Assembly: GCA_030613245.1 (NCBI GenBank)
Contig: JAUWMI010000020.1
Coordinates: 1-64,000, forward strand
Reading direction: 5' to 3'
DNA from: Candidatus Sumerlaeota bacterium
Lineage (GTDB): Bacteria > Sumerlaeota > Sumerlaeia > MWCT01 > JAUWMI01
DNA length: 64,000 bases
Both the position numbers and the translations under genes were made by a program. The first letter of the stretch is position 1. Every line of letters starts with the position of its first letter. The notes below the pieces were generated by a model that saw nothing but the letters and a program-made list of their open reading frames with translations, ran no database searches and had not been told where the DNA came from. Of the stretch, positions 1 to 64,000 are shown piece after piece.

Positions 1-437
1 ATTTTATTGACATGGCCTCCAAGGCCAATCGCAATAAGGTGTTTCAGGAATTTCGCAAGCATCTCAAAAGGGATCGCTCCAAGCTGTCGCTCTTACCCTT
101 CAGCCGCTTTGGCCTGCTAGAAATGACACGCAAACGCGTCAGGCAAAGCCTGAAAAACATTATTTATACGGATTGCCCATATTGCAGTGGCTCGGGGAAG
201 ATTCTTGCCAAGAGCCAAATCTGGCGCAACATAAAGTATGAAGTGCTGAAGACGGCTCAGAACGAAAAACCACCGCGTGCCGTAACAGTCACCACACATC
301 CGGAAATCAAAAAATATGTGGAGACAGAAGTCCGCGATTCGCTCGCACGTCTTCAGAAACGTATCAAGGTCAAAGTGATCTTTAGAACGTCTGGGGCATA
401 CCACTACGAGCACTTTGACGTGCGACCGGGGGAGTAG
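1..437 (+). CDS. rng: Ribonuclease E/G family protein, C-terminal part
   Basis: This is the C-terminal end of an RNase E/G endoribonuclease, which processes rRNA and mRNA in the cytoplasm. The start lies outside the window, and codons read in frame from base 3. The first residues, FIDM, match the part of the DNase I-like catalytic domain that carries a metal-binding Asp in this family. They are followed by the family block RFGLLEMTRKR and by the zinc-link CPYCSGSG, which bridges protomers. Only about 90 residues follow the zinc-link, so there is no long RNase E-type scaffold tail and RNase G is the better name. dnaE follows after 126 bp on the same strand. Family assignment is secure; G versus E is inferred from the short tail. 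Confidence 0.9.
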   Translation, partial: FIDMASKANRNKVFQEFRKHLKRDRSKLSLLPFSRFGLLEMTRKRVRQSLKNIIYTDCPYCSGSGKILAKSQIWRNIKYEVLKTAQNEKPPRAVTVTTHPEIKKYVETEVRDSLARLQKRIKVKVIFRTSGAYHYEHFDVRPGE

Positions 438-563
438 TGGACAACGAGCAGCCCTTGCACCGAAATCAACAGGATGCTCCATCGGATCTGGCGAACATAA
501 TCCATCCAGGTAACATATACCTAGATTTGTGCAACTGAAATACTCAGCTGGCGGGACTCTCGC

Positions 564-3500
564 ATGAAGTCACCGGAATTTGTTCATCTGCATGTGCATA
601 GTGAATACAGCCTGCTTGACGGCGCATGTCACTTAGATCCGCTGTGTCGGAGGATTCGCGACTTAGGGATGCCTGCGGTTGGCATCACGGATCATGGGAA
701 TCTTTTTGGCGCAATTGAATTCTATAAGACCGCTGCAATACATGGGATAAAGCCAATCATTGGCGGTGAGTTCTACTTTGCCCCAACCAGCCGCTTTGAT
801 AAAGTGCTGCATGAGAAAAAGGCAGCTCAGCACATCATTCTGCTCGCCAAAGATTACACCGGCTACCTCAATCTAATTAAGCTCTCTTCCCTCGCATTTA
901 CCGAAGGATTTTACTACAAGCCCCGCATTGATTGGGAACTCCTTGAGCGCTACAATGAGGGCCTGATCGGAATGTCGGCGTGTCTGAAAAGTCCGATTTC
1001 CGAAGCCATTATTGATCGCCGCGAGAAGCTTGCCAATCAGCTTGTGGAGAGGTTCAAACAGATTCTCGGGCCTGAGAATTTCTTTCTGGAGCTTATGGAT
1101 CAGGGGCTGGCGGAACAGAAAACCGTAAATCGGGCAAAACTGCAGCTTGCCAAGAAGCACGGGGTACGGCTGGTAGCAACGAACGACTGCCATTACCTCC
1201 ATAAAGAAGATGCGGAGATTCATGACATCTTGCTGTGCATTCAAACCGGCAAGACAATTGACGAACAAAAGCGATTCAAATTTGCATCTGACCAGTTTTA
1301 CGTGAAAACTGCCGAGGAGATGACCAGGCTTTTTAGCGAAGTCCCCGAGGCTATTCGTAACACTGTCTGGATTGCCGAGCGCTGCAATGTGAGCATCCCA
1401 TTCCACCAGAAATTGCTGCCTCAGTATCATCCACCTGATGGGAAAACGCCCGGGAAGTATCTACGCGAATTGGTGCACGCAGGTCTGGAGAAGCGCTATC
1501 CAACAATTACGGACGAACATCGTCAGCGCGTCGAGAAAGAGCTCGGCGTTATCAGTGAGATGGTATTCGAGTCGTACTTTCTCATCGTATGGGACTTTGT
1601 GCGTTTTGCGAAGGAGAACTACATTCCCGTTGGCCCGGGACGGGGTTCTGCTGCCGGAAGCCTGGTTTCTTATGCCTTGGGCATTACCGACATTGACCCG
1701 CTTGCCCACGGGCTGATTTTCGAACGTTTCCTCAACATCGGCCGGGTAACAATGCCAGACTTCGACATTGACTTCTGTTACGAAAAGCGCGGCCGTGTCA
1801 TCAACTACGTCAAGCAAAAATACGGTGAGAAGAACGTGGCACAAATTATCACCTTCGGCACAATGAAGGCGAAGAATGCGGTGCGCGACGTGGGCCGGGC
1901 ACTTGCAATTCCTCTCGGCATTGTTGACCGCATCGCCAAGCTCATTCCAGATAACACACCTCTGGCTGCCGCGGTGCGTGAAGTTAAAGAACTGCGCGAG
2001 GCAGGCAGGGAAGATGCAACTGTAGAAAAACTACTCCGGGTTGCTCAGTCGCTCGAGGGGACCGTCCGCCATGTATCTACTCACGCAGCCGGCGTCGTCA
2101 TTGCCGATCGTGACCTGTCTGACATTGTGCCCATCTATCGCAGTCCGACGGAAAATGAAATCGCCACTCAGTATACGATGAAACAGGTGGAAGAGATCGG
2201 GTTGCTAAAGATTGACTTCCTGGGCCTGAAAAATCTGACGGTTATAGAGAATACTATTGACCAAATTAAAAAGACCAGTGGCATTGACATTGATTGGAAA
2301 ACTCTCCCATTGGACGACCCGAAGACCTATGCCCTGCTGCAGTCGGGAAGGACGTTTGGCATCTTCCAGCTGGAAAGCAGTGGGATGCGCGATCTCGTGA
2401 AAAGGCTCATACCTAAGACCTTTGAGGATCTTGTAGCACTGCTCGCGCTCTATCGGCCAGGCCCACTGGGCAGTGGTATGGTGGACGACTTTATCTCACG
2501 TAAGCAAGGACGTAAAGAGATCATCTACGACCATCCACTGCTTGAGCCGATTCTCAAGGAGACCTACGGAATTATTCTTTATCAGGAGCAGGTGACGCAG
2601 ATTGCCAACGTGCTGGCAAAATTTGCGCTGAGCGAGGGTGATTTGCTTCGGCGCGCCATGGGAAAGAAGATTCGCGAGGAGATGGCAGCACAAAAGACAA
2701 ATTTTGTTGATCGGGCTGCGAAGTACGGAGTTGACCGTGTGGTGGCGCAGAAAATTTTTGATCGTATGGAATACTTCGCTGGCTATGGGTTTAATAAATC
2801 GCACAGTGCCGCTTATGCTCTGATCACCTTCCGGACTGCATACTTGAAATCTCACTTTCCCATGGAGTACATGGCAGCGCTGATGAGCAGCGAAATTGGA
2901 GACAATGAAAAGCTTGGTATGTACATCGGCGTATGCAAGGAAATGGGCATCAAGATTCTGCCTCCGGATGTTAATGAATCGTACGCCAGTTTTACTGTAG
3001 TTGGTGAGGATATCCGGTTCGGGATGGCCGCTGTGAAGAACGTTGGCGAGTCAGCAGTAAACGCCATTGTTGACGCACGCCGCTCAGGAGAGCTGTTCAG
3101 TGATTTTCAGGACTTCTGTATGCGTGTAGATCTCACAGCCCTGAATGCGCGGATGCTGGAGGCGCTGATTCGCTGCGGCGCATTTGACTCGCTGGGGGCC
3201 TATCGCTCGCAGCTGCTTCAGATTCTTCCCGAAGTGCTGGAGATCGCCACAGCCTATCAGCACGACAAGCGGGCTGGCCAATCAACACTTTTTGATCTCA
3301 TGGACCAGTGCCCGGGGGGAGGAGCAGATCAAAAAACTTGTCTTCCTGCCATTCCTGACTGGACCACGAAGGAGAAACTTCAGAATGAAAAGGATCTAAT
3401 CGGGTTTTACATTACTGGGCATCCGCTTGACCGCTTTCTGGTGGATCTCCATTCGTTCGGCACCCTCACGTCGCATGAGCTCAAGAAGCGCAAAGCAAAT

Positions 3501-4004
3501 ACCGAAGTCCAGATGGTTGGCATCATCACGAAGGTGTCGCCCAAGCTGGATAAGCGTGGTAATACGATGGCATTCGTCCGGCTGGAAGATTATGAAGGGA
3601 TGGTTGAGCTGCTGATGTTCCACGAGGCCTACGAAAAGTATCGCAAGTTCCTTTCAGTAGATAACGTTATCTGGGTAAAGGGCATGGTGAACACGCGAAA
3701 CGGTGAACACAAAATTCAGGTGTCAGAGATTCGTTTGCCTGAAGAAGTGCGGCAGAAATTGACCAGGGTTGTGGACATCCACATTATACTGTCGGACATC
3801 AATGAGGCGTGCCTTGCGGAGCTACATGCGATCTTGTCCAGGCACAAAGGCCACTGCAAGGTGCGCATTACGGTCGAACGCCCCGGAATTGGTAATGTAG
3901 GAATCCTTGCAGGAACGCGGTATCAGGTGGAGCCATCGGACGAGCTGGTCAAGGACCTGGATGCATTGCACATGCAAAAGGTGTTGACGTTCTCGCAGAA
4001 TTGA
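564..4004 (+). CDS. dnaE: DNA polymerase III subunit alpha
   Basis: This is the replicative polymerase catalytic subunit, 1146 residues, the usual DnaE length. It opens with the PHP domain (HLHVHSEYSLLDGA, residues 9-22), whose histidines are typical of a metal site. The C-family palm follows with PGRGSAAGSLVSYALG and the catalytic-Asp motif PDFDIDF. Then come the fingers and helix-hairpin-helix regions and, near residues 990-1070, an OB-fold (VQMVGIITKVSPK). The ATG at 564 directly precedes the conserved N-terminus. It lies in a same-strand run of housekeeping genes with accA and valS but is separated from accA by 138 bp, so shared transcription is not certain. All core motifs are intact. 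Confidence 0.97.
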   Translation: MKSPEFVHLHVHSEYSLLDGACHLDPLCRRIRDLGMPAVGITDHGNLFGAIEFYKTAAIHGIKPIIGGEFYFAPTSRFDKVLHEKKAAQHIILLAKDYTGYLNLIKLSSLAFTEGFYYKPRIDWELLERYNEGLIGMSACLKSPISEAIIDRREKLANQLVERFKQILGPENFFLELMDQGLAEQKTVNRAKLQLAKKHGVRLVATNDCHYLHKEDAEIHDILLCIQTGKTIDEQKRFKFASDQFYVKTAEEMTRLFSEVPEAIRNTVWIAERCNVSIPFHQKLLPQYHPPDGKTPGKYLRELVHAGLEKRYPTITDEHRQRVEKELGVISEMVFESYFLIVWDFVRFAKENYIPVGPGRGSAAGSLVSYALGITDIDPLAHGLIFERFLNIGRVTMPDFDIDFCYEKRGRVINYVKQKYGEKNVAQIITFGTMKAKNAVRDVGRALAIPLGIVDRIAKLIPDNTPLAAAVREVKELREAGREDATVEKLLRVAQSLEGTVRHVSTHAAGVVIADRDLSDIVPIYRSPTENEIATQYTMKQVEEIGLLKIDFLGLKNLTVIENTIDQIKKTSGIDIDWKTLPLDDPKTYALLQSGRTFGIFQLESSGMRDLVKRLIPKTFEDLVALLALYRPGPLGSGMVDDFISRKQGRKEIIYDHPLLEPILKETYGIILYQEQVTQIANVLAKFALSEGDLLRRAMGKKIREEMAAQKTNFVDRAAKYGVDRVVAQKIFDRMEYFAGYGFNKSHSAAYALITFRTAYLKSHFPMEYMAALMSSEIGDNEKLGMYIGVCKEMGIKILPPDVNESYASFTVVGEDIRFGMAAVKNVGESAVNAIVDARRSGELFSDFQDFCMRVDLTALNARMLEALIRCGAFDSLGAYRSQLLQILPEVLEIATAYQHDKRAGQSTLFDLMDQCPGGGADQKTCLPAIPDWTTKEKLQNEKDLIGFYITGHPLDRFLVDLHSFGTLTSHELKKRKANTEVQMVGIITKVSPKLDKRGNTMAFVRLEDYEGMVELLMFHEAYEKYRKFLSVDNVIWVKGMVNTRNGEHKIQVSEIRLPEEVRQKLTRVVDIHIILSDINEACLAELHAILSRHKGHCKVRITVERPGIGNVGILAGTRYQVEPSDELVKDLDALHMQKVLTFSQN

Positions 4005-4142
4005 GATAGAAGGCATGTTCATTTAGACTGTTGGCGTTTTTCATTAAACTGCCCAAATGGCCCTGAAAATTGGTGTGAATTGAAAAGGCACGGGTGACGC
4101 CATCTCAGTATGTAAACAAACTCCTATCCTGCTCGCGAGGTA

Positions 4143-5108
4143 ATGAAGGTTATGGCTCTATCGAGTTTTGATTTTGAAAAGCCTGTTGTTGAGCTGGAGC
4201 AGAAAATCGAGAATCTCCAGGCAAAGGAAAGCACGAATCCCGAGGTACGTAAGGAGCTGGAAGGATTAGAAGAGCAGCTGGAAGAGACCAAGAAGCAAAT
4301 TTACGGAAATCTCACACCGTGGCAGCGGGTGCAGCTTGCCCGACACATCGCCCGGCCGCATTCGCTTGACTACATCTCTCTCCTTTTCTCGGATTGGATG
4401 GAGCTACACGGGGATCGCACTTTTGCTGACGATCCGGCTGTTGTATGCGGCTTTGCCCATTTCGACGGAGCGCCTTTGGCTGTCATCGGCCAACAGAAGG
4501 GCAAGGACACCAAGGAGAACCTGGCACGCAACTTTGCGATGATGCACCCTGAGGGGTATCGCAAGGCGCTTCGTATTATGAAACTCGCCGATAAATTTGC
4601 CCTGCCCATCGTCGTTCTCATAGATACGCCTGGTGCGTATCCAGGCATCGGAGCAGAAGAACGGGGGCAAGCGGAGGCAATCGCGCGCAACATTAAAGAA
4701 ATGGCTCTACTACGGGTGCCCATCATTGTTATCATTATTGGTGAGGGCGCCAGTGGAGGAGCCCTGGGTGTTGGCCTTGGCAACGTCGTGCTGATGCTGG
4801 AGAACGCGTGGTATTGCGTGATTTCGCCTGAGGGGTGTGCCTCGATTCTCTGGCGCGACCGTGCAATGGCGCCGCAATCCGCCGATGCATTGAAGCTAAC
4901 AGCACGGGATTTAATCGAGCTAAAGGTAGTTGACGAAGTGATTCCTGAGCCCCTCGGCGGGGCTCATCGGAACCCCGAAGAGGCTGCGAAGAATATCAGA
5001 GTCGCATTGCAAAAACATCTCGCTATTCTGACCAAAAAGACCCCAAAGCAACTTCAGGCTGACCGGTTTGCAAAGTATCGCGCTATGGGCGTTGTGATTG
5101 AGAACTAG
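4143..5108 (+). CDS. accA: Acetyl-CoA carboxylase carboxyltransferase subunit alpha
   Basis: AccA works with AccD to move the carboxyl group from carboxybiotin to acetyl-CoA, the first committed step of fatty-acid synthesis. At 321 residues it has family length. It opens with the family N-terminus FDFEKPVVELEQKI and a short coiled coil. The crotonase-fold carboxyltransferase domain follows, with HGDRTFADDPAVVCG, the DTPGAYPGIGAEERGQ block and the oxyanion glycines GEGASGGALG. Start choice is open: the ATG at 4143 has a GAGG only 2 bases upstream, while the in-frame ATG at 4152 has it 11 bases away. accD is not in the window. Confidence 0.95.
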   Translation: MKVMALSSFDFEKPVVELEQKIENLQAKESTNPEVRKELEGLEEQLEETKKQIYGNLTPWQRVQLARHIARPHSLDYISLLFSDWMELHGDRTFADDPAVVCGFAHFDGAPLAVIGQQKGKDTKENLARNFAMMHPEGYRKALRIMKLADKFALPIVVLIDTPGAYPGIGAEERGQAEAIARNIKEMALLRVPIIVIIIGEGASGGALGVGLGNVVLMLENAWYCVISPEGCASILWRDRAMAPQSADALKLTARDLIELKVVDEVIPEPLGGAHRNPEEAAKNIRVALQKHLAILTKKTPKQLQADRFAKYRAMGVVIEN

Positions 5109-5222
5109 ACCAGAAAGCTCGTTCCCAACTCTTCTCCCATAGATACGTTGAGAGCTTGCTTTGCATAAAGACAAATGAACCAGGAACGCTAATGGTTGAA
5201 TTTACAAACAAAGGCAACTCCC

Positions 5223-7964
5223 ATGACCGTGCTGAGTAAACGCTATGCTCCACAGGCCATTGAGGCGAAGTGGTACGAGTTCTGGGAATCGCACAATCTC
5301 TTCCGCGCGGATGCAAACAGTACGCGCCCACCGTTTTCAATCGCCATTCCGCCACCCAACATCACGGGTATTCTGCACATGGGCCACGCTCTGAACAATA
5401 CACTCCAGGACGTGATTATCCGCCAGAGGCGGATGCAGGGGTATAATAGCCTGTGGCTTCCGGGCACGGATCACGCGGGCATTGCCACGCAAAACGTCGT
5501 GGAACGGCATCTGCTAAAGGAAGGGACGCAGCGCCAGGAGCTTGGACGTGAAAAGTTCGTCGAGCGTGTCTGGCAATGGCGCGAAAAGTACGGCCGCACA
5601 ATCACGAGGCAGCTCAGGCGACTGGGTGCATCTTGCGATTGGTCGCGCGAACGCTTTACAATGGACGAAGGACTGTCGCGTGCGGTGCGAACCGTGTTTA
5701 AACGCCTGTACGACGAAGGGTTGCTTTACAAAGGGAGCTACATAATTAACTGGTGCCCACGCTGTCTGACAGCGCTGTCCGAGGATGAGGTAGAATATGA
5801 AGATATGCAAGGCAAGCTCTGGTATATCAAATACCCGCTCGCGGAAGGCCGGGGCTTTATCAGCGTAGCAACCACGCGACCAGAAACCATGCTGGGCGAT
5901 ACGGCTGTTGCCGCCAACCCAGCAGACGATCGCTATAAACATCTCCTGGGCAAGTTTGCCATCTTACCGATTCTGAATCGTCCCCTGAAGATCATTGCTG
6001 ATGATTTCGTGCAGAAGAGTTTCGGAACCGGCCTGGTCAAGGTCACACCAGCACACGATCCCAACGACTATCTGATTGGCAAGCGACACCAGTTAGAAGA
6101 AATCAACATTCTAGAGCCTGACGGACGGATCAATGAGAATGGAGGGCCGTACTGTGGGCTCGATCGCTACGAGTGTCGGAAAAAGCTGCTAGAGGATCTG
6201 GAGGCACAGCAGCTGATAGAGAAAGTCGAGGCTTACGTTCATGCGGTCGGCCATTGTTACCGCTGCGAGACGCCAATAGAGCCCTATATTTCGCTCCAGT
6301 GGTTTGTGAGGATGAAACCGCTGGTTGAGCCAGCCATCAGGGCTGTGGAACAGGGTGAGGTGCGCTTTATCCCCAAGAACTGGGAGAATACCTACTTCCA
6401 CTGGATGAAGAACGTACGCGACTGGTGTATCTCGCGACAGCTCTGGTGGGGCCATCGAATACCGGCGTGGTATTGCGGTGAGTGTGAACACATTGAGGTT
6501 AGTGCCGACGAGGTTCCCGCACGCTGTTCGCGCTGTGGTGCTGCTGCGCTACGCCAGGACGAGGATGTACTGGACACCTGGTTTTCGTCGGCTTTGTGGC
6601 CTTTTTCCACACTGGGCTGGCCAGAACAGACGCGCGATCTGCAGACCTTTTATCCCACTTCAGTCCTGGTGACAGGACACGAAATTATCTTCTTCTGGGT
6701 GGCTCGCATGGTTATCATGGGGCTGAAGTTTATGGGCGCGGTGCCATTCCGAGAAGTCTATATCAACCCTATTGTCTTTGATGAGCATGGCAAAAAAATG
6801 AGCAAAACAAAGGGGAATATCATTGACCCTATTGACATAATTGAGACGTATGGCACGGACTCGTTGCGTCTTACGCTGTGTGCGTATGCTACCCAAGGCC
6901 GCAACATCAATATATCGCTGAAGCGCCTGGAGGGGTATCGTAACTTTACTAATAAGCTCTGGAACGCTGCCCGATTCGTTCTGATGAATACCGCCAACCT
7001 GTCAGCAGAAGCAATTGCCAGACCAATCAACCGGAAGGAGCTTCTGCTCGAAGACCGCTGGATATTGAGCGTTTATAGCCGCATGGTGGAAAGCGTCAAT
7101 GCGGCGCTTAAGACGTATGATTTCGACGTTGTGGTGCATACCCTCTACCAGTTTGTCTGGCATCAGTACTGTGACTGGTATCTTGAGCTGGTAAAACCAC
7201 GCCTATACAGCCAGGGTCTAACAGCTACCCAGGAGCAGAGCCGCTGCGATGCCCAGCGCATTCTGGTGTTGATTCTGGAGGGTCTGTGCCGCTTGCTGAA
7301 TCCCATCATTCCGTTCATTACAGAAGAGATATGGCAGATCATTCGCGAGCGTTACGCTTCTGCGGGTACGCGCTTGAGCGCTGAGCAGAAAGGTCGCCTG
7401 GTCCATCAGTTTTTTGCCGCCCTGCAAAAAGAATCGGTCATGATTGCAGACTGGCTGGAAAGCATTGACCACCAGTACGTTCATGAAGGCGACGAACAGC
7501 AGATGAGTCTGATTCAGGAAGTTATCTACTGCATTCGCAACATTCGCGGGGAAATGAACATCCCGCCGAGTATGGCAACGGACGTCTATATTACGACCGA
7601 AGACGCAAGCCGGCGGTCGCTGCTGGCCTCGCGGGAGACGTATTTGAAGAACCTGATTAATGTCAATACACTCGAGATTCGCGAACGCCTTGACATCTCC
7701 CTCCGCTTCGCCTCCACAGGTGTGGTGCACGACATCGAGATTACCATTCCGCTGCCTGAAGATCTGCGAGCACAGGAGCTTGCCCGCTTGCGCAAGGAGA
7801 TCACGAAAATGCAGACGCAGGAGATCTCGCTGACGAAGAAACTACAGAATAAGAAATTTCTGGCCAAGGCTCCTGCTGCTGTCATTACGGCACAGAAATC
7901 GAAACTCGAACAGCTCCAGTTGGAGCGCTCCAAGCTGGAGAGTAAGCTCCAGCAGATTCAATAA
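5223..7964 (+). CDS. valS: Valyl-tRNA synthetase
   Basis: This class Ia synthetase charges tRNA-Val. The HIGH motif appears as HMGH within PPPNITGILHMGHALNN, and the KMSKS loop as KKMSKTKGN. Between them lies the editing (CP1) domain with TTRPETMLGDTAV and a zinc-ribbon-like CGECEHIEVS...CSRCG segment. The anticodon-binding helical domain and the C-terminal ValS coiled coil (LRKEITKMQTQEISLTKKL) are present. I start at the ATG at 5223 because AAGG lies 8 bases upstream and MTVLSKRYAPQ fits the family. An in-frame TTG at 5196 would add nine residues with weaker support. Length is about 913 residues, as expected. Confidence 0.96.
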   Translation: MTVLSKRYAPQAIEAKWYEFWESHNLFRADANSTRPPFSIAIPPPNITGILHMGHALNNTLQDVIIRQRRMQGYNSLWLPGTDHAGIATQNVVERHLLKEGTQRQELGREKFVERVWQWREKYGRTITRQLRRLGASCDWSRERFTMDEGLSRAVRTVFKRLYDEGLLYKGSYIINWCPRCLTALSEDEVEYEDMQGKLWYIKYPLAEGRGFISVATTRPETMLGDTAVAANPADDRYKHLLGKFAILPILNRPLKIIADDFVQKSFGTGLVKVTPAHDPNDYLIGKRHQLEEINILEPDGRINENGGPYCGLDRYECRKKLLEDLEAQQLIEKVEAYVHAVGHCYRCETPIEPYISLQWFVRMKPLVEPAIRAVEQGEVRFIPKNWENTYFHWMKNVRDWCISRQLWWGHRIPAWYCGECEHIEVSADEVPARCSRCGAAALRQDEDVLDTWFSSALWPFSTLGWPEQTRDLQTFYPTSVLVTGHEIIFFWVARMVIMGLKFMGAVPFREVYINPIVFDEHGKKMSKTKGNIIDPIDIIETYGTDSLRLTLCAYATQGRNINISLKRLEGYRNFTNKLWNAARFVLMNTANLSAEAIARPINRKELLLEDRWILSVYSRMVESVNAALKTYDFDVVVHTLYQFVWHQYCDWYLELVKPRLYSQGLTATQEQSRCDAQRILVLILEGLCRLLNPIIPFITEEIWQIIRERYASAGTRLSAEQKGRLVHQFFAALQKESVMIADWLESIDHQYVHEGDEQQMSLIQEVIYCIRNIRGEMNIPPSMATDVYITTEDASRRSLLASRETYLKNLINVNTLEIRERLDISLRFASTGVVHDIEITIPLPEDLRAQELARLRKEITKMQTQEISLTKKLQNKKFLAKAPAAVITAQKSKLEQLQLERSKLESKLQQIQ

Positions 7965-7989
7965 TCCAATTGCACAAAGGTTTATTGGC

Positions 7990-8018
7990 TTGACACATAA
8001 GGGAAGGTGTCATATAAA
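7990..8018 (+). promoter_or_regulatory. Sigma-70 type promoter for the FmdB-like gene
   Basis: TTGACA at 7990-7995 is followed by a 17-base spacer and TATAAA at 8013-8018. This is close to the ideal housekeeping promoter. It lies in the gap after valS and about 90 bases before the zinc-ribbon gene at 8107, so transcription should begin near 8025. Confidence 0.7.
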
Positions 8019-8106
8019 ATCACCCTAAAACAGTCGAGACAAAATAGAAAATTGAACTGTTTGAAGTACAACAAGGTACGGGTGTTGAGGACAAGTTATA
8101 CCGATC

Positions 8107-8337
8107 ATGCCGATTTTTGAATTCCAATGCAACCAGTGCCAGGCTTGCTTTGAAGATCTCATCCGCACTGCCCGCGACGAAGCCGCGGTACAGTGTCCGC
8201 AGTGCCAAAGTGCTGACATCAGGAAGCTCGTGTCACAATTTGCTGTGGCAAGTGCAGGCAAGGATGAGCTGGGTGAATCATCAGGGGCTTCAGCGTGTTC
8301 AACGTGTGTATCGAAAAATTGTAGTACCTGTGGCTAG
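8107..8337 (+). CDS. FmdB-family zinc ribbon protein
   Basis: This is a 76-residue zinc ribbon of the FmdB/CxxC_CxxC_SSSS family. It opens MPIFEFQCNQCQACFE and continues to VQCPQCQSADIRKL, giving the paired C-x2-C knuckles (C8/C11 and C30/C33) that define the family. The C-terminus is Ser/Cys-rich (ACSTCVSKNCSTCG) and could form a second metal site. The molecular role of the family is not settled; it is named after a putative regulator of formamidase. A strong promoter lies upstream, and a small coiled-coil gene follows after 54 bp. Confidence 0.88.
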   Translation: MPIFEFQCNQCQACFEDLIRTARDEAAVQCPQCQSADIRKLVSQFAVASAGKDELGESSGASACSTCVSKNCSTCG

Positions 8338-8391
8338 AAGACGTTGTCCTGAGAAAGGTAAAACTCCAAAGGACCAGGGAGGACCGTAGCA

Positions 8392-8595
8392 ATGGCGAAG
8401 CTAACCAACGAGCAGGTGGTGAATCTCATCCAGGAGAAGATGAAAGAGAAAGAAGAAGTAATCAAGGAACAGCAGCTTCAGATCCAGGAGCTCCAGGAGC
8501 GCATCGGTGAGCTCGAGGCCCGCGTTCCAGAACTGGAAAAGGCTGAGAAAGAACGCGACGACCTAATCGAAAAACTGTCGCAGGTGCTGGAGTAA
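8392..8595 (+). CDS. Small coiled-coil protein
   Basis: This 67-residue, highly charged protein is predicted to be almost wholly coiled coil, with heptad-like leucines in IQELQERIGELEARVPELEKA. GGGAGG about 10 bases before the ATG is a good ribosome site. It resembles ZapB/SlyX-type small coiled coils in size and composition but has no diagnostic motif. It lies 54 bp after the FmdB-like gene on the same strand and is probably co-transcribed. The function is unknown. Confidence 0.75.
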   Translation: MAKLTNEQVVNLIQEKMKEKEEVIKEQQLQIQELQERIGELEARVPELEKAEKERDDLIEKLSQVLE

Positions 8596-8940
8596 TCGGT
8601 CTCGCCGCGTTGGACAAATCGTCTGGTCGTTTAGCAATAATCTTCTATTGCCGAACGGCTTTTTCATATTCACACTCCTGCGCCTGCATACGTTTGGCCC
8701 TTTCAGCTACCGCCTGAATCCATGATGTGGGTACATCCGTCTGCAATACGCCTTTTTGATCCCGCCAGAGCCACGGCCTCTACCGCACCTGAGATCTTTC
8801 GAAGAATCCCAAGGGATGTCTGATGGATACTTCAAGCCAGGTACTGGCCGATTGCTCTTTTTTATTTACAAGTGCTCCGCCAATGAGTAGCAAGTAAATC
8901 AATTCAATGGTGAATACATAGGCAAAAAGAAAGGAAGCCA
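8596..8940. other. Intergenic region with a weak broken minus-strand frame
   Basis: No clear gene lies in these 345 bases. GCAATA/TATTGC at about 8633-8650 can form a 6-bp hairpin, but it lacks an adjacent T-run typical of a terminator. On the minus strand, from 8941 down to 8645, one frame stays open except for one TAG at 8782-8780. It would encode a hydrophobic stretch followed by a soluble one, but it has no ATG. This may be chance or a gene remnant. Confidence 0.4.
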
Positions 8941-9489
8941 ATGCAGACTCACTTTCACTTCAATCGTTGCGGTGCGTGGGCGGTGCTCCTTGCGGTTTTT
9001 ATCGGCTGTGCACTTCCAGGCCAGCTAATGTTCAATCCCAACTTCTCGGTGAACCTGGCTGAACCAGGTAAGAAGTGGCCGCAAGAGAAGAATCTTACAC
9101 CGGCTCAGAGCGAAGTCCTGGCTAAGTACGGGCCACCTGATTACTTGCATATCTGGTGGACCAAGCAAGGTGACATTCAGACCTATCTGAAGGTAGACAG
9201 GAAATTTCCGCGGATGGGTGACTACGACCGTTCGTGGATTTATCTCGACCGCAACGAAGACATTGTTTTCAAAAGCGATACCGACTACGTCGCGGTTTCA
9301 GTTTCCGATCAGCTTCGCGCGGTATGCGAGTACGGCGACCCGGAGGACATTAAAAAGAACGTTAGCCGTGACGGCGTGCTGGTTGAAAGCTGGATGTACT
9401 ATTCGCACGGAGTCCTGCTGAAATTTTACGACGGCAAGCTAGCCAGGCGCCAGGAATTCCCGCCCATGGGGACGTATATTAAAAAGTAA
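8941..9489 (+). CDS. Putative lipoprotein of unknown function
   Basis: This is a 182-residue secreted protein. The N-terminus has a hydrophobic stretch ending in a lipobox-like VFIGC (Cys near residue 23), so it is probably a lipoprotein. AAAGGAAG sits 4-5 bases before the ATG. The mature part has two short repeats of the type GPPDYL and GDPEDI with aromatic-rich strands (WWTKQG, SWIYLDRNEDIVF). This recalls, at a loose level only, small SmpA/BamE-like lipoproteins that carry a G-x-P-D turn. I do not recognise the family. It stands alone between the coiled-coil gene and hpt. Confidence 0.75.
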   Translation: MQTHFHFNRCGAWAVLLAVFIGCALPGQLMFNPNFSVNLAEPGKKWPQEKNLTPAQSEVLAKYGPPDYLHIWWTKQGDIQTYLKVDRKFPRMGDYDRSWIYLDRNEDIVFKSDTDYVAVSVSDQLRAVCEYGDPEDIKKNVSRDGVLVESWMYYSHGVLLKFYDGKLARRQEFPPMGTYIKK

Positions 9490-9605
9490 CCGGTTGGATA
9501 GATAGGGGAACGAGAATGCATGCTTTGGGCACACGAGGTGAGCAGTGAACACGAAATTGCAGGTAATTGCTTTGGTTGGCGCGCAGCAGGAAAGAGGGAG
9601 ATACT

Positions 9606-10142
<537 letters not shown>

Positions 10143-10244
10143 CAGGAAAAAAAACGAGGGGGTCGTCAGAGTGATCCTAGTGGAAAATCAGGACCAGCTG
10201 GCAAGAAGTGCGACGATCTCCTGATGAGTATATAGATATTGCTT

Positions 10245-11096
10245 ATGGAGTACGTTGACCTACACGTTCATACCACTGCCTCCGACAGCACTTTTACACC
10301 TGAACAGGTGGTGCGCCTGGCTGTGAAGAAGGGCTTTCGGGCGATTGCCATTACTGACCACGATACTACACTGGGCATTTCGCCCGCCCAACGCGCAGGG
10401 GAGGAGCTGGGCCTCGAGGTGCTGTCGGGCGTTGAACTGACCATTGAATACAACGAGCACGAGATGCATCTGCTCGGCTACGGGATTCAGCCGAACGATG
10501 CGACACTGCTGAAGACATTGACCCGCCTGCGCGAAGTGCGGCGCGAGCGAGTCATAAAGATGGCTCAGCTGCTGGAAGCACTTGGTGCAGAAATTGACAT
10601 CGAGTGCATATTGGATCAGGTCGAAAAAGACGGGGCGGTTGGCCGTCTCCACGTGGCCAACGAGCTGGTCCGTCTTGGCCACGCCCACTCGGTTGATGGT
10701 GCAATGAATACCTACCTCCGCAAAGGGCGTCCTGCATTCGTGCCAAAGCTTACCTTCACCCCTGCAAAGGGGATTAGACTGATTCAGCAAGCCGGCGGTG
10801 TGACGTCACTAGCTCATCCTGGCATGGGCCGGATGGAGCAATACCTACCTGACCTCCTGAAGGCTGGACTTCAAGGCCTGGAGGTGTACCACCCGAACCA
10901 CACACCGGAGCAGACGAAACACTATCTGGCGCTGGCAAAGGAGCACGGGCTGCTGATCACCGGCGGCTCGGATGATCATGGCCACGCAAAAGAAGAAGTG
11001 CTGCTCGGAAAGATTCGCCTCGAGTACGCCCTTCTCGACACCCTCAAGCAGCATCTTCCAGTTTCCTCCAGATCGCTTCGCACGCGCGTAAAATAA
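10245..11096 (+). CDS. PHP domain phosphoesterase (TrpH/RnaAM-like)
   Basis: This is a 283-residue stand-alone PHP protein. The N-terminal motif YVDLHVHTTASDSTF is followed by AIAITDHDT, VLSGVELTIEY and TSLAHPGM. Near the C-terminus GGSDDHGH completes the metal-binding set. The protein matches TrpH/YciV-like enzymes, which remove phosphate from 3',5'-nucleoside bisphosphates or degrade short RNA 5' to 3'. The ATG at 10245 begins exactly at the conserved strand; a TTG two codons upstream is also possible. It is probably independent of hpt, 102 bp upstream. The exact substrate is inferred from family only. Confidence 0.88.
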   Translation: MEYVDLHVHTTASDSTFTPEQVVRLAVKKGFRAIAITDHDTTLGISPAQRAGEELGLEVLSGVELTIEYNEHEMHLLGYGIQPNDATLLKTLTRLREVRRERVIKMAQLLEALGAEIDIECILDQVEKDGAVGRLHVANELVRLGHAHSVDGAMNTYLRKGRPAFVPKLTFTPAKGIRLIQQAGGVTSLAHPGMGRMEQYLPDLLKAGLQGLEVYHPNHTPEQTKHYLALAKEHGLLITGGSDDHGHAKEEVLLGKIRLEYALLDTLKQHLPVSSRSLRTRVK

Positions 11097-11275
11097 GTCC
11101 CCTCGCCCGGCCATATTATTCCTCAGAGTCCCAATTGGTGCTACTGTATGCCTTATAAGAATTTCACTCAAAGCCGCTAAGTCGCAAAGAAAATGAGAAC
11201 TTTGCGCTCCTGGCGTTTCCTCGAGAGACTTATACCTGTTTGCAAAATAAATGACCGAAAATCAAAAAAGAGAAA

Positions 11276-11301
11276 GGGCGAACACATAGGTTCGCCCCTA
11301 C
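11276..11301. repeat. Dispersed palindromic repeat, copy 1
   Basis: GGGCGAAC at 11276-11283 is complementary to GTTCGCCC at 11290-11297, with a 6-base loop. The right side continues with CTAC, as in the complete copy at 51961. The left end is degraded to AAA. Confidence 0.6.
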
Positions 11302-11361
11302 GAAGTAATTTTGCCCGAAACCTGACGATTCCATGTAGCAGCGGTTAAATTAGTGCGTGAC

Positions 11362-11388
11362 GTAGGGGCAGACCTGTGTGTCTGCCCC
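11362..11388. repeat. Dispersed palindromic repeat, copy 2
   Basis: It begins GTAGGGGC. GGGGCAGAC (11365-11373) pairs over 9 bases with GTCTGCCCC (11380-11388) around a CTGTGT loop. It shares the GTAGGGGC core with the copy at 51961-51989. Confidence 0.65.
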
Positions 11389-11857
11389 ATTGATGTTTGC
11401 TGCGAATTGCGGACATTTAATATGCAAAACGGTATAAGGTCTGTAACCGATATAGTGCTCCGATTAATAAATAGACAAGGCATCGCCCCTTTCTGACCTC
11501 ACAGTCAACACGGCAGGGGCATTGCCGACGGTTGTGGCCGCGAGGGGTACTGCGCTCTAGACCCTATCACCGAAGGGATTCCTGCGGGCGCCTCGAGGAC
11601 GTATGAGGCTTGAGGAAAAAAGCCGCGGCTGTGTCTCTTTGCCGCATTTCAAATTAACAAACCAGGGGAAGTCGACAAGGTAATTGAAGATTTCCTGGAG
11701 CATCAAGGGTACTAAATGCATTCGAACGACAATGGCTGAGACAAACCGACGTGAGACCTGCCTGAGCAACACGATGATTACTTGTGGAGAACACAAGCCG
11801 GCATTTGCCAAACGCCTGCCTGAAGTCCCGGCCAGGTGAGAACTATAATCAACCTTC

Positions 11858-13759
11858 CTATTCTTCCAGCACGTCCTCCAGACGAATGCCATACTGCTTC
11901 ATTTTACGCCAGAGAGTTGAGGGGTTAATGTCGAGAATGCGCGCAGTGTGGCGTTTGTTACCTCGCGTACTTTTCAGAACTTGAATGATATGATCTTTCT
12001 CCATGGCTTCGAGTGTTTTATCAGACGCGGAGGAGGGGATACCAACAGAGACTGGCTCCTGGGGTTTTTCTTCCCGGTATTGAGCCACCCGTTTGATCTT
12101 CGCCAATTCCTCGAGGTAGAAACTGCTCTGTGTTCCCATTACTACGGCACGTTCAACAAGGTTTTCTAATTCGCGAATATTGCCCGGCCATCCATACTCC
12201 ATGAGCGTTTTGATTTCTTCAGGCGACATGGACTGCACAGGCTTGAGACTCCGTTTATTGTACTTGTGGAGAAAGTGATCCACCAGCAGAGGAATGTCTT
12301 CCTTGCGCTGGCGGAGTGGCGGAAGCACAATGGGCAACACGTCCAGACGATAGTAGAGATCTTCCCGGAAGCGGCCCTCGCGGACCAGGGATTTGAGGTC
12401 GCGATTTGTGGCAGCAACAATACGGATGTCAACCTTTATGGTCTCAGTGCCGCCGACGCGCGAGAACTCTTTCTCCTGGAGCACGCGGAGAAGTTTAACC
12501 TGCATCTGGAGGCTGAGGTCGCCGATCTCATCAAGAAAGATGGTGCCATGATTTGCCAGTTCAAAGCGACCGATTTTCTGGGCATAAGCGCCCGTAAAGG
12601 CGCCGCGTTCATGGCCAAACAGGTCGCTCTCGAGCAAATTCTCAGGAATCGCACCACAGTTCACCACCACGAAGGGCTTGTCACAGCGCGGGGAATTATA
12701 GTAGATCGCTTTGGCCAGTAGCTCCTTACCCGTTCCGTTTTCGCCAAAAATCAGCACAGTAGAGTCGGAAGCGGCAGCCAGCCGCGCATGCCGCATCACG
12801 CGCAGCATCTCCTGGCTTTTCCCAACAATCATAATGCCTTTCTCGAGCGATAGACCCTCGACTGCTGGGCTCTCGATTCCTCTGGACAGGCCGAAAATCG
12901 GCGATGCGCCTTCCGAAGTGTTGATTAGCGTGAGCTGCTCATCTTTCTGTCGTGGCAGAATCCCCTTTTTTTCATATATCAGATTGAGATTATGAATTGC
13001 AGCTGCATTGCCTGGATCGCGGTTCACAACCCAGTTGAACTGCTTGATTGCCTCATCAATCTGGCCATTCTCAAAATAGGCAATGCCGAGGTTTAGATGC
13101 GCATCAATCATCTCTTCACCCATAGGCGAAAGCTTCATCACCTTGTGATACTGCTCTATGGCGTCAGTGTAATGCTTGAGTTGGAGATAGAGATCCGCAA
13201 GGTTGTGGCATGCCGAAACCTGGTAGGCATTGAGCTGGATGGATTGCTGGAAGTGTTCAATGGCTTTATCGTACTCTTTGCGCTCTTTATTAATCAAGCC
13301 GACGTACAGGTGGCATTCAGCAAGAAAGACGTTTTTGTCTTCGAAGAGGATGCCAAGATAGAAACGGCCGGCCTTAAAGTCAAATGGCGATTCAATTATT
13401 TCACTGAAGAGCTGCAGAGCGTGGTCAAAGCGCCGCTCGTTAAGCAAAATAATGCCGCGATTGTAATGCATGTCAACATAGTCAGCACCGAGGGCTTCGG
13501 CTCGGTCGTACAGCTCCAGGGCCTTCGCCAGATCGCCGCTGTGGAGATATGCGTGACCGAGGTCTTTGGCAATTTCATGATTTGTTGGATCCGTTGCATG
13601 TGCGGCCTGGAGTTTTTTCAGCGCATCGTCATAGCGACCGGCACAAAAGCTACGTATTCCTTCAATGTAGCTCTGATGAATTTCGACAATGCGCGATCCA
13701 CAGAAGGAGCAGTAGTTGGCCTCGAGGGGAACGGGCTTGTTACACTTATGGCATTTCAT
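11858..13759 (-). CDS. Zinc ribbon-TPR sigma-54 transcriptional activator
   Basis: This is a 633-residue bacterial enhancer-binding protein. Residues 3-20 form a zinc ribbon (C3, C6, C17, C20). Residues 28-270 are tandem TPR repeats in place of the usual receiver, GAF or PAS sensor. The AAA+ domain has Walker A GENGTGKE (339-346), the sigma-54-contacting GAFTGA loop (386-391) and Walker B TIFLDEIGDL (406-415). A Fis-type helix-turn-helix ends the protein (NKRHTARILDINPSTLWRKM). It should remodel sigma-54 holoenzyme, and rpoN is at 61218. Its start overlaps the stop of the upstream small TPR gene by 4 bases. The input signal is probably a protein partner bound by the TPRs, which is inference. 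Confidence 0.93.
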   Translation of the reverse strand: MKCHKCNKPVPLEANYCSFCGSRIVEIHQSYIEGIRSFCAGRYDDALKKLQAAHATDPTNHEIAKDLGHAYLHSGDLAKALELYDRAEALGADYVDMHYNRGIILLNERRFDHALQLFSEIIESPFDFKAGRFYLGILFEDKNVFLAECHLYVGLINKERKEYDKAIEHFQQSIQLNAYQVSACHNLADLYLQLKHYTDAIEQYHKVMKLSPMGEEMIDAHLNLGIAYFENGQIDEAIKQFNWVVNRDPGNAAAIHNLNLIYEKKGILPRQKDEQLTLINTSEGASPIFGLSRGIESPAVEGLSLEKGIMIVGKSQEMLRVMRHARLAAASDSTVLIFGENGTGKELLAKAIYYNSPRCDKPFVVVNCGAIPENLLESDLFGHERGAFTGAYAQKIGRFELANHGTIFLDEIGDLSLQMQVKLLRVLQEKEFSRVGGTETIKVDIRIVAATNRDLKSLVREGRFREDLYYRLDVLPIVLPPLRQRKEDIPLLVDHFLHKYNKRSLKPVQSMSPEEIKTLMEYGWPGNIRELENLVERAVVMGTQSSFYLEELAKIKRVAQYREEKPQEPVSVGIPSSASDKTLEAMEKDHIIQVLKSTRGNKRHTARILDINPSTLWRKMKQYGIRLEDVLEE

Positions 13760-14097
13760 TGCGAATTTCGCCTCTCTGAAGCAACCTGCATGCGCTGCGT
13801 GCGCAAATACTCTAGCCGCTCCGTAACTACGTAGCGAAACTTCGGATATCGCTCTAGAAGGTTGTGGTAAAGCTCAATCGCCTCGTCGTAATTGCCCTGC
13901 TGCTCAAGCTCATAGCCTTTACGAAATTCTTTTTCGAACTTAACAAGAGTGTCGCGCTCTTTGTCGTTGAGCGTCTTGAGGAGATAGCCAAGGCCTCCAA
14001 TTGCTGAGACCGCCAGAAACGACACAAAATAGGGTGGGAAGTGGAGCGAGAGAAGCAAAAACCCCACAGCCGCTAAGCCGTATTCCTCTTTCCTCAT
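13756..14097 (-). CDS. Small membrane protein with a TPR motif
   Basis: This 113-residue protein has one or two hydrophobic segments near residues 8-40 (AAVGFLLLSLHFPPYFVSFL). A soluble tail follows with one TPR-like helix pair (GYELEQQGNYDEAIELYHNLLERYP). The stop overlaps the start of the TPR sigma-54 activator (ATGA), so the two are translationally coupled. It is reasonable to suppose it anchors or signals to the TPR part of that activator, but no family is recognised. A GGTGA lies upstream of the ATG. Confidence 0.8.
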   Translation of the reverse strand: MRKEEYGLAAVGFLLLSLHFPPYFVSFLAVSAIGGLGYLLKTLNDKERDTLVKFEKEFRKGYELEQQGNYDEAIELYHNLLERYPKFRYVVTERLEYLRTQRMQVASERRNSQ

Positions 14098-14465
14098 CCC
14101 TGATCACCTATCTTCTACCATGAGAGGCGCAGTGACAGAAATAGCTTCACTCCACCATGCTGCATGGTCGTTCTTCTCACAACGTCAGGCCCTAGCGAAT
14201 GGTAAGCGTACGAAAAGCTCATCCAGTAACGACCGTTTAAAAGCAACCTCCAGCGCTTTATTGCTTGTACCGATACAAACCGCTATGAGCCTATTTCGCG
14301 CTTGTCTTCCCTTTATCTCTCAAGTATAGAAGATATATATATTACTGATGTCAAGAGATCAATACATGTTGAACATTTTTCTAGTATTTGGATTTTAACT
14401 TCTATAAGAAAGTATATTTCTTTATTACCTGAAATTCAACGACTTTTTGAATGGCTGGCTGTTAC
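14098..14465. other. Intergenic region between divergent genes
   Basis: These 368 bases separate the minus-strand regulator pair from rsmE. The rsmE-proximal 130 bases are AT-rich, including a TATATATATA run near 14333, and probably contain promoters. I cannot point to a -35/-10 pair with confidence. Confidence 0.35.
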
Positions 14466-15209
14466 ATGCATCGTTTTTTCGTAAATGTCGCCTGCATTGA
14501 ACCTGGTCAAACTGTGGCACTGGGTCGCGACGAGAGTCACCACCTAGCCACCGTGCTAAGGTTGAAGCATGGGGAGCAAGTTTTGCTCTTTAACAATAGC
14601 GGGAAGCAGTATCGTGGCGAGATTGCCACAGTCTCATCCTGCAGCAGCATCGTGCGCATTTTGAAAGAGGAGCGGATCGCAGTTGAGGCGGCAAGACTGG
14701 TGATCTTGTGTCCGGCTCTTACAAAACACACGGCCATGGATCTCATCGTGGAGAAGGCCGTTGAACTTGGCGTTGCCCAGATTCGACCATTTTTTTCAAA
14801 GCGCACTATCATCCGCTTTAAAACAGGGGCACCCAGGCTTTCGCGCTGGCAAAAAATCATTCTGGCCGCAACCAAACAGTGCGGCCGAACCCGCCTGGCG
14901 GACATTCACGCACCAGTTTGCTTTGAGGCAATGATCAAGACACTCCCAGCTGATGCTATTAAGGTACTCCTGTGGGAGAAATCGCAAGGAAAGCTTCTCA
15001 GTACTTTTCTCAGGGAGAATGTACCCGTATCGGCATCACAACCTCTTGTGCTCGCGATTGGGCCGGAGGGAGGATTTGAAGAGAGCGAAGTGCAATACGC
15101 TGTGGAGCAAGGGTTTCATCTCGTCTCATGTGGAAAGCGAATCTTGCGAAGCGAGACAGCGGTGCTTGCGGCTCTCGCCACGACGATGGCTCATATTAGC
15201 GAAATATAA
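14466..15209 (+). CDS. rsmE: 16S rRNA (uracil-1498-N3)-methyltransferase
   Basis: This SPOUT-class methyltransferase modifies U1498 in the decoding region of 16S rRNA. It has the N-terminal PUA-like domain (MHRFFV, then ESHHLATVLRLKHGEQV). The C-terminal trefoil-knot carries the cofactor motifs LAIGPEGGFEESE and LGxRILR-type GKRILRSETAVLAAL. I start at the ATG at 14466, since MHRFF is the normal family N-terminus. The ATG at 14451 would add five residues. It converges on the MBL-fold gene with a 71-bp gap. Confidence 0.93.
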   Translation: MHRFFVNVACIEPGQTVALGRDESHHLATVLRLKHGEQVLLFNNSGKQYRGEIATVSSCSSIVRILKEERIAVEAARLVILCPALTKHTAMDLIVEKAVELGVAQIRPFFSKRTIIRFKTGAPRLSRWQKIILAATKQCGRTRLADIHAPVCFEAMIKTLPADAIKVLLWEKSQGKLLSTFLRENVPVSASQPLVLAIGPEGGFEESEVQYAVEQGFHLVSCGKRILRSETAVLAALATTMAHISEI

Positions 15210-15280
15210 AAGGCCTGCGGCTTGTTTTACGCGCCATCCGCACAACAGCGCTGCCCGCTCCGCTTGCTCATGCCGTCTTG

Positions 15281-16045
15281 TTAGATGGTATAGAGATCGC
15301 CCTGGCGCGCCACTGAAATTTTGGATTGATCAATCGAAAAGTCATCGCTGATATGCACCAGTTTCATCTTGCGGGTGATGGATCTCGGCAGGGCAACCAG
15401 ATCTTCGTACGGCGTGTGACCTCCGTAGTTCGTCTCGTGCAGAAGCAAATCCGCATCGCTCAAGAATTCAATATGCTCCCGGTCAAATGATGTATCAGCG
15501 CTGTATCCTATGGACTTCCCTTTGTACGCAATCTTAAACCCGAAGCAAGGCAGGTAATGCTTCGTTCGACGAATGGTAATTTGCACATTGTGCAGGGCTG
15601 TTGCTTTACCCTCCTCCAGAACACGTATGTCAAAATAGTCTTCCAGCTTAAGCGGATGCCTTACTTGAAAGGTGTCGTCAACGAACTGCCCCATAGCTCC
15701 TTTTAGCTTATGCTCCCAAAGATTATCCGCAACTTCACGAATCGTGTAAATCACGGGTTTGATCTTCTGAATATACTTCTTGAAATATCCGAAGCCCTCC
15801 AGCCCGTTGCAATGGTCACCATGGAGATGGGTAATGATCACGTGGTTAATGTCATGGAGATCCAGGCGATAGCCCGAAGTCTGAGATGCTTCATACATCA
15901 TTTTCCGCAGCGGCTCGGGACAATCCACCATAATTTTCTCTCCTCCTGCAATGACGACAAAGCTCGTTGCGTAATACAGTCGAGAGAAATAGTCCCCAAT
16001 ACCTGTAATAAGCAGCTGCAAATTCTGCTCAGTTTGGTGCTGCAC
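15281..16045 (-). CDS. MBL-fold metallo-hydrolase
   Basis: This 254-residue metallo-beta-lactamase-fold enzyme has the zinc motif THLHGDHCNG, a later metal His within RRTKHYLP, the Asp of YSADTSF and the distal LLHETN block. Its layout is like RNase Z/phosphodiesterase-type MBL proteins rather than beta-lactamases. The start is a GTG (MQHQTEQNLQLLITGIGDYFS). It lies 216 bp downstream of the HD-GYP gene on the same strand and may be a distal part of that signalling operon; a cyclic-nucleotide or RNA substrate is possible but unproven. Confidence 0.86.
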   Translation of the reverse strand: MQHQTEQNLQLLITGIGDYFSRLYYATSFVVIAGGEKIMVDCPEPLRKMMYEASQTSGYRLDLHDINHVIITHLHGDHCNGLEGFGYFKKYIQKIKPVIYTIREVADNLWEHKLKGAMGQFVDDTFQVRHPLKLEDYFDIRVLEEGKATALHNVQITIRRTKHYLPCFGFKIAYKGKSIGYSADTSFDREHIEFLSDADLLLHETNYGGHTPYEDLVALPRSITRKMKLVHISDDFSIDQSKISVARQGDLYTI

Positions 16046-16261
16046 GAGTGCTGACCGTCTTTGGCTCTATGAGAGAATGCTCAACGTAGATTCGTATGCC
16101 GGCGTGAAGCCGCACGGCTGTCTTTCCCACCAAAAGGATAGAAAAGCACTCCGTGACTTCGTCACGCTACGACGAAGCCAATCGTTGCCAGCGAAAACAC
16201 GAGAGTCAAGAGAAAATAGTGCAGACTAAAAAGAAGAATCGGAGGCACGCTGTCCATGTGC

Positions 16262-17521
16262 TTAGGTACTCAGCTCATAGGCCAACGCGTCGAGCAATTG
16301 TGTGATGATTTTCGCGTCGAAAGGCACTTCAAGATTAGGAAGAATCTGGGGGTCAGGAAGTTCTCCGGTGATTTCCTTCTTCAGGATTTTAAAGAAGACG
16401 TTTGTTACCCGCTTGTCAAATTGCAGATTCAAATACGCACAAATCTCATCAATCGTTTTCTCCAGCGACATTCGCCGGCGGTAGGGCCGGTCAGTAGTCA
16501 TAGCGTCAAAGGCATCAACAAAGCTAATAATTTTCACGGCCAGACTAAGGTCTGCGTCGTTAAGCCCATCGGGATACCCGTGACCATCACCACGCTCATG
16601 GTGGTGCCGAATAATATCAGCAATATTGCGCCAGGGAAACTTGATATTCCGAATAATCTCAGATCCGATGAGCGGGTGAAGATGAATCTCGCTTTTTTCA
16701 TCCTTGCTGAGAGTTTGCTCCTTGTTCAGAATCACCTTATCAATAACGATTTTCCCAATGTCATGCAGCAGGCCCGCAATGTAGATACCTTCTAAGTCGT
16801 CCTTTGAAAAGTGCATTTCCCGTGCGATTGCTACTGCATACTTTGCCACTCTCAGTGAGTGATTCTGGGTAAAGGCATCCTTAGTATCAATTGCCACAGC
16901 AAAGGCCTTCACAGTATCGTAATAAATCTCGCGCATATTTTCATAGAGCTGCTTGATTTCCCGCATCTTCTCCTGCAATGACAAGAACATCTGATGGTTA
17001 TGGATGGCCACAGCGATACTGTTGCTCATCACCGGCAGAAGGTCAAAATCCTCCTGATTATAGCTTCGCCGCGAGAGCTTCGGTCCCAATACAATCGCAC
17101 CAATGAGTTCCTTGCGGGTAACCAGAGGGATGAAATACTGCGCCTGCATGTGCGCAAGCCGATCGCGTACTCCTTGAACAAAACCTTTTAATCCAGGTGG
17201 CGGCGAACCCAGAGCGACATAACGATTGCGCCCGATGAGATGACGCATTTGGGCTCGAGTGACAGGGAGATGATTATCCTTGCTGGCGTCGAATCCCTTG
17301 ATGGCAATTGGAACGAAGGCCAGCTCTTCGCGGTCAAAGCGAAAGATCGCCCCTCTTGGCACCGATAGGGTACCTAAAACCATATAGAGTGTGGCCTTGA
17401 CTGTACGATGGAAAGGACGGTGGGACGTGATTTCCTCGCTTAAATCGGTCAGGGTAGCGATATGAAAGAGGTGCTTTCTCAGGTCCGTCGATGTGCGCCG
17501 TGCCATATGCCGCGCCAGCAT
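16262..17521 (-). CDS. GAF-HD-GYP domain phosphodiesterase
   Basis: This 419-residue cytoplasmic protein has an N-terminal GAF-like sensor domain (about residues 20-180) and a short coiled linker. A complete HD-GYP domain follows, with the metal pair HD at 253-254 (LLHDIGK) and the signature HHHERGDGHGYPDGL from residue 306. HD-GYP enzymes hydrolyse c-di-GMP (or cGAMP) to linear products. It is the last gene of a compact operon; only 5 bp separate it from the STAS gene. All catalytic residues look intact, so activity is likely. The GAF ligand is unknown. Confidence 0.93.
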   Translation of the reverse strand: MLARHMARRTSTDLRKHLFHIATLTDLSEEITSHRPFHRTVKATLYMVLGTLSVPRGAIFRFDREELAFVPIAIKGFDASKDNHLPVTRAQMRHLIGRNRYVALGSPPPGLKGFVQGVRDRLAHMQAQYFIPLVTRKELIGAIVLGPKLSRRSYNQEDFDLLPVMSNSIAVAIHNHQMFLSLQEKMREIKQLYENMREIYYDTVKAFAVAIDTKDAFTQNHSLRVAKYAVAIAREMHFSKDDLEGIYIAGLLHDIGKIVIDKVILNKEQTLSKDEKSEIHLHPLIGSEIIRNIKFPWRNIADIIRHHHERGDGHGYPDGLNDADLSLAVKIISFVDAFDAMTTDRPYRRRMSLEKTIDEICAYLNLQFDKRVTNVFFKILKKEITGELPDPQILPNLEVPFDAKIITQLLDALAYELST

Positions 17522-17526
17522 CCTTT

Positions 17527-17880
17527 CTAGGACTTCTTCAAGAGGTGCGCCACTGCTTGCTCTTCTGTATCGTAGATCTTAGCGAACTTAGATAGCTCGA
17601 GCATACGAAAGATCTCTTTACTCACCCTATTAGCATTTGTAAAGTACAGAGTCCCTTTAACCTGTAACACCTTTTCAATAACGCCGATGAGAATAGAAAT
17701 GCCCACGCTATTGATCAGCTCAGTGCGTTCGAAATTTATGATGAAGTTCTTAATACCCTTCTTGAGGTAATACGAGCAGCGCTCGTCAATTTTCTCGCCG
17801 CCAAGATTATTAATATAGCCATTCACATACAGCACGACGTACTTATCGTGAACTCTGTCCGTGACGGAAAACTTCGCCAT
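17527..17880 (-). CDS. STAS-domain anti-sigma factor antagonist
   Basis: This is a 117-residue single STAS domain of the SpoIIAA/RsbV type. The phosphorylation loop reads ELINSVGISILI, with the expected Ser after Asn where many relatives have Asp-Ser. Such proteins release a target from an anti-sigma kinase when unphosphorylated. The ATG begins one base after the stop of the ATPase-kinase fusion upstream, indicating translational coupling and a direct partnership. The HD-GYP gene follows after 5 bp. No sigma-B-like factor is seen in the window, so the final target is unknown. Confidence 0.92.
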   Translation of the reverse strand: MAKFSVTDRVHDKYVVLYVNGYINNLGGEKIDERCSYYLKKGIKNFIINFERTELINSVGISILIGVIEKVLQVKGTLYFTNANRVSKEIFRMLELSKFAKIYDTEEQAVAHLLKKS

Positions 17881-17881
17881 A

Positions 17882-20233
17882 TCAGAGTGTTTCGCCTTCC
17901 GTGGCTTCGCTTGACGTTGCCTGCTGCTCTGGCGGGTGCTTTAACTTGACCATGCGCAATCGCGTTCCGTGTTCGAGCATGTCGAATTCAACGTCATCCA
18001 TAAGGCTCTTGATCAGTTTGATTCCCCAGCCGCGCTTGTTCGGGTCAATAACTTTTTGCGCGATAGCTGGCTCGCCGACGGGCCCCAACTCTAGCGGCGG
18101 GCCTTCGTTCTCCACCCAGACTTCAACACTATCCGGCTTGGTGATAAAACGCAGCCGAATCTTCTTCTCCTTATTTGGGCTGTATTCAATAGCGTTGATA
18201 CACGCCTCGATAATGGCCATTTTCATCTGGCCAATCGCTTGCTCATCAAAGTCCGCGTTCTTGGCAATTTGCCCAATCGCATTTGCCGCTACCAACTCTG
18301 CATCAGCAACTATGGGTAAGGTCAGATTAAACTCCGTGACTTCCCGCAATTCTGTGACGGGAGCTTCAGTTTCAGGTGCTGCCTCTGCCGCATACTGACG
18401 AAAGGGGACTTTCTCGGCCGTGGACAGACATTCTCCGATCAGCTCGAGCTGCACCAGATTAGACGCATACATATTGTAATTCTGGATCAGCTCCAGGCTC
18501 TCCTCAGAGAATGTATCTTTTCCAACGATCCATTTGACCAGGCCGACTCGGCCAAAATGTTTCTGCAACCTCAGACATTTGGCCTGGAAATCTTCGACCT
18601 CTACCGATGTCACGGGCGAAGCCGACTCCAGCAGCTCAACCAACCATACCACCTCATTCCCACTTGAGTAGAGGCCGCTCTTGAAAGCGTAGCTCGTGAA
18701 TACAAACGGGTTATGATACGTCTCGGTTGAGGGCGTGACATCCAGAGGTACGATCTCTTTGCTTGTGCCAACAACCTGCGGTAGCGTCATGGTTCTCGGG
18801 TGCTTTCTAATCTCGTCCAGTGTGATATCGGAACCACTTGTACCGTACTGTTCGCTAAAATCTTGATAAGATAACAGAATTTGAGGGATCTGCTGACAGT
18901 CGAACGAATTGAGGATTTGTTCGAGTTTCTTCTCAATTCCGCTTCGCTCACGTCTGCGCTGAAAACGCGCCATATCCTTGAGCTTCCGCTTGATCACATC
19001 ACTAGCGACACGGTCGCGCTGCATGCCCTTCACTTCAGTTTCGTAGAGCACCAGGAAGCAATCCCGCATTATTGCATCCTCAGCCACAGCGACCTGACCA
19101 AAATCGAAGTCAACGATGCCGAGCTGTTCAAGATCGTCCAGAATCGCATGCACCTCCTCCGTAGATCGGCTGAGACGATGTGCCAGATAGTCCAGCGAGA
19201 ACTTCAACTGAGGAGCTACCGTCACTGTGTGAAAGAGTCCAAGTGCGTGCTTGCGCCGCAGCGGATCGCGAATTTGGTTCTTGAGCAGCGCTGTCCAGTA
19301 GAAATGCGTATGCCCGGCGATAACTTCCTCAGCATAGATGGTCTGGCAACTGCGTATTGACATCAATGCCACCTGTTGCTTTTGCGCCTGGTGCACAATG
19401 TTGCGAATATAGAGCGGGTTTCCACCGATCTGCTCGATAAAATCAACCAGGAATTCCTTCTTATATGGCACTTGAAAGCGCTCGCACAGCTGTTCGAACA
19501 TTTGCAGTGCGTCGTGGTGTTCGAATTCCTGCAGTTCCAGCCGTTCCAGATCGGCCAAGCTCGTACTGCCGCCAACGATCCCTTCAATCAGCTTCCTCGA
19601 CGACCCAGAAAAGAGATGCGGACAACGCCGCGATTGTACTACCTGCTGATACAGACCGAGTACGTGAAAGGGCCCGATGTCGGTGCGCAGATCCTTCACT
19701 CGCTGAAACTCGTCAATGATGACATAGAGTCGGCAGTCGTTATGATGAGCGACATAGTATGGCGCCAGGATTGCACTCTTCAGGGCATTCAGGTAGTCGC
19801 GCTCGGCCAGACTCTCTTCACACTGCGTGATCAAAGTGGCCAGCCAGTTCTCGCCAAAATCTCTCGCCAGATCCACCAAGCGCCGCAGAGAAAGCGTATG
19901 GTGAAATGCGCCATAATCCTCTTTGTGTTTAAAGGCCAGGTATTGCCGAAGAAACTCGGCGAGATAATTGCGAACAAAATCGGGAACAAAAAGGCATTCG
20001 GCGCTGACATTGTAATAAATCGGGACAATATCGTCCTGCTCCCAGAACAGCCGGTGATAGCTGCGCTTAAGTACTTCACTTTTGCCAATGCCTCGGCTGC
20101 CGAAGAGGATAGCACTGCGGGTGCGTGCATGCACTGTATTCAATCCCATGCGAACGATATACTCTACTTCCCGATCGCGATCGAAAAACTCGCTTTCGGG
20201 CAGCATGGGGAAAAACTGATTCGTTGTTTCCAT
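17882..20233 (-). CDS. STAND-type ATPase fused to RsbW-like anti-sigma kinase
   Basis: This 783-residue multidomain protein starts with an archaeal-type/STAND P-loop ATPase: Walker A GSRGIGKS at 45-52 and Walker B LYVIIDEF at 169-176. A winged-helix-like and helical region follows. Residues about 525-600 resemble the PD-(D/E)xK-like domain found in related ATPases, but without an obvious catalytic Asp/Glu/Lys set. Residues about 640-770 are a GHKL kinase of the RsbW/SpoIIAB type, with N-box EACINAIEYS and lid RGWGIKLIKSL. It should phosphorylate the adjacent STAS protein. The domain limits and the nuclease-like call are my inference from sequence pattern. Confidence 0.87.
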   Translation of the reverse strand: METTNQFFPMLPESEFFDRDREVEYIVRMGLNTVHARTRSAILFGSRGIGKSEVLKRSYHRLFWEQDDIVPIYYNVSAECLFVPDFVRNYLAEFLRQYLAFKHKEDYGAFHHTLSLRRLVDLARDFGENWLATLITQCEESLAERDYLNALKSAILAPYYVAHHNDCRLYVIIDEFQRVKDLRTDIGPFHVLGLYQQVVQSRRCPHLFSGSSRKLIEGIVGGSTSLADLERLELQEFEHHDALQMFEQLCERFQVPYKKEFLVDFIEQIGGNPLYIRNIVHQAQKQQVALMSIRSCQTIYAEEVIAGHTHFYWTALLKNQIRDPLRRKHALGLFHTVTVAPQLKFSLDYLAHRLSRSTEEVHAILDDLEQLGIVDFDFGQVAVAEDAIMRDCFLVLYETEVKGMQRDRVASDVIKRKLKDMARFQRRRERSGIEKKLEQILNSFDCQQIPQILLSYQDFSEQYGTSGSDITLDEIRKHPRTMTLPQVVGTSKEIVPLDVTPSTETYHNPFVFTSYAFKSGLYSSGNEVVWLVELLESASPVTSVEVEDFQAKCLRLQKHFGRVGLVKWIVGKDTFSEESLELIQNYNMYASNLVQLELIGECLSTAEKVPFRQYAAEAAPETEAPVTELREVTEFNLTLPIVADAELVAANAIGQIAKNADFDEQAIGQMKMAIIEACINAIEYSPNKEKKIRLRFITKPDSVEVWVENEGPPLELGPVGEPAIAQKVIDPNKRGWGIKLIKSLMDDVEFDMLEHGTRLRMVKLKHPPEQQATSSEATEGETL

Positions 20234-20291
20234 GGTATTTCAGGCCTGCCTTACTGGCGGTGTCGTGTCTCTTAGTTGCGCGCAGCGCAGC

Positions 20292-22367
20292 TCATGCGCC
20301 GCTGGGAAAGTCAATGATATTTCTATCTTTAAATACCTCGTCAAACAACACCAGCTTGTTCTTGCCTTCGCGCTTGGCTTCGTACAGCGCAATATCTGCC
20401 TTGCCCACCAGATCTTTCTCATCCTTGGCATCAACAGGAAATGATGCCAGGCCAATACTTACGGTCAGGCGATCACGCAGATTGTCCTCGCTGTCAGAAG
20501 TCCCGAGGTGGTCAATGCGTGCGATAATACGTTCGGCAATCGAGCGAGCCGTATTCTTCTCAGTTTCCGGCAGAATAATGAGAAACTCTTCACCGCCAAA
20601 CCGCGTCACAATATCAACCTTCCGCACTGTAACCATGATCGTTTGTGAAATTAGCTGAAGTGCCTGGTCACCTGCCTGATGGCCAAAGCCATCGTTGTAC
20701 TTCTTAAAATCATCAATATCCAGTAGCAGGAGGGAGAGGTGACGGCCATAGCGCCGCGACCGCGACATTTCTTCGGCCAGCCGCTCTTCTAGAAAACGCC
20801 GATTGTACAATCCTGTCAGGCTGTCAATGGATGATAACTTGAGCAGGGTTTCCGAGCGTTCATAGTAGCGCATCCGCTCGATGGCCAGCGAGACGTAAGA
20901 GAGAATCGAAAGGACAGTTTGCAAGTCTTCGTCCGAGAAGGGCCGGTCTGTCAATCTATCTGCCACATTCAACACCCCCGCCACGTGGCCGTTCACGCGC
21001 ACCGGCACGCAGAGAAAGGACTTGGTCTTATAGCGAGGATTACTCGGACGCGCAAAACGCGGGTCGCTTTCAATATTTCGGACAACCAGCGGCTCCTTCT
21101 CGCGAAATACACGGCCAGCAATGTGCTCGCCCGGCCGAATCCGAACGTGCGTGAGCGCATCCTTGGGAAAGCCCTTCGTAACCTTAACCAAGAGAGAATC
21201 CATCTGTTTGTCGTAGATAAACAAGGAACAGAGCTGGGCTTCCAACAATTTGGCAATCTCCTCTACCAAAAAGCGGTACACCTCCTCCTCTTCACCCGAC
21301 GACCTCACCCGAGCGTGCAAATCAGAAATAAATGTCAGAATCTTCTGACGGGAATCCAGCTGCGAGTGAAGCTCGGCACTTTCGTGCGTGAGTGCAATCT
21401 GGCGGAAGAACGACGAAACAATGGAATAGGCGGTGTTCTCCAGCCGTGTGTTGAGGAGTATGATAATGCCATGTTGCTTCTCGCTAAACCGAAACGGGAA
21501 AATGTACAGACACTCAATGGCTGGCGGAAATCCGAATTCTTTGATCAGGCCGGGAGAATCCACAAATGAGGGATCTTTTGTGACAAGCACCTTTGCGGCC
21601 CAGATATCAAATTCCCTGCGATGAGAGGTTTCAAAGACGTCTTTATGCCGCCCCAGGCTGAATTCGGCGCTAAACTGCTTGCGTTGCTCATCGAAGGCCA
21701 GAATGCCAATGGTATTGATCTCAAACAAGTTCAGCAGCATATTGGCCACGTAGGTATAAATCTCTGACGGCGTGCTGTAGAGATTAAGATTCAGGCAGGT
21801 ATTAAACAGCGTAAGCAGACGCACAACATTCTGGTAGTAGAGATCCTGGGAATGCAAATTCTCAAGAATCACTTTTGCTGAGGATTCAACCAGGCGGAAG
21901 CCACGCTCGAATTCTTCCCACTCCTTGAATCGCACAAGCTTGCTCTGCTCGACAAACTGGTCAAAATCCTGATACTGGTGGGCATGTTGCAGGAGAGATG
22001 AAAAATCTTTATGCGAGGTAAAGACGCGACCGCCAAACAGGAAGAGCTCCATGACGTCATTCACACAATAGGGAATTACGAAGTTTGTCAATTGGGCAGG
22101 GCACTTGAATGTGTATGGAGTTCGGATCTGGCGAATCTCATCCAGCGACTCTCCACAAAAGGTCTGACAGCGCAGGGACGGATCTGGGAAGTCCCGCAGA
22201 AACCGGCAAAATAGGTTCTCATTGCTAGCAGCGCAGATCGGCGTCCCATCTGGCAGAAAGGTCTGAAGCGTAAACCCGGTAATCCGAGCCAGATCGTCCT
22301 GCATCCGTTGCCAGATGCCCACATTCATAGGGCCCGAAAATGTTTTTGAAAATCGCGACGGTCCCAT
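20292..22367 (-). CDS. PocR-GAF-GAF-GGDEF diguanylate cyclase
   Basis: This 691-residue cytoplasmic sensor-cyclase heads the operon. Residues about 15-170 match a PocR ligand-binding domain, with conserved cysteines C54, C67, C71, C89 and C101. Two GAF-like domains follow (about 190-340 and 355-500). The GGDEF domain has the active motif as GGEEF (591-595) and the product-inhibition I-site RKVD (582-585) five residues before it. It should make c-di-GMP from GTP. The start could be residue 1 or the Met at residue 14; neither has a strong ribosome site. The Cys-rich PocR domain may sense a small organic ligand or redox state, which is inference. Confidence 0.92.
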   Translation of the reverse strand: MGPSRFSKTFSGPMNVGIWQRMQDDLARITGFTLQTFLPDGTPICAASNENLFCRFLRDFPDPSLRCQTFCGESLDEIRQIRTPYTFKCPAQLTNFVIPYCVNDVMELFLFGGRVFTSHKDFSSLLQHAHQYQDFDQFVEQSKLVRFKEWEEFERGFRLVESSAKVILENLHSQDLYYQNVVRLLTLFNTCLNLNLYSTPSEIYTYVANMLLNLFEINTIGILAFDEQRKQFSAEFSLGRHKDVFETSHRREFDIWAAKVLVTKDPSFVDSPGLIKEFGFPPAIECLYIFPFRFSEKQHGIIILLNTRLENTAYSIVSSFFRQIALTHESAELHSQLDSRQKILTFISDLHARVRSSGEEEEVYRFLVEEIAKLLEAQLCSLFIYDKQMDSLLVKVTKGFPKDALTHVRIRPGEHIAGRVFREKEPLVVRNIESDPRFARPSNPRYKTKSFLCVPVRVNGHVAGVLNVADRLTDRPFSDEDLQTVLSILSYVSLAIERMRYYERSETLLKLSSIDSLTGLYNRRFLEERLAEEMSRSRRYGRHLSLLLLDIDDFKKYNDGFGHQAGDQALQLISQTIMVTVRKVDIVTRFGGEEFLIILPETEKNTARSIAERIIARIDHLGTSDSEDNLRDRLTVSIGLASFPVDAKDEKDLVGKADIALYEAKREGKNKLVLFDEVFKDRNIIDFPSGA

Positions 22368-22915
22368 AGACAGCCTAACTTATTCATGGACGCTGTGGTA
22401 TGGCTTTCATCGAGACAGGAGCACGACCAGCAGGAGCACAGACACTACAAACGCAATTGGCAGAGCCTTGGCGAGGCTTGAAAGCGTAGAGAAAAGACCT
22501 GCTTAGCAGCGACGTCAAAAACACGCCTGCCAATTTTCTCCAAGTTCATTAACTTTAAATCTCTTACTTGTATAGACTATCCCTCACCTTGAGTCAAGAG
22601 TGGACACGTTAGATCGTGGGGGATTTTGCATACAATTCTTGGCAGCTGAACTAAAATGGTGCAGCCTGCGAGCAAACCGATTGGTTTTGCGTATATCATG
22701 TATTCGTCCCAGCTGATTGAATATCCCTCCAGCCTACGATTAAGCCAGAGTGATAAAATGGCAAGGAAAACTACCAAGAATTATATTGACTTTTCCATGG
22801 AATGCAACATAAAAAACAGCTGTGATTATCCTCTGAAAGCCAGAAAGAGAATAAGTGCCTTTTTCCAGCCTTTTTGCTCTAAAAAAACTCGATTTGTAAG
22901 TCTGCCCGCAAGCAT
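22368..22915. other. Intergenic region before tRNA-Ala
   Basis: This 548-base non-coding stretch contains a likely tRNA promoter near 22786-22813. CTTGAGTCAAG near 22588 is a short palindrome. The short plus-strand frames in it lack ribosome sites and look accidental. Confidence 0.4.
22786..22813 (+). promoter_or_regulatory. Candidate promoter for tRNA-Ala
   Basis: TTGACT (22786-22791), a 16-base spacer and CATAAA (22808-22813) form a fair sigma-70 match about 100 bases before the tRNA. The -10 matches four of six positions, so this is tentative. Confidence 0.35.
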
Positions 22916-22991
22916 GGGGGTATAGCTCAGATGGGAGAGCACTGCGCTGGCAGCGCAGGGGTCGGGGGTTCAAATCCCCCTACCTCCACCA
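22916..22991 (+). tRNA. tRNA-Ala (GGC)
   Basis: A full 76-base cloverleaf can be drawn. The acceptor arm GGGGGTA pairs with TACCTCC (one G-T). The D arm is GCTC/GAGC. The anticodon arm CTGCG/CGCAG encloses the loop CTGGCAG with anticodon GGC. The T arm GGGGG/CCCCC encloses TTCAAAT. The 3' CCA is encoded (22989-22991), and the discriminator is A. Anticodon GGC reads alanine codons GCC and GCU. Confidence 0.96.
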
Positions 22992-23405
22992 ATAACACCT
23001 CGCATACCTAATACGGTTTTGGAGTAGTCATAATGCTTTATATTGGCTGCTTTTAGGGCATTTTCGGCACGAATCAGACACGAAGCAGCTCGCTTTTTGT
23101 GCTGTAATTTCTCGTGTTGTCTTCTGTATATTTTACCTCCTCAACTGCAGCATCACGATATAGACGTTGTATTCCCAGGACGACCCGATCAATTTATCCT
23201 CTGAAGGTTCCTAAAAGGCCTGGGCCAATGGCCAAGATTCCCTGCCAGGTGCAACGTATTGCCGTATTTCTCCTCGGTCAATACAAGCCTTGATTATTCG
23301 CGTGCATTATGATGCACTATCACTTGCAATAGGGGAGAGGGGTGCAGGGTGCACAATCCAGCGGGCGCTCCCAGTAAGAAGTAAGTTCCATCCCAAAACC
23401 ATTTA
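22992..23405. other. Intergenic region after tRNA-Ala
   Basis: In 414 bases I see no gene, RNA fold or terminator that I can support. Only short palindromic words such as GGCCTGGGCC occur. Confidence 0.35.
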
Positions 23406-25115
23406 ATGCGGATTGCTATGGTTCCAATGGGAACAAACTCGATCGGAATGCGGCGTGAATCTCAGGGTCAGTTAGAGCGCAGGGGGTCATTACTGATTCA
23501 GATCTGGTATTCATCGAGCCCCCTTCAAAAGGGCTGCGTTGTGCTGGGCCTTTTGCTTGCGTCGCTTCTGCGGCTCCGCTGTCTCACTCTCACGGCGTTT
23601 GGAATTGATGAGGGGATCGCCAGCATTCTCGCGATCCAGCTCAACCACTACGGGATGTTTCCCCTGGTAGGCGTCAAGACGAGCCTCTTCTTTTATAACC
23701 CACCGCTCTTAATCTTCTTTCTTTCGCCGCTCTACCTGATTTCTACCAGCCCTGTTTTGTCAATGGCGGTTATTGCTCTGCTCGGAGTCCTAACCGTGGG
23801 CATTATATATGTAATTGCCCGGCGCTATTGCGGCGAACGGGCAGCGGGGGTGGCAATGCTTGCTGCAGCGGTCTCTCCCATGGCAGTGCTTTACTCGCGT
23901 GGTCTGTGGGGACACGATTTCATCCCGTTGCTTTCAACCCTTCTCTTCTTCGCTGTGCTCAGATGGATTATTGATTGGAATACACGCTCTTTATTCTGGA
24001 TTCCACTGCTAATTCTGTTGGCGCAGCAGTTTCATTTCTCCGGGGCGCTGCTATGGATTAACGTTCTGCTAGCCTTGATCTTATTTCGTCCCCCATGGCG
24101 CTGGAAACCGTTGGCACTTGGATTTGGCCTCGGTCTTCTTCCCTACGTCCCCTATGGCATCCATCTCGTTAAGACGCGCCTTGAGGATCTCAAAATCATT
24201 CTGCACGTGATGTTCTCGGGCGCTGATAGCCTGCCGCAAGCAAAACAGTATCCGTTTCTTCCCGCATTCAACTTTCTAAGCGATGGTGGGCATCATGATC
24301 TGATGGGCGAAAATTATGGCGCATTTCTGAACATGATACCGTTTTACGCGCTGCTGCGCACGGCCATGGGAGGGATATTTGTCTTGCTCATTCTCTGGGC
24401 TATATGGCGATGCTTACGCACGATTCGCTTACCAGAGCAAGGAAAGTCGCTAGCCAAGACCGGGGAATCCACATTGCTCTGTTTGATCCTCATCTGGATA
24501 GGAGTGCCAGTTCTTGCATTTTCACTTCTGCGGACAGCCTTCGTGACACCCTATTTGCTCCCCATGTTTCCTGCCATATTTATCTTGCTAGGCTGGGGAG
24601 CAAAGCGGCTGGCAAATGTCGATGCTCAAAATAGATTACGGTGGTTGTGGGGAAGTGCGTGCATTTTTCTGGCACTCTGGAGTGTCAGCCAGATAGCGTA
24701 TCTACACACGGGAAACGCACTGCTGGCGCGGGCAACCATGCAGGATCGGTTTTTCACCTGTCTGCGCTACCAATGGCAAGTTGTCCAGTTTATCAACTCC
24801 AAACAAGGTGGCAAGAACTGCCTTGTGGTTCAAGACATGCGCAAGGCGAGTACCGGCATAGATTACAACTACTTTTATCTTTTCTGGCGCATTGCAGGTG
24901 ACGTCAATCCGTTTCGCGATCTGGAGAACTTTGACACCCTCTTTTTGATCCGCGACGCTAAGGCCAAGCTCTCGGCAACCTATGCAGAAGAATTGGAACG
25001 CTATCCTGCGCGTGACTTTGGGACAGCCCGCGTCTATATCATGCCTCGCGCCAGGCTTACGCCATATCTCACTCAGCTGTTCGACCTGACCCATGGCCCT
25101 CCGCCGCAGCAGTAG
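23406..25115 (+). CDS. GT39-like membrane glycosyltransferase
   Basis: This 569-residue integral membrane protein has about ten hydrophobic segments after a short polar N-terminus. Early in the first outer loop FGIDEGIASILA gives the acidic D-E pair that fits the catalytic motif of ArnT/PMT-type (GT39/GT83) enzymes, which use polyprenyl-phosphate sugars. The next loop has YNPPLLIFF and later SRGLWGHDFIP, again like this superfamily. The C-terminal 130 residues are a soluble periplasmic part. Acceptor (lipid or protein) cannot be told. It is a single gene with long flanking gaps. Confidence 0.82.
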   Translation: MRIAMVPMGTNSIGMRRESQGQLERRGSLLIQIWYSSSPLQKGCVVLGLLLASLLRLRCLTLTAFGIDEGIASILAIQLNHYGMFPLVGVKTSLFFYNPPLLIFFLSPLYLISTSPVLSMAVIALLGVLTVGIIYVIARRYCGERAAGVAMLAAAVSPMAVLYSRGLWGHDFIPLLSTLLFFAVLRWIIDWNTRSLFWIPLLILLAQQFHFSGALLWINVLLALILFRPPWRWKPLALGFGLGLLPYVPYGIHLVKTRLEDLKIILHVMFSGADSLPQAKQYPFLPAFNFLSDGGHHDLMGENYGAFLNMIPFYALLRTAMGGIFVLLILWAIWRCLRTIRLPEQGKSLAKTGESTLLCLILIWIGVPVLAFSLLRTAFVTPYLLPMFPAIFILLGWGAKRLANVDAQNRLRWLWGSACIFLALWSVSQIAYLHTGNALLARATMQDRFFTCLRYQWQVVQFINSKQGGKNCLVVQDMRKASTGIDYNYFYLFWRIAGDVNPFRDLENFDTLFLIRDAKAKLSATYAEELERYPARDFGTARVYIMPRARLTPYLTQLFDLTHGPPPQQ

Positions 25116-25504
25116 TAGCTCTGGTTCTGGCGCCCAGGCTGAATCCGTCCTGGTAAAATGCAGGATTCGATCTCTGGCATGTGTCTCTTATCCATTGTTA
25201 AGAGCCGCACTTGCGAGAAAGGTCCGCGTTGTTAGCCAACACAATTTTCTCGTGTGTCACCTTTTGTCTTCCTGCACGTCTAAGGGAATAGGAACTTGTT
25301 GGTTACGCACCAAATGCGGGGATATCTTGCACTATGGTATCCCGGCACACAGATGGGCACACGCCATGATATTCTTATTGCATAGTCAAACCTTACAGGA
25401 TATGCTATAGTCTTTCTTATGTGTCAACTTACAAGGGACTTTGCAATGACAGTCAGTAGCCTTGGGCTATTTTTTTCTGGTCATTGCTGATACGAGGAGA
25501 GCCA
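25116..25504. other. Intergenic region and leader of the secretin operon
   Basis: These 389 bases hold a weak promoter candidate (TTGCAT at 25378, 17-base spacer, TATGCT at 25401) and an intrinsic terminator at 25455-25476. There is no gene. A transcript begun at that promoter would meet the terminator before the first start codon. Confidence 0.4.
25455..25476 (+). terminator. Intrinsic terminator just before the secretin operon
   Basis: TAGCC (25457-25461) pairs with GGCTA (25465-25469) around a TTG loop, extended by A/G-T pairs, and is followed by a run of seven T. It lies only about 28 bases before the ATG at 25505, so it may act as a leader attenuator as well as a simple stop. Confidence 0.6.
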
Positions 25505-26443
25505 ATGCGGTCACGTGTGCGTTTGAGGAGCCCGTTGTTAGGCGCTCTCGTCCTAGTGCTTGGCGCTTGCGCGTATCTAACGAATCCAACCCTACAAAGC
25601 GATCTCCGCTCAGCAGATCAGAGCTTTCACAACAAACAATACGGCATCGCTGTAACGAAGTACCTTTCGCTGCTAGAGGGTCTCGGGCCTGGCACGACCC
25701 ATGCCAGCGTTCTGTTTAGACTGGCAGAATGTTACTACAATCTCAATTCGTACTATGACGCCCGCCAGAGTTTTGAATCCTACCTTAAGCTCTACCCTGA
25801 TAGAGAAGATACAGATCGAAGTAGGCGTTATCTGGAGAAAATCCGCCGGGAATATGATAAGAGAGAGGCACAGTACCAAGCCGGGATTCAGAAGGAAATG
25901 GAGAGGATCAGCGAGCTAAAGGCGTTGGTGGAGAAGAATTTTCAGGATGCCGGCTACCACTTTGAGCTGGGCAATGCCTACTGGAATCTGGCGCAGTATC
26001 AGGAAGCAGTAAAAGAATACTTTCGGGCTATTGAATTGGACCGGTCGTTTAAGGAGAACGCGTTGATTAAGTCGCGTCTGATTTTTGACCTGGAAGGCAA
26101 CGTAATTCCCTTTACGCCACGGGAGCGCATTGAGCTGGAGCGCGAGAAAGAACCGATCGTGATTTACAACACCTTCGCCTCGCGCGCAAGAGATTGGTAT
26201 AGGAGCCAACAGAATAAGTACATCGTGACGGGACAGGCGAAAAACCAGAGTACCAGGCCGGTTTTAAACCTCCGCGTTGAAGTTACGCTTTTTAATACAT
26301 ATGGCAATGTGTTGGATGTCAAAACAACCTACCTGGGCAACGTTTTTCCGCAAGAAGTTCGATCTTTCAGGGCAGACTTTGCCAATATCAGCGATATTGC
26401 AAATATTGATCGTTTTGAGTGCAAACCACTGTTCGGCAGATAA
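25505..26443 (+). CDS. TPR lipoprotein
   Basis: This is a lipoprotein of about 312 residues. The ATG at 25505 is chosen because GAGGAG lies about 5 bases upstream; an in-frame TTG at 25484 is unlikely. The signal peptide ends in lipobox VLGAC. TPR-like repeats follow (SADQSFHNKQYGIAVTKYLS; HFELGNAYWNLAQYQEAVK). The C-terminal 100 residues form a beta domain of the FxLYD type (NLRVEVTLFNTYGNVL). Its stop overlaps the region upstream of the next secretin gene by only 17 bp. In secretion systems such lipoproteins often act as pilotins or assembly factors, which is the likely role here. Confidence 0.85.
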   Translation: MRSRVRLRSPLLGALVLVLGACAYLTNPTLQSDLRSADQSFHNKQYGIAVTKYLSLLEGLGPGTTHASVLFRLAECYYNLNSYYDARQSFESYLKLYPDREDTDRSRRYLEKIRREYDKREAQYQAGIQKEMERISELKALVEKNFQDAGYHFELGNAYWNLAQYQEAVKEYFRAIELDRSFKENALIKSRLIFDLEGNVIPFTPRERIELEREKEPIVIYNTFASRARDWYRSQQNKYIVTGQAKNQSTRPVLNLRVEVTLFNTYGNVLDVKTTYLGNVFPQEVRSFRADFANISDIANIDRFECKPLFGR

Positions 26444-26460
26444 CAGAACCGGCTAAAGAC

Positions 26461-27357
26461 ATGAGAACAAAGCACCGCTATAGGGTGGCACTGCTAAGTG
26501 TGCTAGTGGGATGTTTTTCCTACTCCTCGTTTTGCGCCGAGGAACACCTGCAGGTGCGCATTAAGGCGAAAATCATTGAATGGAAGTTAGACAATGCGCT
26601 GGACTACGGGATCAGCGCTCTCTACACGCGCAATCTTGGTGCGGGTGCGATCGTCGAGAGCGCGGATCTCACATTCCCCACACAAACTGCTATTGATCAC
26701 GGCGTCAAACTTTTCTTCGACAGCCTGAACGCCGGTAGTGGCATGATTGAGTTAGTGCTAGAGGCGCTGGAAGAGGAAGGAAAAATCAGGGTGCTGTCGG
26801 AGCCAAATATCACCGTGGTCGAAGGCCACGCCAAGCCCGCCAAGGTATCTACAGGAATGAAAGTGCCATACGAGACCACTCAGGCAGCCGGAGCAACGGT
26901 AGTGCAGGTTACTGAATTCCGCGACACCGGGATTACACTGACTATTGAAAAAGTGGAAGTCCTAAACGATGAATACGTTCAGATGCAGCTGAATGTAACC
27001 GTCTCCGTCCTAACCGGATATGTGGCGATTGCTATTGACCAGGACGGAAACCCAATCTCTGTTCCCGAGCTTTCCAGCCGGTCGTTGACCAATACGATTC
27101 TGGTAAAAGACGGAACTCCATTTATTGGAGGAATTCTTAAAACCACCTCCAGGCTGATAAAGGAACAAGGGGTTCCCTTTTTATCAAGCATACCGATTCT
27201 GGGGGGCCTGTTTAAAAGCCACCATGCCACCAAGTCTGATACCGAGCTCATCTTCCTGATTACGCCGGAGATTCTGAGGACGCGAATGGCGACAGGGCTG
27301 TTTGCAGCGGATGAGGCGACAACTGCCGTTCTGCATCAGGCTTCGCCAGAATCTTAG
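26461..27357 (+). CDS. Short secretin-domain protein 1 (GspD/PilQ C-domain)
   Basis: This 298-residue secreted protein consists almost wholly of a secretin domain. After a signal peptide (VALLSVLVGCFSYSSFCAEE) and about 70 residues comes LEEEGKIRVLSEPNITVVEG, then the late-domain block FLSSIPILGGLFK and TELIFLITPEIL. These are the GspD/PilQ/PulD signatures. The N0-N3 ring domains of normal 600-residue secretins are missing. The ATG at 26461 is used because a signal peptide follows it directly. The second secretin gene starts 11 bp downstream. It may form an outer-membrane ring alone or jointly. Confidence 0.88.
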   Translation: MRTKHRYRVALLSVLVGCFSYSSFCAEEHLQVRIKAKIIEWKLDNALDYGISALYTRNLGAGAIVESADLTFPTQTAIDHGVKLFFDSLNAGSGMIELVLEALEEEGKIRVLSEPNITVVEGHAKPAKVSTGMKVPYETTQAAGATVVQVTEFRDTGITLTIEKVEVLNDEYVQMQLNVTVSVLTGYVAIAIDQDGNPISVPELSSRSLTNTILVKDGTPFIGGILKTTSRLIKEQGVPFLSSIPILGGLFKSHHATKSDTELIFLITPEILRTRMATGLFAADEATTAVLHQASPES

Positions 27358-27368
27358 ACCTAGAGCCC

Positions 27369-28415
27369 ATGGAGCTGCTAATGCATTTGCTGGGGAGCGC
27401 AAAACCAATGCCAATCCGATTGATCATTCTAAGGGTTGCCTTGACTGTTCTGGTTCCAGTAGTGTGCACGACTGCGCTTGCCGAAGCCCCGAGCGCGGAA
27501 TCCAAACCAGCCGGGAACCCTTCCACAGCTGGACTAGCCAGCTCTGCGCCTTCGAACCCAGAGCTCCCACGGCAGATCGCCATCGAGGGCCTTGTGGTAG
27601 AAGTGGGGGAGAATATGACAAGGGAGCTGGGCCTCGAGTATAGCTACAACCGGAGCGAAGCCCGGAGCCCGGGCAGTGTGTTGGAAGGCGCAACGTTTCG
27701 CTTCCCGATACCACCCCGCAGTGTGACGGTGCCGAATTTTGTTGATACAGATAGCACTTTCAAGATCGAGCAGGAAAATCGTGAGCTGGGACTCGGAGTT
27801 AATATTGTTGGCATGGACATCAGCCGCGGAGTCCTTGCCGCGCGATTGAGAGTGCTGGTGAGCACTGGGGACGCAGAGATTAAATCGCAGCCTATGGCTG
27901 TTGCGCTGGAAAATACTAAAGCGATCATAGAAACAGTGGATGAAGTACCGTTTCAAGATGTGATATTCATGCCGAACAAGCCCGTGCCGCGGCTTGATGT
28001 TTCGTTTGAAAAGGTGGGCGTCAAACTGGAGGTGACACCAACAATCGAAAATGAGAAGCTCCGTCTGGTGCGCTTAAATATCGAGAAAATCGAGGTAAGC
28101 AGTGTTACGAGATTTATCACCATTCGCGGTGTCTCACGGCCGCTTTTTGCCAAGTCGGAAGCCTCAACCGAAGTAGTGATACCAAGCGGAGAAACCCTGG
28201 TCATCGGTGGACTCAAATCGCAGCACGACCGCCGCGCCATCAGCGGCATTCCTTTTCTCCAGAAGATTCCGCTAATCGGCCTGCTTTTTCGCAATACTAA
28301 GATCATCAAGGAACAAACCGACGTTCTCTTTTTTATCACGCCGTACATCCTCGAGCCGGGCGAAAATCCAATTCTGCCAGTGGATTTTGCCCATTATCCA
28401 TTAAACCAGTCCTGA
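27369..28415 (+). CDS. Short secretin-domain protein 2
   Basis: This second secretin-like protein, 348 residues, is paralogous to its neighbour but diverged. It has a signal segment (LIILRVALTVLVPVVCTTALA), a 40-residue Ser/Pro/Ala linker and then the secretin domain ending ISGIPFLQKIPLIGLLFRN and TDVLFFITPYIL. N-domains are again absent. Three in-frame ATGs (27369, 27381, 27408) precede the signal peptide; GGAG 6 bases before 27381 makes that one attractive. Two mini-secretins side by side with a TPR lipoprotein are unusual. Confidence 0.86.
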   Translation: MELLMHLLGSAKPMPIRLIILRVALTVLVPVVCTTALAEAPSAESKPAGNPSTAGLASSAPSNPELPRQIAIEGLVVEVGENMTRELGLEYSYNRSEARSPGSVLEGATFRFPIPPRSVTVPNFVDTDSTFKIEQENRELGLGVNIVGMDISRGVLAARLRVLVSTGDAEIKSQPMAVALENTKAIIETVDEVPFQDVIFMPNKPVPRLDVSFEKVGVKLEVTPTIENEKLRLVRLNIEKIEVSSVTRFITIRGVSRPLFAKSEASTEVVIPSGETLVIGGLKSQHDRRAISGIPFLQKIPLIGLLFRNTKIIKEQTDVLFFITPYILEPGENPILPVDFAHYPLNQS

Positions 28416-28467
28416 CCATAGCAAGCCTCGCTCCACTTGTCAGCCCTTGCTCATAGCTTTTAATTCC

Positions 28468-29814
28468 TTAGCCAAAAATATCGCCGAAAAACTGGGGCAG
28501 GAAATCGCTCCGGAGCCAGTTGAGATAATGGCAGCCGACGTGGATGTTCTTGTCCGGATCGAAAACTTCCTCATCGAAAAGCCATGTCTCTCCCAATCGT
28601 TGCATTGTATCATCCCAATCCTCGCGGATGACTTGCATCAGACCGCGGGCATCCGCACGCGATACGCAACGTGGATTGAAATTTGATTCGACCTTGATAA
28701 CTGCTCTCACCAATTGTGGGTCGAGGTTATAGCGCTGGGCATACTTCTCAATCAGATGATCGTATTCGCTCTGAGGAATTTCATTTTCCAGCCAGTGCAA
28801 GACCTTTGACACATACGATATCGTCTCTTTATAGCGCACCTTTCCATTGTACGACACTACAGCCCATGGGCCGGCGTTGTAACCCTGGAGAATGAGCGAG
28901 ATGGCCTTGACGTTCAACGGCGCTGAAGGCGGCCGATGGATTTGTTCAGCCACAACACGTTGCGTCCTTTCAAAAAGCATCTGGTTGTCATAGAGAAAGT
29001 CTAGGTTGAATGGCTTTTTCCCAACGTCTTGACCCAGCGCGGCGATTTCCTCCTCAGCGAACTGCGCGTCAATCTCCGCTAGCCATTCCTCAGCGGCTGC
29101 ATTGCTCGGATCGTAGGCCAGGACAATGGCGAACTCTTCAGCTGCCAGGCGGGTCTTCTTGCGTCGTACAAGTTGCTCGCCAAGCAACAGATGAACCTGG
29201 GGAGCAGTAGGGTCTAACGAAAGGGCCTGCTGGATCATCAGGTACCCATCGCGGTCACGCAACTGGGCAAATGCCTGATGCGCAAGAAAATAGTACGCCT
29301 GGGCAGCACGCTGCTTCAGCCCCGGGGTGAACCACTCATGCGGATATTGAGCAAGGAGGCCGAGATACAAATCAGCCGCTCGGCGATAGTTCCCTGATTC
29401 GAACGCCTCGTCAGCACGCGGCAGCTCCACTTCCTGATAGATGGCCTGACGCACTTGCTTCAACCGTTCAATTACCACGTCCTTCTGGGTCGTGACGGCA
29501 AGAGCCTTAAGATAATAGTCTTTTGCCTCCTGGAACTGCCGCCTGCGAAACGCCTCATCACCAATCCGGACTAGCGCTGTATCATGCGGTTCTTTTACAA
29601 CCGTTTTGATGCGCTCTTTTCGCAAAACGAAGATTGTGTTTTTGACCTGCACCTGATATGCGTCTGCGGTCTCACTGATAATAATGCCTTGGATTTTCTG
29701 GTTGTTTTGCAAGACGAGAATGTCAGCGCCTAGCGGTGGCGTAAGCATGGATGCGCACGCCGTGCACCAGATAACCAGCCGAATTGTTGCCGCGAAAGAG
29801 TTCTGCCTCATCAT
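28468..29814 (-). CDS. TPR protein with circularly permuted SLT transglycosylase domain
   Basis: This 448-residue secreted protein has a signal peptide, an SH3-like strand region (about 31-75) and TPR repeats (about 80-250). The C-terminal 145 residues match a murein lytic transglycosylase, but the order is swapped. The part that normally ends SLT domains, YNAGPWAVVSY and ETISYVSKV (312-338), comes first. The normal beginning follows, with catalytic E376 in IKVESNFNP, GLMQV (391-395) and NIHVGCHYLNWL (423-434), and the protein stops there. The frame is continuous, so this is not a frameshift. It should cleave peptidoglycan in the periplasm. Confidence 0.88.
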   Translation of the reverse strand: MMRQNSFAATIRLVIWCTACASMLTPPLGADILVLQNNQKIQGIIISETADAYQVQVKNTIFVLRKERIKTVVKEPHDTALVRIGDEAFRRRQFQEAKDYYLKALAVTTQKDVVIERLKQVRQAIYQEVELPRADEAFESGNYRRAADLYLGLLAQYPHEWFTPGLKQRAAQAYYFLAHQAFAQLRDRDGYLMIQQALSLDPTAPQVHLLLGEQLVRRKKTRLAAEEFAIVLAYDPSNAAAEEWLAEIDAQFAEEEIAALGQDVGKKPFNLDFLYDNQMLFERTQRVVAEQIHRPPSAPLNVKAISLILQGYNAGPWAVVSYNGKVRYKETISYVSKVLHWLENEIPQSEYDHLIEKYAQRYNLDPQLVRAVIKVESNFNPRCVSRADARGLMQVIREDWDDTMQRLGETWLFDEEVFDPDKNIHVGCHYLNWLRSDFLPQFFGDIFG

Positions 29815-30087
29815 TGGTGGCGAGTCTCAATTGAATCGGATAGCCGACATTATTTTGATCATGCCAGACCCTAAGTATATTCCGCCCTGAAGTCAACTTT
29901 TTTATCACCGAGAACATGAATAGGGAATGGTCACTTTAGCATAGCAGTTGACAGTTTCCCATTTTAAATGGCAAATTTTTCTGGCCTTGTCTAATCATCA
30001 AGGTGAAATGATCCGTGCTTGACAAATCTGGGGGACTCGACCAAGATAGCATTAGAGTTGTAATTAGACATTCAGGGATCGGGAAAA

Positions 30088-30423
30088 ATGGACAAATGCA
30101 TGAATCATCCGCTCAAAGTGGCGAAAGGGCGCTGTAAGAGCTGCCACCGGCCACTTTGCGACGATTGTAAGTACGTCACCAGCATAGGAATCTACTGCAG
30201 CGAAGAGTGCCACCTTAAGGCCAAGGAATTCATGGACCGAGTGTCGCCGGATTTGCCACCACCGCGCCGCCGCAGCTTCATCAAAGGCAAAACCGTTAAG
30301 GGCGTCATTGCCCTGGCGATTTTGCTCGCCATTTTTTATGCAATCATGTATTTTATCTATCAGGCGACAACCGTGGAAGATATTATTAGCGTATTTCGCG
30401 GCTATATTAGTGCACTCTTCTAG
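30088..30423 (+). CDS. Membrane protein with B-box-type zinc finger
   Basis: This 111-residue protein begins with a B-box-like zinc domain: CMNHP, CKSCHRPLCDDC and YCSEECH supply about eight Cys/His ligands. A basic linker leads to a single transmembrane segment (GVIALAILLAIFYAIMYFIY), then a short tail. Similar small B-box/TM proteins occur in many Deltaproteobacteria and candidate phyla, but their role is unknown. TTGACA at 30019 could be its -35 box. gltX starts 23 bp after its stop, so the two may be co-transcribed. Confidence 0.83.
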   Translation: MDKCMNHPLKVAKGRCKSCHRPLCDDCKYVTSIGIYCSEECHLKAKEFMDRVSPDLPPPRRRSFIKGKTVKGVIALAILLAIFYAIMYFIYQATTVEDIISVFRGYISALF

Positions 30424-30446
30424 AATGGAAAGGACACGTAGCTGGA

Positions 30447-31892
30447 ATGCCGTCCGAGGTTCGCATCAGATTTGCACCTAGTCCTACCGGCGCGCTTCAC
30501 GTTGGCGGAGCCCGTACAGCGCTCTTTAATTGGCTCTTTACTAGAAAAAATCATGGTAAGTTCCTCTTGCGGATCGAGGACACGGACGTAAAGCGATCTA
30601 CCAGGGCCTCACTTGAACAGATTCTCGACTCGCTCCAGTGGTTGGGTCTTCAATGGGACGAAGGCCCATTCTTCCAATCCGAACGCAAAGCGCATTACGA
30701 AGAGGCAATTGGGCAGCTGCTGCACACGGGCAATGCCTATAAGTGTTTCTGCAGTCCGAAGCGTCTTAATGAGCTTCGTGCGCGAGCGAAAGCCATGTCG
30801 GCACCATTTATCTATGATCGCATGTGCGCTACGCTCTCGGACGCTGAAGTACAGAGGCGAGAGGCACAGGGGGAACGGTGCACCATTAGATTTCACGTGC
30901 CGCTCTCAGGTGAAACCATATTTGACGATGTCATATTCGGTCCGGTGCGGGTCGAAAACAAATTGATCGGCGACTTTGTAATTGCACGCTCGGACGGCTT
31001 GGCAACGTATAATCTCTGTGCTGTGGTAGACGACAACCTGATGAGCATTTCGCACGTTATCCGTGGCGAAGATCATTTGTCCAATACTTCCAAGCAAATT
31101 CTTCTTTACCATGCTTTGCGATATCCTGTGCCGAAGTTTGTACATCTACCGCTGATTCTGGAGCCTGATAAAGCACCATTAAGCAAACGGCATGGCGCCA
31201 CGGATGTGCTCCAGCTGCGTGAGGAAGGCTTTTTGCCCGAGGCAGTTGTGAATTTCCTGGCGCTCCTTGGATGGGCATATAATGGTGCCACGGAAGTATT
31301 TTCGCTGGACGAACTGATCAGCAAATTCTCCCTGAAGGCTGTTTCCAAGGCTGCTGCGGTCTTCGATGCAACTAAGCTTCTCTGGATGAATGGGCTCTAC
31401 ATGAGGTCGCTTCCCCAAAAGGTCGTTATTGATCGGGCCAAAGCATTTATGGCTGGTGCGGGATACGACATCCCGCAGTACGATAGCAAATGGCTGGACG
31501 GAATCATTACGCTGGAGATTGAGCGGTCAAAGACCCTGAAGGAACTTGCAGCACATCTTGAGTTTTTTCTGTCAGATCAGCTTCGCTACGATGAGACTGC
31601 GGTAGAGAAATTCCTGTTGCGTGAAGAAAGTCAGGAGATTATTGGGCACGTGCGCAACCGGTTAGCTTCGCTTGAACAGTTTGACATAAAAACGCTTGAG
31701 CAAGCATTGCGTTCTCTTGCTGAAGAGCTCAACCTTAAGTTTGGACAGGTAGTGCATCCGACGCGGGTTGCGCTAACAGGCAGCAGTGCGAGCCCCGGCA
31801 TCTTTGATGTCATTACGAATCTGGGTCAATCCCGTGTGGTTGCGCGCCTCGACAGCGCGCTTGAACTGATCCGACAACGACGACAACCCTGA
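30447..31892 (+). CDS. gltX: Glutamyl-tRNA synthetase
   Basis: This class Ib synthetase charges tRNA-Glu and is 481 residues, the normal length. The HIGH-type motif is in PSPTGALHVGGARTALFNW, and the KMSKS loop appears as PLSKRHG. The zinc-region equivalent CFCSPKRLNELR and the helical anticodon-binding domain are present. No second GltX or GlnS is in the window, so it could be discriminating or non-discriminating. It follows the B-box protein by 23 bp. Confidence 0.96.
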   Translation: MPSEVRIRFAPSPTGALHVGGARTALFNWLFTRKNHGKFLLRIEDTDVKRSTRASLEQILDSLQWLGLQWDEGPFFQSERKAHYEEAIGQLLHTGNAYKCFCSPKRLNELRARAKAMSAPFIYDRMCATLSDAEVQRREAQGERCTIRFHVPLSGETIFDDVIFGPVRVENKLIGDFVIARSDGLATYNLCAVVDDNLMSISHVIRGEDHLSNTSKQILLYHALRYPVPKFVHLPLILEPDKAPLSKRHGATDVLQLREEGFLPEAVVNFLALLGWAYNGATEVFSLDELISKFSLKAVSKAAAVFDATKLLWMNGLYMRSLPQKVVIDRAKAFMAGAGYDIPQYDSKWLDGIITLEIERSKTLKELAAHLEFFLSDQLRYDETAVEKFLLREESQEIIGHVRNRLASLEQFDIKTLEQALRSLAEELNLKFGQVVHPTRVALTGSSASPGIFDVITNLGQSRVVARLDSALELIRQRRQP

Positions 31893-31975
31893 ACCACCAG
31901 GACGGTTTTGCGAGAGAAACCAGGGTGGGTTGTCTGTCTGGCCGGTGTGCACTCTTCTCATTCGGATATTATCTT

Positions 31976-32911
31976 ATGACCAAGCACTGCCATCATCCTT
32001 GGCCTTATGTGTTTGCCACCGTGCTCTTCCTGTTTGTTGCACAGGAGACATTGGCAGAAGTCACTACGGCGGGCCTGGCGAAGTTCAATGGTTATCGCGC
32101 CTTCAGACACCTGGAAAAACAATGCAGCTTCGGCCCGCGCATTGCTGGAACTGAAGGCCACCAGTTAGCCGCAGCCTACATCCGGGATGAGCTGCGCTCC
32201 CTCAACATCCCCGTGATTGTTCAGCCATTTGAACGCCACGTGGCTCTTTTGGACGACACACGGAAATTCCAGAACATCATTGGCACCCTCTGGCCGGACA
32301 AAAAGCGGAAAGTGATGCTCAGCGCCCATTGGGACACGCGCTCTGTGGCTGATCGGGATCCCGACTCAGCCCTGCGCTCACAGCCCATCGTAGGGGCAAA
32401 CGATGGGGCGTCGGGCGTTGCTGTATTACTGGAATTGGCCCGGGTGCTACGTCAGGAGCGCCTTGATGCAGGAATTATCTTTGTCTTCTTTGATGCCGAG
32501 GATCTTGGTTCGGCCAGCCGCTTAGAGGAGTACTGCCTGGGCTCGCGTTTCCTGGCAACGCACTTACCCGAATCGTTGCAGTTCGAGTGGGGCATCAACA
32601 TTGACATGGTGGGCGATGCTGATCTCCTCTTCCAGAAAGAAGGGTACTCATACCGGATGGCGCGGTCACTGGTTGACGAGTTCTGGCAAATCGGGTCAGA
32701 ATGCTACCCATCACATTTTAGTGATAGCATTCTCAGCCCAATTCTTGACGACCACTACCCATTTCTGGAACGCGGGTATCAGTATATCAACATCATAGAC
32801 TTTTCGTACCCATATTGGCACACGCATCAGGACACTTCGGATAAATGTTCACCAGAGAGTCTGGAAGTGATTGGAAACACAGTGCTTAAGTTCATAAGAT
32901 TCAAGCTATAA
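31976..32911 (+). CDS. M28 family peptidase / glutaminyl-peptide cyclotransferase-like
   Basis: This secreted zinc enzyme has about 311 residues. The ATG at 31976 begins a signal peptide (VFATVLFLFVAQETLAE); an earlier in-frame GTG would spoil it. The M28 fold motifs are SAHWDTR (His/Asp), ANDGASGVAVLLELAR (bridging Asp), FFDAEDLG (acid Glu) and the late His in WHTHQDTSDK. Spacing and the DAEDLG and SYPYWHTHQD blocks resemble glutaminyl cyclases, which form N-terminal pyroglutamate, more than aminopeptidases. It probably acts in the periplasm. Confidence 0.86.
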   Translation: MTKHCHHPWPYVFATVLFLFVAQETLAEVTTAGLAKFNGYRAFRHLEKQCSFGPRIAGTEGHQLAAAYIRDELRSLNIPVIVQPFERHVALLDDTRKFQNIIGTLWPDKKRKVMLSAHWDTRSVADRDPDSALRSQPIVGANDGASGVAVLLELARVLRQERLDAGIIFVFFDAEDLGSASRLEEYCLGSRFLATHLPESLQFEWGINIDMVGDADLLFQKEGYSYRMARSLVDEFWQIGSECYPSHFSDSILSPILDDHYPFLERGYQYINIIDFSYPYWHTHQDTSDKCSPESLEVIGNTVLKFIRFKL

Positions 32912-32929
32912 TTTAATAAAAAAAAAGAC

Positions 32930-32958
32930 TTGAACTTAAGAATGTGCTACGGTTAAAT
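32930..32958 (+). promoter_or_regulatory. Candidate dnaA promoter
   Basis: TTGAAC (32930-32935), a 17-base spacer and TTAAAT (32953-32958) lie about 115 bases before dnaA. The -35 overlaps the right arm of a 10-bp inverted repeat (CTTAAGTTCA at 32885 and TGAACTTAAG at 32931). Confidence 0.45.
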
Positions 32959-33073
32959 GGCTCTGCCTTTTTTGTCTGCGGAAAAATTCGTGCGCCCAAA
33001 TAATGCGTCTTTTTCTGCGCTTATGGAATACCCAATTCCCTTGATGTGCTTATTTTACTAAAGGATACTCACC

Positions 33074-34444
33074 ATGGACACGATTGGCTCCGAACTCTGG
33101 GAAAGAACGCTTGACCGACTCAGGGCCACCATAGACGAGGAGAGTTTCACGACGTGGCTCAGCCCAACGACTTTTCATTCGTTTAACAACAATATGCTGA
33201 CCATTAATGTGCCCAGCACCTTCTACAGGAAGTGGCTCCTGTCGAACTATCTGGACAAGATCAATAATGTAGTGCAGGAGCTAACTGCCGGACGAGACAT
33301 ACATATTGCCTTTGTTCCTTCAGTCACGGTACCGGAGGAGGCCAGGGATGAAACCGGAGGGCAATCCATCTCGTCTGCCACACGGCAGGTCAATGTGCCG
33401 GAGAAGGAATTACGGGCATCACGGCTGAATCGCAAATATACGCTTGAAAAGTTCGTGGTAGGAGAGAGCAATCGCTTTGCCCATGCAGCTGCCATGGCAG
33501 TTGCCGATCCACAGTCCAAGGCCTATATTCCCCTGTTTATTTACGGGGGAGTGGGGCTGGGGAAAACCCATCTGATGCAGGCGATCGGCCATCAACTTCT
33601 GAGCAACAACGGTCGGCTGCGGGTGCGCTACGTGACTTCGGAACAATTTATGAATGCCTTTATTGATGCAATTACGCAGAACAAGCAAATTGAATTCCGT
33701 AATCACTATCGTAATATTGATCTTCTCCTCATTGATGACGTGCAATTCTTTATAGGCAAGGAACGGACGCAGACTGAGTTCTTTCATACCTTCAATGAGC
33801 TTTTCGAGGCGGGAAAAAAAATTGTGGTCTCCAGTGATCGGCCGCCAAAGGAGCTGGCGACGTTGGAAGAACGGCTCCGATCGCGCTTCGAATGGGGATT
33901 GATTGTTGATATTCAACCGCCGGATCTGGAAATGCGCATCGCCATCCTTAAGAAAAAAGCTGCATTGGCTCAATTGGAGCTGCCGAATGACGTGGCAATC
34001 TATGTCGCCGAGCGGATTAAGTCGAACATCCGGGAACTTGAAGGCGTCCTGATTCGGCTCAAGGCGTATTCCACTATTCACAACACGCCGATTAATGTGG
34101 AGCTGACCAGCAAGGTTGTGGGTCACCTGCTTGCGGGCGAAAGCAAGCCAGCAATGAGTGTAGAGACTATCCAGAACGCAGTATGTGAGTATTTCGATTT
34201 GAAACCAAGCGAGCTGCTCGGTAATAGCCGCTTGAAGAAATATGCGATGCCCCGCCATATTGCTCAGTACCTGGCGCGTGTCCTGACCACACTGTCGCTT
34301 CCAGAGATCGGAGCGAAGTTTGGCGGCCGCGATCATACTTCCATCCTGTACGCCTGCAAAAAGATCGAAAAGACCTTGGAAGAGGATCAGAATCTGAAAA
34401 ACCTCTTGAATTACCTAACCAAACAGATTAGAGATAAGTCTTAG
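33074..34444 (+). CDS. dnaA: Chromosomal replication initiator protein DnaA
   Basis: This AAA+ initiator binds DnaA boxes at oriC and opens DNA. Domain I starts LWERTLDRLRATIDEESFTTWL, and domain II is a short linker. Domain III has Walker A GGVGLGKTHLMQAIG and Walker B LLLIDDVQFF. Domain IV ends with the DnaA signature GGRDHTSILYACKKIE. Length 456 is typical. Neither dnaN, recF nor gyrB is nearby, and I see no DnaA-box cluster upstream, so the origin is probably not here. Confidence 0.97.
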   Translation: MDTIGSELWERTLDRLRATIDEESFTTWLSPTTFHSFNNNMLTINVPSTFYRKWLLSNYLDKINNVVQELTAGRDIHIAFVPSVTVPEEARDETGGQSISSATRQVNVPEKELRASRLNRKYTLEKFVVGESNRFAHAAAMAVADPQSKAYIPLFIYGGVGLGKTHLMQAIGHQLLSNNGRLRVRYVTSEQFMNAFIDAITQNKQIEFRNHYRNIDLLLIDDVQFFIGKERTQTEFFHTFNELFEAGKKIVVSSDRPPKELATLEERLRSRFEWGLIVDIQPPDLEMRIAILKKKAALAQLELPNDVAIYVAERIKSNIRELEGVLIRLKAYSTIHNTPINVELTSKVVGHLLAGESKPAMSVETIQNAVCEYFDLKPSELLGNSRLKKYAMPRHIAQYLARVLTTLSLPEIGAKFGGRDHTSILYACKKIEKTLEEDQNLKNLLNYLTKQIRDKS

Positions 34445-34484
34445 TCAGCAAACGCGAATTGAATTTCGAAAGGATGTGATCGCC

Positions 34485-34922
34485 ATGCAAAGGCGACGAA
34501 GAGGATTTACCTTTCTTGAGATCATGCTAGTGGTCTTGATCATCGGCATTCTGTTTAGTATTGTCGGGCCACAACTGATGCATAAATCGGGCAAAGCCCG
34601 AATTCAGGCTACCAAAGCCCAGATGGGCAATATTGAAACCGCGCTGAGTATGTATGAGATGGAAGTTGGCAACTTTCCTACTACCGCGGAAGGCCTGAAA
34701 GCACTTTTTGAGCGGCCCTCGGATGTGAGCGAGGATCTTTGGGATGGCCCATATTTGAAACGCAAAGCTGGCTTAAGAGATGCATGGAAACGAGAGTTCG
34801 TCTACGAGTGCCCTGGTGAGCATAATAAAGATAGCTTTGACCTTTACTCAATAGGCAAGGACAACAAACCGGGCACGGAACACGATATCACCAACTGGGA
34901 AGAGGAAGAAGAGACCTTCTAA
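34485..34922 (+). CDS. GspG-type major pseudopilin
   Basis: This type II secretion-like pseudopilin of 145 residues has a short basic leader. The prepilin peptidase site G/FTFLE follows, with the conserved Glu at +5 and a hydrophobic helix (IMLVVLIIGILFSIVGPQL). The GspG-specific tail appears as FPTTAEGLKAL, DAWKREFVYECPG and DLYSIGKDNKPGTEHDITNW. Start is the ATG at 34485, with AAGGA about 10 bases upstream. It stands alone after dnaA, far from the secretin pair at 26-28 kb, and no GspE, F or prepilin peptidase is visible. Confidence 0.92.
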   Translation: MQRRRRGFTFLEIMLVVLIIGILFSIVGPQLMHKSGKARIQATKAQMGNIETALSMYEMEVGNFPTTAEGLKALFERPSDVSEDLWDGPYLKRKAGLRDAWKREFVYECPGEHNKDSFDLYSIGKDNKPGTEHDITNWEEEEETF

Positions 34923-34996
34923 GGCACAACGGGCGGCGCCTTTGCGGTACGCACGTTGAAATCTCAAACCGTTCATAGAATCAACTTTTTTCACTC

Positions 34997-35149
34997 ATGC
35001 TGTGGCAAAGACTAAAAAAGATCATCAACGCGATTTTATTGGTTGAAGAGAAATTCCTCTGCGATACCTGTAGGTACGATTATCGCGACGCGTGCACTCG
35101 CCCCGAACGTCCAAATGCTACCAAATGCCCCGACTATAAGAAAAAATAG
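34997..35149 (+). CDS. Small Cys-rich protein (50 residues)
   Basis: This is a short gene below usual length limits. The ATG at 34997 gives 50 residues ending in TAG. The N-terminal half is an amphipathic helix (LWQRLKKIINAILLVEEKF). The C-terminal half has four cysteines in CDTCRYDYRDACTRPERPNA and TKCPDYKKK. The spaced Cys and RPERPNA-x-x-CPDY pattern looks like a conserved zinc knuckle, seen, as far as I recall, in small clostridial and candidate-phylum proteins. No clear ribosome site is seen, which lowers certainty. Its function is unknown. Confidence 0.6.
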   Translation: MLWQRLKKIINAILLVEEKFLCDTCRYDYRDACTRPERPNATKCPDYKKK

Positions 35150-35176
35150 GCATGGCTGTTATCCGCAGTCTCACAC

Positions 35177-37345
35177 TTAATTATTGCTCCATTGTATGTA
35201 GCGCACGTCAATCTCGGGATGATATTGCTGATTCCTATTCACCCTGAAGTAAGTATTATTTAAGTCCGGGTCACCTGGCGGATGGGAATCCCCAGTATAA
35301 AATGTCAGCAAAAAGTAATCATATCCTCCAGGCCTCTGGGTGAAATAGTTATAAATCTTGGTGAGCTCTTGGCCCTCTGCATTAGTTACTTCCTGCGAGT
35401 TCAACTCATTCCATTCTGCGGCAATATAACCTTCGCTTTCAAATTGATTACCATACGGGTCTCGATAGTAGGGGTTTCGAGGATACCTCACAAAATAGCC
35501 GAACACAGGTTCATCGCGCCCTTCGGCGCGCTCGTTCTGATCAATGTACACCCACATCCTGCTCCGGTAGACCTGGGATTTTCTGAGGGTTTGGTTGGGA
35601 GTAACAAACTCCAGAATAGAGTCTCTGACAAGATCCGCTTCATACGCCATTCTAACACTTGCCACGTACCAATCCAAACCTTCATAGAAAGTGCCGCCTT
35701 CACCCCCTACGTATCCGTGGGCTGTTGGACAGGGGATAGTGGCCCCGGCAAACTTGGCACTAGAGTCATTGCTATGCTTTCCAAATACTGTATCTATCCA
35801 CACTTCATTGCCATCAACAATCTCTCTTCTTTCACCCATCCATACACAATACAGATCTCCAGTATTTCCTTCCGGCCGCCAGGCCACTCGCAAGTGATGG
35901 GCACCCTGGGAGAAATCTGGATATTGGCCGGTGGAATTTGATATCGGCACGTAGTCAATTGCATTGTTTGGCTGCCAGCGCGCCATAATAATACCAGAAC
36001 CAGTCATGGGGTTCGGAATAGAGCCGTTATACGCTATCAGGCCGTCATTATTGCCATGATAGGAGGCTTCAGGATAAGGATATGTTGAGCACTGTGCGAT
36101 TTGGGTCATTCCTCCGACTCCCTGCTGGAAAATGCGTCGCGCCTGGATAGTGTGCAGAGCCCCTTGCGTCCTCTGCCAGCACGCATACGCTGTGCTTAAA
36201 TCATTACTCCAGTTCATGTTCGCAGCAATCGCCATTTGTGGAGATTCACTAATGTTGTCATCCCCGGCGTCCAGCTGGGTTACGTCAAAGTCATCTGCGG
36301 ACGGGTTGCATCTTATAAGGCTAACGGTTCCGAAATCCGAATACGATCCTTCGCATATTAAGTACACGCCGTCGTATAGCTGTGTTTCCTGGTTGTATGT
36401 ACTAATGTCGGGAGCTGCATCGAGGTGGTTGGCAACGCGACCACTTGGCCCAAATGGATCCCCGGTATATACGCCCCATGGTATTCCGTGTTGCTTGTAA
36501 TAGAGTTGATCGGTGGTCAGCCCCGGGTCTGGGTCGTCCCACCGGTTTACAATCCAGAAACTCCACAGGTCCAGAACTGGGGTATAATAAGGCCACCCGC
36601 TATTATCGGCACCTTCTGCTGGAGCGATGGCGACACATTACACTGGCCTTCCTGTTGGACTCTGGTGGATAAAAAGGCCTCCTCTTCTTTCGGGTTCGAG
36701 GTAATTCAGGGGCACGTCCAGGGATCCCAGCTCCCCTGGCAGGGCTCCTACATAGCCCGAGCAGTCCACCAGCTGAGGGTCCAGCAGCGTTGTCCCCAGA
36801 TCCCATACGTCTATGAAAGAGATGTGAGCTGCTGGCTCGTGCCCGTGCTGCTCAAGCGTATACGCAAAGATATCAACCACCACGGCAACATAGACGTGCG
36901 GATCGCCATTAAGGTCAAGCGCGATACATGACTTCATGTCTGTAATACTCAACTGATCTTCTTCCCAGTAAATCGGAATTCGGCCTTCTGGCCCTTCAAT
37001 GAAAGCGAAGCAGCAAGGCAGCCGCTCCCAGAGTCGCCATCTCACAATTTCAGATTCTAGGTTGTATTCTATATAATCACGATTCTCTGTATCCCAGTTG
37101 TATCTGTAAATCCTGCAGTTCTGAGAGTCTATTTCGCTAACCCATGCTACCCACGTCTCTTCATCAGAAATGGTTTCAACAATGAGCCGGTCCCAATATG
37201 TACTGGTACTATTGGAATTATAGTTTGAGATAAACCGTGGATCCTGGCGGATCGGGATGCTGGTGAACCCGGCGAACAACGCCGCAGGAATAAAACTAAG
37301 AATAACGGCGCTCATAATTACGTTAACTCTTTGGATTTGTTTCAT
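35177..37345 (-). pseudogene. Secreted protein of unknown family, interrupted by in-frame TAA
   Basis: A signal peptide (VIMSAVILSFIPAALFAG) follows an ATG at 37345 with a strong GGAGGAG upstream. The frame runs to a TAA at 36640-36638, then continues without a break to the final stop at 35177. The segment right after the TAA (CVAIAPAEGADNSGWPYY, then LWSFWIVNRWDDPDPG) looks like normal coding sequence in the same frame. So one roughly 720-residue gene has a single nonsense codon. The protein is rich in Trp/Tyr/Asn and repeats like beta-propeller strands, but I do not recognise a family. It could be a recent pseudogene, a sequencing error or a readthrough case. Confidence 0.7.
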
Positions 37346-37459
37346 TTCAAATCTCCTCCTTTCATTCCTCATTCGGTATTATGCGCTTTTTTAAACATCT
37401 GTACCAATACTTTCTCCGTAAAAGTGGTTGCTGCAAGCGTCACCCCCCAGCAATTTTAT

Positions 37460-38875
37460 CTACTCGTAGAAAGGCCACAACTCCGAGGCCATTATGGGTT
37501 CCTCTACAAGACGAATCTTGGCAACAAAAACGTCCCATTCCCCATTATGGGTTGTATCGTATGCACCTGGAGTGGGAAGCTCAGGATCTCTTGTACCGCC
37601 TGCTATATAGATAGCGCCTCCGGCGTCAACTGCAAGTGGTCCCCACCTCGTTATATTTTCTACATTTAAATAGCTAAAGTCATAAACCTGGCTTCCTGAG
37701 GCGCTGAGTTTTAATAAAAGGAGCCGTGATGAAATGTAAGCGTTTCCCTCGCCGTCAATAGCTATAAAATAGGGCGAGCCATAGGCAACAATTGACGAGT
37801 AGATAAGCGCGCTACCCGAGGCATTCAGCTTGGAAGCAAATACCCTCCCACCCCAGCCCCAAGGAACCTTGTATGCACCAGGGGTAGTAGGAAAATTAGA
37901 GCTGCCGGTGCTTCCGATAATATAGACATTCCCGCTGTTGTCCAGCTCAATCGCAGTTGCAGAATCACTCCGTTCTCCTCCAAGAAAAGTGGAATAGACA
38001 AGAGCACTGCCTGACGAATTAAATTTTGTTACGAATGCGTCTCCATCTAGTAGTTTATCATTATACGTTGTATCAAAAGCGCCAGGGGTGACAGGAAAAT
38101 TCTCGTCTATTGCAATCCCTGTTACGTACGCACAGCCTTGAGAATCAACTGCTATACCCCAGCAACCAGTTCCTTGAGGGTAGTGTGACGCTACGCCCAA
38201 GGTCGTCGAGTAGACAAGATTAGTTCCTGTGGGATTGATCTTTGCCACGAAGCCATCGAAATAGTTATAATATGGATCATAGGCGCCCGGGGTGGTGGGA
38301 AAGTTAGGAGAAGTGGTATTACCAGCAACATAGGCATTTCCCTCCGCGTCTATGGCAATACCCCAGCCACTGTCACTCCCTGTGCCGCCCAGAAAGGTTG
38401 AGTAGATAAGCTCATCTCCGGAGGCGCTTATTTTTGTAACAAATACATCAAACCAGCCTGCATGCTCCGTCTGGAATGCGCCTGGCGTAACCGGGAAGTC
38501 AACTGACCGCGTAGAACCTGTGATATACGCATTGCCCTGCTCGTCAACTGCAAGTCCAAGCACTCGACCTTTTCCAATGACATTTGAGTAGATAAGCTGG
38601 CTACCTGTGGGATTGAACTTTGCAACAAAAATGCACCAGGTGGTAGGTGATGCCACGTCGTAGGTGACCGGCGTGGTGGGAAAGTCGGCCGACTGTGTCT
38701 GGCCAGCGACGTAGACATTCCCCTCCGCGTCAAGGGCAATATTGGCGGGCCCATCAGTTTCTGTTCCGCCCAGATAGGTAAGCCACTCAATCTCAACCCC
38801 CGCATTTGCAAAAGGTGTTACGCTAAAAAGCAATGCAACCACCAGGAACATCACCTCAAAGCTATTGATTTTCAC
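37460..38875 (-). CDS. Secreted SBBP-repeat beta-propeller protein
   Basis: This protein of about 471 residues is built from seven to eight SBBP (beta-propeller) repeats. Each repeat has the pattern AIDAEGNAYVAGNT, PTTPGAYD, FVAKINPTG and LVYSTFLGG. A signal peptide (MFLVVALLFSVTPFANA) precedes them. A GTG at 38875 is chosen because GGAGG is 9 bases before it; the ATG at 38902 lies upstream of that site. SBBP proteins are extracellular and usually of unknown ligand. It lies just upstream of the broken gene at 37345 on the same strand, and both may belong to one surface-protein set. Confidence 0.88.
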   Translation of the reverse strand: MKINSFEVMFLVVALLFSVTPFANAGVEIEWLTYLGGTETDGPANIALDAEGNVYVAGQTQSADFPTTPVTYDVASPTTWCIFVAKFNPTGSQLIYSNVIGKGRVLGLAVDEQGNAYITGSTRSVDFPVTPGAFQTEHAGWFDVFVTKISASGDELIYSTFLGGTGSDSGWGIAIDAEGNAYVAGNTTSPNFPTTPGAYDPYYNYFDGFVAKINPTGTNLVYSTTLGVASHYPQGTGCWGIAVDSQGCAYVTGIAIDENFPVTPGAFDTTYNDKLLDGDAFVTKFNSSGSALVYSTFLGGERSDSATAIELDNSGNVYIIGSTGSSNFPTTPGAYKVPWGWGGRVFASKLNASGSALIYSSIVAYGSPYFIAIDGEGNAYISSRLLLLKLSASGSQVYDFSYLNVENITRWGPLAVDAGGAIYIAGGTRDPELPTPGAYDTTHNGEWDVFVAKIRLVEEPIMASELWPFYE

Positions 38876-39112
38876 TTCGCCTTTCCTCCACCGCTCTTTC
38901 ATTTACATGCCCTTGCGAATTTTTTGTGCACTACTTGAAGGCGACCATATGAAGCCCCGTGTCCTTTTACAGCGTTACCACGAAGATTTCTGATGCAGAT
39001 TCATTCACATTTATATTCTTCGTGCACTTCGTGCTCTTCGTGGTAATCACTTTTAATAGCCCTTAATTGAGCTCTTCTGGCAATGAGTCCGAACCTATAT
39101 GGTTCCGCGTCA

Positions 39113-40231
39113 TTATAATGCGCTCATCATCTTTTGCGCAAAGTCCGCTTCTTCTGTATTAGGATAGGTTTCCACTAGCTGGGTAAAAAGCGTCTTTGCT
39201 TCTTCGTTTCGGTTCTGCATTACCCGTGTGTAGGCCATCCAGCAGAGCGAGCTTGCCTGCACGTTGTTGCGGTAGAAATTGTCCTTCTCATCATACAAGG
39301 TGCGCACAGTCTGAAAGGCGTCGTATGCTTCGTCGTACTTGCCCTGCTTGAATAAGGTCATGCCGAGCATATACTGGGCAAAGGCACACTGCGTGCGGCA
39401 GCCGGGCTGTGACTGATACGTAGCGATTAGATTTGTGAACTTCTGCTTCGCATCATCATAGCGCATTTCAAAGAAGTCGCACTCGGCTTCCATGAGCGCA
39501 GCAGTGGCCAGCGTAGAAGGGGCAGCAGAGGGATAGAGCGACCTTACTTCCCGGCACTTCTCAGCAACCATTGCATAATTTGGCATCAGCGCACCACCGG
39601 ATTCCTCTTCCTCAATCCGCCCGATCTCCATAGAGAGCGCAGCGTATTGCATCAGTGCGAATGCCTGGAGCTCTTCATCCGAGCGATTGCTGGCAATGAC
39701 CTCCTCAAGGAGTTTGAGAATATCCAGTTTTTGCTCCACGCTTTTTGCGCGCGCGCTGAAAAACCAGCTCAGATTGATATACGCCTTTGTAGCCTCTTTG
39801 TGTTCTGCGCCGTCAGGATAGTTGGCCAGGTACTTGCTAAACTTGCCGTAAGCGTTTCGGAACTGTTTCATTTTGATGTAGATAAATGCAGCGCGAATCT
39901 GGGCATCACCAGCTCTTCCGTGCTGCGGAAAGCTGGCAACGAAATCCTGAAATTTTGCAAGTGCAGTTGCGAACTCATCCTCATACAGGTAGGTGTAGCC
40001 AAGGAGCCATTGCGCGTCAATGGCATGAGGAGACTGCGGGTAGTGCGCGATGAGATTGTTAAGGGTGTCGCGCGCGGCAGAGCAATTCTTCTCCTTAACG
40101 TAGCTGAGGGCGATCTGGAATTGAGCAGCGGCAGCTTCATCGTCAGTAGAGGCAGCGGCCAAAGAACTGGAAACCAGAAGCACAAGAAGCGCGATGGCGT
40201 AGCGTACGAAAAAACCACGTCGTTTCATCAT
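39113..40231 (-). CDS. Secreted TPR protein (YbgF/BamD-like)
   Basis: This periplasmic protein of about 372 residues is made of tandem TPR repeats (IALSYVKEKNCSAARDTLNNLIAHYPQ, AQWLLGYTYLYEDEFATALAKF). A signal peptide precedes them (YAIALLVLLVSSSLAAAS). GGAGGGGAGG shortly before the ATG-ATG pair at 40231/40228 fixes the start; the ORF extends upstream to 40273 without support. The helix-pair pattern and LDAA-like spacing resemble CpoB/YbgF or BamD proteins of the outer-membrane maintenance machinery, but no lipobox is seen. Its exact role is unknown. Confidence 0.84.
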   Translation of the reverse strand: MMKRRGFFVRYAIALLVLLVSSSLAAASTDDEAAAAQFQIALSYVKEKNCSAARDTLNNLIAHYPQSPHAIDAQWLLGYTYLYEDEFATALAKFQDFVASFPQHGRAGDAQIRAAFIYIKMKQFRNAYGKFSKYLANYPDGAEHKEATKAYINLSWFFSARAKSVEQKLDILKLLEEVIASNRSDEELQAFALMQYAALSMEIGRIEEEESGGALMPNYAMVAEKCREVRSLYPSAAPSTLATAALMEAECDFFEMRYDDAKQKFTNLIATYQSQPGCRTQCAFAQYMLGMTLFKQGKYDEAYDAFQTVRTLYDEKDNFYRNNVQASSLCWMAYTRVMQNRNEEAKTLFTQLVETYPNTEEADFAQKMMSAL

Positions 40232-40587
40232 ACATACCTCCCCTCCTAGAAAATTACAGTATTTAAGTGGCAACTTTACCGCCTATTTTCACATTCTTAG
40301 GATTTTACCAGATATGTAAAGAGAAATTTACTTAGTTCGCGCTAAATATTATAACTCATTAAATATCAATAACCTGTGTCTAATTTTCTACTCGGATATG
40401 ATTAATAGAGACGTTAGGAGTAGCTGAGAATTTTTTGGAAAACGCCGTAGTCAAACGTCTCCGAGGTACCTGAGGCGGATGCCTGGAAATCTTTTGACAT
40501 GCTATGTCCAACATGTTCTACATTCATTATCTTTTCAAATGAGGCTAAGCAGCCGGGGCTGCGTCTTTGGCCGGTGAACATTTAGCT
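40232..40587. other. Divergent intergenic region
   Basis: This 356-base AT-rich stretch lies between the TPR gene (minus) and deoB (plus). On the minus strand a TATAAT hexamer occurs near 40350. On the plus strand TTGACA at 40494 may serve deoB. No gene is present. Confidence 0.4.
40494..40522 (+). promoter_or_regulatory. Candidate promoter for the nucleoside catabolism genes
   Basis: TTGACA at 40494-40499 is perfect. After 17 bases TCTACA is a poor -10, though TACATT two bases further fits slightly better. The ACATG/CATGT pair around the spacer could be an operator. The site is about 65-70 bases before deoB. Confidence 0.4.
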
Positions 40588-41787
40588 ATGACAACACTCA
40601 ATCGGCGCGCGATTATTATTGTGTTGGACAGTGTAGGCATTGGCGCACTGCCTGATGCGGAGCGGTTCGGCGATGCGGGGAGCAACACGCTCGGCAATCT
40701 CGCCCGCTGTTTCACCACGGGACTCCGGCTTTTGCATCTCGAAGCACTGGGTCTGGGCTGTATCGCGCATATTGAAGGAATAAAGGCAGCGGCGGAACCG
40801 CTGGGGAATTATGGCAAGTGTGCGGAACAATCTCCCGCCAAAGATACCATCATTGGACATTGGGAAATTGCGGGCCTTATCTCAAGCGAGCCGCTGCCGA
40901 CTTATCCCAACGGCTTTCCCTCGGAGATTATTGCGCCCTTTTGCGATCAAGTCGGGATCAAGGTTCTGGGCAATGTTCCCGCATCGGGCACTGAGATCAT
41001 CAATCGGCTGGGTGATGAACACGTCCGAACTCGGAAACCGATTGTCTATACTTCGGGCGACAGTGTGTTCCAGATTGCGACGCATGAGGAGGTGTATCCT
41101 GTTGAAGAGCTCTACGAGATGTGCCGGATAGCCCGGCGACTCCTTACAGGCAAACACCGCGTTGGTCGGGTGATTGCCCGCCCGTTTGTCGGCGAATCAG
41201 GTCGCTATGTTCGGACAGCGAATCGCAAGGACTTTTCCGTCTTACCACCCAAGGAGACACTGCTGGATTTTCTCAGTGAAGCGGGCTATGAAGTTGTTGG
41301 CATTGGGAAAATTGGCGATATTTTTAGCGGGCAAGGCTTAACGCGCGATATCCATACTGCATCGAATGCAGAGGGGATTGCGCAAACAATTCGCATGCTC
41401 AGCAATCTGCGGCGTCCGGGGCTGATTTTCACAAATCTGGTAGACTTCGATATGCTTTACGGCCACCGAAATAACCCCCAGGGATACAAAAAGGCACTGG
41501 AGGAATTCGACGCTTCGCTGCCGGACATCCTTAACGCCATGCATGACCACGATCTTCTCATCCTTACCGCAGATCACGGCTGCGATCCGACAACCCCAAG
41601 CACGGATCATTCGCGCGAGTATGTGCCGTTGCTTGTATACGGCAAAGCGTTCCGCTCAGGTGTGAACCTCGGCACGCGCCGAAGCTTCGCTGATATTGCA
41701 AAAACTATTGATCAGTTTTTCGCTCTTGACAAGGTCCGCAACGGAACCTCATTTCTCGATTCCGTCACTCGCGAACCAGCAAACTGA
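40588..41787 (+). CDS. deoB: Phosphopentomutase
   Basis: This alkaline-phosphatase-superfamily enzyme interconverts (deoxy)ribose 1- and 5-phosphates. The metal-binding N-terminus [16 protein letters not shown], the [10 protein letters not shown] motif and the C-terminal [19 protein letters not shown] metal ligands are all present. The ATG at 40588 is the natural start ([11 protein letters not shown]); an in-frame TTG at 40567 is weaker. It heads a three-gene cluster with purine and pyrimidine nucleoside phosphorylases. Together they convert nucleosides to free bases and pentose 5-phosphate. DeoC is not seen. Confidence 0.95.
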
Positions 41788-41910
41788 TGTCTTAACGTGC
41801 TTCACTTCACGCTGGCATTGGAAAATCTTTATTGAAATCGCTGCAACAATCCTATAGAGATAGATGTTTCTCTAGGCCATAGGAAGGGAAGACAGGCAAA
41901 AACAATTGCA

Positions 41911-42741
41911 ATGATGCCTGATATGCAAAGCTACGTAAGAGCGGTAGAGGAGTGTGCGGAGTTTATTCGAAGCAAAATTCCGACACGTCCGACTGTGGCG
42001 CTTATTGCTGGTTCAGGCCAGGGAGGCCTCGCGAATCTGGTTGAGAAGGAAACCGAGCTTCCGTATCATGCAATTCCACATTTTCCGGTTGGTACGATTC
42101 GCGGCCACCGAGGCGCGCTCATTATTGGCAGGGCAGGGGAGAAGACTGTGGCGATTCTCTCTGGCCGGTGGCACCTCTACGAAGGAATAGAGAGCTGGAA
42201 CCTTGTTCTGCCGATTCGTGTGTTGGCCATGCTGGGGGTGAAAGTCATGATCGTGACCAACTCGGCTGGCGGGCTGCATCCCGACCTCATACCTGGGGAT
42301 ATAATGCTGATTACGGACCATCTGAATTTCACGTTTCGAAACCCCTTGATCGGGCCAAATCTGGATCGCTGGGGTCCGCAGTTTCCCGATATGTCATCTC
42401 CCTATTCGCGGGATTTGCAGAATCTCGCCCGTCAAAGTGCGGTTGAAGAACGCATTCCGCTGAAAGAAGGCGTTTACGTTGCCAATCTGGGACCGAGCTA
42501 CGAAACTCACGCCGAAGTCCATCTGTTGCGTCTAGCTGGGGCGCATGCGGTGGGTATGTCAACTGTCCCGGAGGTTCTGGCTGCAGTTCATGCAGGTATG
42601 AAAACACTTGGATTCTCGATAATCACAAATTCCCTTGTCCGACGAGAGGCGCCCCTGACGCACGAAGAGGTGCTGGCTACGGCGAAGCAGGCGGAACAGA
42701 AACTCAGTGCCCTCATTCGCCCCATCCTTCGCCTGCTCTGA
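41911..42741 (+). CDS. Purine nucleoside phosphorylase (PNP/MTAP type)
   Basis: This 276-residue trimeric-type purine nucleoside phosphorylase splits inosine or guanosine with phosphate. Family motifs are VALIAGSGQGGL (usually GSGLG), HRGALIIG, the ribose/phosphate motif SGRWHLYEG, TNSAGGL, LGPSYETHAEV and VGMSTVPE. The NSLVRREAPLTHEEV tail is typical of PunA. The Leu-to-Gln change in the first motif is mild. It lies between deoB (123 bp) and the pyrimidine phosphorylase (55 bp to its assigned start) on one strand. The released base may feed Hpt. Start is the ATG at 41911; an in-frame ATG at 41923 is also possible. Confidence 0.93.
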   Translation: MMPDMQSYVRAVEECAEFIRSKIPTRPTVALIAGSGQGGLANLVEKETELPYHAIPHFPVGTIRGHRGALIIGRAGEKTVAILSGRWHLYEGIESWNLVLPIRVLAMLGVKVMIVTNSAGGLHPDLIPGDIMLITDHLNFTFRNPLIGPNLDRWGPQFPDMSSPYSRDLQNLARQSAVEERIPLKEGVYVANLGPSYETHAEVHLLRLAGAHAVGMSTVPEVLAAVHAGMKTLGFSIITNSLVRREAPLTHEEVLATAKQAEQKLSALIRPILRLL

Positions 42742-42796
42742 CAACTCAGTGGGGGAGGGCCCATAGCACAAACACTCGGCAAAATTGGACATGTCT

Positions 42797-44140
42797 ATGC
42801 GCACAGTTGACCTTATCATTAAAAAACGAAACCGTGGTGAACTCACAGCAAAGGAGATTGAGTTCCTGGTTTCTGGCTTTGCCAACGGGGCCATACCTGA
42901 TTACCAGATTGCAGCATTTCTTATGGCTGTCTATTTCAGCGGGCTCGCTTCTTCCGAGCTCGGGTCACTGACCAAGGCGATGATAAATTCCGGCGAAGTG
43001 TTCGACCTTTCTGCAATTACGCTCAAAAAAGTAGATAAACACAGCACGGGTGGGGTAGGAGATAAGGTATCCCTGGTATTGGCTCCACTTGTGGCATCGG
43101 CAGGAGTGCCTGTGCCAATGGTGTCAGGCCGTGGCCTCGGCCATACCGGGGGCACGCTTGATAAACTTGAATCAATCCCGGGATTTCAAGTCGAGATCGG
43201 AGCAGACCAGTTCCGGAGACAGATCGAAACCATCGGTGTGGCACTTATTGGGGCATCGGCGGAGTTTGTGCCGGCTGACAAGAAGCTTTATGCTCTGCGC
43301 GATGTGACAGGAACTATTGAAAGTATTCCGCTCATCGCAGCAAGTATCATGAGCAAAAAGGTTGCCTCGGGCGCCGATGCCTTTGTCATGGACGTTAAAA
43401 CCGGAAACGGCGCATTTATGCACAATCATAATGATGCAACCCGGCTGGCGCGAACTCTCGTGGGAGTGGGGCGCGAACTCGGCAAAGACGTCATTGCCCT
43501 TATTACTGACATGAACCAGCCGCTGGGCACCTGCATAGGAAACGCCCTGGAGGTGCGCGAGGCTATCGCCGCACTGAAAGCGCCTGATGCCAAGAGCGAT
43601 TTGCATGAGATCTGCCTGACGCTCGGCGCGCACATGTTGATTCTCGGCCAGGCAGCAGAGTCAGTCGAAGATGCGCGCGCACGGTTAGAAAAACTATTGC
43701 ACACTGGCAAGGCGTTGGATAAATTCATTGAGCTGGTGACGGCACAGAAGGGCAATCCGCGAGTTGTTGACGATGACGCGTTGCTCGAAATTGCGCCGAA
43801 ACGTGGCGAAATCCTGGCCAGCAAGGATGGCTCTATCCACGCATACAATACGAAACGCATTGGCAGGGCCTCAATGCTGCTCGGGGCCGGGCGGCGGCGC
43901 TATGAGGATCCGATAGATCATGGCGTGGGCCTGATAATGCACAAGAAGATAGGCGACCGTGTACAGGCAGGCGAACCTTTGCTCGACCTGTTTGCCCGTA
44001 GGGAAGCAGATATTGAACAGATCACTCCGATGCTGCAGGAAGCCGTCACTATCGGTTCCGAGCAGGTAACGCCACCATTGCTGATCAAGGGCCGCATAAC
44101 GCAGGACGATACGGAGGGCGATTCGCAAGCCGATGGGTGA
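42797..44140 (+). CDS. Pyrimidine-nucleoside (thymidine) phosphorylase
   Basis: This enzyme phosphorolyses thymidine and/or uridine. The family signature SGRGLGHTGGTLDKLE and the KHSTGGVGDKVSLVLAP phosphate-binding segment are intact, as are the N-terminal MRTVDLIIKKRNRGELT and the C-terminal GVGLIMHKKIGDRVQAGE domain. Start is set at the ATG at 42797, where relatives begin; a TTG at 42785 and ATG at 42791 are also in frame. Whether it is DeoA or Pdp cannot be told by eye. The next gene overlaps its stop by 8 bases. Confidence 0.93.
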   Translation: MRTVDLIIKKRNRGELTAKEIEFLVSGFANGAIPDYQIAAFLMAVYFSGLASSELGSLTKAMINSGEVFDLSAITLKKVDKHSTGGVGDKVSLVLAPLVASAGVPVPMVSGRGLGHTGGTLDKLESIPGFQVEIGADQFRRQIETIGVALIGASAEFVPADKKLYALRDVTGTIESIPLIAASIMSKKVASGADAFVMDVKTGNGAFMHNHNDATRLARTLVGVGRELGKDVIALITDMNQPLGTCIGNALEVREAIAALKAPDAKSDLHEICLTLGAHMLILGQAAESVEDARARLEKLLHTGKALDKFIELVTAQKGNPRVVDDDALLEIAPKRGEILASKDGSIHAYNTKRIGRASMLLGAGRRRYEDPIDHGVGLIMHKKIGDRVQAGEPLLDLFARREADIEQITPMLQEAVTIGSEQVTPPLLIKGRITQDDTEGDSQADG

Positions 44141-44675
44141 GACGAAGAAAGAGCTGCCAGACGTCAAACTCTTTTTTGGACTCCTCGTAGCCGGGGAAGA
44201 GCTCTTTGAGATCGTGGAGAAGCGCCTTGTCATCGATTTTGGAGCAATTGATCTGCGAAGCGCCATCTTTCCCTTCACGCATACGACATATTATAGCGGC
44301 GAGATGGGGGAGAAGATTCTGCGCCGCTATGTCTCATGCACGGGTCTCATGCACATGGACGAGCTTCCAGAGGTAAAACTACATACAAATAGAGTTGAGA
44401 AGCTCTTTTGCGATCCCGACACTCAGAAGCGACGCGTCAATATTGATCCCGGCTACCTGACGCTCTCCAAGGTGGTGCTGGCCACGACAAAGGACTACGA
44501 TCACCGGCTCTACCTGAGCAAAGGCATCTTTGGAGAAGTTACATTGACGTACAAGAAAAAGCACGGCGGGTTTCAGCCGCTGCCGTGGACATATCCAGAC
44601 TACCAGGAGCCACATACCCTGGAGTTCTTCAACACACTCCGCGAAACATACAAGGCGCAGATACGGCAAACATGA
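44133..44675 (+). CDS. DUF4416 family protein
   Basis: This 180-residue protein matches the DUF4416 pattern: VKLFFGLL, IDFGAIDLRSAIFPFTHTTYYSGEMG, NIDPGYLTLSKVVLATTKDYDHRLYL and HGGFQPLPWTYPDY. Several acidic and His residues are conserved, which suggests an enzyme, but no activity is established. It overlaps the pyrimidine phosphorylase by 8 bases and the next gene by 4 (ATGA). The set is thus translationally coupled from 42.8 to 45.6 kb. Confidence 0.88.
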   Translation: MGETKKELPDVKLFFGLLVAGEELFEIVEKRLVIDFGAIDLRSAIFPFTHTTYYSGEMGEKILRRYVSCTGLMHMDELPEVKLHTNRVEKLFCDPDTQKRRVNIDPGYLTLSKVVLATTKDYDHRLYLSKGIFGEVTLTYKKKHGGFQPLPWTYPDYQEPHTLEFFNTLRETYKAQIRQT

Positions 44676-45589
44676 GCGAGATTTACCTTCTTCATGGTGA
44701 CAACGAGGCGAGTATTAACGATGCCAAGCTGGCGCTGATTAGTAAGCATCTCAGCCCGGAGCTTCGCTCTCATAACTATATCGAATTCTCTTCAACCGCG
44801 CCGCGATGGTCCATATCGCTCTCATCAATTCACGCTGACCTGATTTCAGAACTCTCGATGCTTTCCTTGCTTCCAGACACGAAGCGCGTCGTCGTGGCGT
44901 ATAATCTTTCCGAGCTGTATCAGAAAGCGCGCAGGCGCACCAAAACCACCGATGATAAGAAGAAAAGCACACATCTGGAGTATTTGCTCGAGTTCCTCAG
45001 TGGGCCATTTCAGCATGTGCCAAATGTTCTCATTCTCGTGGCTATTGAAGATCATGGGAAACGCCGCAGTGTAAATAAGAAATCGCCACTCTACTCGCTT
45101 GTTAAAAAAATTGGCCTCGTACAAGAGATGAGCGACAAACCATTGGCCTATCGCTTGACTGACGCTCTCCTCACGCAAAATACATCGCAATGTATCAAAG
45201 TGTTCCGCCAATGGTTCACAAGCCACGAGAAGGCCCGGCAGAGTATTTTTCGCACTGTTTTAAATGACATACACCTACTTCTTCAGGCGAAAATCCTTAA
45301 TGCAAAGGAAAGCGCGCTTGCTACCGACAAGCGACTCAAGGAAATATTATTCCCGAAGGAGTTTCAGGGCAATATTCTCCAGCAGCACTCTTATCGCCGG
45401 AAGAAGTTTCAGGACGCAGCTTTGCTATACTCAACTACTCAACTCAGCTATGCCCTCAAATACCTCGTGCGTCTGAATACCACGCTATATCCGGTACAGC
45501 AGGATAGATACGTACCAGACCTTCAAGTAATGTTTGAACTCTTTCTCCTTCGGTTGACTACTCAAACTTTGAATCCGAACCAAATATAG
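44672..45589 (+). CDS. holA: DNA polymerase III subunit delta (HolA-like)
   Basis: This clamp-loader delta-like protein is about 305 residues. It opens MSEIYLLHGDNEASINDAK, where the delta family usually reads YLLYGEEPYLIEEA. A central LPDTKRVVVAYNLSEL and PNVLILVAIEDHGKRR follow. A helical C-terminal domain completes the AAA+-like fold without an active P-loop, as is normal for delta. Sequence similarity is modest, so the name rests on overall pattern and length. The ATG at 44672 overlaps the DUF4416 stop. The delta subunit would load the sliding clamp for DnaE. Confidence 0.72.
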   Translation: MSEIYLLHGDNEASINDAKLALISKHLSPELRSHNYIEFSSTAPRWSISLSSIHADLISELSMLSLLPDTKRVVVAYNLSELYQKARRRTKTTDDKKKSTHLEYLLEFLSGPFQHVPNVLILVAIEDHGKRRSVNKKSPLYSLVKKIGLVQEMSDKPLAYRLTDALLTQNTSQCIKVFRQWFTSHEKARQSIFRTVLNDIHLLLQAKILNAKESALATDKRLKEILFPKEFQGNILQQHSYRRKKFQDAALLYSTTQLSYALKYLVRLNTTLYPVQQDRYVPDLQVMFELFLLRLTTQTLNPNQI

Positions 45590-45597
45590 GAGGCCTG

Positions 45598-46122
45598 ATG
45601 AGCGACAAGCATACGTATTTTGATATAAGAAAGCCGGAAAACACGTGTACGATTTGCGGTGCATCGCTTACTGATGATGGACATCACCCCTCGGTATTGA
45701 CAGAAGTCTATCCCGAGCCTATTCGCAAGGACTACTGCCATACGTGCTGGAAGCGGCTGCAGGATAAACAGTTCTTTTCATATTGGCTTACAAAGCGCAT
45801 CGCGCCGCCAGCGGATCAAAAAATCAATCGCAGGGAGCGCAATGATATGCTCCTGCGCCTTTTCATGGCGCTTCACAATCAGCACAATCCCGCCAATGCT
45901 ACCCAACTTTACCTCCTCGCTCACCTTCTTATGAAGTATAAGGTCTTCAAATGGCTGGAAACCAGAAAGAGCGATACAGGGGAGGATTCACTGGTTTTCG
46001 AAGAAACACGCACAGGCGAAGAGGTCTTTGTTGAGCCAATCTCCATTACGGATGAGGAAATTGTGGAGGCCAAGAAAGCAATTGATTCATACCTGGAAGA
46101 GGAGTTATCCAATTCACCCTAG
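45598..46122 (+). CDS. Zinc-knuckle protein of unknown function
   Basis: This is a 174-residue protein. Near the N-terminus C-x2-C (CTICGASL) and C-x2-C (YCHTCWKRL) form a likely zinc knuckle. The middle has the helical segment RRERNDMLLRLFMALHNQ, and the C-terminal half is acidic with LVFEETRTGEEVFVEPI. A clear GGAGG sits 5-6 bases before the ATG, and it starts 8 bp after the HolA-like gene, so they are surely co-transcribed. I do not recognise the family. Confidence 0.82.
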   Translation: MSDKHTYFDIRKPENTCTICGASLTDDGHHPSVLTEVYPEPIRKDYCHTCWKRLQDKQFFSYWLTKRIAPPADQKINRRERNDMLLRLFMALHNQHNPANATQLYLLAHLLMKYKVFKWLETRKSDTGEDSLVFEETRTGEEVFVEPISITDEEIVEAKKAIDSYLEEELSNSP

Positions 46123-46224
46123 ACGGATGGATCCCTACACATCTGCGAATGGCAACTGAGAGTTTTTTTTCTACGATTCCTGATTGCACACCGTTGGTAT
46201 AAAAAACATTAGATGCAAAAAGTT

Positions 46225-46249
46225 AAAGTGGCCGGCGGCCATTTTTTTT
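46225..46249 (+). terminator. Intrinsic terminator
   Basis: TGGCC (46229-46233) pairs with GGCCA (46237-46241) around GGC. The stem is extended by A-T and G-T pairs, and the T-run is eight long. It would end the nucleoside-holA-zinc protein transcript. Confidence 0.7.
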
Positions 46250-46371
46250 GATCACCGGAAAGCATTTAAAGTACTTAAATTACACTTTCGCCGTAATGAT
46301 TTACATTTGGTTTTTTATCTAAGTCTATAAGAACGAGAGTAAAAGACCTGCAGAAACAAGGAATTATGGGG

Positions 46372-46401
46372 AAGGGCATTAAATGTATATTTAATGCCCT
46401 T
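46372..46401. repeat. Perfect 13-bp inverted repeat with dif-like centre
   Basis: AAGGGCATTAAAT (46372-46384) is the exact reverse complement of ATTTAATGCCCTT (46389-46401) across GTAT. Read as 11-6-11 it has the same central TGTATA as E. coli dif, but the arms match only about 4-5 of 11. No T-run follows, so it is not a terminator. It lies 332 bases before the recombinase gene. Confidence 0.6.
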
Positions 46402-46732
46402 GTGAAGCGCCACACAAGTCCTTAAATATCAGTGCTTTATGGCCTCTTTTCCGTTTTCTCATTTCCAATGCCAATCCCCAGGCACCAGGAAGCATACTTT
46501 TTGACCCGGAATTGCACCCCTGCCTACCGTTTATCCACCCTCAAGGGTGGCCTCACAGGTTCGAGGCCCTAGAGCACCCTCATACTTGGCTCTAATTCAT
46601 TAATAAGCCTCAGGCTCACCAGTTTTGAAGATTGACAGCTTAAGGCTAACAATACTAAAAGAGTGAACCGATACGCCGCAGATGTACAAGTGAGGCCAAT
46701 TTTTCGAAGCCGACTCATAAGGCAGATTTGAA

Positions 46733-47650
46733 ATGACGCGCTCCTTACCAGAAGCTGTGGATGAATACCTCAGGTACTTGCGGGTCGAACGAAACCTATC
46801 GCCGCGTACTATTCGCGCCTATCAGTATGATCTCGACAAATTCCGCATCTTCCTGGAACAGCATTTCCGCATGTTGCCAACTCTCCCCCGTATCAATACT
46901 GAAGACATCCGGGAGTACCTGTCGAAGCTTCAAGCCGAGAGAAACTATCGTAGTACAAGCCTGGCAAGACGAATTGCCTCCTTGCGTTCATTCTTTAGAT
47001 TTCTTACCGAACAAGGCTATCTTAAGACAAATCCGATGCTTACTATTCGGACCCCAAAGTTGGCTAAGAAGCTGCCAATCTATCTAACGACGGAAGAGCT
47101 CAAGCGTCTACTCACGGCTCCGGAAAACAAAACCTGGAGAGACAAGCGCGACCAAGCCATCCTTGTTTTACTGGCTATGACAGGCATCCGGCTGCAAGAA
47201 CTTGCGTCGTTAAATGTGGATGACATAAATTTACCAACTGGATCCACACCTGCCGGTGCTGCCGGAAGCATCCGGGTGCTCGGCAAGGGCGCTAAAGAGC
47301 GTATAATACCTTTGAATGCAACAGCCGTTCAGGCGCTGCAGGCATACTTCGAAATGCGTCCGTATACTGAGAATCCTGCGCTTTTGCTTAACAGGTTCAA
47401 GAAGCGGCTCTTTCCGAGAACCATAGATAAAAAGCTTAAGAAATATGCGCTCAAGGCTGGGATTAAGAGGGCAAAGATCAGTCCCCATAAGCTGCGCCAC
47501 ACCTTTGCAACTCTGCTGCACTTAAGTGATGTGGACATTCTGGAAATTCAGCGCCTGCTGGGACATTCGAACATTACCAGTACAGCCATTTACACTCATA
47601 CCAATATCAAACGGCTAAAAACAGCGGTTGACAAACTCGATAAGCTGTAA
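46733..47650 (+). CDS. XerC/XerD-type tyrosine recombinase
   Basis: This 305-residue tyrosine recombinase has the Xer N-terminal SAM-like domain (LSPRTIRAYQYDLDKF). The catalytic set is R153 (MTGIRLQEL), K185 (VLGKGAKER), H252-x2-R255 (HKLRHTFATL), H278 (LLGHSN) and nucleophile Y287 (TAIYTHT). Xer proteins resolve chromosome dimers at dif. It is the length of chromosomal XerC/D, not of a longer phage integrase. XerC versus XerD cannot be decided, and it may act alone like XerH or XerS. No integrated element flanks it. Confidence 0.93.
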   Translation: MTRSLPEAVDEYLRYLRVERNLSPRTIRAYQYDLDKFRIFLEQHFRMLPTLPRINTEDIREYLSKLQAERNYRSTSLARRIASLRSFFRFLTEQGYLKTNPMLTIRTPKLAKKLPIYLTTEELKRLLTAPENKTWRDKRDQAILVLLAMTGIRLQELASLNVDDINLPTGSTPAGAAGSIRVLGKGAKERIIPLNATAVQALQAYFEMRPYTENPALLLNRFKKRLFPRTIDKKLKKYALKAGIKRAKISPHKLRHTFATLLHLSDVDILEIQRLLGHSNITSTAIYTHTNIKRLKTAVDKLDKL

Positions 47651-47691
47651 GACGGCAACCGCGAAAAAGAAGGGCATCATAGGCATTCAGG

Positions 47692-48630
47692 GTGGGCAAA
47701 CGGGTTCTCATTACTGGTGGGGCGGGGCTGCTTGGCTGGAATCTTGCCATAGGCCTGCGGGAGGAGCATGAATGTGTGGTAACGCTATATCGGTCTCCTG
47801 TTGCCTCTTGTACTTGCCGTGCGAATGGACAGCCGCCCATCCGAACGGTCACGTGCGATATTCGATCTAAGGAGGAGGTGGTTAGACTCTGTCAAAGCCT
47901 CTCTCCTGACGTAATCATCCATACGGCGGCACTAAGCAGCCCAGACCTCTGTGAGAAAGAGAAAAATCTCGCTCATCAAACGAATGTCATAGGCACAGAG
48001 AATCTGGTCGAAGCGGTCAAACCACTTAGCAGAACCCGCTTTATCTTTATCTCCACTGATCTGGTGTTTGACGGTGAAAAGGGATCGTATACTGAAGATG
48101 ATGCGCCGAATCCACGAAACTATTACGCGCAAACAAAATTGGAGGCGGAGCAGCATGTGCGGTCGCTAGGCGACAGGGCGGTGATCGTCCGCGCGGCTCT
48201 AATGTACGGCAATCCGTCGCCTGCACATCGTTCATTTCTGGGATGGCTTGAGGAAGGTCTACGAGCTGGCAAAGTCAGTCTGTTCACGGATGAATATCGC
48301 ACGCCTATTCTGGTGGATGATATTGTCGAGGCATTGAGGAGGCTGCTGGGGTCAAAGGACCGTGGGTCTAGGGGAGTTGACTACTGTGGGGTCTTGCACC
48401 TCAGCGGGGGCAAGCGGCTGTCGCGCTACGAATTTGGCACGATCTATGCCCAGGTTTTCGGGTACTCCCACGAGGCAATCCAGGCTGTATCGCTCCCAGA
48501 GGTGCCAGTCCTCGCCTACCGGCCGCGCGACGTCTCGCTGGACAATACTCGAGCACAACAACTGCTCGACATGCATTTTCGCACACCAGAACAAGGGCTA
48601 ACATTTCTGAAGCAACAAGGGCGACGCTGA
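47692..48630 (+). CDS. RmlD-like NAD(P)-dependent sugar nucleotide reductase
   Basis: This extended short-chain dehydrogenase of about 312 residues has the dinucleotide loop TGGAGLLG, the adenine-site segment DVIIHTAAL, a Ser/Thr triad member STDLVFDG and the active YYAQTK (Y-x3-K). STDLVFDGEKGSYTEDD and LEAEQHVRSLGDRAVIVRAALMYG are typical of dTDP-4-dehydrorhamnose reductases. No other rhamnose genes are nearby, so the precise substrate is unknown. It starts at a GTG 42 bp after the recombinase. Confidence 0.85.
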   Translation: MGKRVLITGGAGLLGWNLAIGLREEHECVVTLYRSPVASCTCRANGQPPIRTVTCDIRSKEEVVRLCQSLSPDVIIHTAALSSPDLCEKEKNLAHQTNVIGTENLVEAVKPLSRTRFIFISTDLVFDGEKGSYTEDDAPNPRNYYAQTKLEAEQHVRSLGDRAVIVRAALMYGNPSPAHRSFLGWLEEGLRAGKVSLFTDEYRTPILVDDIVEALRRLLGSKDRGSRGVDYCGVLHLSGGKRLSRYEFGTIYAQVFGYSHEAIQAVSLPEVPVLAYRPRDVSLDNTRAQQLLDMHFRTPEQGLTFLKQQGRR

Positions 48631-48696
48631 TGAAGGTCAGCACCATGGAAATCTAGATGCCTGCGCCCCTGCAGGCCGCAGAGGGAGTGAGATAAA

Positions 48697-50085
48697 ATGC
48701 GAAAAAATGTAATCTACATAGGGGCCATTTTTCTGGGAATCGCAATGCTTAGCCTTGCATGGGGTAAATCGGAGGAGACCACGTGGAAGTTTACATTGCT
48801 TTCGACAGGAGATCTGAGCGAGATCTACTATCCCCAGCTCGGGGCACCTGATGCAGATACCGTGCAACAGATCGAGCAGCAGATTGAAAAGGAAAAGCGA
48901 AGCGCGAAGTATCCAGTCATGCTCTTTGATACTGGCAATTTCATCGGCGCATCCATGATTGCGGAAACGAGCTATGTGCCGCGGCCTGTTCGCTTTTTTA
49001 GAGAAGCTGGTTACACCGCAGTAAATGTTACGTCGCCCGAGCTAATTGCCGGCGAGCACAAGATTCAAAAATGGCAGAGCGAGCAGTCATTACCTTATTT
49101 TGTCTCGAATATTCAAAACCGCAAAACAGCCGCTCGTCTCACGCTTCTGCCTGCCACCACACAGCTGGATAGCCTTCGCCTCCGAATTTTCGGTGTGACT
49201 ACTATGCAACATATCCGGGCGCTTCGCGATTTGTTGAAAAAATACAGCACAAGCGAGGAGGTTGACCATGTGAAGGCTGGCATTGCATGGACGAAGGAAT
49301 CGCCTGAGCTATGCCTGGTACTATCGGATCTGCCGGCTAAGGAAAATGATACTCTTGCGCAGCAGGTGCCAGAAGTTGACATCATTCTTGAGCGCAGCGG
49401 CAATTCGCCTGGCTCAGCCAGACAGGTTAACAAAGCGCTCATCGCGCCAAGCGGAAACGCCAACGGCATAGGCGTGCTGACGGTCGAGCTCGGTCCGACA
49501 CAGCTGCAGATTCGCACTTACTCCCATGCCATTAAGATTTTCTCACCACAACCCAGGAAGCGAGAGCTCCTTCCGCTTTTGATGGAAACCTCCCCTTCCG
49601 CAAAGTCTCCCCTACTCCCCTTGCCTACGATTGGCAAAATCCTGCCGCGTGTGCAAATGCTCAAAGATCTTTCTGTTGATCATGATCGTTCGGAGCTGGT
49701 GCGGCGGAGAAATCCTATTCCTGCGTTGGCCCGCGAGAAGAAGGATGTGTATTTCTACGACCTGTATAAGGGCACTCACCAAGTGGCGCGGGCATTCTAC
49801 GTGGCGCATGAGCTGGGGCGAGGCAATATGACTTTCAATATCATTGTTGCTGTTAAACCCAAGAGCCAGCTTGCTGCAATTCATTTTATTACGCCCCCTT
49901 TGGTTGCCGGTCATTCCATCGGCTTCGAGGCGCTGTGCCAGCAGTTCATCGGCAAAGCCACTACCGAGTGGCAATACGAAAAAGACGCGCTTGCAGGCGC
50001 GGAGGAGAGTTTTCGCGTGCTGCTAGATGATCTCAAGACAGTCCTCACCCTCAACGAGCGCATCGAGCAGAATCGCCTGCCGTAG
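48697..50085 (+). CDS. Degenerate 5'-nucleotidase-like protein with FMN_bind-like C-domain
   Basis: This 462-residue secreted protein has an N-terminal signal segment. The first 280 residues follow the layout of UshA/metallophosphatase domains, but the metal ligands are replaced: LLSTGDLSE where HTNDxHG is usual, LFDTGNFIG for DAGD, and TSPELIAGE for GNHEFD. The last 110 residues (YDLYKGTHQVARAFYVAHEL, then FEALCQQFIGK and DALAGAEES) resemble RnfG-type FMN_bind, though the Ser/Thr-GAT attachment site reads AGAE. Both parts thus look non-catalytic. The family is inferred and the role unknown. Confidence 0.68.
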   Translation: MRKNVIYIGAIFLGIAMLSLAWGKSEETTWKFTLLSTGDLSEIYYPQLGAPDADTVQQIEQQIEKEKRSAKYPVMLFDTGNFIGASMIAETSYVPRPVRFFREAGYTAVNVTSPELIAGEHKIQKWQSEQSLPYFVSNIQNRKTAARLTLLPATTQLDSLRLRIFGVTTMQHIRALRDLLKKYSTSEEVDHVKAGIAWTKESPELCLVLSDLPAKENDTLAQQVPEVDIILERSGNSPGSARQVNKALIAPSGNANGIGVLTVELGPTQLQIRTYSHAIKIFSPQPRKRELLPLLMETSPSAKSPLLPLPTIGKILPRVQMLKDLSVDHDRSELVRRRNPIPALAREKKDVYFYDLYKGTHQVARAFYVAHELGRGNMTFNIIVAVKPKSQLAAIHFITPPLVAGHSIGFEALCQQFIGKATTEWQYEKDALAGAEESFRVLLDDLKTVLTLNERIEQNRLP

Positions 50086-50488
50086 GGATACGGAAGCAAT
50101 AGTGCGGTGTTTCGCTGAGTACATATTCTTATGAAAACGATAACAAAAGTATTTTGTTCAAGATTCTTCGTTCTCCTCTGGCGGTCTCAGAATAATCCCG
50201 CTCGTACACACCCATTGTAAGGAACCGAAACCTGCCTAGTGACCGTATAAGTACGCCTTGTAAACCTGTCTCAGCCAAAACTAACTCCCACACACCATCC
50301 TCTGCTTCAGTCCTTTTATTCCGGGCTGACGAATCTTTGGTTGTTTATATCATTGTCGTTTATCCTTGACGACGCTTACCTTATTGTGTCACATTTATAT
50401 CAATACTATAAACCAGCCGTTTGATAAATAATAAAGCATAGTGTGGGATTGTGGAATCTAGAACTATTAGTTTGAGGGGGTAAGAAAA
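50086..50488. other. AT-rich intergenic region
   Basis: In these 403 bases, increasingly AT-rich toward the next gene, TTGATA near 50421 could be a -35 box. I see no gene or stable hairpin with a T-run. Confidence 0.35.
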
Positions 50489-51847
50489 ATGGTTAACAAA
50501 AAGATTATTTTTATATCCTTAATTACTTTGCTCTCTCCCCTGATTTTTTATTCGAGTGCGGCTAGCCAAGAGATTTCCGATTCTACTACCAGTTCATCCG
50601 ACGCTCCACATATTTTCGTAGTGGAATGTTCCACTTGTCCAAAAGGTTATGTTTCTCCGTCGGAGCAATACTCTCGATATTATTCAGAAATCATTCTTTG
50701 TTATACCGATGCCGATTGCCCACCGAATTTAGACTATTATTATTGTAAAGAGGGAAAGGTGTATCATCATTTAGAAAACTGGCGGTGTGTCCGTTTTGGG
50801 ATGTACCGTGGTGAGTGCCAAGGTGGCATCATGACAATGTTAACACAAGATTGCGGGACAGATTACTACGAGCCCTGGGTCTACTATTGCAAGGATGGCG
50901 CTGCCTATCGCAAAAGGGTATTCCACGATAAAGGATGTTCAGGGGGTGAGTGCTTTGACTATACTTATACAGAGGAAGAAAAGGTTCAGGAATGTGGGGA
51001 TGCTGGCTGTTGCAATGGAAGGTGCAAGGTGATTATTGATGATGCGGGAGACCTTATTACCCACTTCTGCAGTGCGGTGCTAAACCGCGACCCTGACCCT
51101 GGCGAGGTGGATGTCTGGGAAAGCTACTTCAACGATGCGCTTGATTTTAACATAGGGGTTCATTTTATTGTCGGGGACATAGGTTGGCAATTCTTCTCGT
51201 CTGAGGAATATGATAGTCTAAACCCGGAAAAGCAGAACCCAAATCAGGAGGAAGAATTTATCAGGGATTGCTATTGTGTTCTTTTGCGACGCGAGGCGAG
51301 TAATGAGGAAGTTAGCGCCTGGCTCAATGGGTCGTGGAGCCGCTCTGAGGTAATTTCTATTTTTATAAGTTCAAATGAATTTATGTATCTTATAAATGGC
51401 CTCTTCCCTGGGCACGAGGGTAATCCAGCCCGCAATTTTATTGCCACGATGTATATGGGGATTTTGGATAGACTGGTGGATGGCGGAGCACTGGAAATCT
51501 GGGATGACCTGTTCAAAGAAACCTCCGACAAGAGAGTCGCGGCTAAGGACATGGCGAATATACTGTTTAGCTCATATGAGTACACGAGCAAGAACCCTAC
51601 GAACAGGCATCAGGTAATATGCCTGTATCGCGGGTTGCTGGGGCGCTTTCCAAATGCCGATGAGATCTCCTATTGGGAGGAGGAACTAAATTCGGGAAGA
51701 AGAACACTTGAGGAGCTAATTGACATTTTCTGCGACTCGGAGGAATTCACAGCGCGTCTGAGCGAGTTTTTTGGAACCCCTCCAACAGGCGTCCCCGATT
51801 GGGAATATTATGGATCCCTTCATTCAATCATAGATTTCGCTGCATAA
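50489..51847 (+). CDS. Secreted Cys-rich DUF4214-like protein
   Basis: This 452-residue protein has a signal peptide (IIFISLITLLSPLIFYSSAASQ). A Cys-rich region (about 17 Cys up to residue 180) probably has many disulphides. The rest has about three DUF4214-like repeats (FCSAVLNRDPDPGEVDVWESYFN; LYRGLLGRFPNADEISYWEEEL), a helical module linked to S-layer, hemolysin-like or adhesion proteins. TTTGAGGGGG before the ATG gives a good ribosome site. Codon use is AT-richer than its neighbours and it is flanked by AT-rich gaps, so horizontal gain is possible. Confidence 0.85.
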   Translation: MVNKKIIFISLITLLSPLIFYSSAASQEISDSTTSSSDAPHIFVVECSTCPKGYVSPSEQYSRYYSEIILCYTDADCPPNLDYYYCKEGKVYHHLENWRCVRFGMYRGECQGGIMTMLTQDCGTDYYEPWVYYCKDGAAYRKRVFHDKGCSGGECFDYTYTEEEKVQECGDAGCCNGRCKVIIDDAGDLITHFCSAVLNRDPDPGEVDVWESYFNDALDFNIGVHFIVGDIGWQFFSSEEYDSLNPEKQNPNQEEEFIRDCYCVLLRREASNEEVSAWLNGSWSRSEVISIFISSNEFMYLINGLFPGHEGNPARNFIATMYMGILDRLVDGGALEIWDDLFKETSDKRVAAKDMANILFSSYEYTSKNPTNRHQVICLYRGLLGRFPNADEISYWEEELNSGRRTLEELIDIFCDSEEFTARLSEFFGTPPTGVPDWEYYGSLHSIIDFAA

Positions 51848-51960
51848 ATAAGAAGAAAGAATAATACAAGAACGCTGAAGTCTTTATCTGTGTTTACCTG
51901 TGGCTTAAATATATGATTTATTATTGCAATCGCAGATGCACGCAGATTTCTATCAAAGTA

Positions 51961-51989
51961 GTAGGGGCGACCCAGCGGGTCGCCCCTAC
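51961..51989. repeat. Dispersed palindromic repeat, complete copy
   Basis: GTAGGGGCGACCC (51961-51973) is the exact reverse complement of GGGTCGCCCCTAC (51977-51989), with loop AGC. It shares GTAGGGGC and GCCCCTAC ends with the copies near 11.3 kb. Confidence 0.75.
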
Positions 51990-52129
51990 ATCATTTTTTA
52001 GCGTCGTGTCGTCGTGGTTAGATATTTATTTTTGTTATGTACTCAAATCAGCGGCAAGAAAAGAATTTCGGCCGTGCGACAACGAAGGAATGGCAAGAAT
52101 TCGGAAGGGCAATACCAGCTGAATCGCGA

Positions 52130-53662
52130 TCAGAAGCCTTGGAGGGCGCGGAAAGCTGAGGCGATGTGGCTGATCATATCGCTCGGGATCATAGCCCTCT
52201 CCCCTATCGCCCTGGCAGCCAGATCGCCTGCAAATCCGTGGATGTACGTTGCACAAATGGCAGACTCAAGCGGATTGACTCCTTGAGCCAGTAAGCCTAC
52301 CAGGAGACCAGTAAGCACGTCACCACTCCCGCCTTTGGCCAGTCCTGAATTACCCGTAGGATTCACGTAGAGCTCGCCTGATGGATCAGCGATCACGCTG
52401 CGTGCGCCTTTGAGAATCAGGTGGACGTTGCGCTGAGAGGCAAAGGAACGGGCAGTGTGGAGTCGCTGGCCCTGAACTTCTGCGGCAGTGGTGTTCTGCA
52501 ATCGTGCCATCTCACCTGGATGTGGTGTGAGAATCGTGGGATGCTTGCGCTTATTGAGCAAATCCAGATGTCCTGCCAGTGCATTCAAGCCATCAGCGTC
52601 AATCACCAGGGGTTTTGCCAGGCGAGCCACCAGCTCGCGAACGAGATTCTGAGTCCCAGGTTCTTGTCCTATCCCCGGGCCAAGGGTAATTGCGTCAACG
52701 CGCTCCTGAAATTCCAGAATACGGTCAAGGGACTTAGTATCCAGAAACAAGCCAGTACTGGACGAGAGAGGAACGGTAATCTCATCTATCAGATGACTTT
52801 CAAGAATGGCGTTCAGCTTCTCTGGGATGGCAACATAGATCAGGCCAGCTCCAGAACGTGCGGCCGCGCGGGCAGCCAGCACCGCCGCCCCGGTCATACC
52901 TAGAGATCCAGCCACGATCAGGAGATAGCCAAAGGTTTTCTTATTGCTATTGGCAGGCCGTGGCGGAAGGCAACGTTTGACGAAATCAGCAGTCACCAGG
53001 TTGCTATGAATCTCTTTGGAATGAAGCAGGTCGGACGGAAACCCGAGCGAAGCAACCGTTACTCTCCCTGTGTATCCAACCCCGGGGTGGATAACCATGC
53101 TAATCTTCGGGAGACCCATTGTTACGGTATGATCCGCTTTGATACAGACCCCTCCAATCCACGCTTCGTCTGCCTGCATGCCCGATGGAATATCCACGGA
53201 GACGACGCGCTTGCCCGCCTCGTTTATCGCGGTAATAGCCTCAGCCAGGAAACCCGTTACTAGCCCCTTGACGCCGGTGCCCAGAATTGCATCCACCAGG
53301 CAGTCGGTATCTTGAATCTGCTCTTTGAGCGCCTGAACGTCCTGAACGCGCTGGCGAGAGACACTGTCGGGCAGTAACTGATACGTCTCGCGTGCATCCC
53401 CAGTAAGCTCGTCGGGATTGGCGAGCAAAACCACCTGAACGGGAATGCCTTTTTCGTGAAGAAGCCGGGCCACCACAAAGCCATCGCCGGCGTTATTGCC
53501 TTTTCCCGTCACCACAGCCACGCGCGTGGGCTCGAAATAGTCCTGAACCACCTCAGCAACCGCAGCTCCTGCTCGTTCCATGAGAGTCAAACCCGGAATG
53601 TCGCGTTTCTCGATGGTTATGCGATCAATGTGCCGCATTTCGTCTGCAGTCACAATCTTCAT
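52130..53662 (-). CDS. nnr: Bifunctional NAD(P)H-hydrate repair enzyme
   Basis: This 510-residue fusion repairs damaged NAD(P)H. The N-terminal YjeF_N half (epimerase) has VVTGKGNNAGDGFVVARLL and VDAILGTGVKG. The C-terminal YjeF_C half (ADP/ATP-dependent dehydratase, ribokinase-like) has ITLGPGIGQEPG, TILTPHPGEMARL and the NSGLAKGGSGDVLTG active site. It is the last of three same-strand genes after ybeY and era, with a 100-bp gap from era. Confidence 0.95.
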   Translation of the reverse strand: MKIVTADEMRHIDRITIEKRDIPGLTLMERAGAAVAEVVQDYFEPTRVAVVTGKGNNAGDGFVVARLLHEKGIPVQVVLLANPDELTGDARETYQLLPDSVSRQRVQDVQALKEQIQDTDCLVDAILGTGVKGLVTGFLAEAITAINEAGKRVVSVDIPSGMQADEAWIGGVCIKADHTVTMGLPKISMVIHPGVGYTGRVTVASLGFPSDLLHSKEIHSNLVTADFVKRCLPPRPANSNKKTFGYLLIVAGSLGMTGAAVLAARAAARSGAGLIYVAIPEKLNAILESHLIDEITVPLSSSTGLFLDTKSLDRILEFQERVDAITLGPGIGQEPGTQNLVRELVARLAKPLVIDADGLNALAGHLDLLNKRKHPTILTPHPGEMARLQNTTAAEVQGQRLHTARSFASQRNVHLILKGARSVIADPSGELYVNPTGNSGLAKGGSGDVLTGLLVGLLAQGVNPLESAICATYIHGFAGDLAARAIGERAMIPSDMISHIASAFRALQGF

Positions 53663-53762
53663 CGTAAAGTTACTCCTCCATCCTTTGTCCTAAAGGATAG
53701 CGCTCTTGATATGATTATGTTGCCTTTGATCCTTGAACGCATCCAATCAAAGTCAATTTCTT

Positions 53763-54659
53763 TTACCTCTTGGTCAGATACCCTAAACGACGAAGCTCAA
53801 GCTCATTCTTCCGCCAGTTCTTGCGCAGTTTCACACGAAGCTCGAGGTACACTGGCACGCCAAGTAACTGTTCAATCTCTTCACGCGCCAGCTGGCCAAT
53901 CCGCTTGATGAGCCGTCCGCCTTTTCCGATAATTATGCCTTTCTGCGAGTCGTGTTCAACATAAATCATAATACGAATAAAATATTTCTCGGCTTCTCGC
54001 TCTTTAAACTCGTCAACCTCTGTAGCCACTGCGTAAGGAATCTCTTGACCGGTGAGGTTAAAAACCTTCTCGCGTACAATTTCAGCAACCAGGAACCGCT
54101 GATCGCGGTCGCAGAGCTGGTCGGCATCGTAGTAAAGCGGCCCAACCGGTATGTACTCGAGCGTCTTGTTTATCAAAAGGTCAATGTTATAATTCTCCAA
54201 GGCGGAAATTGGAATAATTTCCGCATAGAGACGACAATCAATGGGAAATTGGTAGTCCGCGACATCAAACGGGATTGCAATTCGATCCACTTTGTTGAGC
54301 ACGAGGAACTTCGGACAGGAGATCTTCTCAAAGGCCGCCTCAAGCCCCTCAGGGGCAGGGGCTGGATCATTCGCTTCGATAATAAAATAGACTATATCTA
54401 CTTCCTTCAGCGCGCTCAGCGCCCGATCTACAAGACACTGATTAAACGTATCACGAGGAACAATGACCCCTGGCGTATCCACAAAGATCATCTGGTAGTG
54501 ATTTGTGGTAAGAATTCCGAGAATTTTGTCGCGCGTGGTTTGCGGCTTTTCCGACACAATCGCCATTTTCTCGCCGACCAGGCGATTGAGTAGCGTTGAC
54601 TTGCCAACGTTCGGCTTACCGATAAGTGAGATATAACCGGATTTAAAAGTTTCATCCAT
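53763..54659 (-). CDS. era: GTPase Era
   Basis: This essential GTPase assists 30S ribosome assembly by binding the 3' end of 16S rRNA. G1 is GKPNVGKST, G3 DTPG and G4 NKVD. The C-terminal KH domain has IIIGKGGRLIKRIGQLAREEIE. I start at the ATG at 54659 (MDETFKSGYISLIG), just ahead of the G domain; the ORF extends upstream to 54695 without family support. It follows ybeY on the same strand with a 112-bp gap. The pairing of era and ybeY is common and fits their shared role in rRNA maturation. Confidence 0.96.
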   Translation of the reverse strand: MDETFKSGYISLIGKPNVGKSTLLNRLVGEKMAIVSEKPQTTRDKILGILTTNHYQMIFVDTPGVIVPRDTFNQCLVDRALSALKEVDIVYFIIEANDPAPAPEGLEAAFEKISCPKFLVLNKVDRIAIPFDVADYQFPIDCRLYAEIIPISALENYNIDLLINKTLEYIPVGPLYYDADQLCDRDQRFLVAEIVREKVFNLTGQEIPYAVATEVDEFKEREAEKYFIRIMIYVEHDSQKGIIIGKGGRLIKRIGQLAREEIEQLLGVPVYLELRVKLRKNWRKNELELRRLGYLTKR

Positions 54660-54771
54660 GTAACAACAATCACCGATCGTGCGTCGCAAAACCACTTACG
54701 CGGTGTCTGGAAACAATACGCTTGGTATCAGAACGGGAGGATTGACAATGTGTGCTTGAAAGGCCCTGCAA

Positions 54772-55230
54772 CTATACGAGATTCTCTCCTTCTATATGGG
54801 CGAGAAGTTGCGCTTCTAGCGTCTTCATACGTTTGGCTTCGTCTTTTGTTTCATGCTTGTATCCCAGCAGGTGACAGAAGCCGTGAATGAGCAGAACTGC
54901 AAGCTCTCGTTCCAGAGGATGACCCAGCTGATCTGCCTGCCTACTCGCACTTGGCACAGAGATCACAATATCACCAAGCAGCGCGGGATGAATTGACGCA
55001 AATTTACCGGTCCGCATGGGAAACGCCAGAACGTCTGTTGGCCTTCGAACGCGGCGATACCGCGCATTCAGTGCTGCAATTTCGGGATCGTCCGCGTACA
55101 CTACGCTCACTTCACCGTCAAGCATTCCATTCTTGTTCAGCAGGGTCTCTACCACCCGAGATGTGATCTTTTTCAATCGGTAGGTCGTGATCAAGTTGGC
55201 TTTCGACTTATTTCTTACATCAATCTCCAT
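54772..55230 (-). CDS. ybeY: rRNA maturation RNase YbeY
   Basis: This zinc endoribonuclease, 152 residues, takes part in 16S rRNA 3'-end maturation and quality control. The H-x3-H-x5-H motif is present as HGFCHLLGYKH. RRPTDVLAFP and GDIVISVPSA are the other family blocks. The ATG at 55230 gives family length. It is upstream of era on the minus strand. Confidence 0.95.
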   Translation of the reverse strand: MEIDVRNKSKANLITTYRLKKITSRVVETLLNKNGMLDGEVSVVYADDPEIAALNARYRRVRRPTDVLAFPMRTGKFASIHPALLGDIVISVPSASRQADQLGHPLERELAVLLIHGFCHLLGYKHETKDEAKRMKTLEAQLLAHIEGENLV

Positions 55231-55345
55231 TGCTTTTCACTTCGTCCTTTGCCCGCTTAGCCCCAAGAGCCAACAAATGCATTACTTCCGTCAGGGAAAA
55301 CTGATGCTTTCACCTATCCACTACTAATCCCGGTGCTGCCTCTTC

Positions 55346-57265
55346 TCAGGCAGCGAGCTGCGCGACCATGCGTTCGACTTCCTTCTTCAGCTCTTCGGTA
55401 ACTTCCCATGTTTCTTTTACAAAGCTATCTTCTGAAGCCGGCGCATGCGCCTCGGCATAATCCGCAATGATGCGGGTACCCCGCTTATCATCTTTCTCCT
55501 TCGAGATTTGCACATCCTTTGCAATCTTCTCTTGCATTGTTACCAGCAGCTGAAGATTCGCGGCAACGTCATTCGAAGGCAGCTCGCGTTGTAAGATCTT
55601 GCGCTCATGCTCCCAGCGCGCGTCCTCAGAGGGCGTGGAGAGTAGCTGAGCAACACCGGCTTTACCGCTCTGCGAAAGAAGCTCGGCAACCCGCTTCTTC
55701 AGCCCGAGTAAGGCGTAGTATTGAATATAAAACGTGTAGGCATCAATGCCACTCACCCGGTTTGCTTCAAGGAGGTAGTTCTTGCCCAGACCTTTAATGT
55801 CTCTGCTAGTATAGAGATCTTTTTTCTGCTTCACATTTTGCAATCGGGCACGCCCCTCGACCATCAGATCAACGATGTCCGGGCGAAAAACCTCGAACAC
55901 GAATGTGCTCCGCCTGGCCTTATTGCGTTTCATATACTTACCTTCGTTACGCTTAATCATAAAAATATTATCCGACAACACCCATCCCGGCATGATCTCG
56001 TCAAACGCAGGCGATATGCCGGGATATGCAGCACCTGGCGAGTTGATAAGCGAAAAGGGAAACTCTATGCGTTGCGGTAAGGCGTTTACTGCCGTGGCGA
56101 TTATGGAGTAGGGCGCTTTAGTAAAATCAGAGGGAAACTTAATGTTGGTTCCCAGACCGAAGAATGTCCCCTCTCCGCACCAGATCTCCTGATCCGGAGC
56201 TTTGGACGTATGGTTGCTACCAACATTGGCGCCATAGCCAACGTTCCCCTTGCCTTCCGGCCAGAACGCGGCAATCAAGAGCGCTTGGTGATGAAACCCT
56301 ACAAAGGGGCCTACCAGAGATGCGGTAACTTCGCCTTCGGCAATTCCGCTGTTCGGCCCAATGATTGACTGCGTCACTTTGCCATGCCTCGCAACATGCG
56401 AATGCTCCGTCAGCACTGAGGTATCTACAATCGCCATGGAAGTTACGTCTGAGCCCCACTGCAACAGGCTGTTGACAACATAGGCACCGTCCGTAATTCG
56501 CGTCTTCTCGTCCTCATTACTAAGAATCGTACAGTTGCTGACGCGCGTGGCATTGTCAATTTCAGCGCCTGCACCGATAAAAGTATTGCAGACTGTGGCG
56601 CTATTACGCACCATGGCCCGGCGCTGCACAATCCCCTTGTTACATGTCACTGCCTCAACGTACTGTTTGACGAAGTCAGCGTAAGCATCAAGAAAAGCCT
56701 TATCGCTCCGAGACGTGGCAACCCGCTCTGCAACGGCAATGGTGATGTCGGCATAAGTCAGGACTTCGCGCCCACCGCTTTCAATCGCAATTGGAAGCTC
56801 CGCGCCATTACCAAAGCTGATTCCCTTTTCTGCGCAAAGCGATTGCACATTCACGACAATAGCTTCATCATGGACAACATAATTGGCCAGATAGCCGACG
56901 TTCATCACCAACGCGTCGTTCCCGATTTCCGCATTTATGATTGTGCTCTGGTAGAGGCCACTGGGCAGTTTCACGCCAGGTGCTACTGCAATCTCGTGAT
57001 CGGTATAATTCCCGAGGACGCATGTTCCGAAGAAATTGCAGTTGAAAATGCGGTGAATGTTAAACTCTTTGCTCACTAAAACCTGGGTCCAATCCTGCGC
57101 ATAGTTACCCTGCGAATTCAGGACATCAATCTCCTCTTTTGTTAATGGACGAACTGCGTCGCCAAATAGAACGCTCCTGTGGCGCTTTGCTTTCACAGCC
57201 TTCACCGCAACCACAACCTCAGAGACCTCAAGCACGTTGCCAACAAGCTGTGCTACACTCTTCAT
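55346..57265 (-). CDS. DUF4954 protein with left-handed beta-helix
   Basis: This 639-residue cytoplasmic protein has an N-terminal part (VRPLTKEEIDVLNSQGNYAQDW) followed by a long hexapeptide-like left-handed beta-helix (for example VNVGYLANYVVHDEAIVVN, SIIGPNSGIAEGEVTASLVG). A helical C-terminal region ends it. This matches the DUF4954 family and is related to GlmU/acyltransferase-type beta-helices. No activity is established. It is 148 bp from nagB on the same strand and could act on amino-sugar nucleotides, but that is inference. A GCTGCCT/AGGCAGC hairpin overlaps its stop without a T-run. Confidence 0.86.
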   Translation of the reverse strand: MKSVAQLVGNVLEVSEVVVAVKAVKAKRHRSVLFGDAVRPLTKEEIDVLNSQGNYAQDWTQVLVSKEFNIHRIFNCNFFGTCVLGNYTDHEIAVAPGVKLPSGLYQSTIINAEIGNDALVMNVGYLANYVVHDEAIVVNVQSLCAEKGISFGNGAELPIAIESGGREVLTYADITIAVAERVATSRSDKAFLDAYADFVKQYVEAVTCNKGIVQRRAMVRNSATVCNTFIGAGAEIDNATRVSNCTILSNEDEKTRITDGAYVVNSLLQWGSDVTSMAIVDTSVLTEHSHVARHGKVTQSIIGPNSGIAEGEVTASLVGPFVGFHHQALLIAAFWPEGKGNVGYGANVGSNHTSKAPDQEIWCGEGTFFGLGTNIKFPSDFTKAPYSIIATAVNALPQRIEFPFSLINSPGAAYPGISPAFDEIMPGWVLSDNIFMIKRNEGKYMKRNKARRSTFVFEVFRPDIVDLMVEGRARLQNVKQKKDLYTSRDIKGLGKNYLLEANRVSGIDAYTFYIQYYALLGLKKRVAELLSQSGKAGVAQLLSTPSEDARWEHERKILQRELPSNDVAANLQLLVTMQEKIAKDVQISKEKDDKRGTRIIADYAEAHAPASEDSFVKETWEVTEELKKEVERMVAQLAA

Positions 57266-57413
57266 AATCCACTCCTCTTTCTCAAGTCTGGCCTGGGGTA
57301 TTTTAATACTCCTATACCGACTCGCAAATCACACAAGCGAATCTTTGCAAAAACAAAGGGAGCATGCCCCACGTGTTGCCCCCGGAAATTCCTGCATTGC
57401 ACTTGATGTTATG

Positions 57414-58193
57414 CTATTTTGCAAGTTTGGGTTTGTTCGCATATGCCCACTTATAGTAATCTAGTCTTTTCAGCCTGGAAGCTGCAGGTTCATCCAGTAC
57501 CACGGTGACGCACGGATGAAGCTGCAAGGCGCTCGATGTCACCTGGGACGTGATCGGCCCTTCAATAAAAGTGGCGACAACATCGGCTTTTTTCTCTCCA
57601 TTGGCAATCAGCAGAATGGCCTTTACATCAAGGATCGTACCAACACCCATGGTAATGGCAAAGCGCGGTACATCCTTTGGTTTGTCGAAAAAACGGGCGT
57701 TATCCTTAATGGTCAGCTCGTCCAAGGTCTCTATGTGAGTTCGTGAAGCGAGCGATGTACCGGGCTCATTAAATGCAATGTGCCCATCGCTACCAATCCC
57801 CAGCAGCTGCAAATCAATGCCGCCCGCGCCCTTTATTTCCTCCTCATACGACCGACAGTAACTTTCAAAATCAGATGCAACGCCACTGGGAACATGAATA
57901 TTCTCTGGATTCACGTTGATGTGATTGAACAGATTCTCGTGCATGAAGTAATGGTAGCTCTGCTCATGAGTAGGCTCTAATCCGACGTACTCGTCGAGGT
58001 TGAACGTGGTAACTTTCGAAAAGTCCAGCCCTTCCTTCTCATGCATTCGGATCAGTTCCTTGTATGTTCCAATCGGAGTGCCGCCGGTCGCAAGACCAAG
58101 AACGGAATTGGGCTTTGCCGTGACCTGATCGCGTATAATCCCGGCTGCCGTTCTACTCAATTCGTCATAGTCCTTGCTAATAATGATCTCCAT
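57414..58193 (-). CDS. nagB: Glucosamine-6-phosphate deaminase
   Basis: This 259-residue isomerase/deaminase turns glucosamine 6-phosphate into fructose 6-phosphate and ammonia. Motifs are GLATGGTPIGTYKELI, TFNLDEYVGL (catalytic Asp), GIGSDGHIAFNEPG and the late Ile-Thr MGVGTILD. Its ATG overlaps the stop of the ROK gene (TAATG), so the two are translationally coupled. NagA is not in the window. Confidence 0.96.
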   Translation of the reverse strand: MEIIISKDYDELSRTAAGIIRDQVTAKPNSVLGLATGGTPIGTYKELIRMHEKEGLDFSKVTTFNLDEYVGLEPTHEQSYHYFMHENLFNHINVNPENIHVPSGVASDFESYCRSYEEEIKGAGGIDLQLLGIGSDGHIAFNEPGTSLASRTHIETLDELTIKDNARFFDKPKDVPRFAITMGVGTILDVKAILLIANGEKKADVVATFIEGPITSQVTSSALQLHPCVTVVLDEPAASRLKRLDYYKWAYANKPKLAK

Positions 58194-59395
58194 TAACGTA
58201 CCTCCTTGCTTTGGCGATTGATGTAATAATGATAAAGGGCGAGTGTGGCCACCCCAATAATTCCTTCCTGTTTCCCAAAGCTCGACATTTTAATCTGAAT
58301 GTCCTTTCCGAGGCGCTGTAAGGCTTTGGATTTAAGTGTGCGACAAATGGGCTGAATCAAGAGCCCATCCCCGGCTTCAGCCATGGTCCCTCCGAAAATC
58401 AACACCTCTGGCGCCAAAATGTTAATCAAGTTGGCAATGCCAGTGCCGAGATACTGGCCTGCCCTCTCGACTATCTGATGGGCCAGACGATCTCCGTCGG
58501 CTGCGGCATAGAAAATCGCCTGCGCCGTGAGGTTCTTATCTTTCCCCATGAAGTCACTGATACGCGAGTTGACACCTTCACGCAGGGCTGCCTCGGCTTG
58601 GCCAATCACGGCATAATCCGATGCGAGCGTCTCGAGACATCCGTAGTTGCCACAGTAGCAGATTGGACCATTTTCAACGACCGTAGTATGGCCGAATTCA
58701 CCCACATTAAACTTCGAACCTTTATAGACATTCCCATTTATAATAATTCCCAACCCCAGCCCTGGGCCGAGGTGAAAATACAGAATGTTACTGAAGTCCT
58801 TGTATTTGCCAAAAATATTCTCCGCAAGGGTCGTAGCGCAGATATGATTTTCCATAATGGTGGATATGCCGAACTTCTTCTCAAGGAGTTGCTTTAATGG
58901 TACTTCAACCCACTCGTCGAAGCGTGGAAATCCAACGGAGATACCCCGATCCTCATCTACTAAGCCGGAGATTCCTACGCCAATCTTTTTGGCCTCCTGC
59001 TTATCATCCCTGCGAATATAACTGATCTGGTGCCCAATTGCCTGGTAGATTTGTTCAATCGCGCGATTCTTACCGTCACGCAGTGAAAAGGCATCAAATT
59101 TTTCGTTATAGATGCGGCCCTTCAAGTCTGCGGTGGCCGACATGATTCCTTTCGAGGAGAATTCTAGCGCCACAACACGGCCAAAATTGGGATTTACATC
59201 CAGAAGTTGAGCCTTGCGACCACCAGTGGAGAGCGCAAAGCCGACCTCGATGATCTCTCCTGAGCGAAGCAACTCGTTTACCAGGTAGGATATTGTTGGC
59301 AAGTTGAGATTTATCAAATTGGAAAGATTGCCTCGCGAAATCGGGCCCTCTTTCCAAATGTTAAATAGTACGGAATCTGTGCGTTTATGCATCAT
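58193..59395 (-). CDS. ROK-family repressor (NagC/Mlc-like)
   Basis: This 400-residue ROK protein has an N-terminal winged helix-turn-helix (GPISRGNLSNLINLNLPTISYL). The ROK sugar-binding domain has the zinc motif CYCGNYGCLE, GEFGH and the nucleotide-site HLGPGLGLGIIINGNVYKG. HTH-bearing ROK proteins repress amino-sugar or sugar operons until bound by a sugar phosphate. It is coupled to nagB, so GlcNAc-6-P or GlcN-6-P is the likely ligand. An AT-rich palindrome lies in its promoter, consistent with autoregulation. Confidence 0.92.
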   Translation of the reverse strand: MMHKRTDSVLFNIWKEGPISRGNLSNLINLNLPTISYLVNELLRSGEIIEVGFALSTGGRKAQLLDVNPNFGRVVALEFSSKGIMSATADLKGRIYNEKFDAFSLRDGKNRAIEQIYQAIGHQISYIRRDDKQEAKKIGVGISGLVDEDRGISVGFPRFDEWVEVPLKQLLEKKFGISTIMENHICATTLAENIFGKYKDFSNILYFHLGPGLGLGIIINGNVYKGSKFNVGEFGHTTVVENGPICYCGNYGCLETLASDYAVIGQAEAALREGVNSRISDFMGKDKNLTAQAIFYAAADGDRLAHQIVERAGQYLGTGIANLINILAPEVLIFGGTMAEAGDGLLIQPICRTLKSKALQRLGKDIQIKMSSFGKQEGIIGVATLALYHYYINRQSKEVR

Positions 59396-59794
59396 TTTAA
59401 AAGGAGACTATTAAAGAATTCTAATAGAAACCAGCCATAATGTGGGGCTACCAACCCCTATTTTATAAAATATAAAATTAACTTGCTCCCACTTGTCAAG
59501 AAAAATCTTTCGGTTCTAACTAGTCTGTACATACTTTAAACGAAAAAAAAGCCAACTATATGTATGCAGTATAGATGCATTTCAATGCTTGCAAATTCAC
59601 ATTCTCAAGCCTAAGTTATGAAATATCAAATGTTTAAATATTTAAATGCGGAACTGGGAAGGTTACAGGTAAGGTATTATTAGAGGAGCCTCAATCTGCG
59701 CTTGTCCATTCCAGACTATAAACGCATGCCATTCAGACAACACTCGGAACACATTAAGTGAAGAGGATTATGCGAGGGCCAGCCATAATAGGCG
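59396..59794. other. Intergenic region with ROK promoter
   Basis: In these 399 bases, the ROK-proximal third carries the promoter and operator listed separately. The rest, toward 59794, shows no gene or terminator that I can support. Confidence 0.45.
59460..59499 (-). promoter_or_regulatory. Promoter and palindromic operator for ROK-nagB
   Basis: On the minus strand TTGACA (59499-59494) is followed, at a 19-base spacing, by TATATT (59474-59469). Overlapping that -10 is the perfect palindrome ATTTTATA-AAA-TATAAAAT (59460-59478). AT-rich dyads of this size resemble NagC/Mlc operators, so the ROK protein may bind here and repress itself. The spacing of the -10 is slightly long. Confidence 0.55.
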
Positions 59795-60829
59795 TCAAAA
59801 CAGCCGAATGGTGTCGAGGAACTCCTGGGCCGGAAGAAAAGTATCAATCTTTCCTTTTGGGTTTCCGTTTGGATCGTAAAAAATGAAGGTAGGAGCTTTA
59901 TAGGCACCAAGGCTGAAGGCTTCGGAAGAGAATCGCAAAAAGTCGAATTTAACGGCGACATAATTTTTATTCAGAAATTGGACAACAGCGCCGTCGCTCA
60001 ACGTCTCGGTTTCGTATTTTTGATAATATCGGCTTTTATCGGAGTAAAAATAAAGCATGATCTTACGATTTTCAGTCCGGGCCCTGCGCTGCGCTTCATA
60101 GATGTCCGTGACCCACTGGATCGAATTTTCTGAAATTGTGGGCTGCACACGAGGAATCGGTGTTGGTGCCATTGTCACAATGGGAATGGGAGTCCTTACA
60201 GGTGTAGCGGGTATGACTGGGGCAAAAGTAGGCGATGGGGGCACCACGGTGGCAACCGGTCGAGCAGAAGAAACAAAGACGAATCTTGCAGCATCAGCAT
60301 ATGCACGGCCCCAGTTCCGACTGTCTGGCTTTCCCTGAGTTTCCTCGTCTGCAATCTCAACATAGCCCCTTTGTCCTGCATTAAATCGATACGTTCCCAG
60401 CGAATGCCACGCATTTCCGTTTCCTGCGCCGCGCGTCAGAACGCCCCACCCATCCTGGTTCATATAAGCAATAGAATCGCCATCAGCATGGTGAATAATG
60501 TACTTCACCCGTCGGGCATTGCCCTGTAGAGGCCATGTGACGAAGACCTCATAGAAGCCTGCAGCAGATAGGTTCGGTATAAAACGAGCCGCAGAGGATT
60601 CTGCATCTTCCAAGTTAGCAAATCGGGAGCCGATCTTTGGCGTCAACCCTTTTGCTATGCTCTTCCCAACACTATCAGTCCATTTCCCCGATATTTCATT
60701 ATACCACTCAACATTCTGGCCGCCGGGGCTTGTCTCTATAATGACCTCCTGTGCATAAACGCACAGATAGGAAATGAGGAAGACCCCTGCGCACAGAATC
60801 ATACGAAGAAACTGCTTACCTACAAACAT
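59795..60829 (-). CDS. Secreted golvesin-like and thioredoxin-fold protein lacking CxxC
   Basis: This secreted protein is about 344 residues. The ATG at 60829 follows AAGGAG at 7 bases and begins a signal peptide (MILCAGVFLISYLCVYAQ). Residues about 70-170 match a golvesin C-domain (AAGFYEVFVTWP, SLGTYRFNAGQRGYVEIADE, ADAARFVF). A 50-residue Pro/Thr/Val linker follows. The C-terminal 110 residues have a thioredoxin fold of the DUF255 type (MLYFYSDKSRYYQKYE, FLNKNYVAVKFD, APTFIFYDPNGN, cis-Pro), with the usual W-C-x-x-C replaced by SDKSRY. Thiol chemistry is thus unlikely. The role is unknown. Confidence 0.8.
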   Translation of the reverse strand: MFVGKQFLRMILCAGVFLISYLCVYAQEVIIETSPGGQNVEWYNEISGKWTDSVGKSIAKGLTPKIGSRFANLEDAESSAARFIPNLSAAGFYEVFVTWPLQGNARRVKYIIHHADGDSIAYMNQDGWGVLTRGAGNGNAWHSLGTYRFNAGQRGYVEIADEETQGKPDSRNWGRAYADAARFVFVSSARPVATVVPPSPTFAPVIPATPVRTPIPIVTMAPTPIPRVQPTISENSIQWVTDIYEAQRRARTENRKIMLYFYSDKSRYYQKYETETLSDGAVVQFLNKNYVAVKFDFLRFSSEAFSLGAYKAPTFIFYDPNGNPKGKIDTFLPAQEFLDTIRLF

Positions 60830-61217
60830 AGCGAATCTCCTTGTTTCATACTTGCACCCTTTTGTTGCACTCTCATATCCACACAATATAAGACTTCAAA
60901 GGAGAATAGAAATCGCAACTTCGTGCTTTTGTCAACAAAAAAAGTAATGTTTCTCTCGTTCGGCAAAGGTGAAGAATGTCTTTTCGCAAATAAGCCTTTA
61001 TAATAATAAAATCTAAGCACGTAAATAGCACGATTTCAAGCTGAAAGTGGCAGTTCCATAAGCAGGGGAATTTAGGATTTTCAATTCCTGTTGACACGAA
61101 ATGTACCTGATCATATCATATAAAGTAGAAAAGTCAGTAAAAGGACTGTTTTTACACATTTCATTTCTGGAAGGCTACTGTTGTCTGCTTGTCTATTTCT
61201 TCTGAGGCATCAGATTC
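60830..61217. other. Divergent intergenic region
   Basis: This 388-base region between the golvesin-type gene and rpoN is AT-rich. TTGACA on the minus strand (60935-60930) with TCTATT at about 19 bases is a possible promoter for the minus gene. The plus-strand rpoN promoter is at 61091. Confidence 0.5.
61091..61119 (+). promoter_or_regulatory. Sigma-70 promoter of rpoN
   Basis: TTGACA (61091-61096), a 17-base spacer and TATCAT (61114-61119) form a near-consensus promoter about 100 bases before rpoN. It suggests constitutive housekeeping transcription of the sigma-54 gene. Confidence 0.7.
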
Positions 61218-62672
61218 ATGTCGCTGTCGCTGAATCAAGTTCTCAAGCAAACGCAAAAGCTGGTGATGACTCCCCTGATGCAGCAATCAATTCAGCTGCT
61301 GCAGCTGACTTCTATGGAGCTCGAGCAGCTGGCGCGGCAGGAAATGATGGAGAACCCCTTCCTGGAGCTAGCCACAGACGAAGAGGATTCAACCGAGCAA
61401 TCGTCTGACCAGACCCCCCCCCTTGCGACCCCACAAGAGCAGTTAGATACGAAGCAATCCGAGTCGGCCAGCACGGAACAGAATGAACCATTGCAAGCGG
61501 TAGATGTGAATTGGGACGAATACTACGAGGGCGCAGAGAACAAGGTCTATTTTCCGGCTGAGGACGAAGAGCAAAAGGATTTTAACGAATTTATCCCGTC
61601 GCGTGCCAGCCTCTACGAGTATTTGATGTGGCAGTTGCGGACCGCAGGCCTGGAGGGAAAAGACTCTGAGATTGGGGCGTATCTGGTTGGAAGTATTAAT
61701 GACGATGGGTATCTGGAAACAACAACAGACGCAGTGGCGCGCGAGCTCGGCGTGGAACCAAGCAAGGTTGAGGAGATCCTGCGCAAGATCCAGACGTTTG
61801 ACCCTGTGGGTGTTGGAGCACGGGATTTGCAAGAATGTCTGCGGCTCCAGCTGATTGACAAGGGTATCAAGGAACCGCTCCCCTACCAGCTTCTTGACGA
61901 ACATTTTGCCCTTCTCCAGCATAAGAAATTCCCGGAGATTGCACGAGCCATCGGCACAACGGAGGATAGAATTGTCCAGGCGTTTCACACGATTGCTGCG
62001 CTTGAGCCAAAACCCGGACAAGTCAGGACGAAGGAGCAACCTAACTACATTACGCCCGATGTGGTTGTTAAAAAAATAGACGAGCGCTACGTCTACTATT
62101 TGAACGAAGGGTCATCAACGCACCTTAAGGTCAGTACATTTTACCGTAGGTTGCTCTCTGGAAACAACCGCTTTTCACCAGAAGAGAAGGAATATGCCCA
62201 GACAAAGTACAAAGCTGCGGTATGGCTGATTCGGAATATCGAAAGACGCAAAAACACGATCTTGAAGGTCACAGAAGCGATCATGTCCCACCAAAAGGAT
62301 TTTTTGAAAAAGGGCATTGAACACCTTAAGCCGCTCACCTTGCGCGAAATCGCTGAGGTAGTGGACATGCATGAATCCACTGTATCCCGAGTGACGACGA
62401 ACAAGTACGTAGAGACGCCACGAGGCACGTTCGAGCTCAAGTTTTTCTTCTCCAGCGGCCTGAAAGGTAAGGAGGGAGAAACTGCTTCGTCCAGGAGTGT
62501 CAAAGAGCAGCTCAGCCAATTAATTAACGATGAGAATTCAGCAAAACCATATAGCGACCAACGTTTGACTGAGTTACTGCGGAAGCAGGGTATTCAGATT
62601 GCCCGCCGAACTGTAGCCAAGTATCGTGAACAGATTAAAATTCTCCCTGCCAGTATGCGCAAGTCAGTTTAG
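61218..62672 (+). CDS. rpoN: RNA polymerase sigma-54 factor
   Basis: This alternative sigma factor of 484 residues needs an AAA+ activator. Region I is Gln/Leu-rich (LVMTPLMQQSIQLLQLTSME). Region II is acidic. The core-binding and HTH regions follow (REIAEVVDMHESTVSRVTTN). The RpoN box ARRTVAKYRE near the end reads the -24 element. The activator at 11858 supplies a suitable partner. It starts from a strong sigma-70 promoter and lies 218 bp before the phosphohexomutase gene. Confidence 0.97.
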   Translation: MSLSLNQVLKQTQKLVMTPLMQQSIQLLQLTSMELEQLARQEMMENPFLELATDEEDSTEQSSDQTPPLATPQEQLDTKQSESASTEQNEPLQAVDVNWDEYYEGAENKVYFPAEDEEQKDFNEFIPSRASLYEYLMWQLRTAGLEGKDSEIGAYLVGSINDDGYLETTTDAVARELGVEPSKVEEILRKIQTFDPVGVGARDLQECLRLQLIDKGIKEPLPYQLLDEHFALLQHKKFPEIARAIGTTEDRIVQAFHTIAALEPKPGQVRTKEQPNYITPDVVVKKIDERYVYYLNEGSSTHLKVSTFYRRLLSGNNRFSPEEKEYAQTKYKAAVWLIRNIERRKNTILKVTEAIMSHQKDFLKKGIEHLKPLTLREIAEVVDMHESTVSRVTTNKYVETPRGTFELKFFFSSGLKGKEGETASSRSVKEQLSQLINDENSAKPYSDQRLTELLRKQGIQIARRTVAKYREQIKILPASMRKSV

Positions 62673-62890
62673 CACCTACTGGGCTTCGCTCTACCATCAC
62701 CAAGCCGGCGTTTTCATCAGGCCAGCCGGCCCCAGCCTTTGAGCAAAAGCCTGAACAAATTTGCTTGCAAATTCCTTTCTGCAGTTCCTAATTAGGTACA
62801 TCTGTCAGTTCAAGAGCATTCAGCACAAAGAAAAGAGGAAAGCACAGCCGACTGTTTTTGTGAGTCGGCCCCAACAATGGAGGCAGTTCC

Positions 62891-64000
62891 ATGGCTACGT
62901 CACAGCCCATGATCAGTGTTGCTGGAATCCGGGCGATTATCGGAGAGTCCTTGGTGCCCGAGGATTTCCTGCGCTATGTTCTGGCATATGCCACTATGCT
63001 ACGCGGAAACAAGATTGTAGTAGGAACAGATAGTCGGTTGTCGCGCGAGATGCTGCGGCACCTGGTCTTTGGCGGACTTATGTCGTGCGGCTATACGGTA
63101 ATGGATTTGGGCATATGCCCGACGCCCACTATTGGCATGATGGTGCGCGATCTCCGTAGCGACGGAGGCATTGCTATCACGGCGAGTCACAATCCAGCGG
63201 ATTGGAACGCGCTGAAGTTTTTTAATGCCAATGGAGAATTTCTCTACCGCAGGCAGCATCGTCGCCTACTACGCTATTATACACAACAGCGGTTCATTCG
63301 TGCGAAGCTGCATGATCTGGGCCAAGTAAGGCTCTATGCGAATGCGGTTGAACGGCACGTTAAGAAGGTGCTCAGAGCTGTGGCTGTGCAGCGCATACGC
63401 CGCTGCCGTTTTCGTGTGGTGGTGGACTGCTGCAATGCCGCCGGGTCGGTAATTGCGCCACTACTGCTTCGCAAACTGGGCTGCCGCGTGAAGGCAATTA
63501 ACACAGATACCGACGCACTATTCCCTCACGAGCCCGAGCCCCTGGCGCAAAACCTGGGTCAGCTAAGCCGGGCTACTGTGCGTTGGCGCGCGGATGTTGG
63601 GTTTGCACTGGATCCTGACGCTGACCGGCTGGCACTTGTTGACGCCAAAGGCCGCCCGCTCGGGGATGAACGGACGCTTGCCCTCGTGGTCGATCATTTT
63701 CTGAGCAAGACGCGGAGCCCGGTTGTGGTTAACCTGTCAACCACCCGCGCAATTGACGACCTGGCGCGCCGGTATAATGTTCGCGTCTTTCGCACCCCAA
63801 TTGGCGAAGCTCATGTGGTGCAGAAATTGCGCGCCGTACATGGCAAAATCGGTGGAGAAGGCAATGGCGGCATAATCATTCCCGCTATTCACCCTGGCCG
63901 TGACGCCACCACGGGCATGGCGTTCATCCTCCAGGCTATGGCTGAGACGAATCAGACCATTGCCACACTAAATGCCAGCATTCCAGACTACGCATTGATT
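62891..64000 (+). CDS. Phosphoglucosamine mutase-type phosphohexomutase, partial
   Basis: The first 370 codons run uninterrupted to the window end. Motifs are VAGIRAIIG, KIVVGTDSR, the phosphoserine loop ITASHNPADWNALKFF, the metal loop LDPDADRLALVD and the sugar-binding GGEGNGGIIIP. This is the alpha-D-phosphohexomutase superfamily. The GEGNGG form and early VAGIR are typical of GlmM-like and archaeal-type enzymes, so glucosamine 6-P to 1-P conversion is the best guess; a phosphomanno- or phosphoglucomutase is not excluded. GGAGG at 7 bases precedes the ATG. The C-terminus is outside the window. Confidence 0.9.
   Translation, partial: MATSQPMISVAGIRAIIGESLVPEDFLRYVLAYATMLRGNKIVVGTDSRLSREMLRHLVFGGLMSCGYTVMDLGICPTPTIGMMVRDLRSDGGIAITASHNPADWNALKFFNANGEFLYRRQHRRLLRYYTQQRFIRAKLHDLGQVRLYANAVERHVKKVLRAVAVQRIRRCRFRVVVDCCNAAGSVIAPLLLRKLGCRVKAINTDTDALFPHEPEPLAQNLGQLSRATVRWRADVGFALDPDADRLALVDAKGRPLGDERTLALVVDHFLSKTRSPVVVNLSTTRAIDDLARRYNVRVFRTPIGEAHVVQKLRAVHGKIGGEGNGGIIIPAIHPGRDATTGMAFILQAMAETNQTIATLNASIPDYALI

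Follow-up and report, generated by a model that had tools for sequence, protein, structure and literature searches.

Sigma factors are the textbook targets of partner switches, and only a few cases are known in which such a switch acts on the synthesis of c-di-GMP. In the RsbW/RsbV and SpoIIAB/SpoIIAA pairs of Bacillus, the switch targets a sigma factor, and its kinase is a small stand-alone protein. Three diguanylate cyclases, HsbD, SiaD, and BgrR, are already known to be controlled by partner switches (PMC5085249, PMC8457831). In the HptB-HsbR-HsbA-HsbD system of Pseudomonas aeruginosa, which provides a precedent for a STAS protein that binds a c-di-GMP enzyme, phosphorylation of a STAS serine decides binding, but the targets are a diguanylate cyclase and FlgM, no HD-GYP protein takes part, and the kinase/phosphatase, HsbR, is a response regulator rather than a STAND-RsbW fusion (PMC5085249). 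In the SiaABCD system of the same organism, a small operon likewise pairs a c-di-GMP enzyme with a kinase and a small protein that can be phosphorylated, although this protein, SiaC, belongs to the DUF1987 family and not to STAS, the switch targets a cyclase, SiaD, and a dedicated phosphatase, SiaA, is present (PMC8457831). The BgrSTUWV-BgrR system of Sinorhizobium meliloti, as cited in PMC8457831, is a STAS-based switch on a c-di-GMP enzyme whose target is again a cyclase, BgrR; that account reports neither an HD-GYP protein nor a STAND-fused kinase. The literature searched yielded no partner switch that controls an HD-GYP enzyme.

The locus described here lies in the genome of Candidatus Sumerlaeota bacterium (GCA_030613245.1, contig JAUWMI010000020.1), within a stretch of 64,000 nucleotides that is referred to as the window. 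Four intact open reading frames on the minus strand encode, in operon order, a PocR-GAF-GAF-GGDEF protein (20292-22367), a STAND-RsbW kinase (17882-20233), a STAS protein (17527-17880), and a GAF-HD-GYP protein (16262-17521). The intergenic gaps are exactly 58, 1, and 5 bp, as an earlier, sequence-only reading of this DNA had given them, and the motifs that it had called intact (GGEEF with its I-site, the kinase N-box and lid, the STAS serine, and the HD and GYP motifs) were all found. Its list of domains agrees with the Pfam matches except for the first GAF of the cyclase, which falls below the Pfam thresholds. The literature searched also bears out its statement that no system with this gene order had been described; partner switches on diguanylate cyclases are, however, known (PMC8457831, PMC5085249). 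Over their full lengths, none of the four proteins reaches an NCBIfam family cut-off. A terminator-like hairpin directly 3' of the HD-GYP gene (16152-16166, minus strand) is a possible operon end, found in a scan that operates near chance level, with such hairpins only slightly above chance frequency in the region around the operon. An anti-phage role for the operon was considered and dropped because defense-system models gave only generic matches to Cas3-HD.

The kinase protein, of 783 residues, combines two domains that had been recognized in the sequence-only reading with a third that it had left unmentioned. Residues 16-277 (19403-20188) form a STAND/NB-ARC-like ATPase domain, assigned from a match above cut-off to PF01637 (ATPase_2), Walker A (GSRGIGKS) and Walker B (YVIIDEF) motifs, and Foldseek matches to PDB 2qen, CED-4, Apaf-1, and Sr35. 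Residues 640-766 (17936-18316) form an RsbW/SpoIIAB-type HATPase kinase domain (PF13581, HATPase_c_2, E = 1.9e-17) in which the GHKL N-box EACIN (E676/N680) and the glycine-rich lid KRGWG are intact, and its predicted structure matches that of RsbW (PDB 6m37) in Foldseek with a TMt of 0.88 and an rmsd of 1.5. The additional, middle domain (residues ~430-610; 18404-18946) gives only weak Foldseek matches, the best to MspJI (E = 5e-3), and is without an obvious catalytic lysine; from its predicted fold it may, with low confidence, be described as PD-(D/E)XK nuclease-like. This domain is present in the kinases of Sumerlaeota and of genome G186 and is missing from those of Nitrospirota.

The STAS protein, an anti-anti-sigma-like protein of 117 residues, matches PF01740 (E = 1.2e-12) as its only family, so that it is not a SiaC-like DUF1987 protein, and SpoIIAA is its nearest solved relative. 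Alignment with SpoIIAA places the predicted phospho-acceptor at Ser58 (codon 17707-17709, minus strand), with Asp57 replaced by Asn; the pair N57-S58 of the window protein appears as N-S/T at positions 57-58 across all aligned copies. Kinase and STAS protein thus share with the Bacillus pairs the kinase fold (6m37, 1til), the STAS fold (1auz), the N-box, and the Ser58 position.

The 419-residue GAF-HD-GYP protein is a predicted phosphodiesterase by its Pfam matches (HD_5/HD, with a weak GAF match) and by its HD diad, histidine ligands, and GYP motif (LLHDIGK, HHHERGDGHGYP), and the HD and GYP motifs are intact in 25/25 aligned copies. Its best solved match is PmGH of Persephonella marina (PDB 4mcw), followed by a 3'3'-cGAMP phosphodiesterase, so that c-di-GMP is a presumed substrate. 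To our knowledge, no STAS partner is known for PmGH. The two proteins share the GAF-HD-GYP layout, the HD ligands, and the GYP motif, but Glu185, a ligand of the three-iron center of PmGH, is Phe in the window protein and mostly Tyr in the other copies; the PmGH dimer is formed by the GAF domain and the helix that follows it (PMC4159591). The GAF domain of the window protein (16952-17491), which belongs to a STAS-associated subtype discussed below, is a candidate docking site for the STAS protein. The predicted diguanylate cyclase, of 691 residues, matches PocR, GAF, and GGDEF families in Pfam. Its PocR sensory domain (residues 15-170; 21858-22325; PF10114, E = 3e-20) has cysteines at positions 54, 67, 71, and 89, and its GGDEF domain (residues 513-671; 20355-20831; PF00990, E = 1.8e-48) retains the GGEEF active site and the I-site RKVD (RKVDIVTRFGGEEF).

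That the set would recur in related genomes, as the sequence-only reading had asked, is strongly borne out, in Nitrospirota and in further phyla. Eleven Nitrospirota genomes contain all four genes in identical order, and a core of three genes, kinase, STAS, and GAF-HD-GYP, occurs in at least three phyla. (The kinase was traced in genome contigs with an alignment-based query, a single-protein query having given nothing; the phylum of genome G162 was assigned to Nitrospirota from a same-phylum genome, G491, that is identical at the locus to a named Nitrospirota contig.) Where the kinase N-box is intact, STAS lies directly downstream in 35/36 loci, the contig of the remaining one ending 179 bp downstream, and where the kinase domain has decayed it does so in none of 20. 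GAF-HD-GYP follows STAS in 30 of the 32 STAS loci for which 1.6 kb or more of sequence is available downstream, and natural fusions of STAS to GAF-HD-GYP adjoin a HATPase gene. Loss of STAS coincides in Nitrospirota with loss of GAF-HD-GYP, and in Sumerlaeota genomes G013 and G019 with loss of the GYP motif from that protein. In fifteen Nitrospirota genomes without STAS and predicted kinase activity, the PocR-GGDEF cyclase is retained next to the STAND protein and is intact. Trees and distance matrices are concordant (r 0.89-0.97), mostly reflecting shared descent, and for that reason the Mantel correlations were set aside as evidence of protein contact.

Because kinase activity, STAS, and HD-GYP are lost together while the cyclase is retained, the kinase most likely phosphorylates STAS on Ser58, and STAS probably gates the HD-GYP phosphodiesterase via its GAF domain. 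It is likely that the four genes form one conserved signaling unit organized in this way, in which the cyclase and the STAND domain would make up a sensory half. In this half, the cyclase would produce c-di-GMP once its sensor is engaged, and would cooperate with the STAND ATPase domain of the kinase protein. In the switch half, the phosphorylation state of STAS would select its partner, either the kinase or the GAF domain of the GAF-HD-GYP enzyme, and docking there may raise or lower c-di-GMP breakdown, so that a single input could set synthesis and degradation jointly. Among the observations that weigh against this model, the joint losses of N-box and STAS amount, on the STAND-domain tree, to only about three independent changes, and the operon encodes no PP2C (SpoIIE/RsbU) phosphatase, two SpoIIE-family proteins being encoded elsewhere in the genome.

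The sequence-only reading had left open whether the cyclase or the phosphodiesterase is gated. Gating of the cyclase, in the manner of HsbA-HsbD or BgrV-BgrR, with HD-GYP as an independent counterpart in the operon, would match all known precedents, which are cyclases (PMC8457831, PMC5085249), and a cyclase can evidently occupy the target position, as a GAF-GAF-GGDEF gene is the first or second past STAS in Sericytochromatia (L063, L064, L066-L068) and in G157 (L205). In the loci of interest, however, the cyclase is dispensable: roughly a dozen Nitrospirota loci in which kinase, STAS, and HD-GYP are all intact lack it, as does the phylum of G130; it is degenerate or missing, wherever readable, in the other Sumerlaeota loci that retain kinase and STAS; and it persists in the 15 genomes described above. 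Moreover, its own GAF domains score only 20-50 bits and fall outside the STAS-associated subtype. The co-loss pattern favors HD-GYP over the cyclase as the STAS target, and control of the cyclase is improbable.

Somewhat less probable still is a classical partner switch in which STAS acts to release an alternative sigma factor, or some other target at a distance, and the c-di-GMP enzymes provide input or are linked to the switch only by their operon. The kinship of the kinase domain and STAS to RsbW/SpoIIAB and SpoIIAA is compatible with this, as are two further sigma-70 factors in the genome and two loci, L034 and L308 (identical to L061), in which kinase and STAS lack an adjacent HD-GYP gene, a pattern that also counts against the gating of HD-GYP. 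But a sigma-factor target, which the sequence-only reading had named as counterevidence, did not emerge: no SigB/F/G factor in the genome reaches the curated cut-off (best TIGR02980 score 132 bits, cut-off 234), and no sigma factor was noticed in the inspected operons. Together with the regular placement of GAF-HD-GYP after STAS and the natural fusions, this points to the HD-GYP phosphodiesterase, rather than a sigma factor, as the target of the switch. That the genes are only co-expressed for parallel jobs, without contact between STAS and enzyme, is very unlikely, as clustering is common among signaling genes but would leave joint loss with catalytic decay, the fusions, and the recurrence of the GAF subtype in several phyla unaccounted for.

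This GAF subtype was defined from sequence alone. Among new high-scoring loci of the subtype, STAS or an RsbW-type HATPase is nearby or fused in 10-11 of 11, as compared with 3/17 for generic GAFs (Fisher p = 2.7e-4). Equating the subtype with Pfam DUF3369 was rejected, since only 4/17 members match (best E = 0.0047). In other phyla, the gene after STAS carries the subtype joined to a different output, which is GGDEF, adenylate cyclase, histidine kinase, or PP2C. It is conceivable, if still tentative, that this domain is a general dock for phosphorylation-controlled STAS proteins, the kinase-STAS pair serving as a plug-in module whose output varies by phylum.

If the proposed unit is real, it would represent a cross-phylum module in which a switch on c-di-GMP breakdown is paired with a matched cyclase, so that one input sets both arms of turnover, and many orphan pairs of kinase and STAS in genomes that lack SigB would be explained. 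Genomes that keep the cyclase but have lost the switch offer ready-made controls. Should the docking role of the GAF subtype also hold, the plug-in outputs would include c-di-GMP phosphodiesterases, diguanylate cyclases, class III nucleotide cyclases, histidine kinases, and PP2C phosphatases, and kinase, STAS, and GAF would constitute a signaling bus comparable to the receiver domains of two-component systems.

The sequence-only reading had described a minus-strand operon (16262-22367) encoding a PocR-GAF-GAF-GGDEF cyclase, a STAND-RsbW kinase, a STAS protein, and a GAF-HD-GYP protein, with intergenic gaps of 58, 1, and 5 bp. The genes were confirmed at 20292-22367, 17882-20233, 17527-17880, and 16262-17521, respectively, with the same gaps. 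The window comes from a genome of 4.29 Mb in 97 contigs, assigned through named relatives to Candidatus Sumerlaeota (formerly BRC1); the four domain architectures are backed by Pfam, and each of the listed catalytic motifs is intact. That the four genes form a conserved unit can be stated with very high confidence. Within Sumerlaeota, the kinase is present in 9 of the 40 genomes searched. Genomes G005 and G020 encode, in order, a PocR-like/GAF/degenerate-GGDEF protein, the kinase, STAS, and GAF-HD-GYP; in G022 the contig breaks off after a degenerate GGDEF, kinase, and STAS, and G006 combines kinase and STAS with a PocR-only protein. Of the Sumerlaeota loci that were read over their full length, only that of the window genome showed an intact GGDEF.

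A profile (A6) of the GAF domain of the HD-GYP protein and its relatives, run on 386 genomes, gave 14 matches of at least 100 bits followed by a gap, with generic GAFs at 82 bits or below. The three-gene core of kinase, STAS, and GAF-HD-GYP occurs in G130, G186, G162, and G324 among the high scorers outside Sumerlaeota, with the complete four-gene order in G162. The phylum of G162 is Nitrospirota, because G491, a genome drawn from that phylum, matches a named Nitrospirota contig exactly at this locus; the GAF subtype is carried by 17 of 246 genomes of the phylum, and all four genes stand in the same order at 11 loci and the core at others. As the phylum of G130 is small and distinct from Nitrospirota (4/8 genomes positive), the core is common to at least three phyla. 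Loci cluster largely by phylum in the kinase and HD-GYP trees, as expected from joint inheritance, and the Sumerlaeota rows do not form one group in the HD-GYP tree.

Natural losses bear on how the parts depend on one another. The kinase profile matched in 44 of 396 Nitrospirota genomes. The catalytic N-box (E...N) is kept in 36 of all kinases collected, 35 of which have STAS directly downstream; at the 36th, the contig stops 179 bp downstream. In 20 further kinases the HATPase domain has decayed, and STAS is lacking from every one of these loci (Fisher p about 1e-15, assuming independent loci). On the STAND-domain tree the pattern requires about three changes and therefore roughly three independent events. 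GAF-HD-GYP is found in 30 of the 32 loci with STAS and at least 1.6 kb of following sequence. It is gone from the STAS-less Nitrospirota loci, and in the STAS-less Sumerlaeota genomes G013 and G019 it is missing the GYP motif. A PocR-GAF-GGDEF gene whose GGDEF, I-site, and four PocR cysteines are all intact still adjoins the STAND gene at 15 of the decayed-kinase loci. Read from sequence, this pattern suggests that STAS is the substrate of the kinase, that HD-GYP depends on both, and that the cyclase is tied to the STAND part. It is very likely that the kinase acts on the operon's STAS, and STAS probably gates the HD-GYP enzyme.

The original proposal had left either the cyclase or the phosphodiesterase as the gated partner, and the losses favor the latter. 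A diguanylate cyclase as the STAS target has precedent in the partner switches HsbA-HsbD (PMC5085249), SiaC-SiaD (PMC8457831), and BgrV-BgrR (as cited in PMC8457831), but is disfavored by the loss pattern. As for sigma factors, no SigB/F/G member scored above the curated cut-off in the window genome, the remaining sigma-70 factors resembling, by eye, RpoD, an RpoS/RpoH-like protein, and a FliA-like protein. No description of partner switching or an anti-sigma antagonist linked to HD-GYP was found in the literature searched, in which subscription journals are thinly covered. The operon contains no phosphatase gene; two SpoIIE-family proteins encoded elsewhere in the genome could serve as the switch's phosphatase.

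In the full-length predicted model of the kinase, the N terminus resembles the STAND/NB-ARC ATPases PDB 2qen, CED-4, Apaf-1, and Sr35, and the C terminus resembles RsbW/SpoIIAB (6m37, TM-score 0.88 by target length, rmsd 1.5). Together these matches identify the modeled protein as an RsbW-type kinase fused to a STAND module. Both parts had been recognized from the sequence, but a middle domain between them (18404-18946, about aa 430-610; AlphaFold mean pLDDT 78) had been overlooked. Its model shows weak similarity to restriction-endonuclease-like folds without an obvious catalytic Lys, making a PD-(D/E)XK-like insertion possible; the domain is common to the Sumerlaeota and G186 kinases and absent in those of Nitrospirota. 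The nearest relative of the STAS protein is SpoIIAA, with whose phospho-serine, Ser58, STAS Ser58 aligns. Position 57 is Asp in SpoIIAA but Asn in the operon STAS, and because N57 is kept in all aligned operon homologues it may mark this STAS type. The HD-GYP protein is closest to PmGH, a GAF-HD-GYP c-di-GMP phosphodiesterase, in which E185 is a ligand of the three-iron centre and E185A reduces activity without abolishing it (PMC4159591); the matching residue is Phe in the window protein and mostly Tyr in homologues.

Directly after the operon lies a metallo-beta-lactamase-fold protein (15281-16045) that matches Pfam Anti-Pycsar Apyc1 at 58.1 bits against a cut-off of 50 and no PADLOC model; it adjoins the cyclic-nucleotide genes, with a terminator-like hairpin in between. 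Elsewhere in the window are a sigma-54 activator (11858-13759) with N-terminal TPR repeats replacing the receiver domain and a C-terminal Fis-type HTH, and two adjacent short proteins of 312 and 348 aa (26419-28415), both containing a secretin domain and preceded by a TPR-like protein (25484-26443).

The GAF subtype itself is associated with STAS beyond the HD-GYP enzymes. Genomes G296 and G159 encode STAS, GAF, and HD-GYP as a single polypeptide adjoining a HATPase gene, and across phyla the subtype recurs in the gene just 3' of STAS with varying output domains. These are GGDEF in G157 and in Sericytochromatia, where an HD-GYP gene is often nearby; a class III adenylate/guanylate cyclase in Neomarinimicrobiota; a HisKA histidine kinase on an Actinomycetota contig; and a SpoIIE phosphatase in G077. 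A Deltaproteobacteria contig shares the HisKA layout, with a weaker match in the second GAF. Fusion of HATPase, GAFs, and GGDEF occurs in Riflebacteria, where an RsbW-HATPase-GAF-GAF-GGDEF polypeptide at locus L119 (6162-8168) has the motif GGEKF; the same architecture in G157 (L204, 6657-8696) has EGDKF. Two divergent STAS/HATPase pairs also lie back to back within one region (L201, 9679-11482; L202, 10532-12425). Among new high-scoring GAFs, 10 to 11 of 11 are near or fused to STAS or an RsbW-type HATPase versus 3 of 17 generic GAFs (p=2.7e-4), with a profile trained on STAS-/HATPase-associated GAFs and wider flanks inspected for the high scorers. The GAF of the HD-GYP protein is a candidate STAS docking site, a role to which roughly even chances are given. 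At five Neomarinimicrobiota loci (L065, L073, L079, L097, and L108), RsbW-HATPase and STAS are followed by a GAF-GAF-PAS-class III nucleotide cyclase, an architecture checked with Pfam at L079 and L097; this gene layout suggests a partner switch that would act on cAMP/cGMP.
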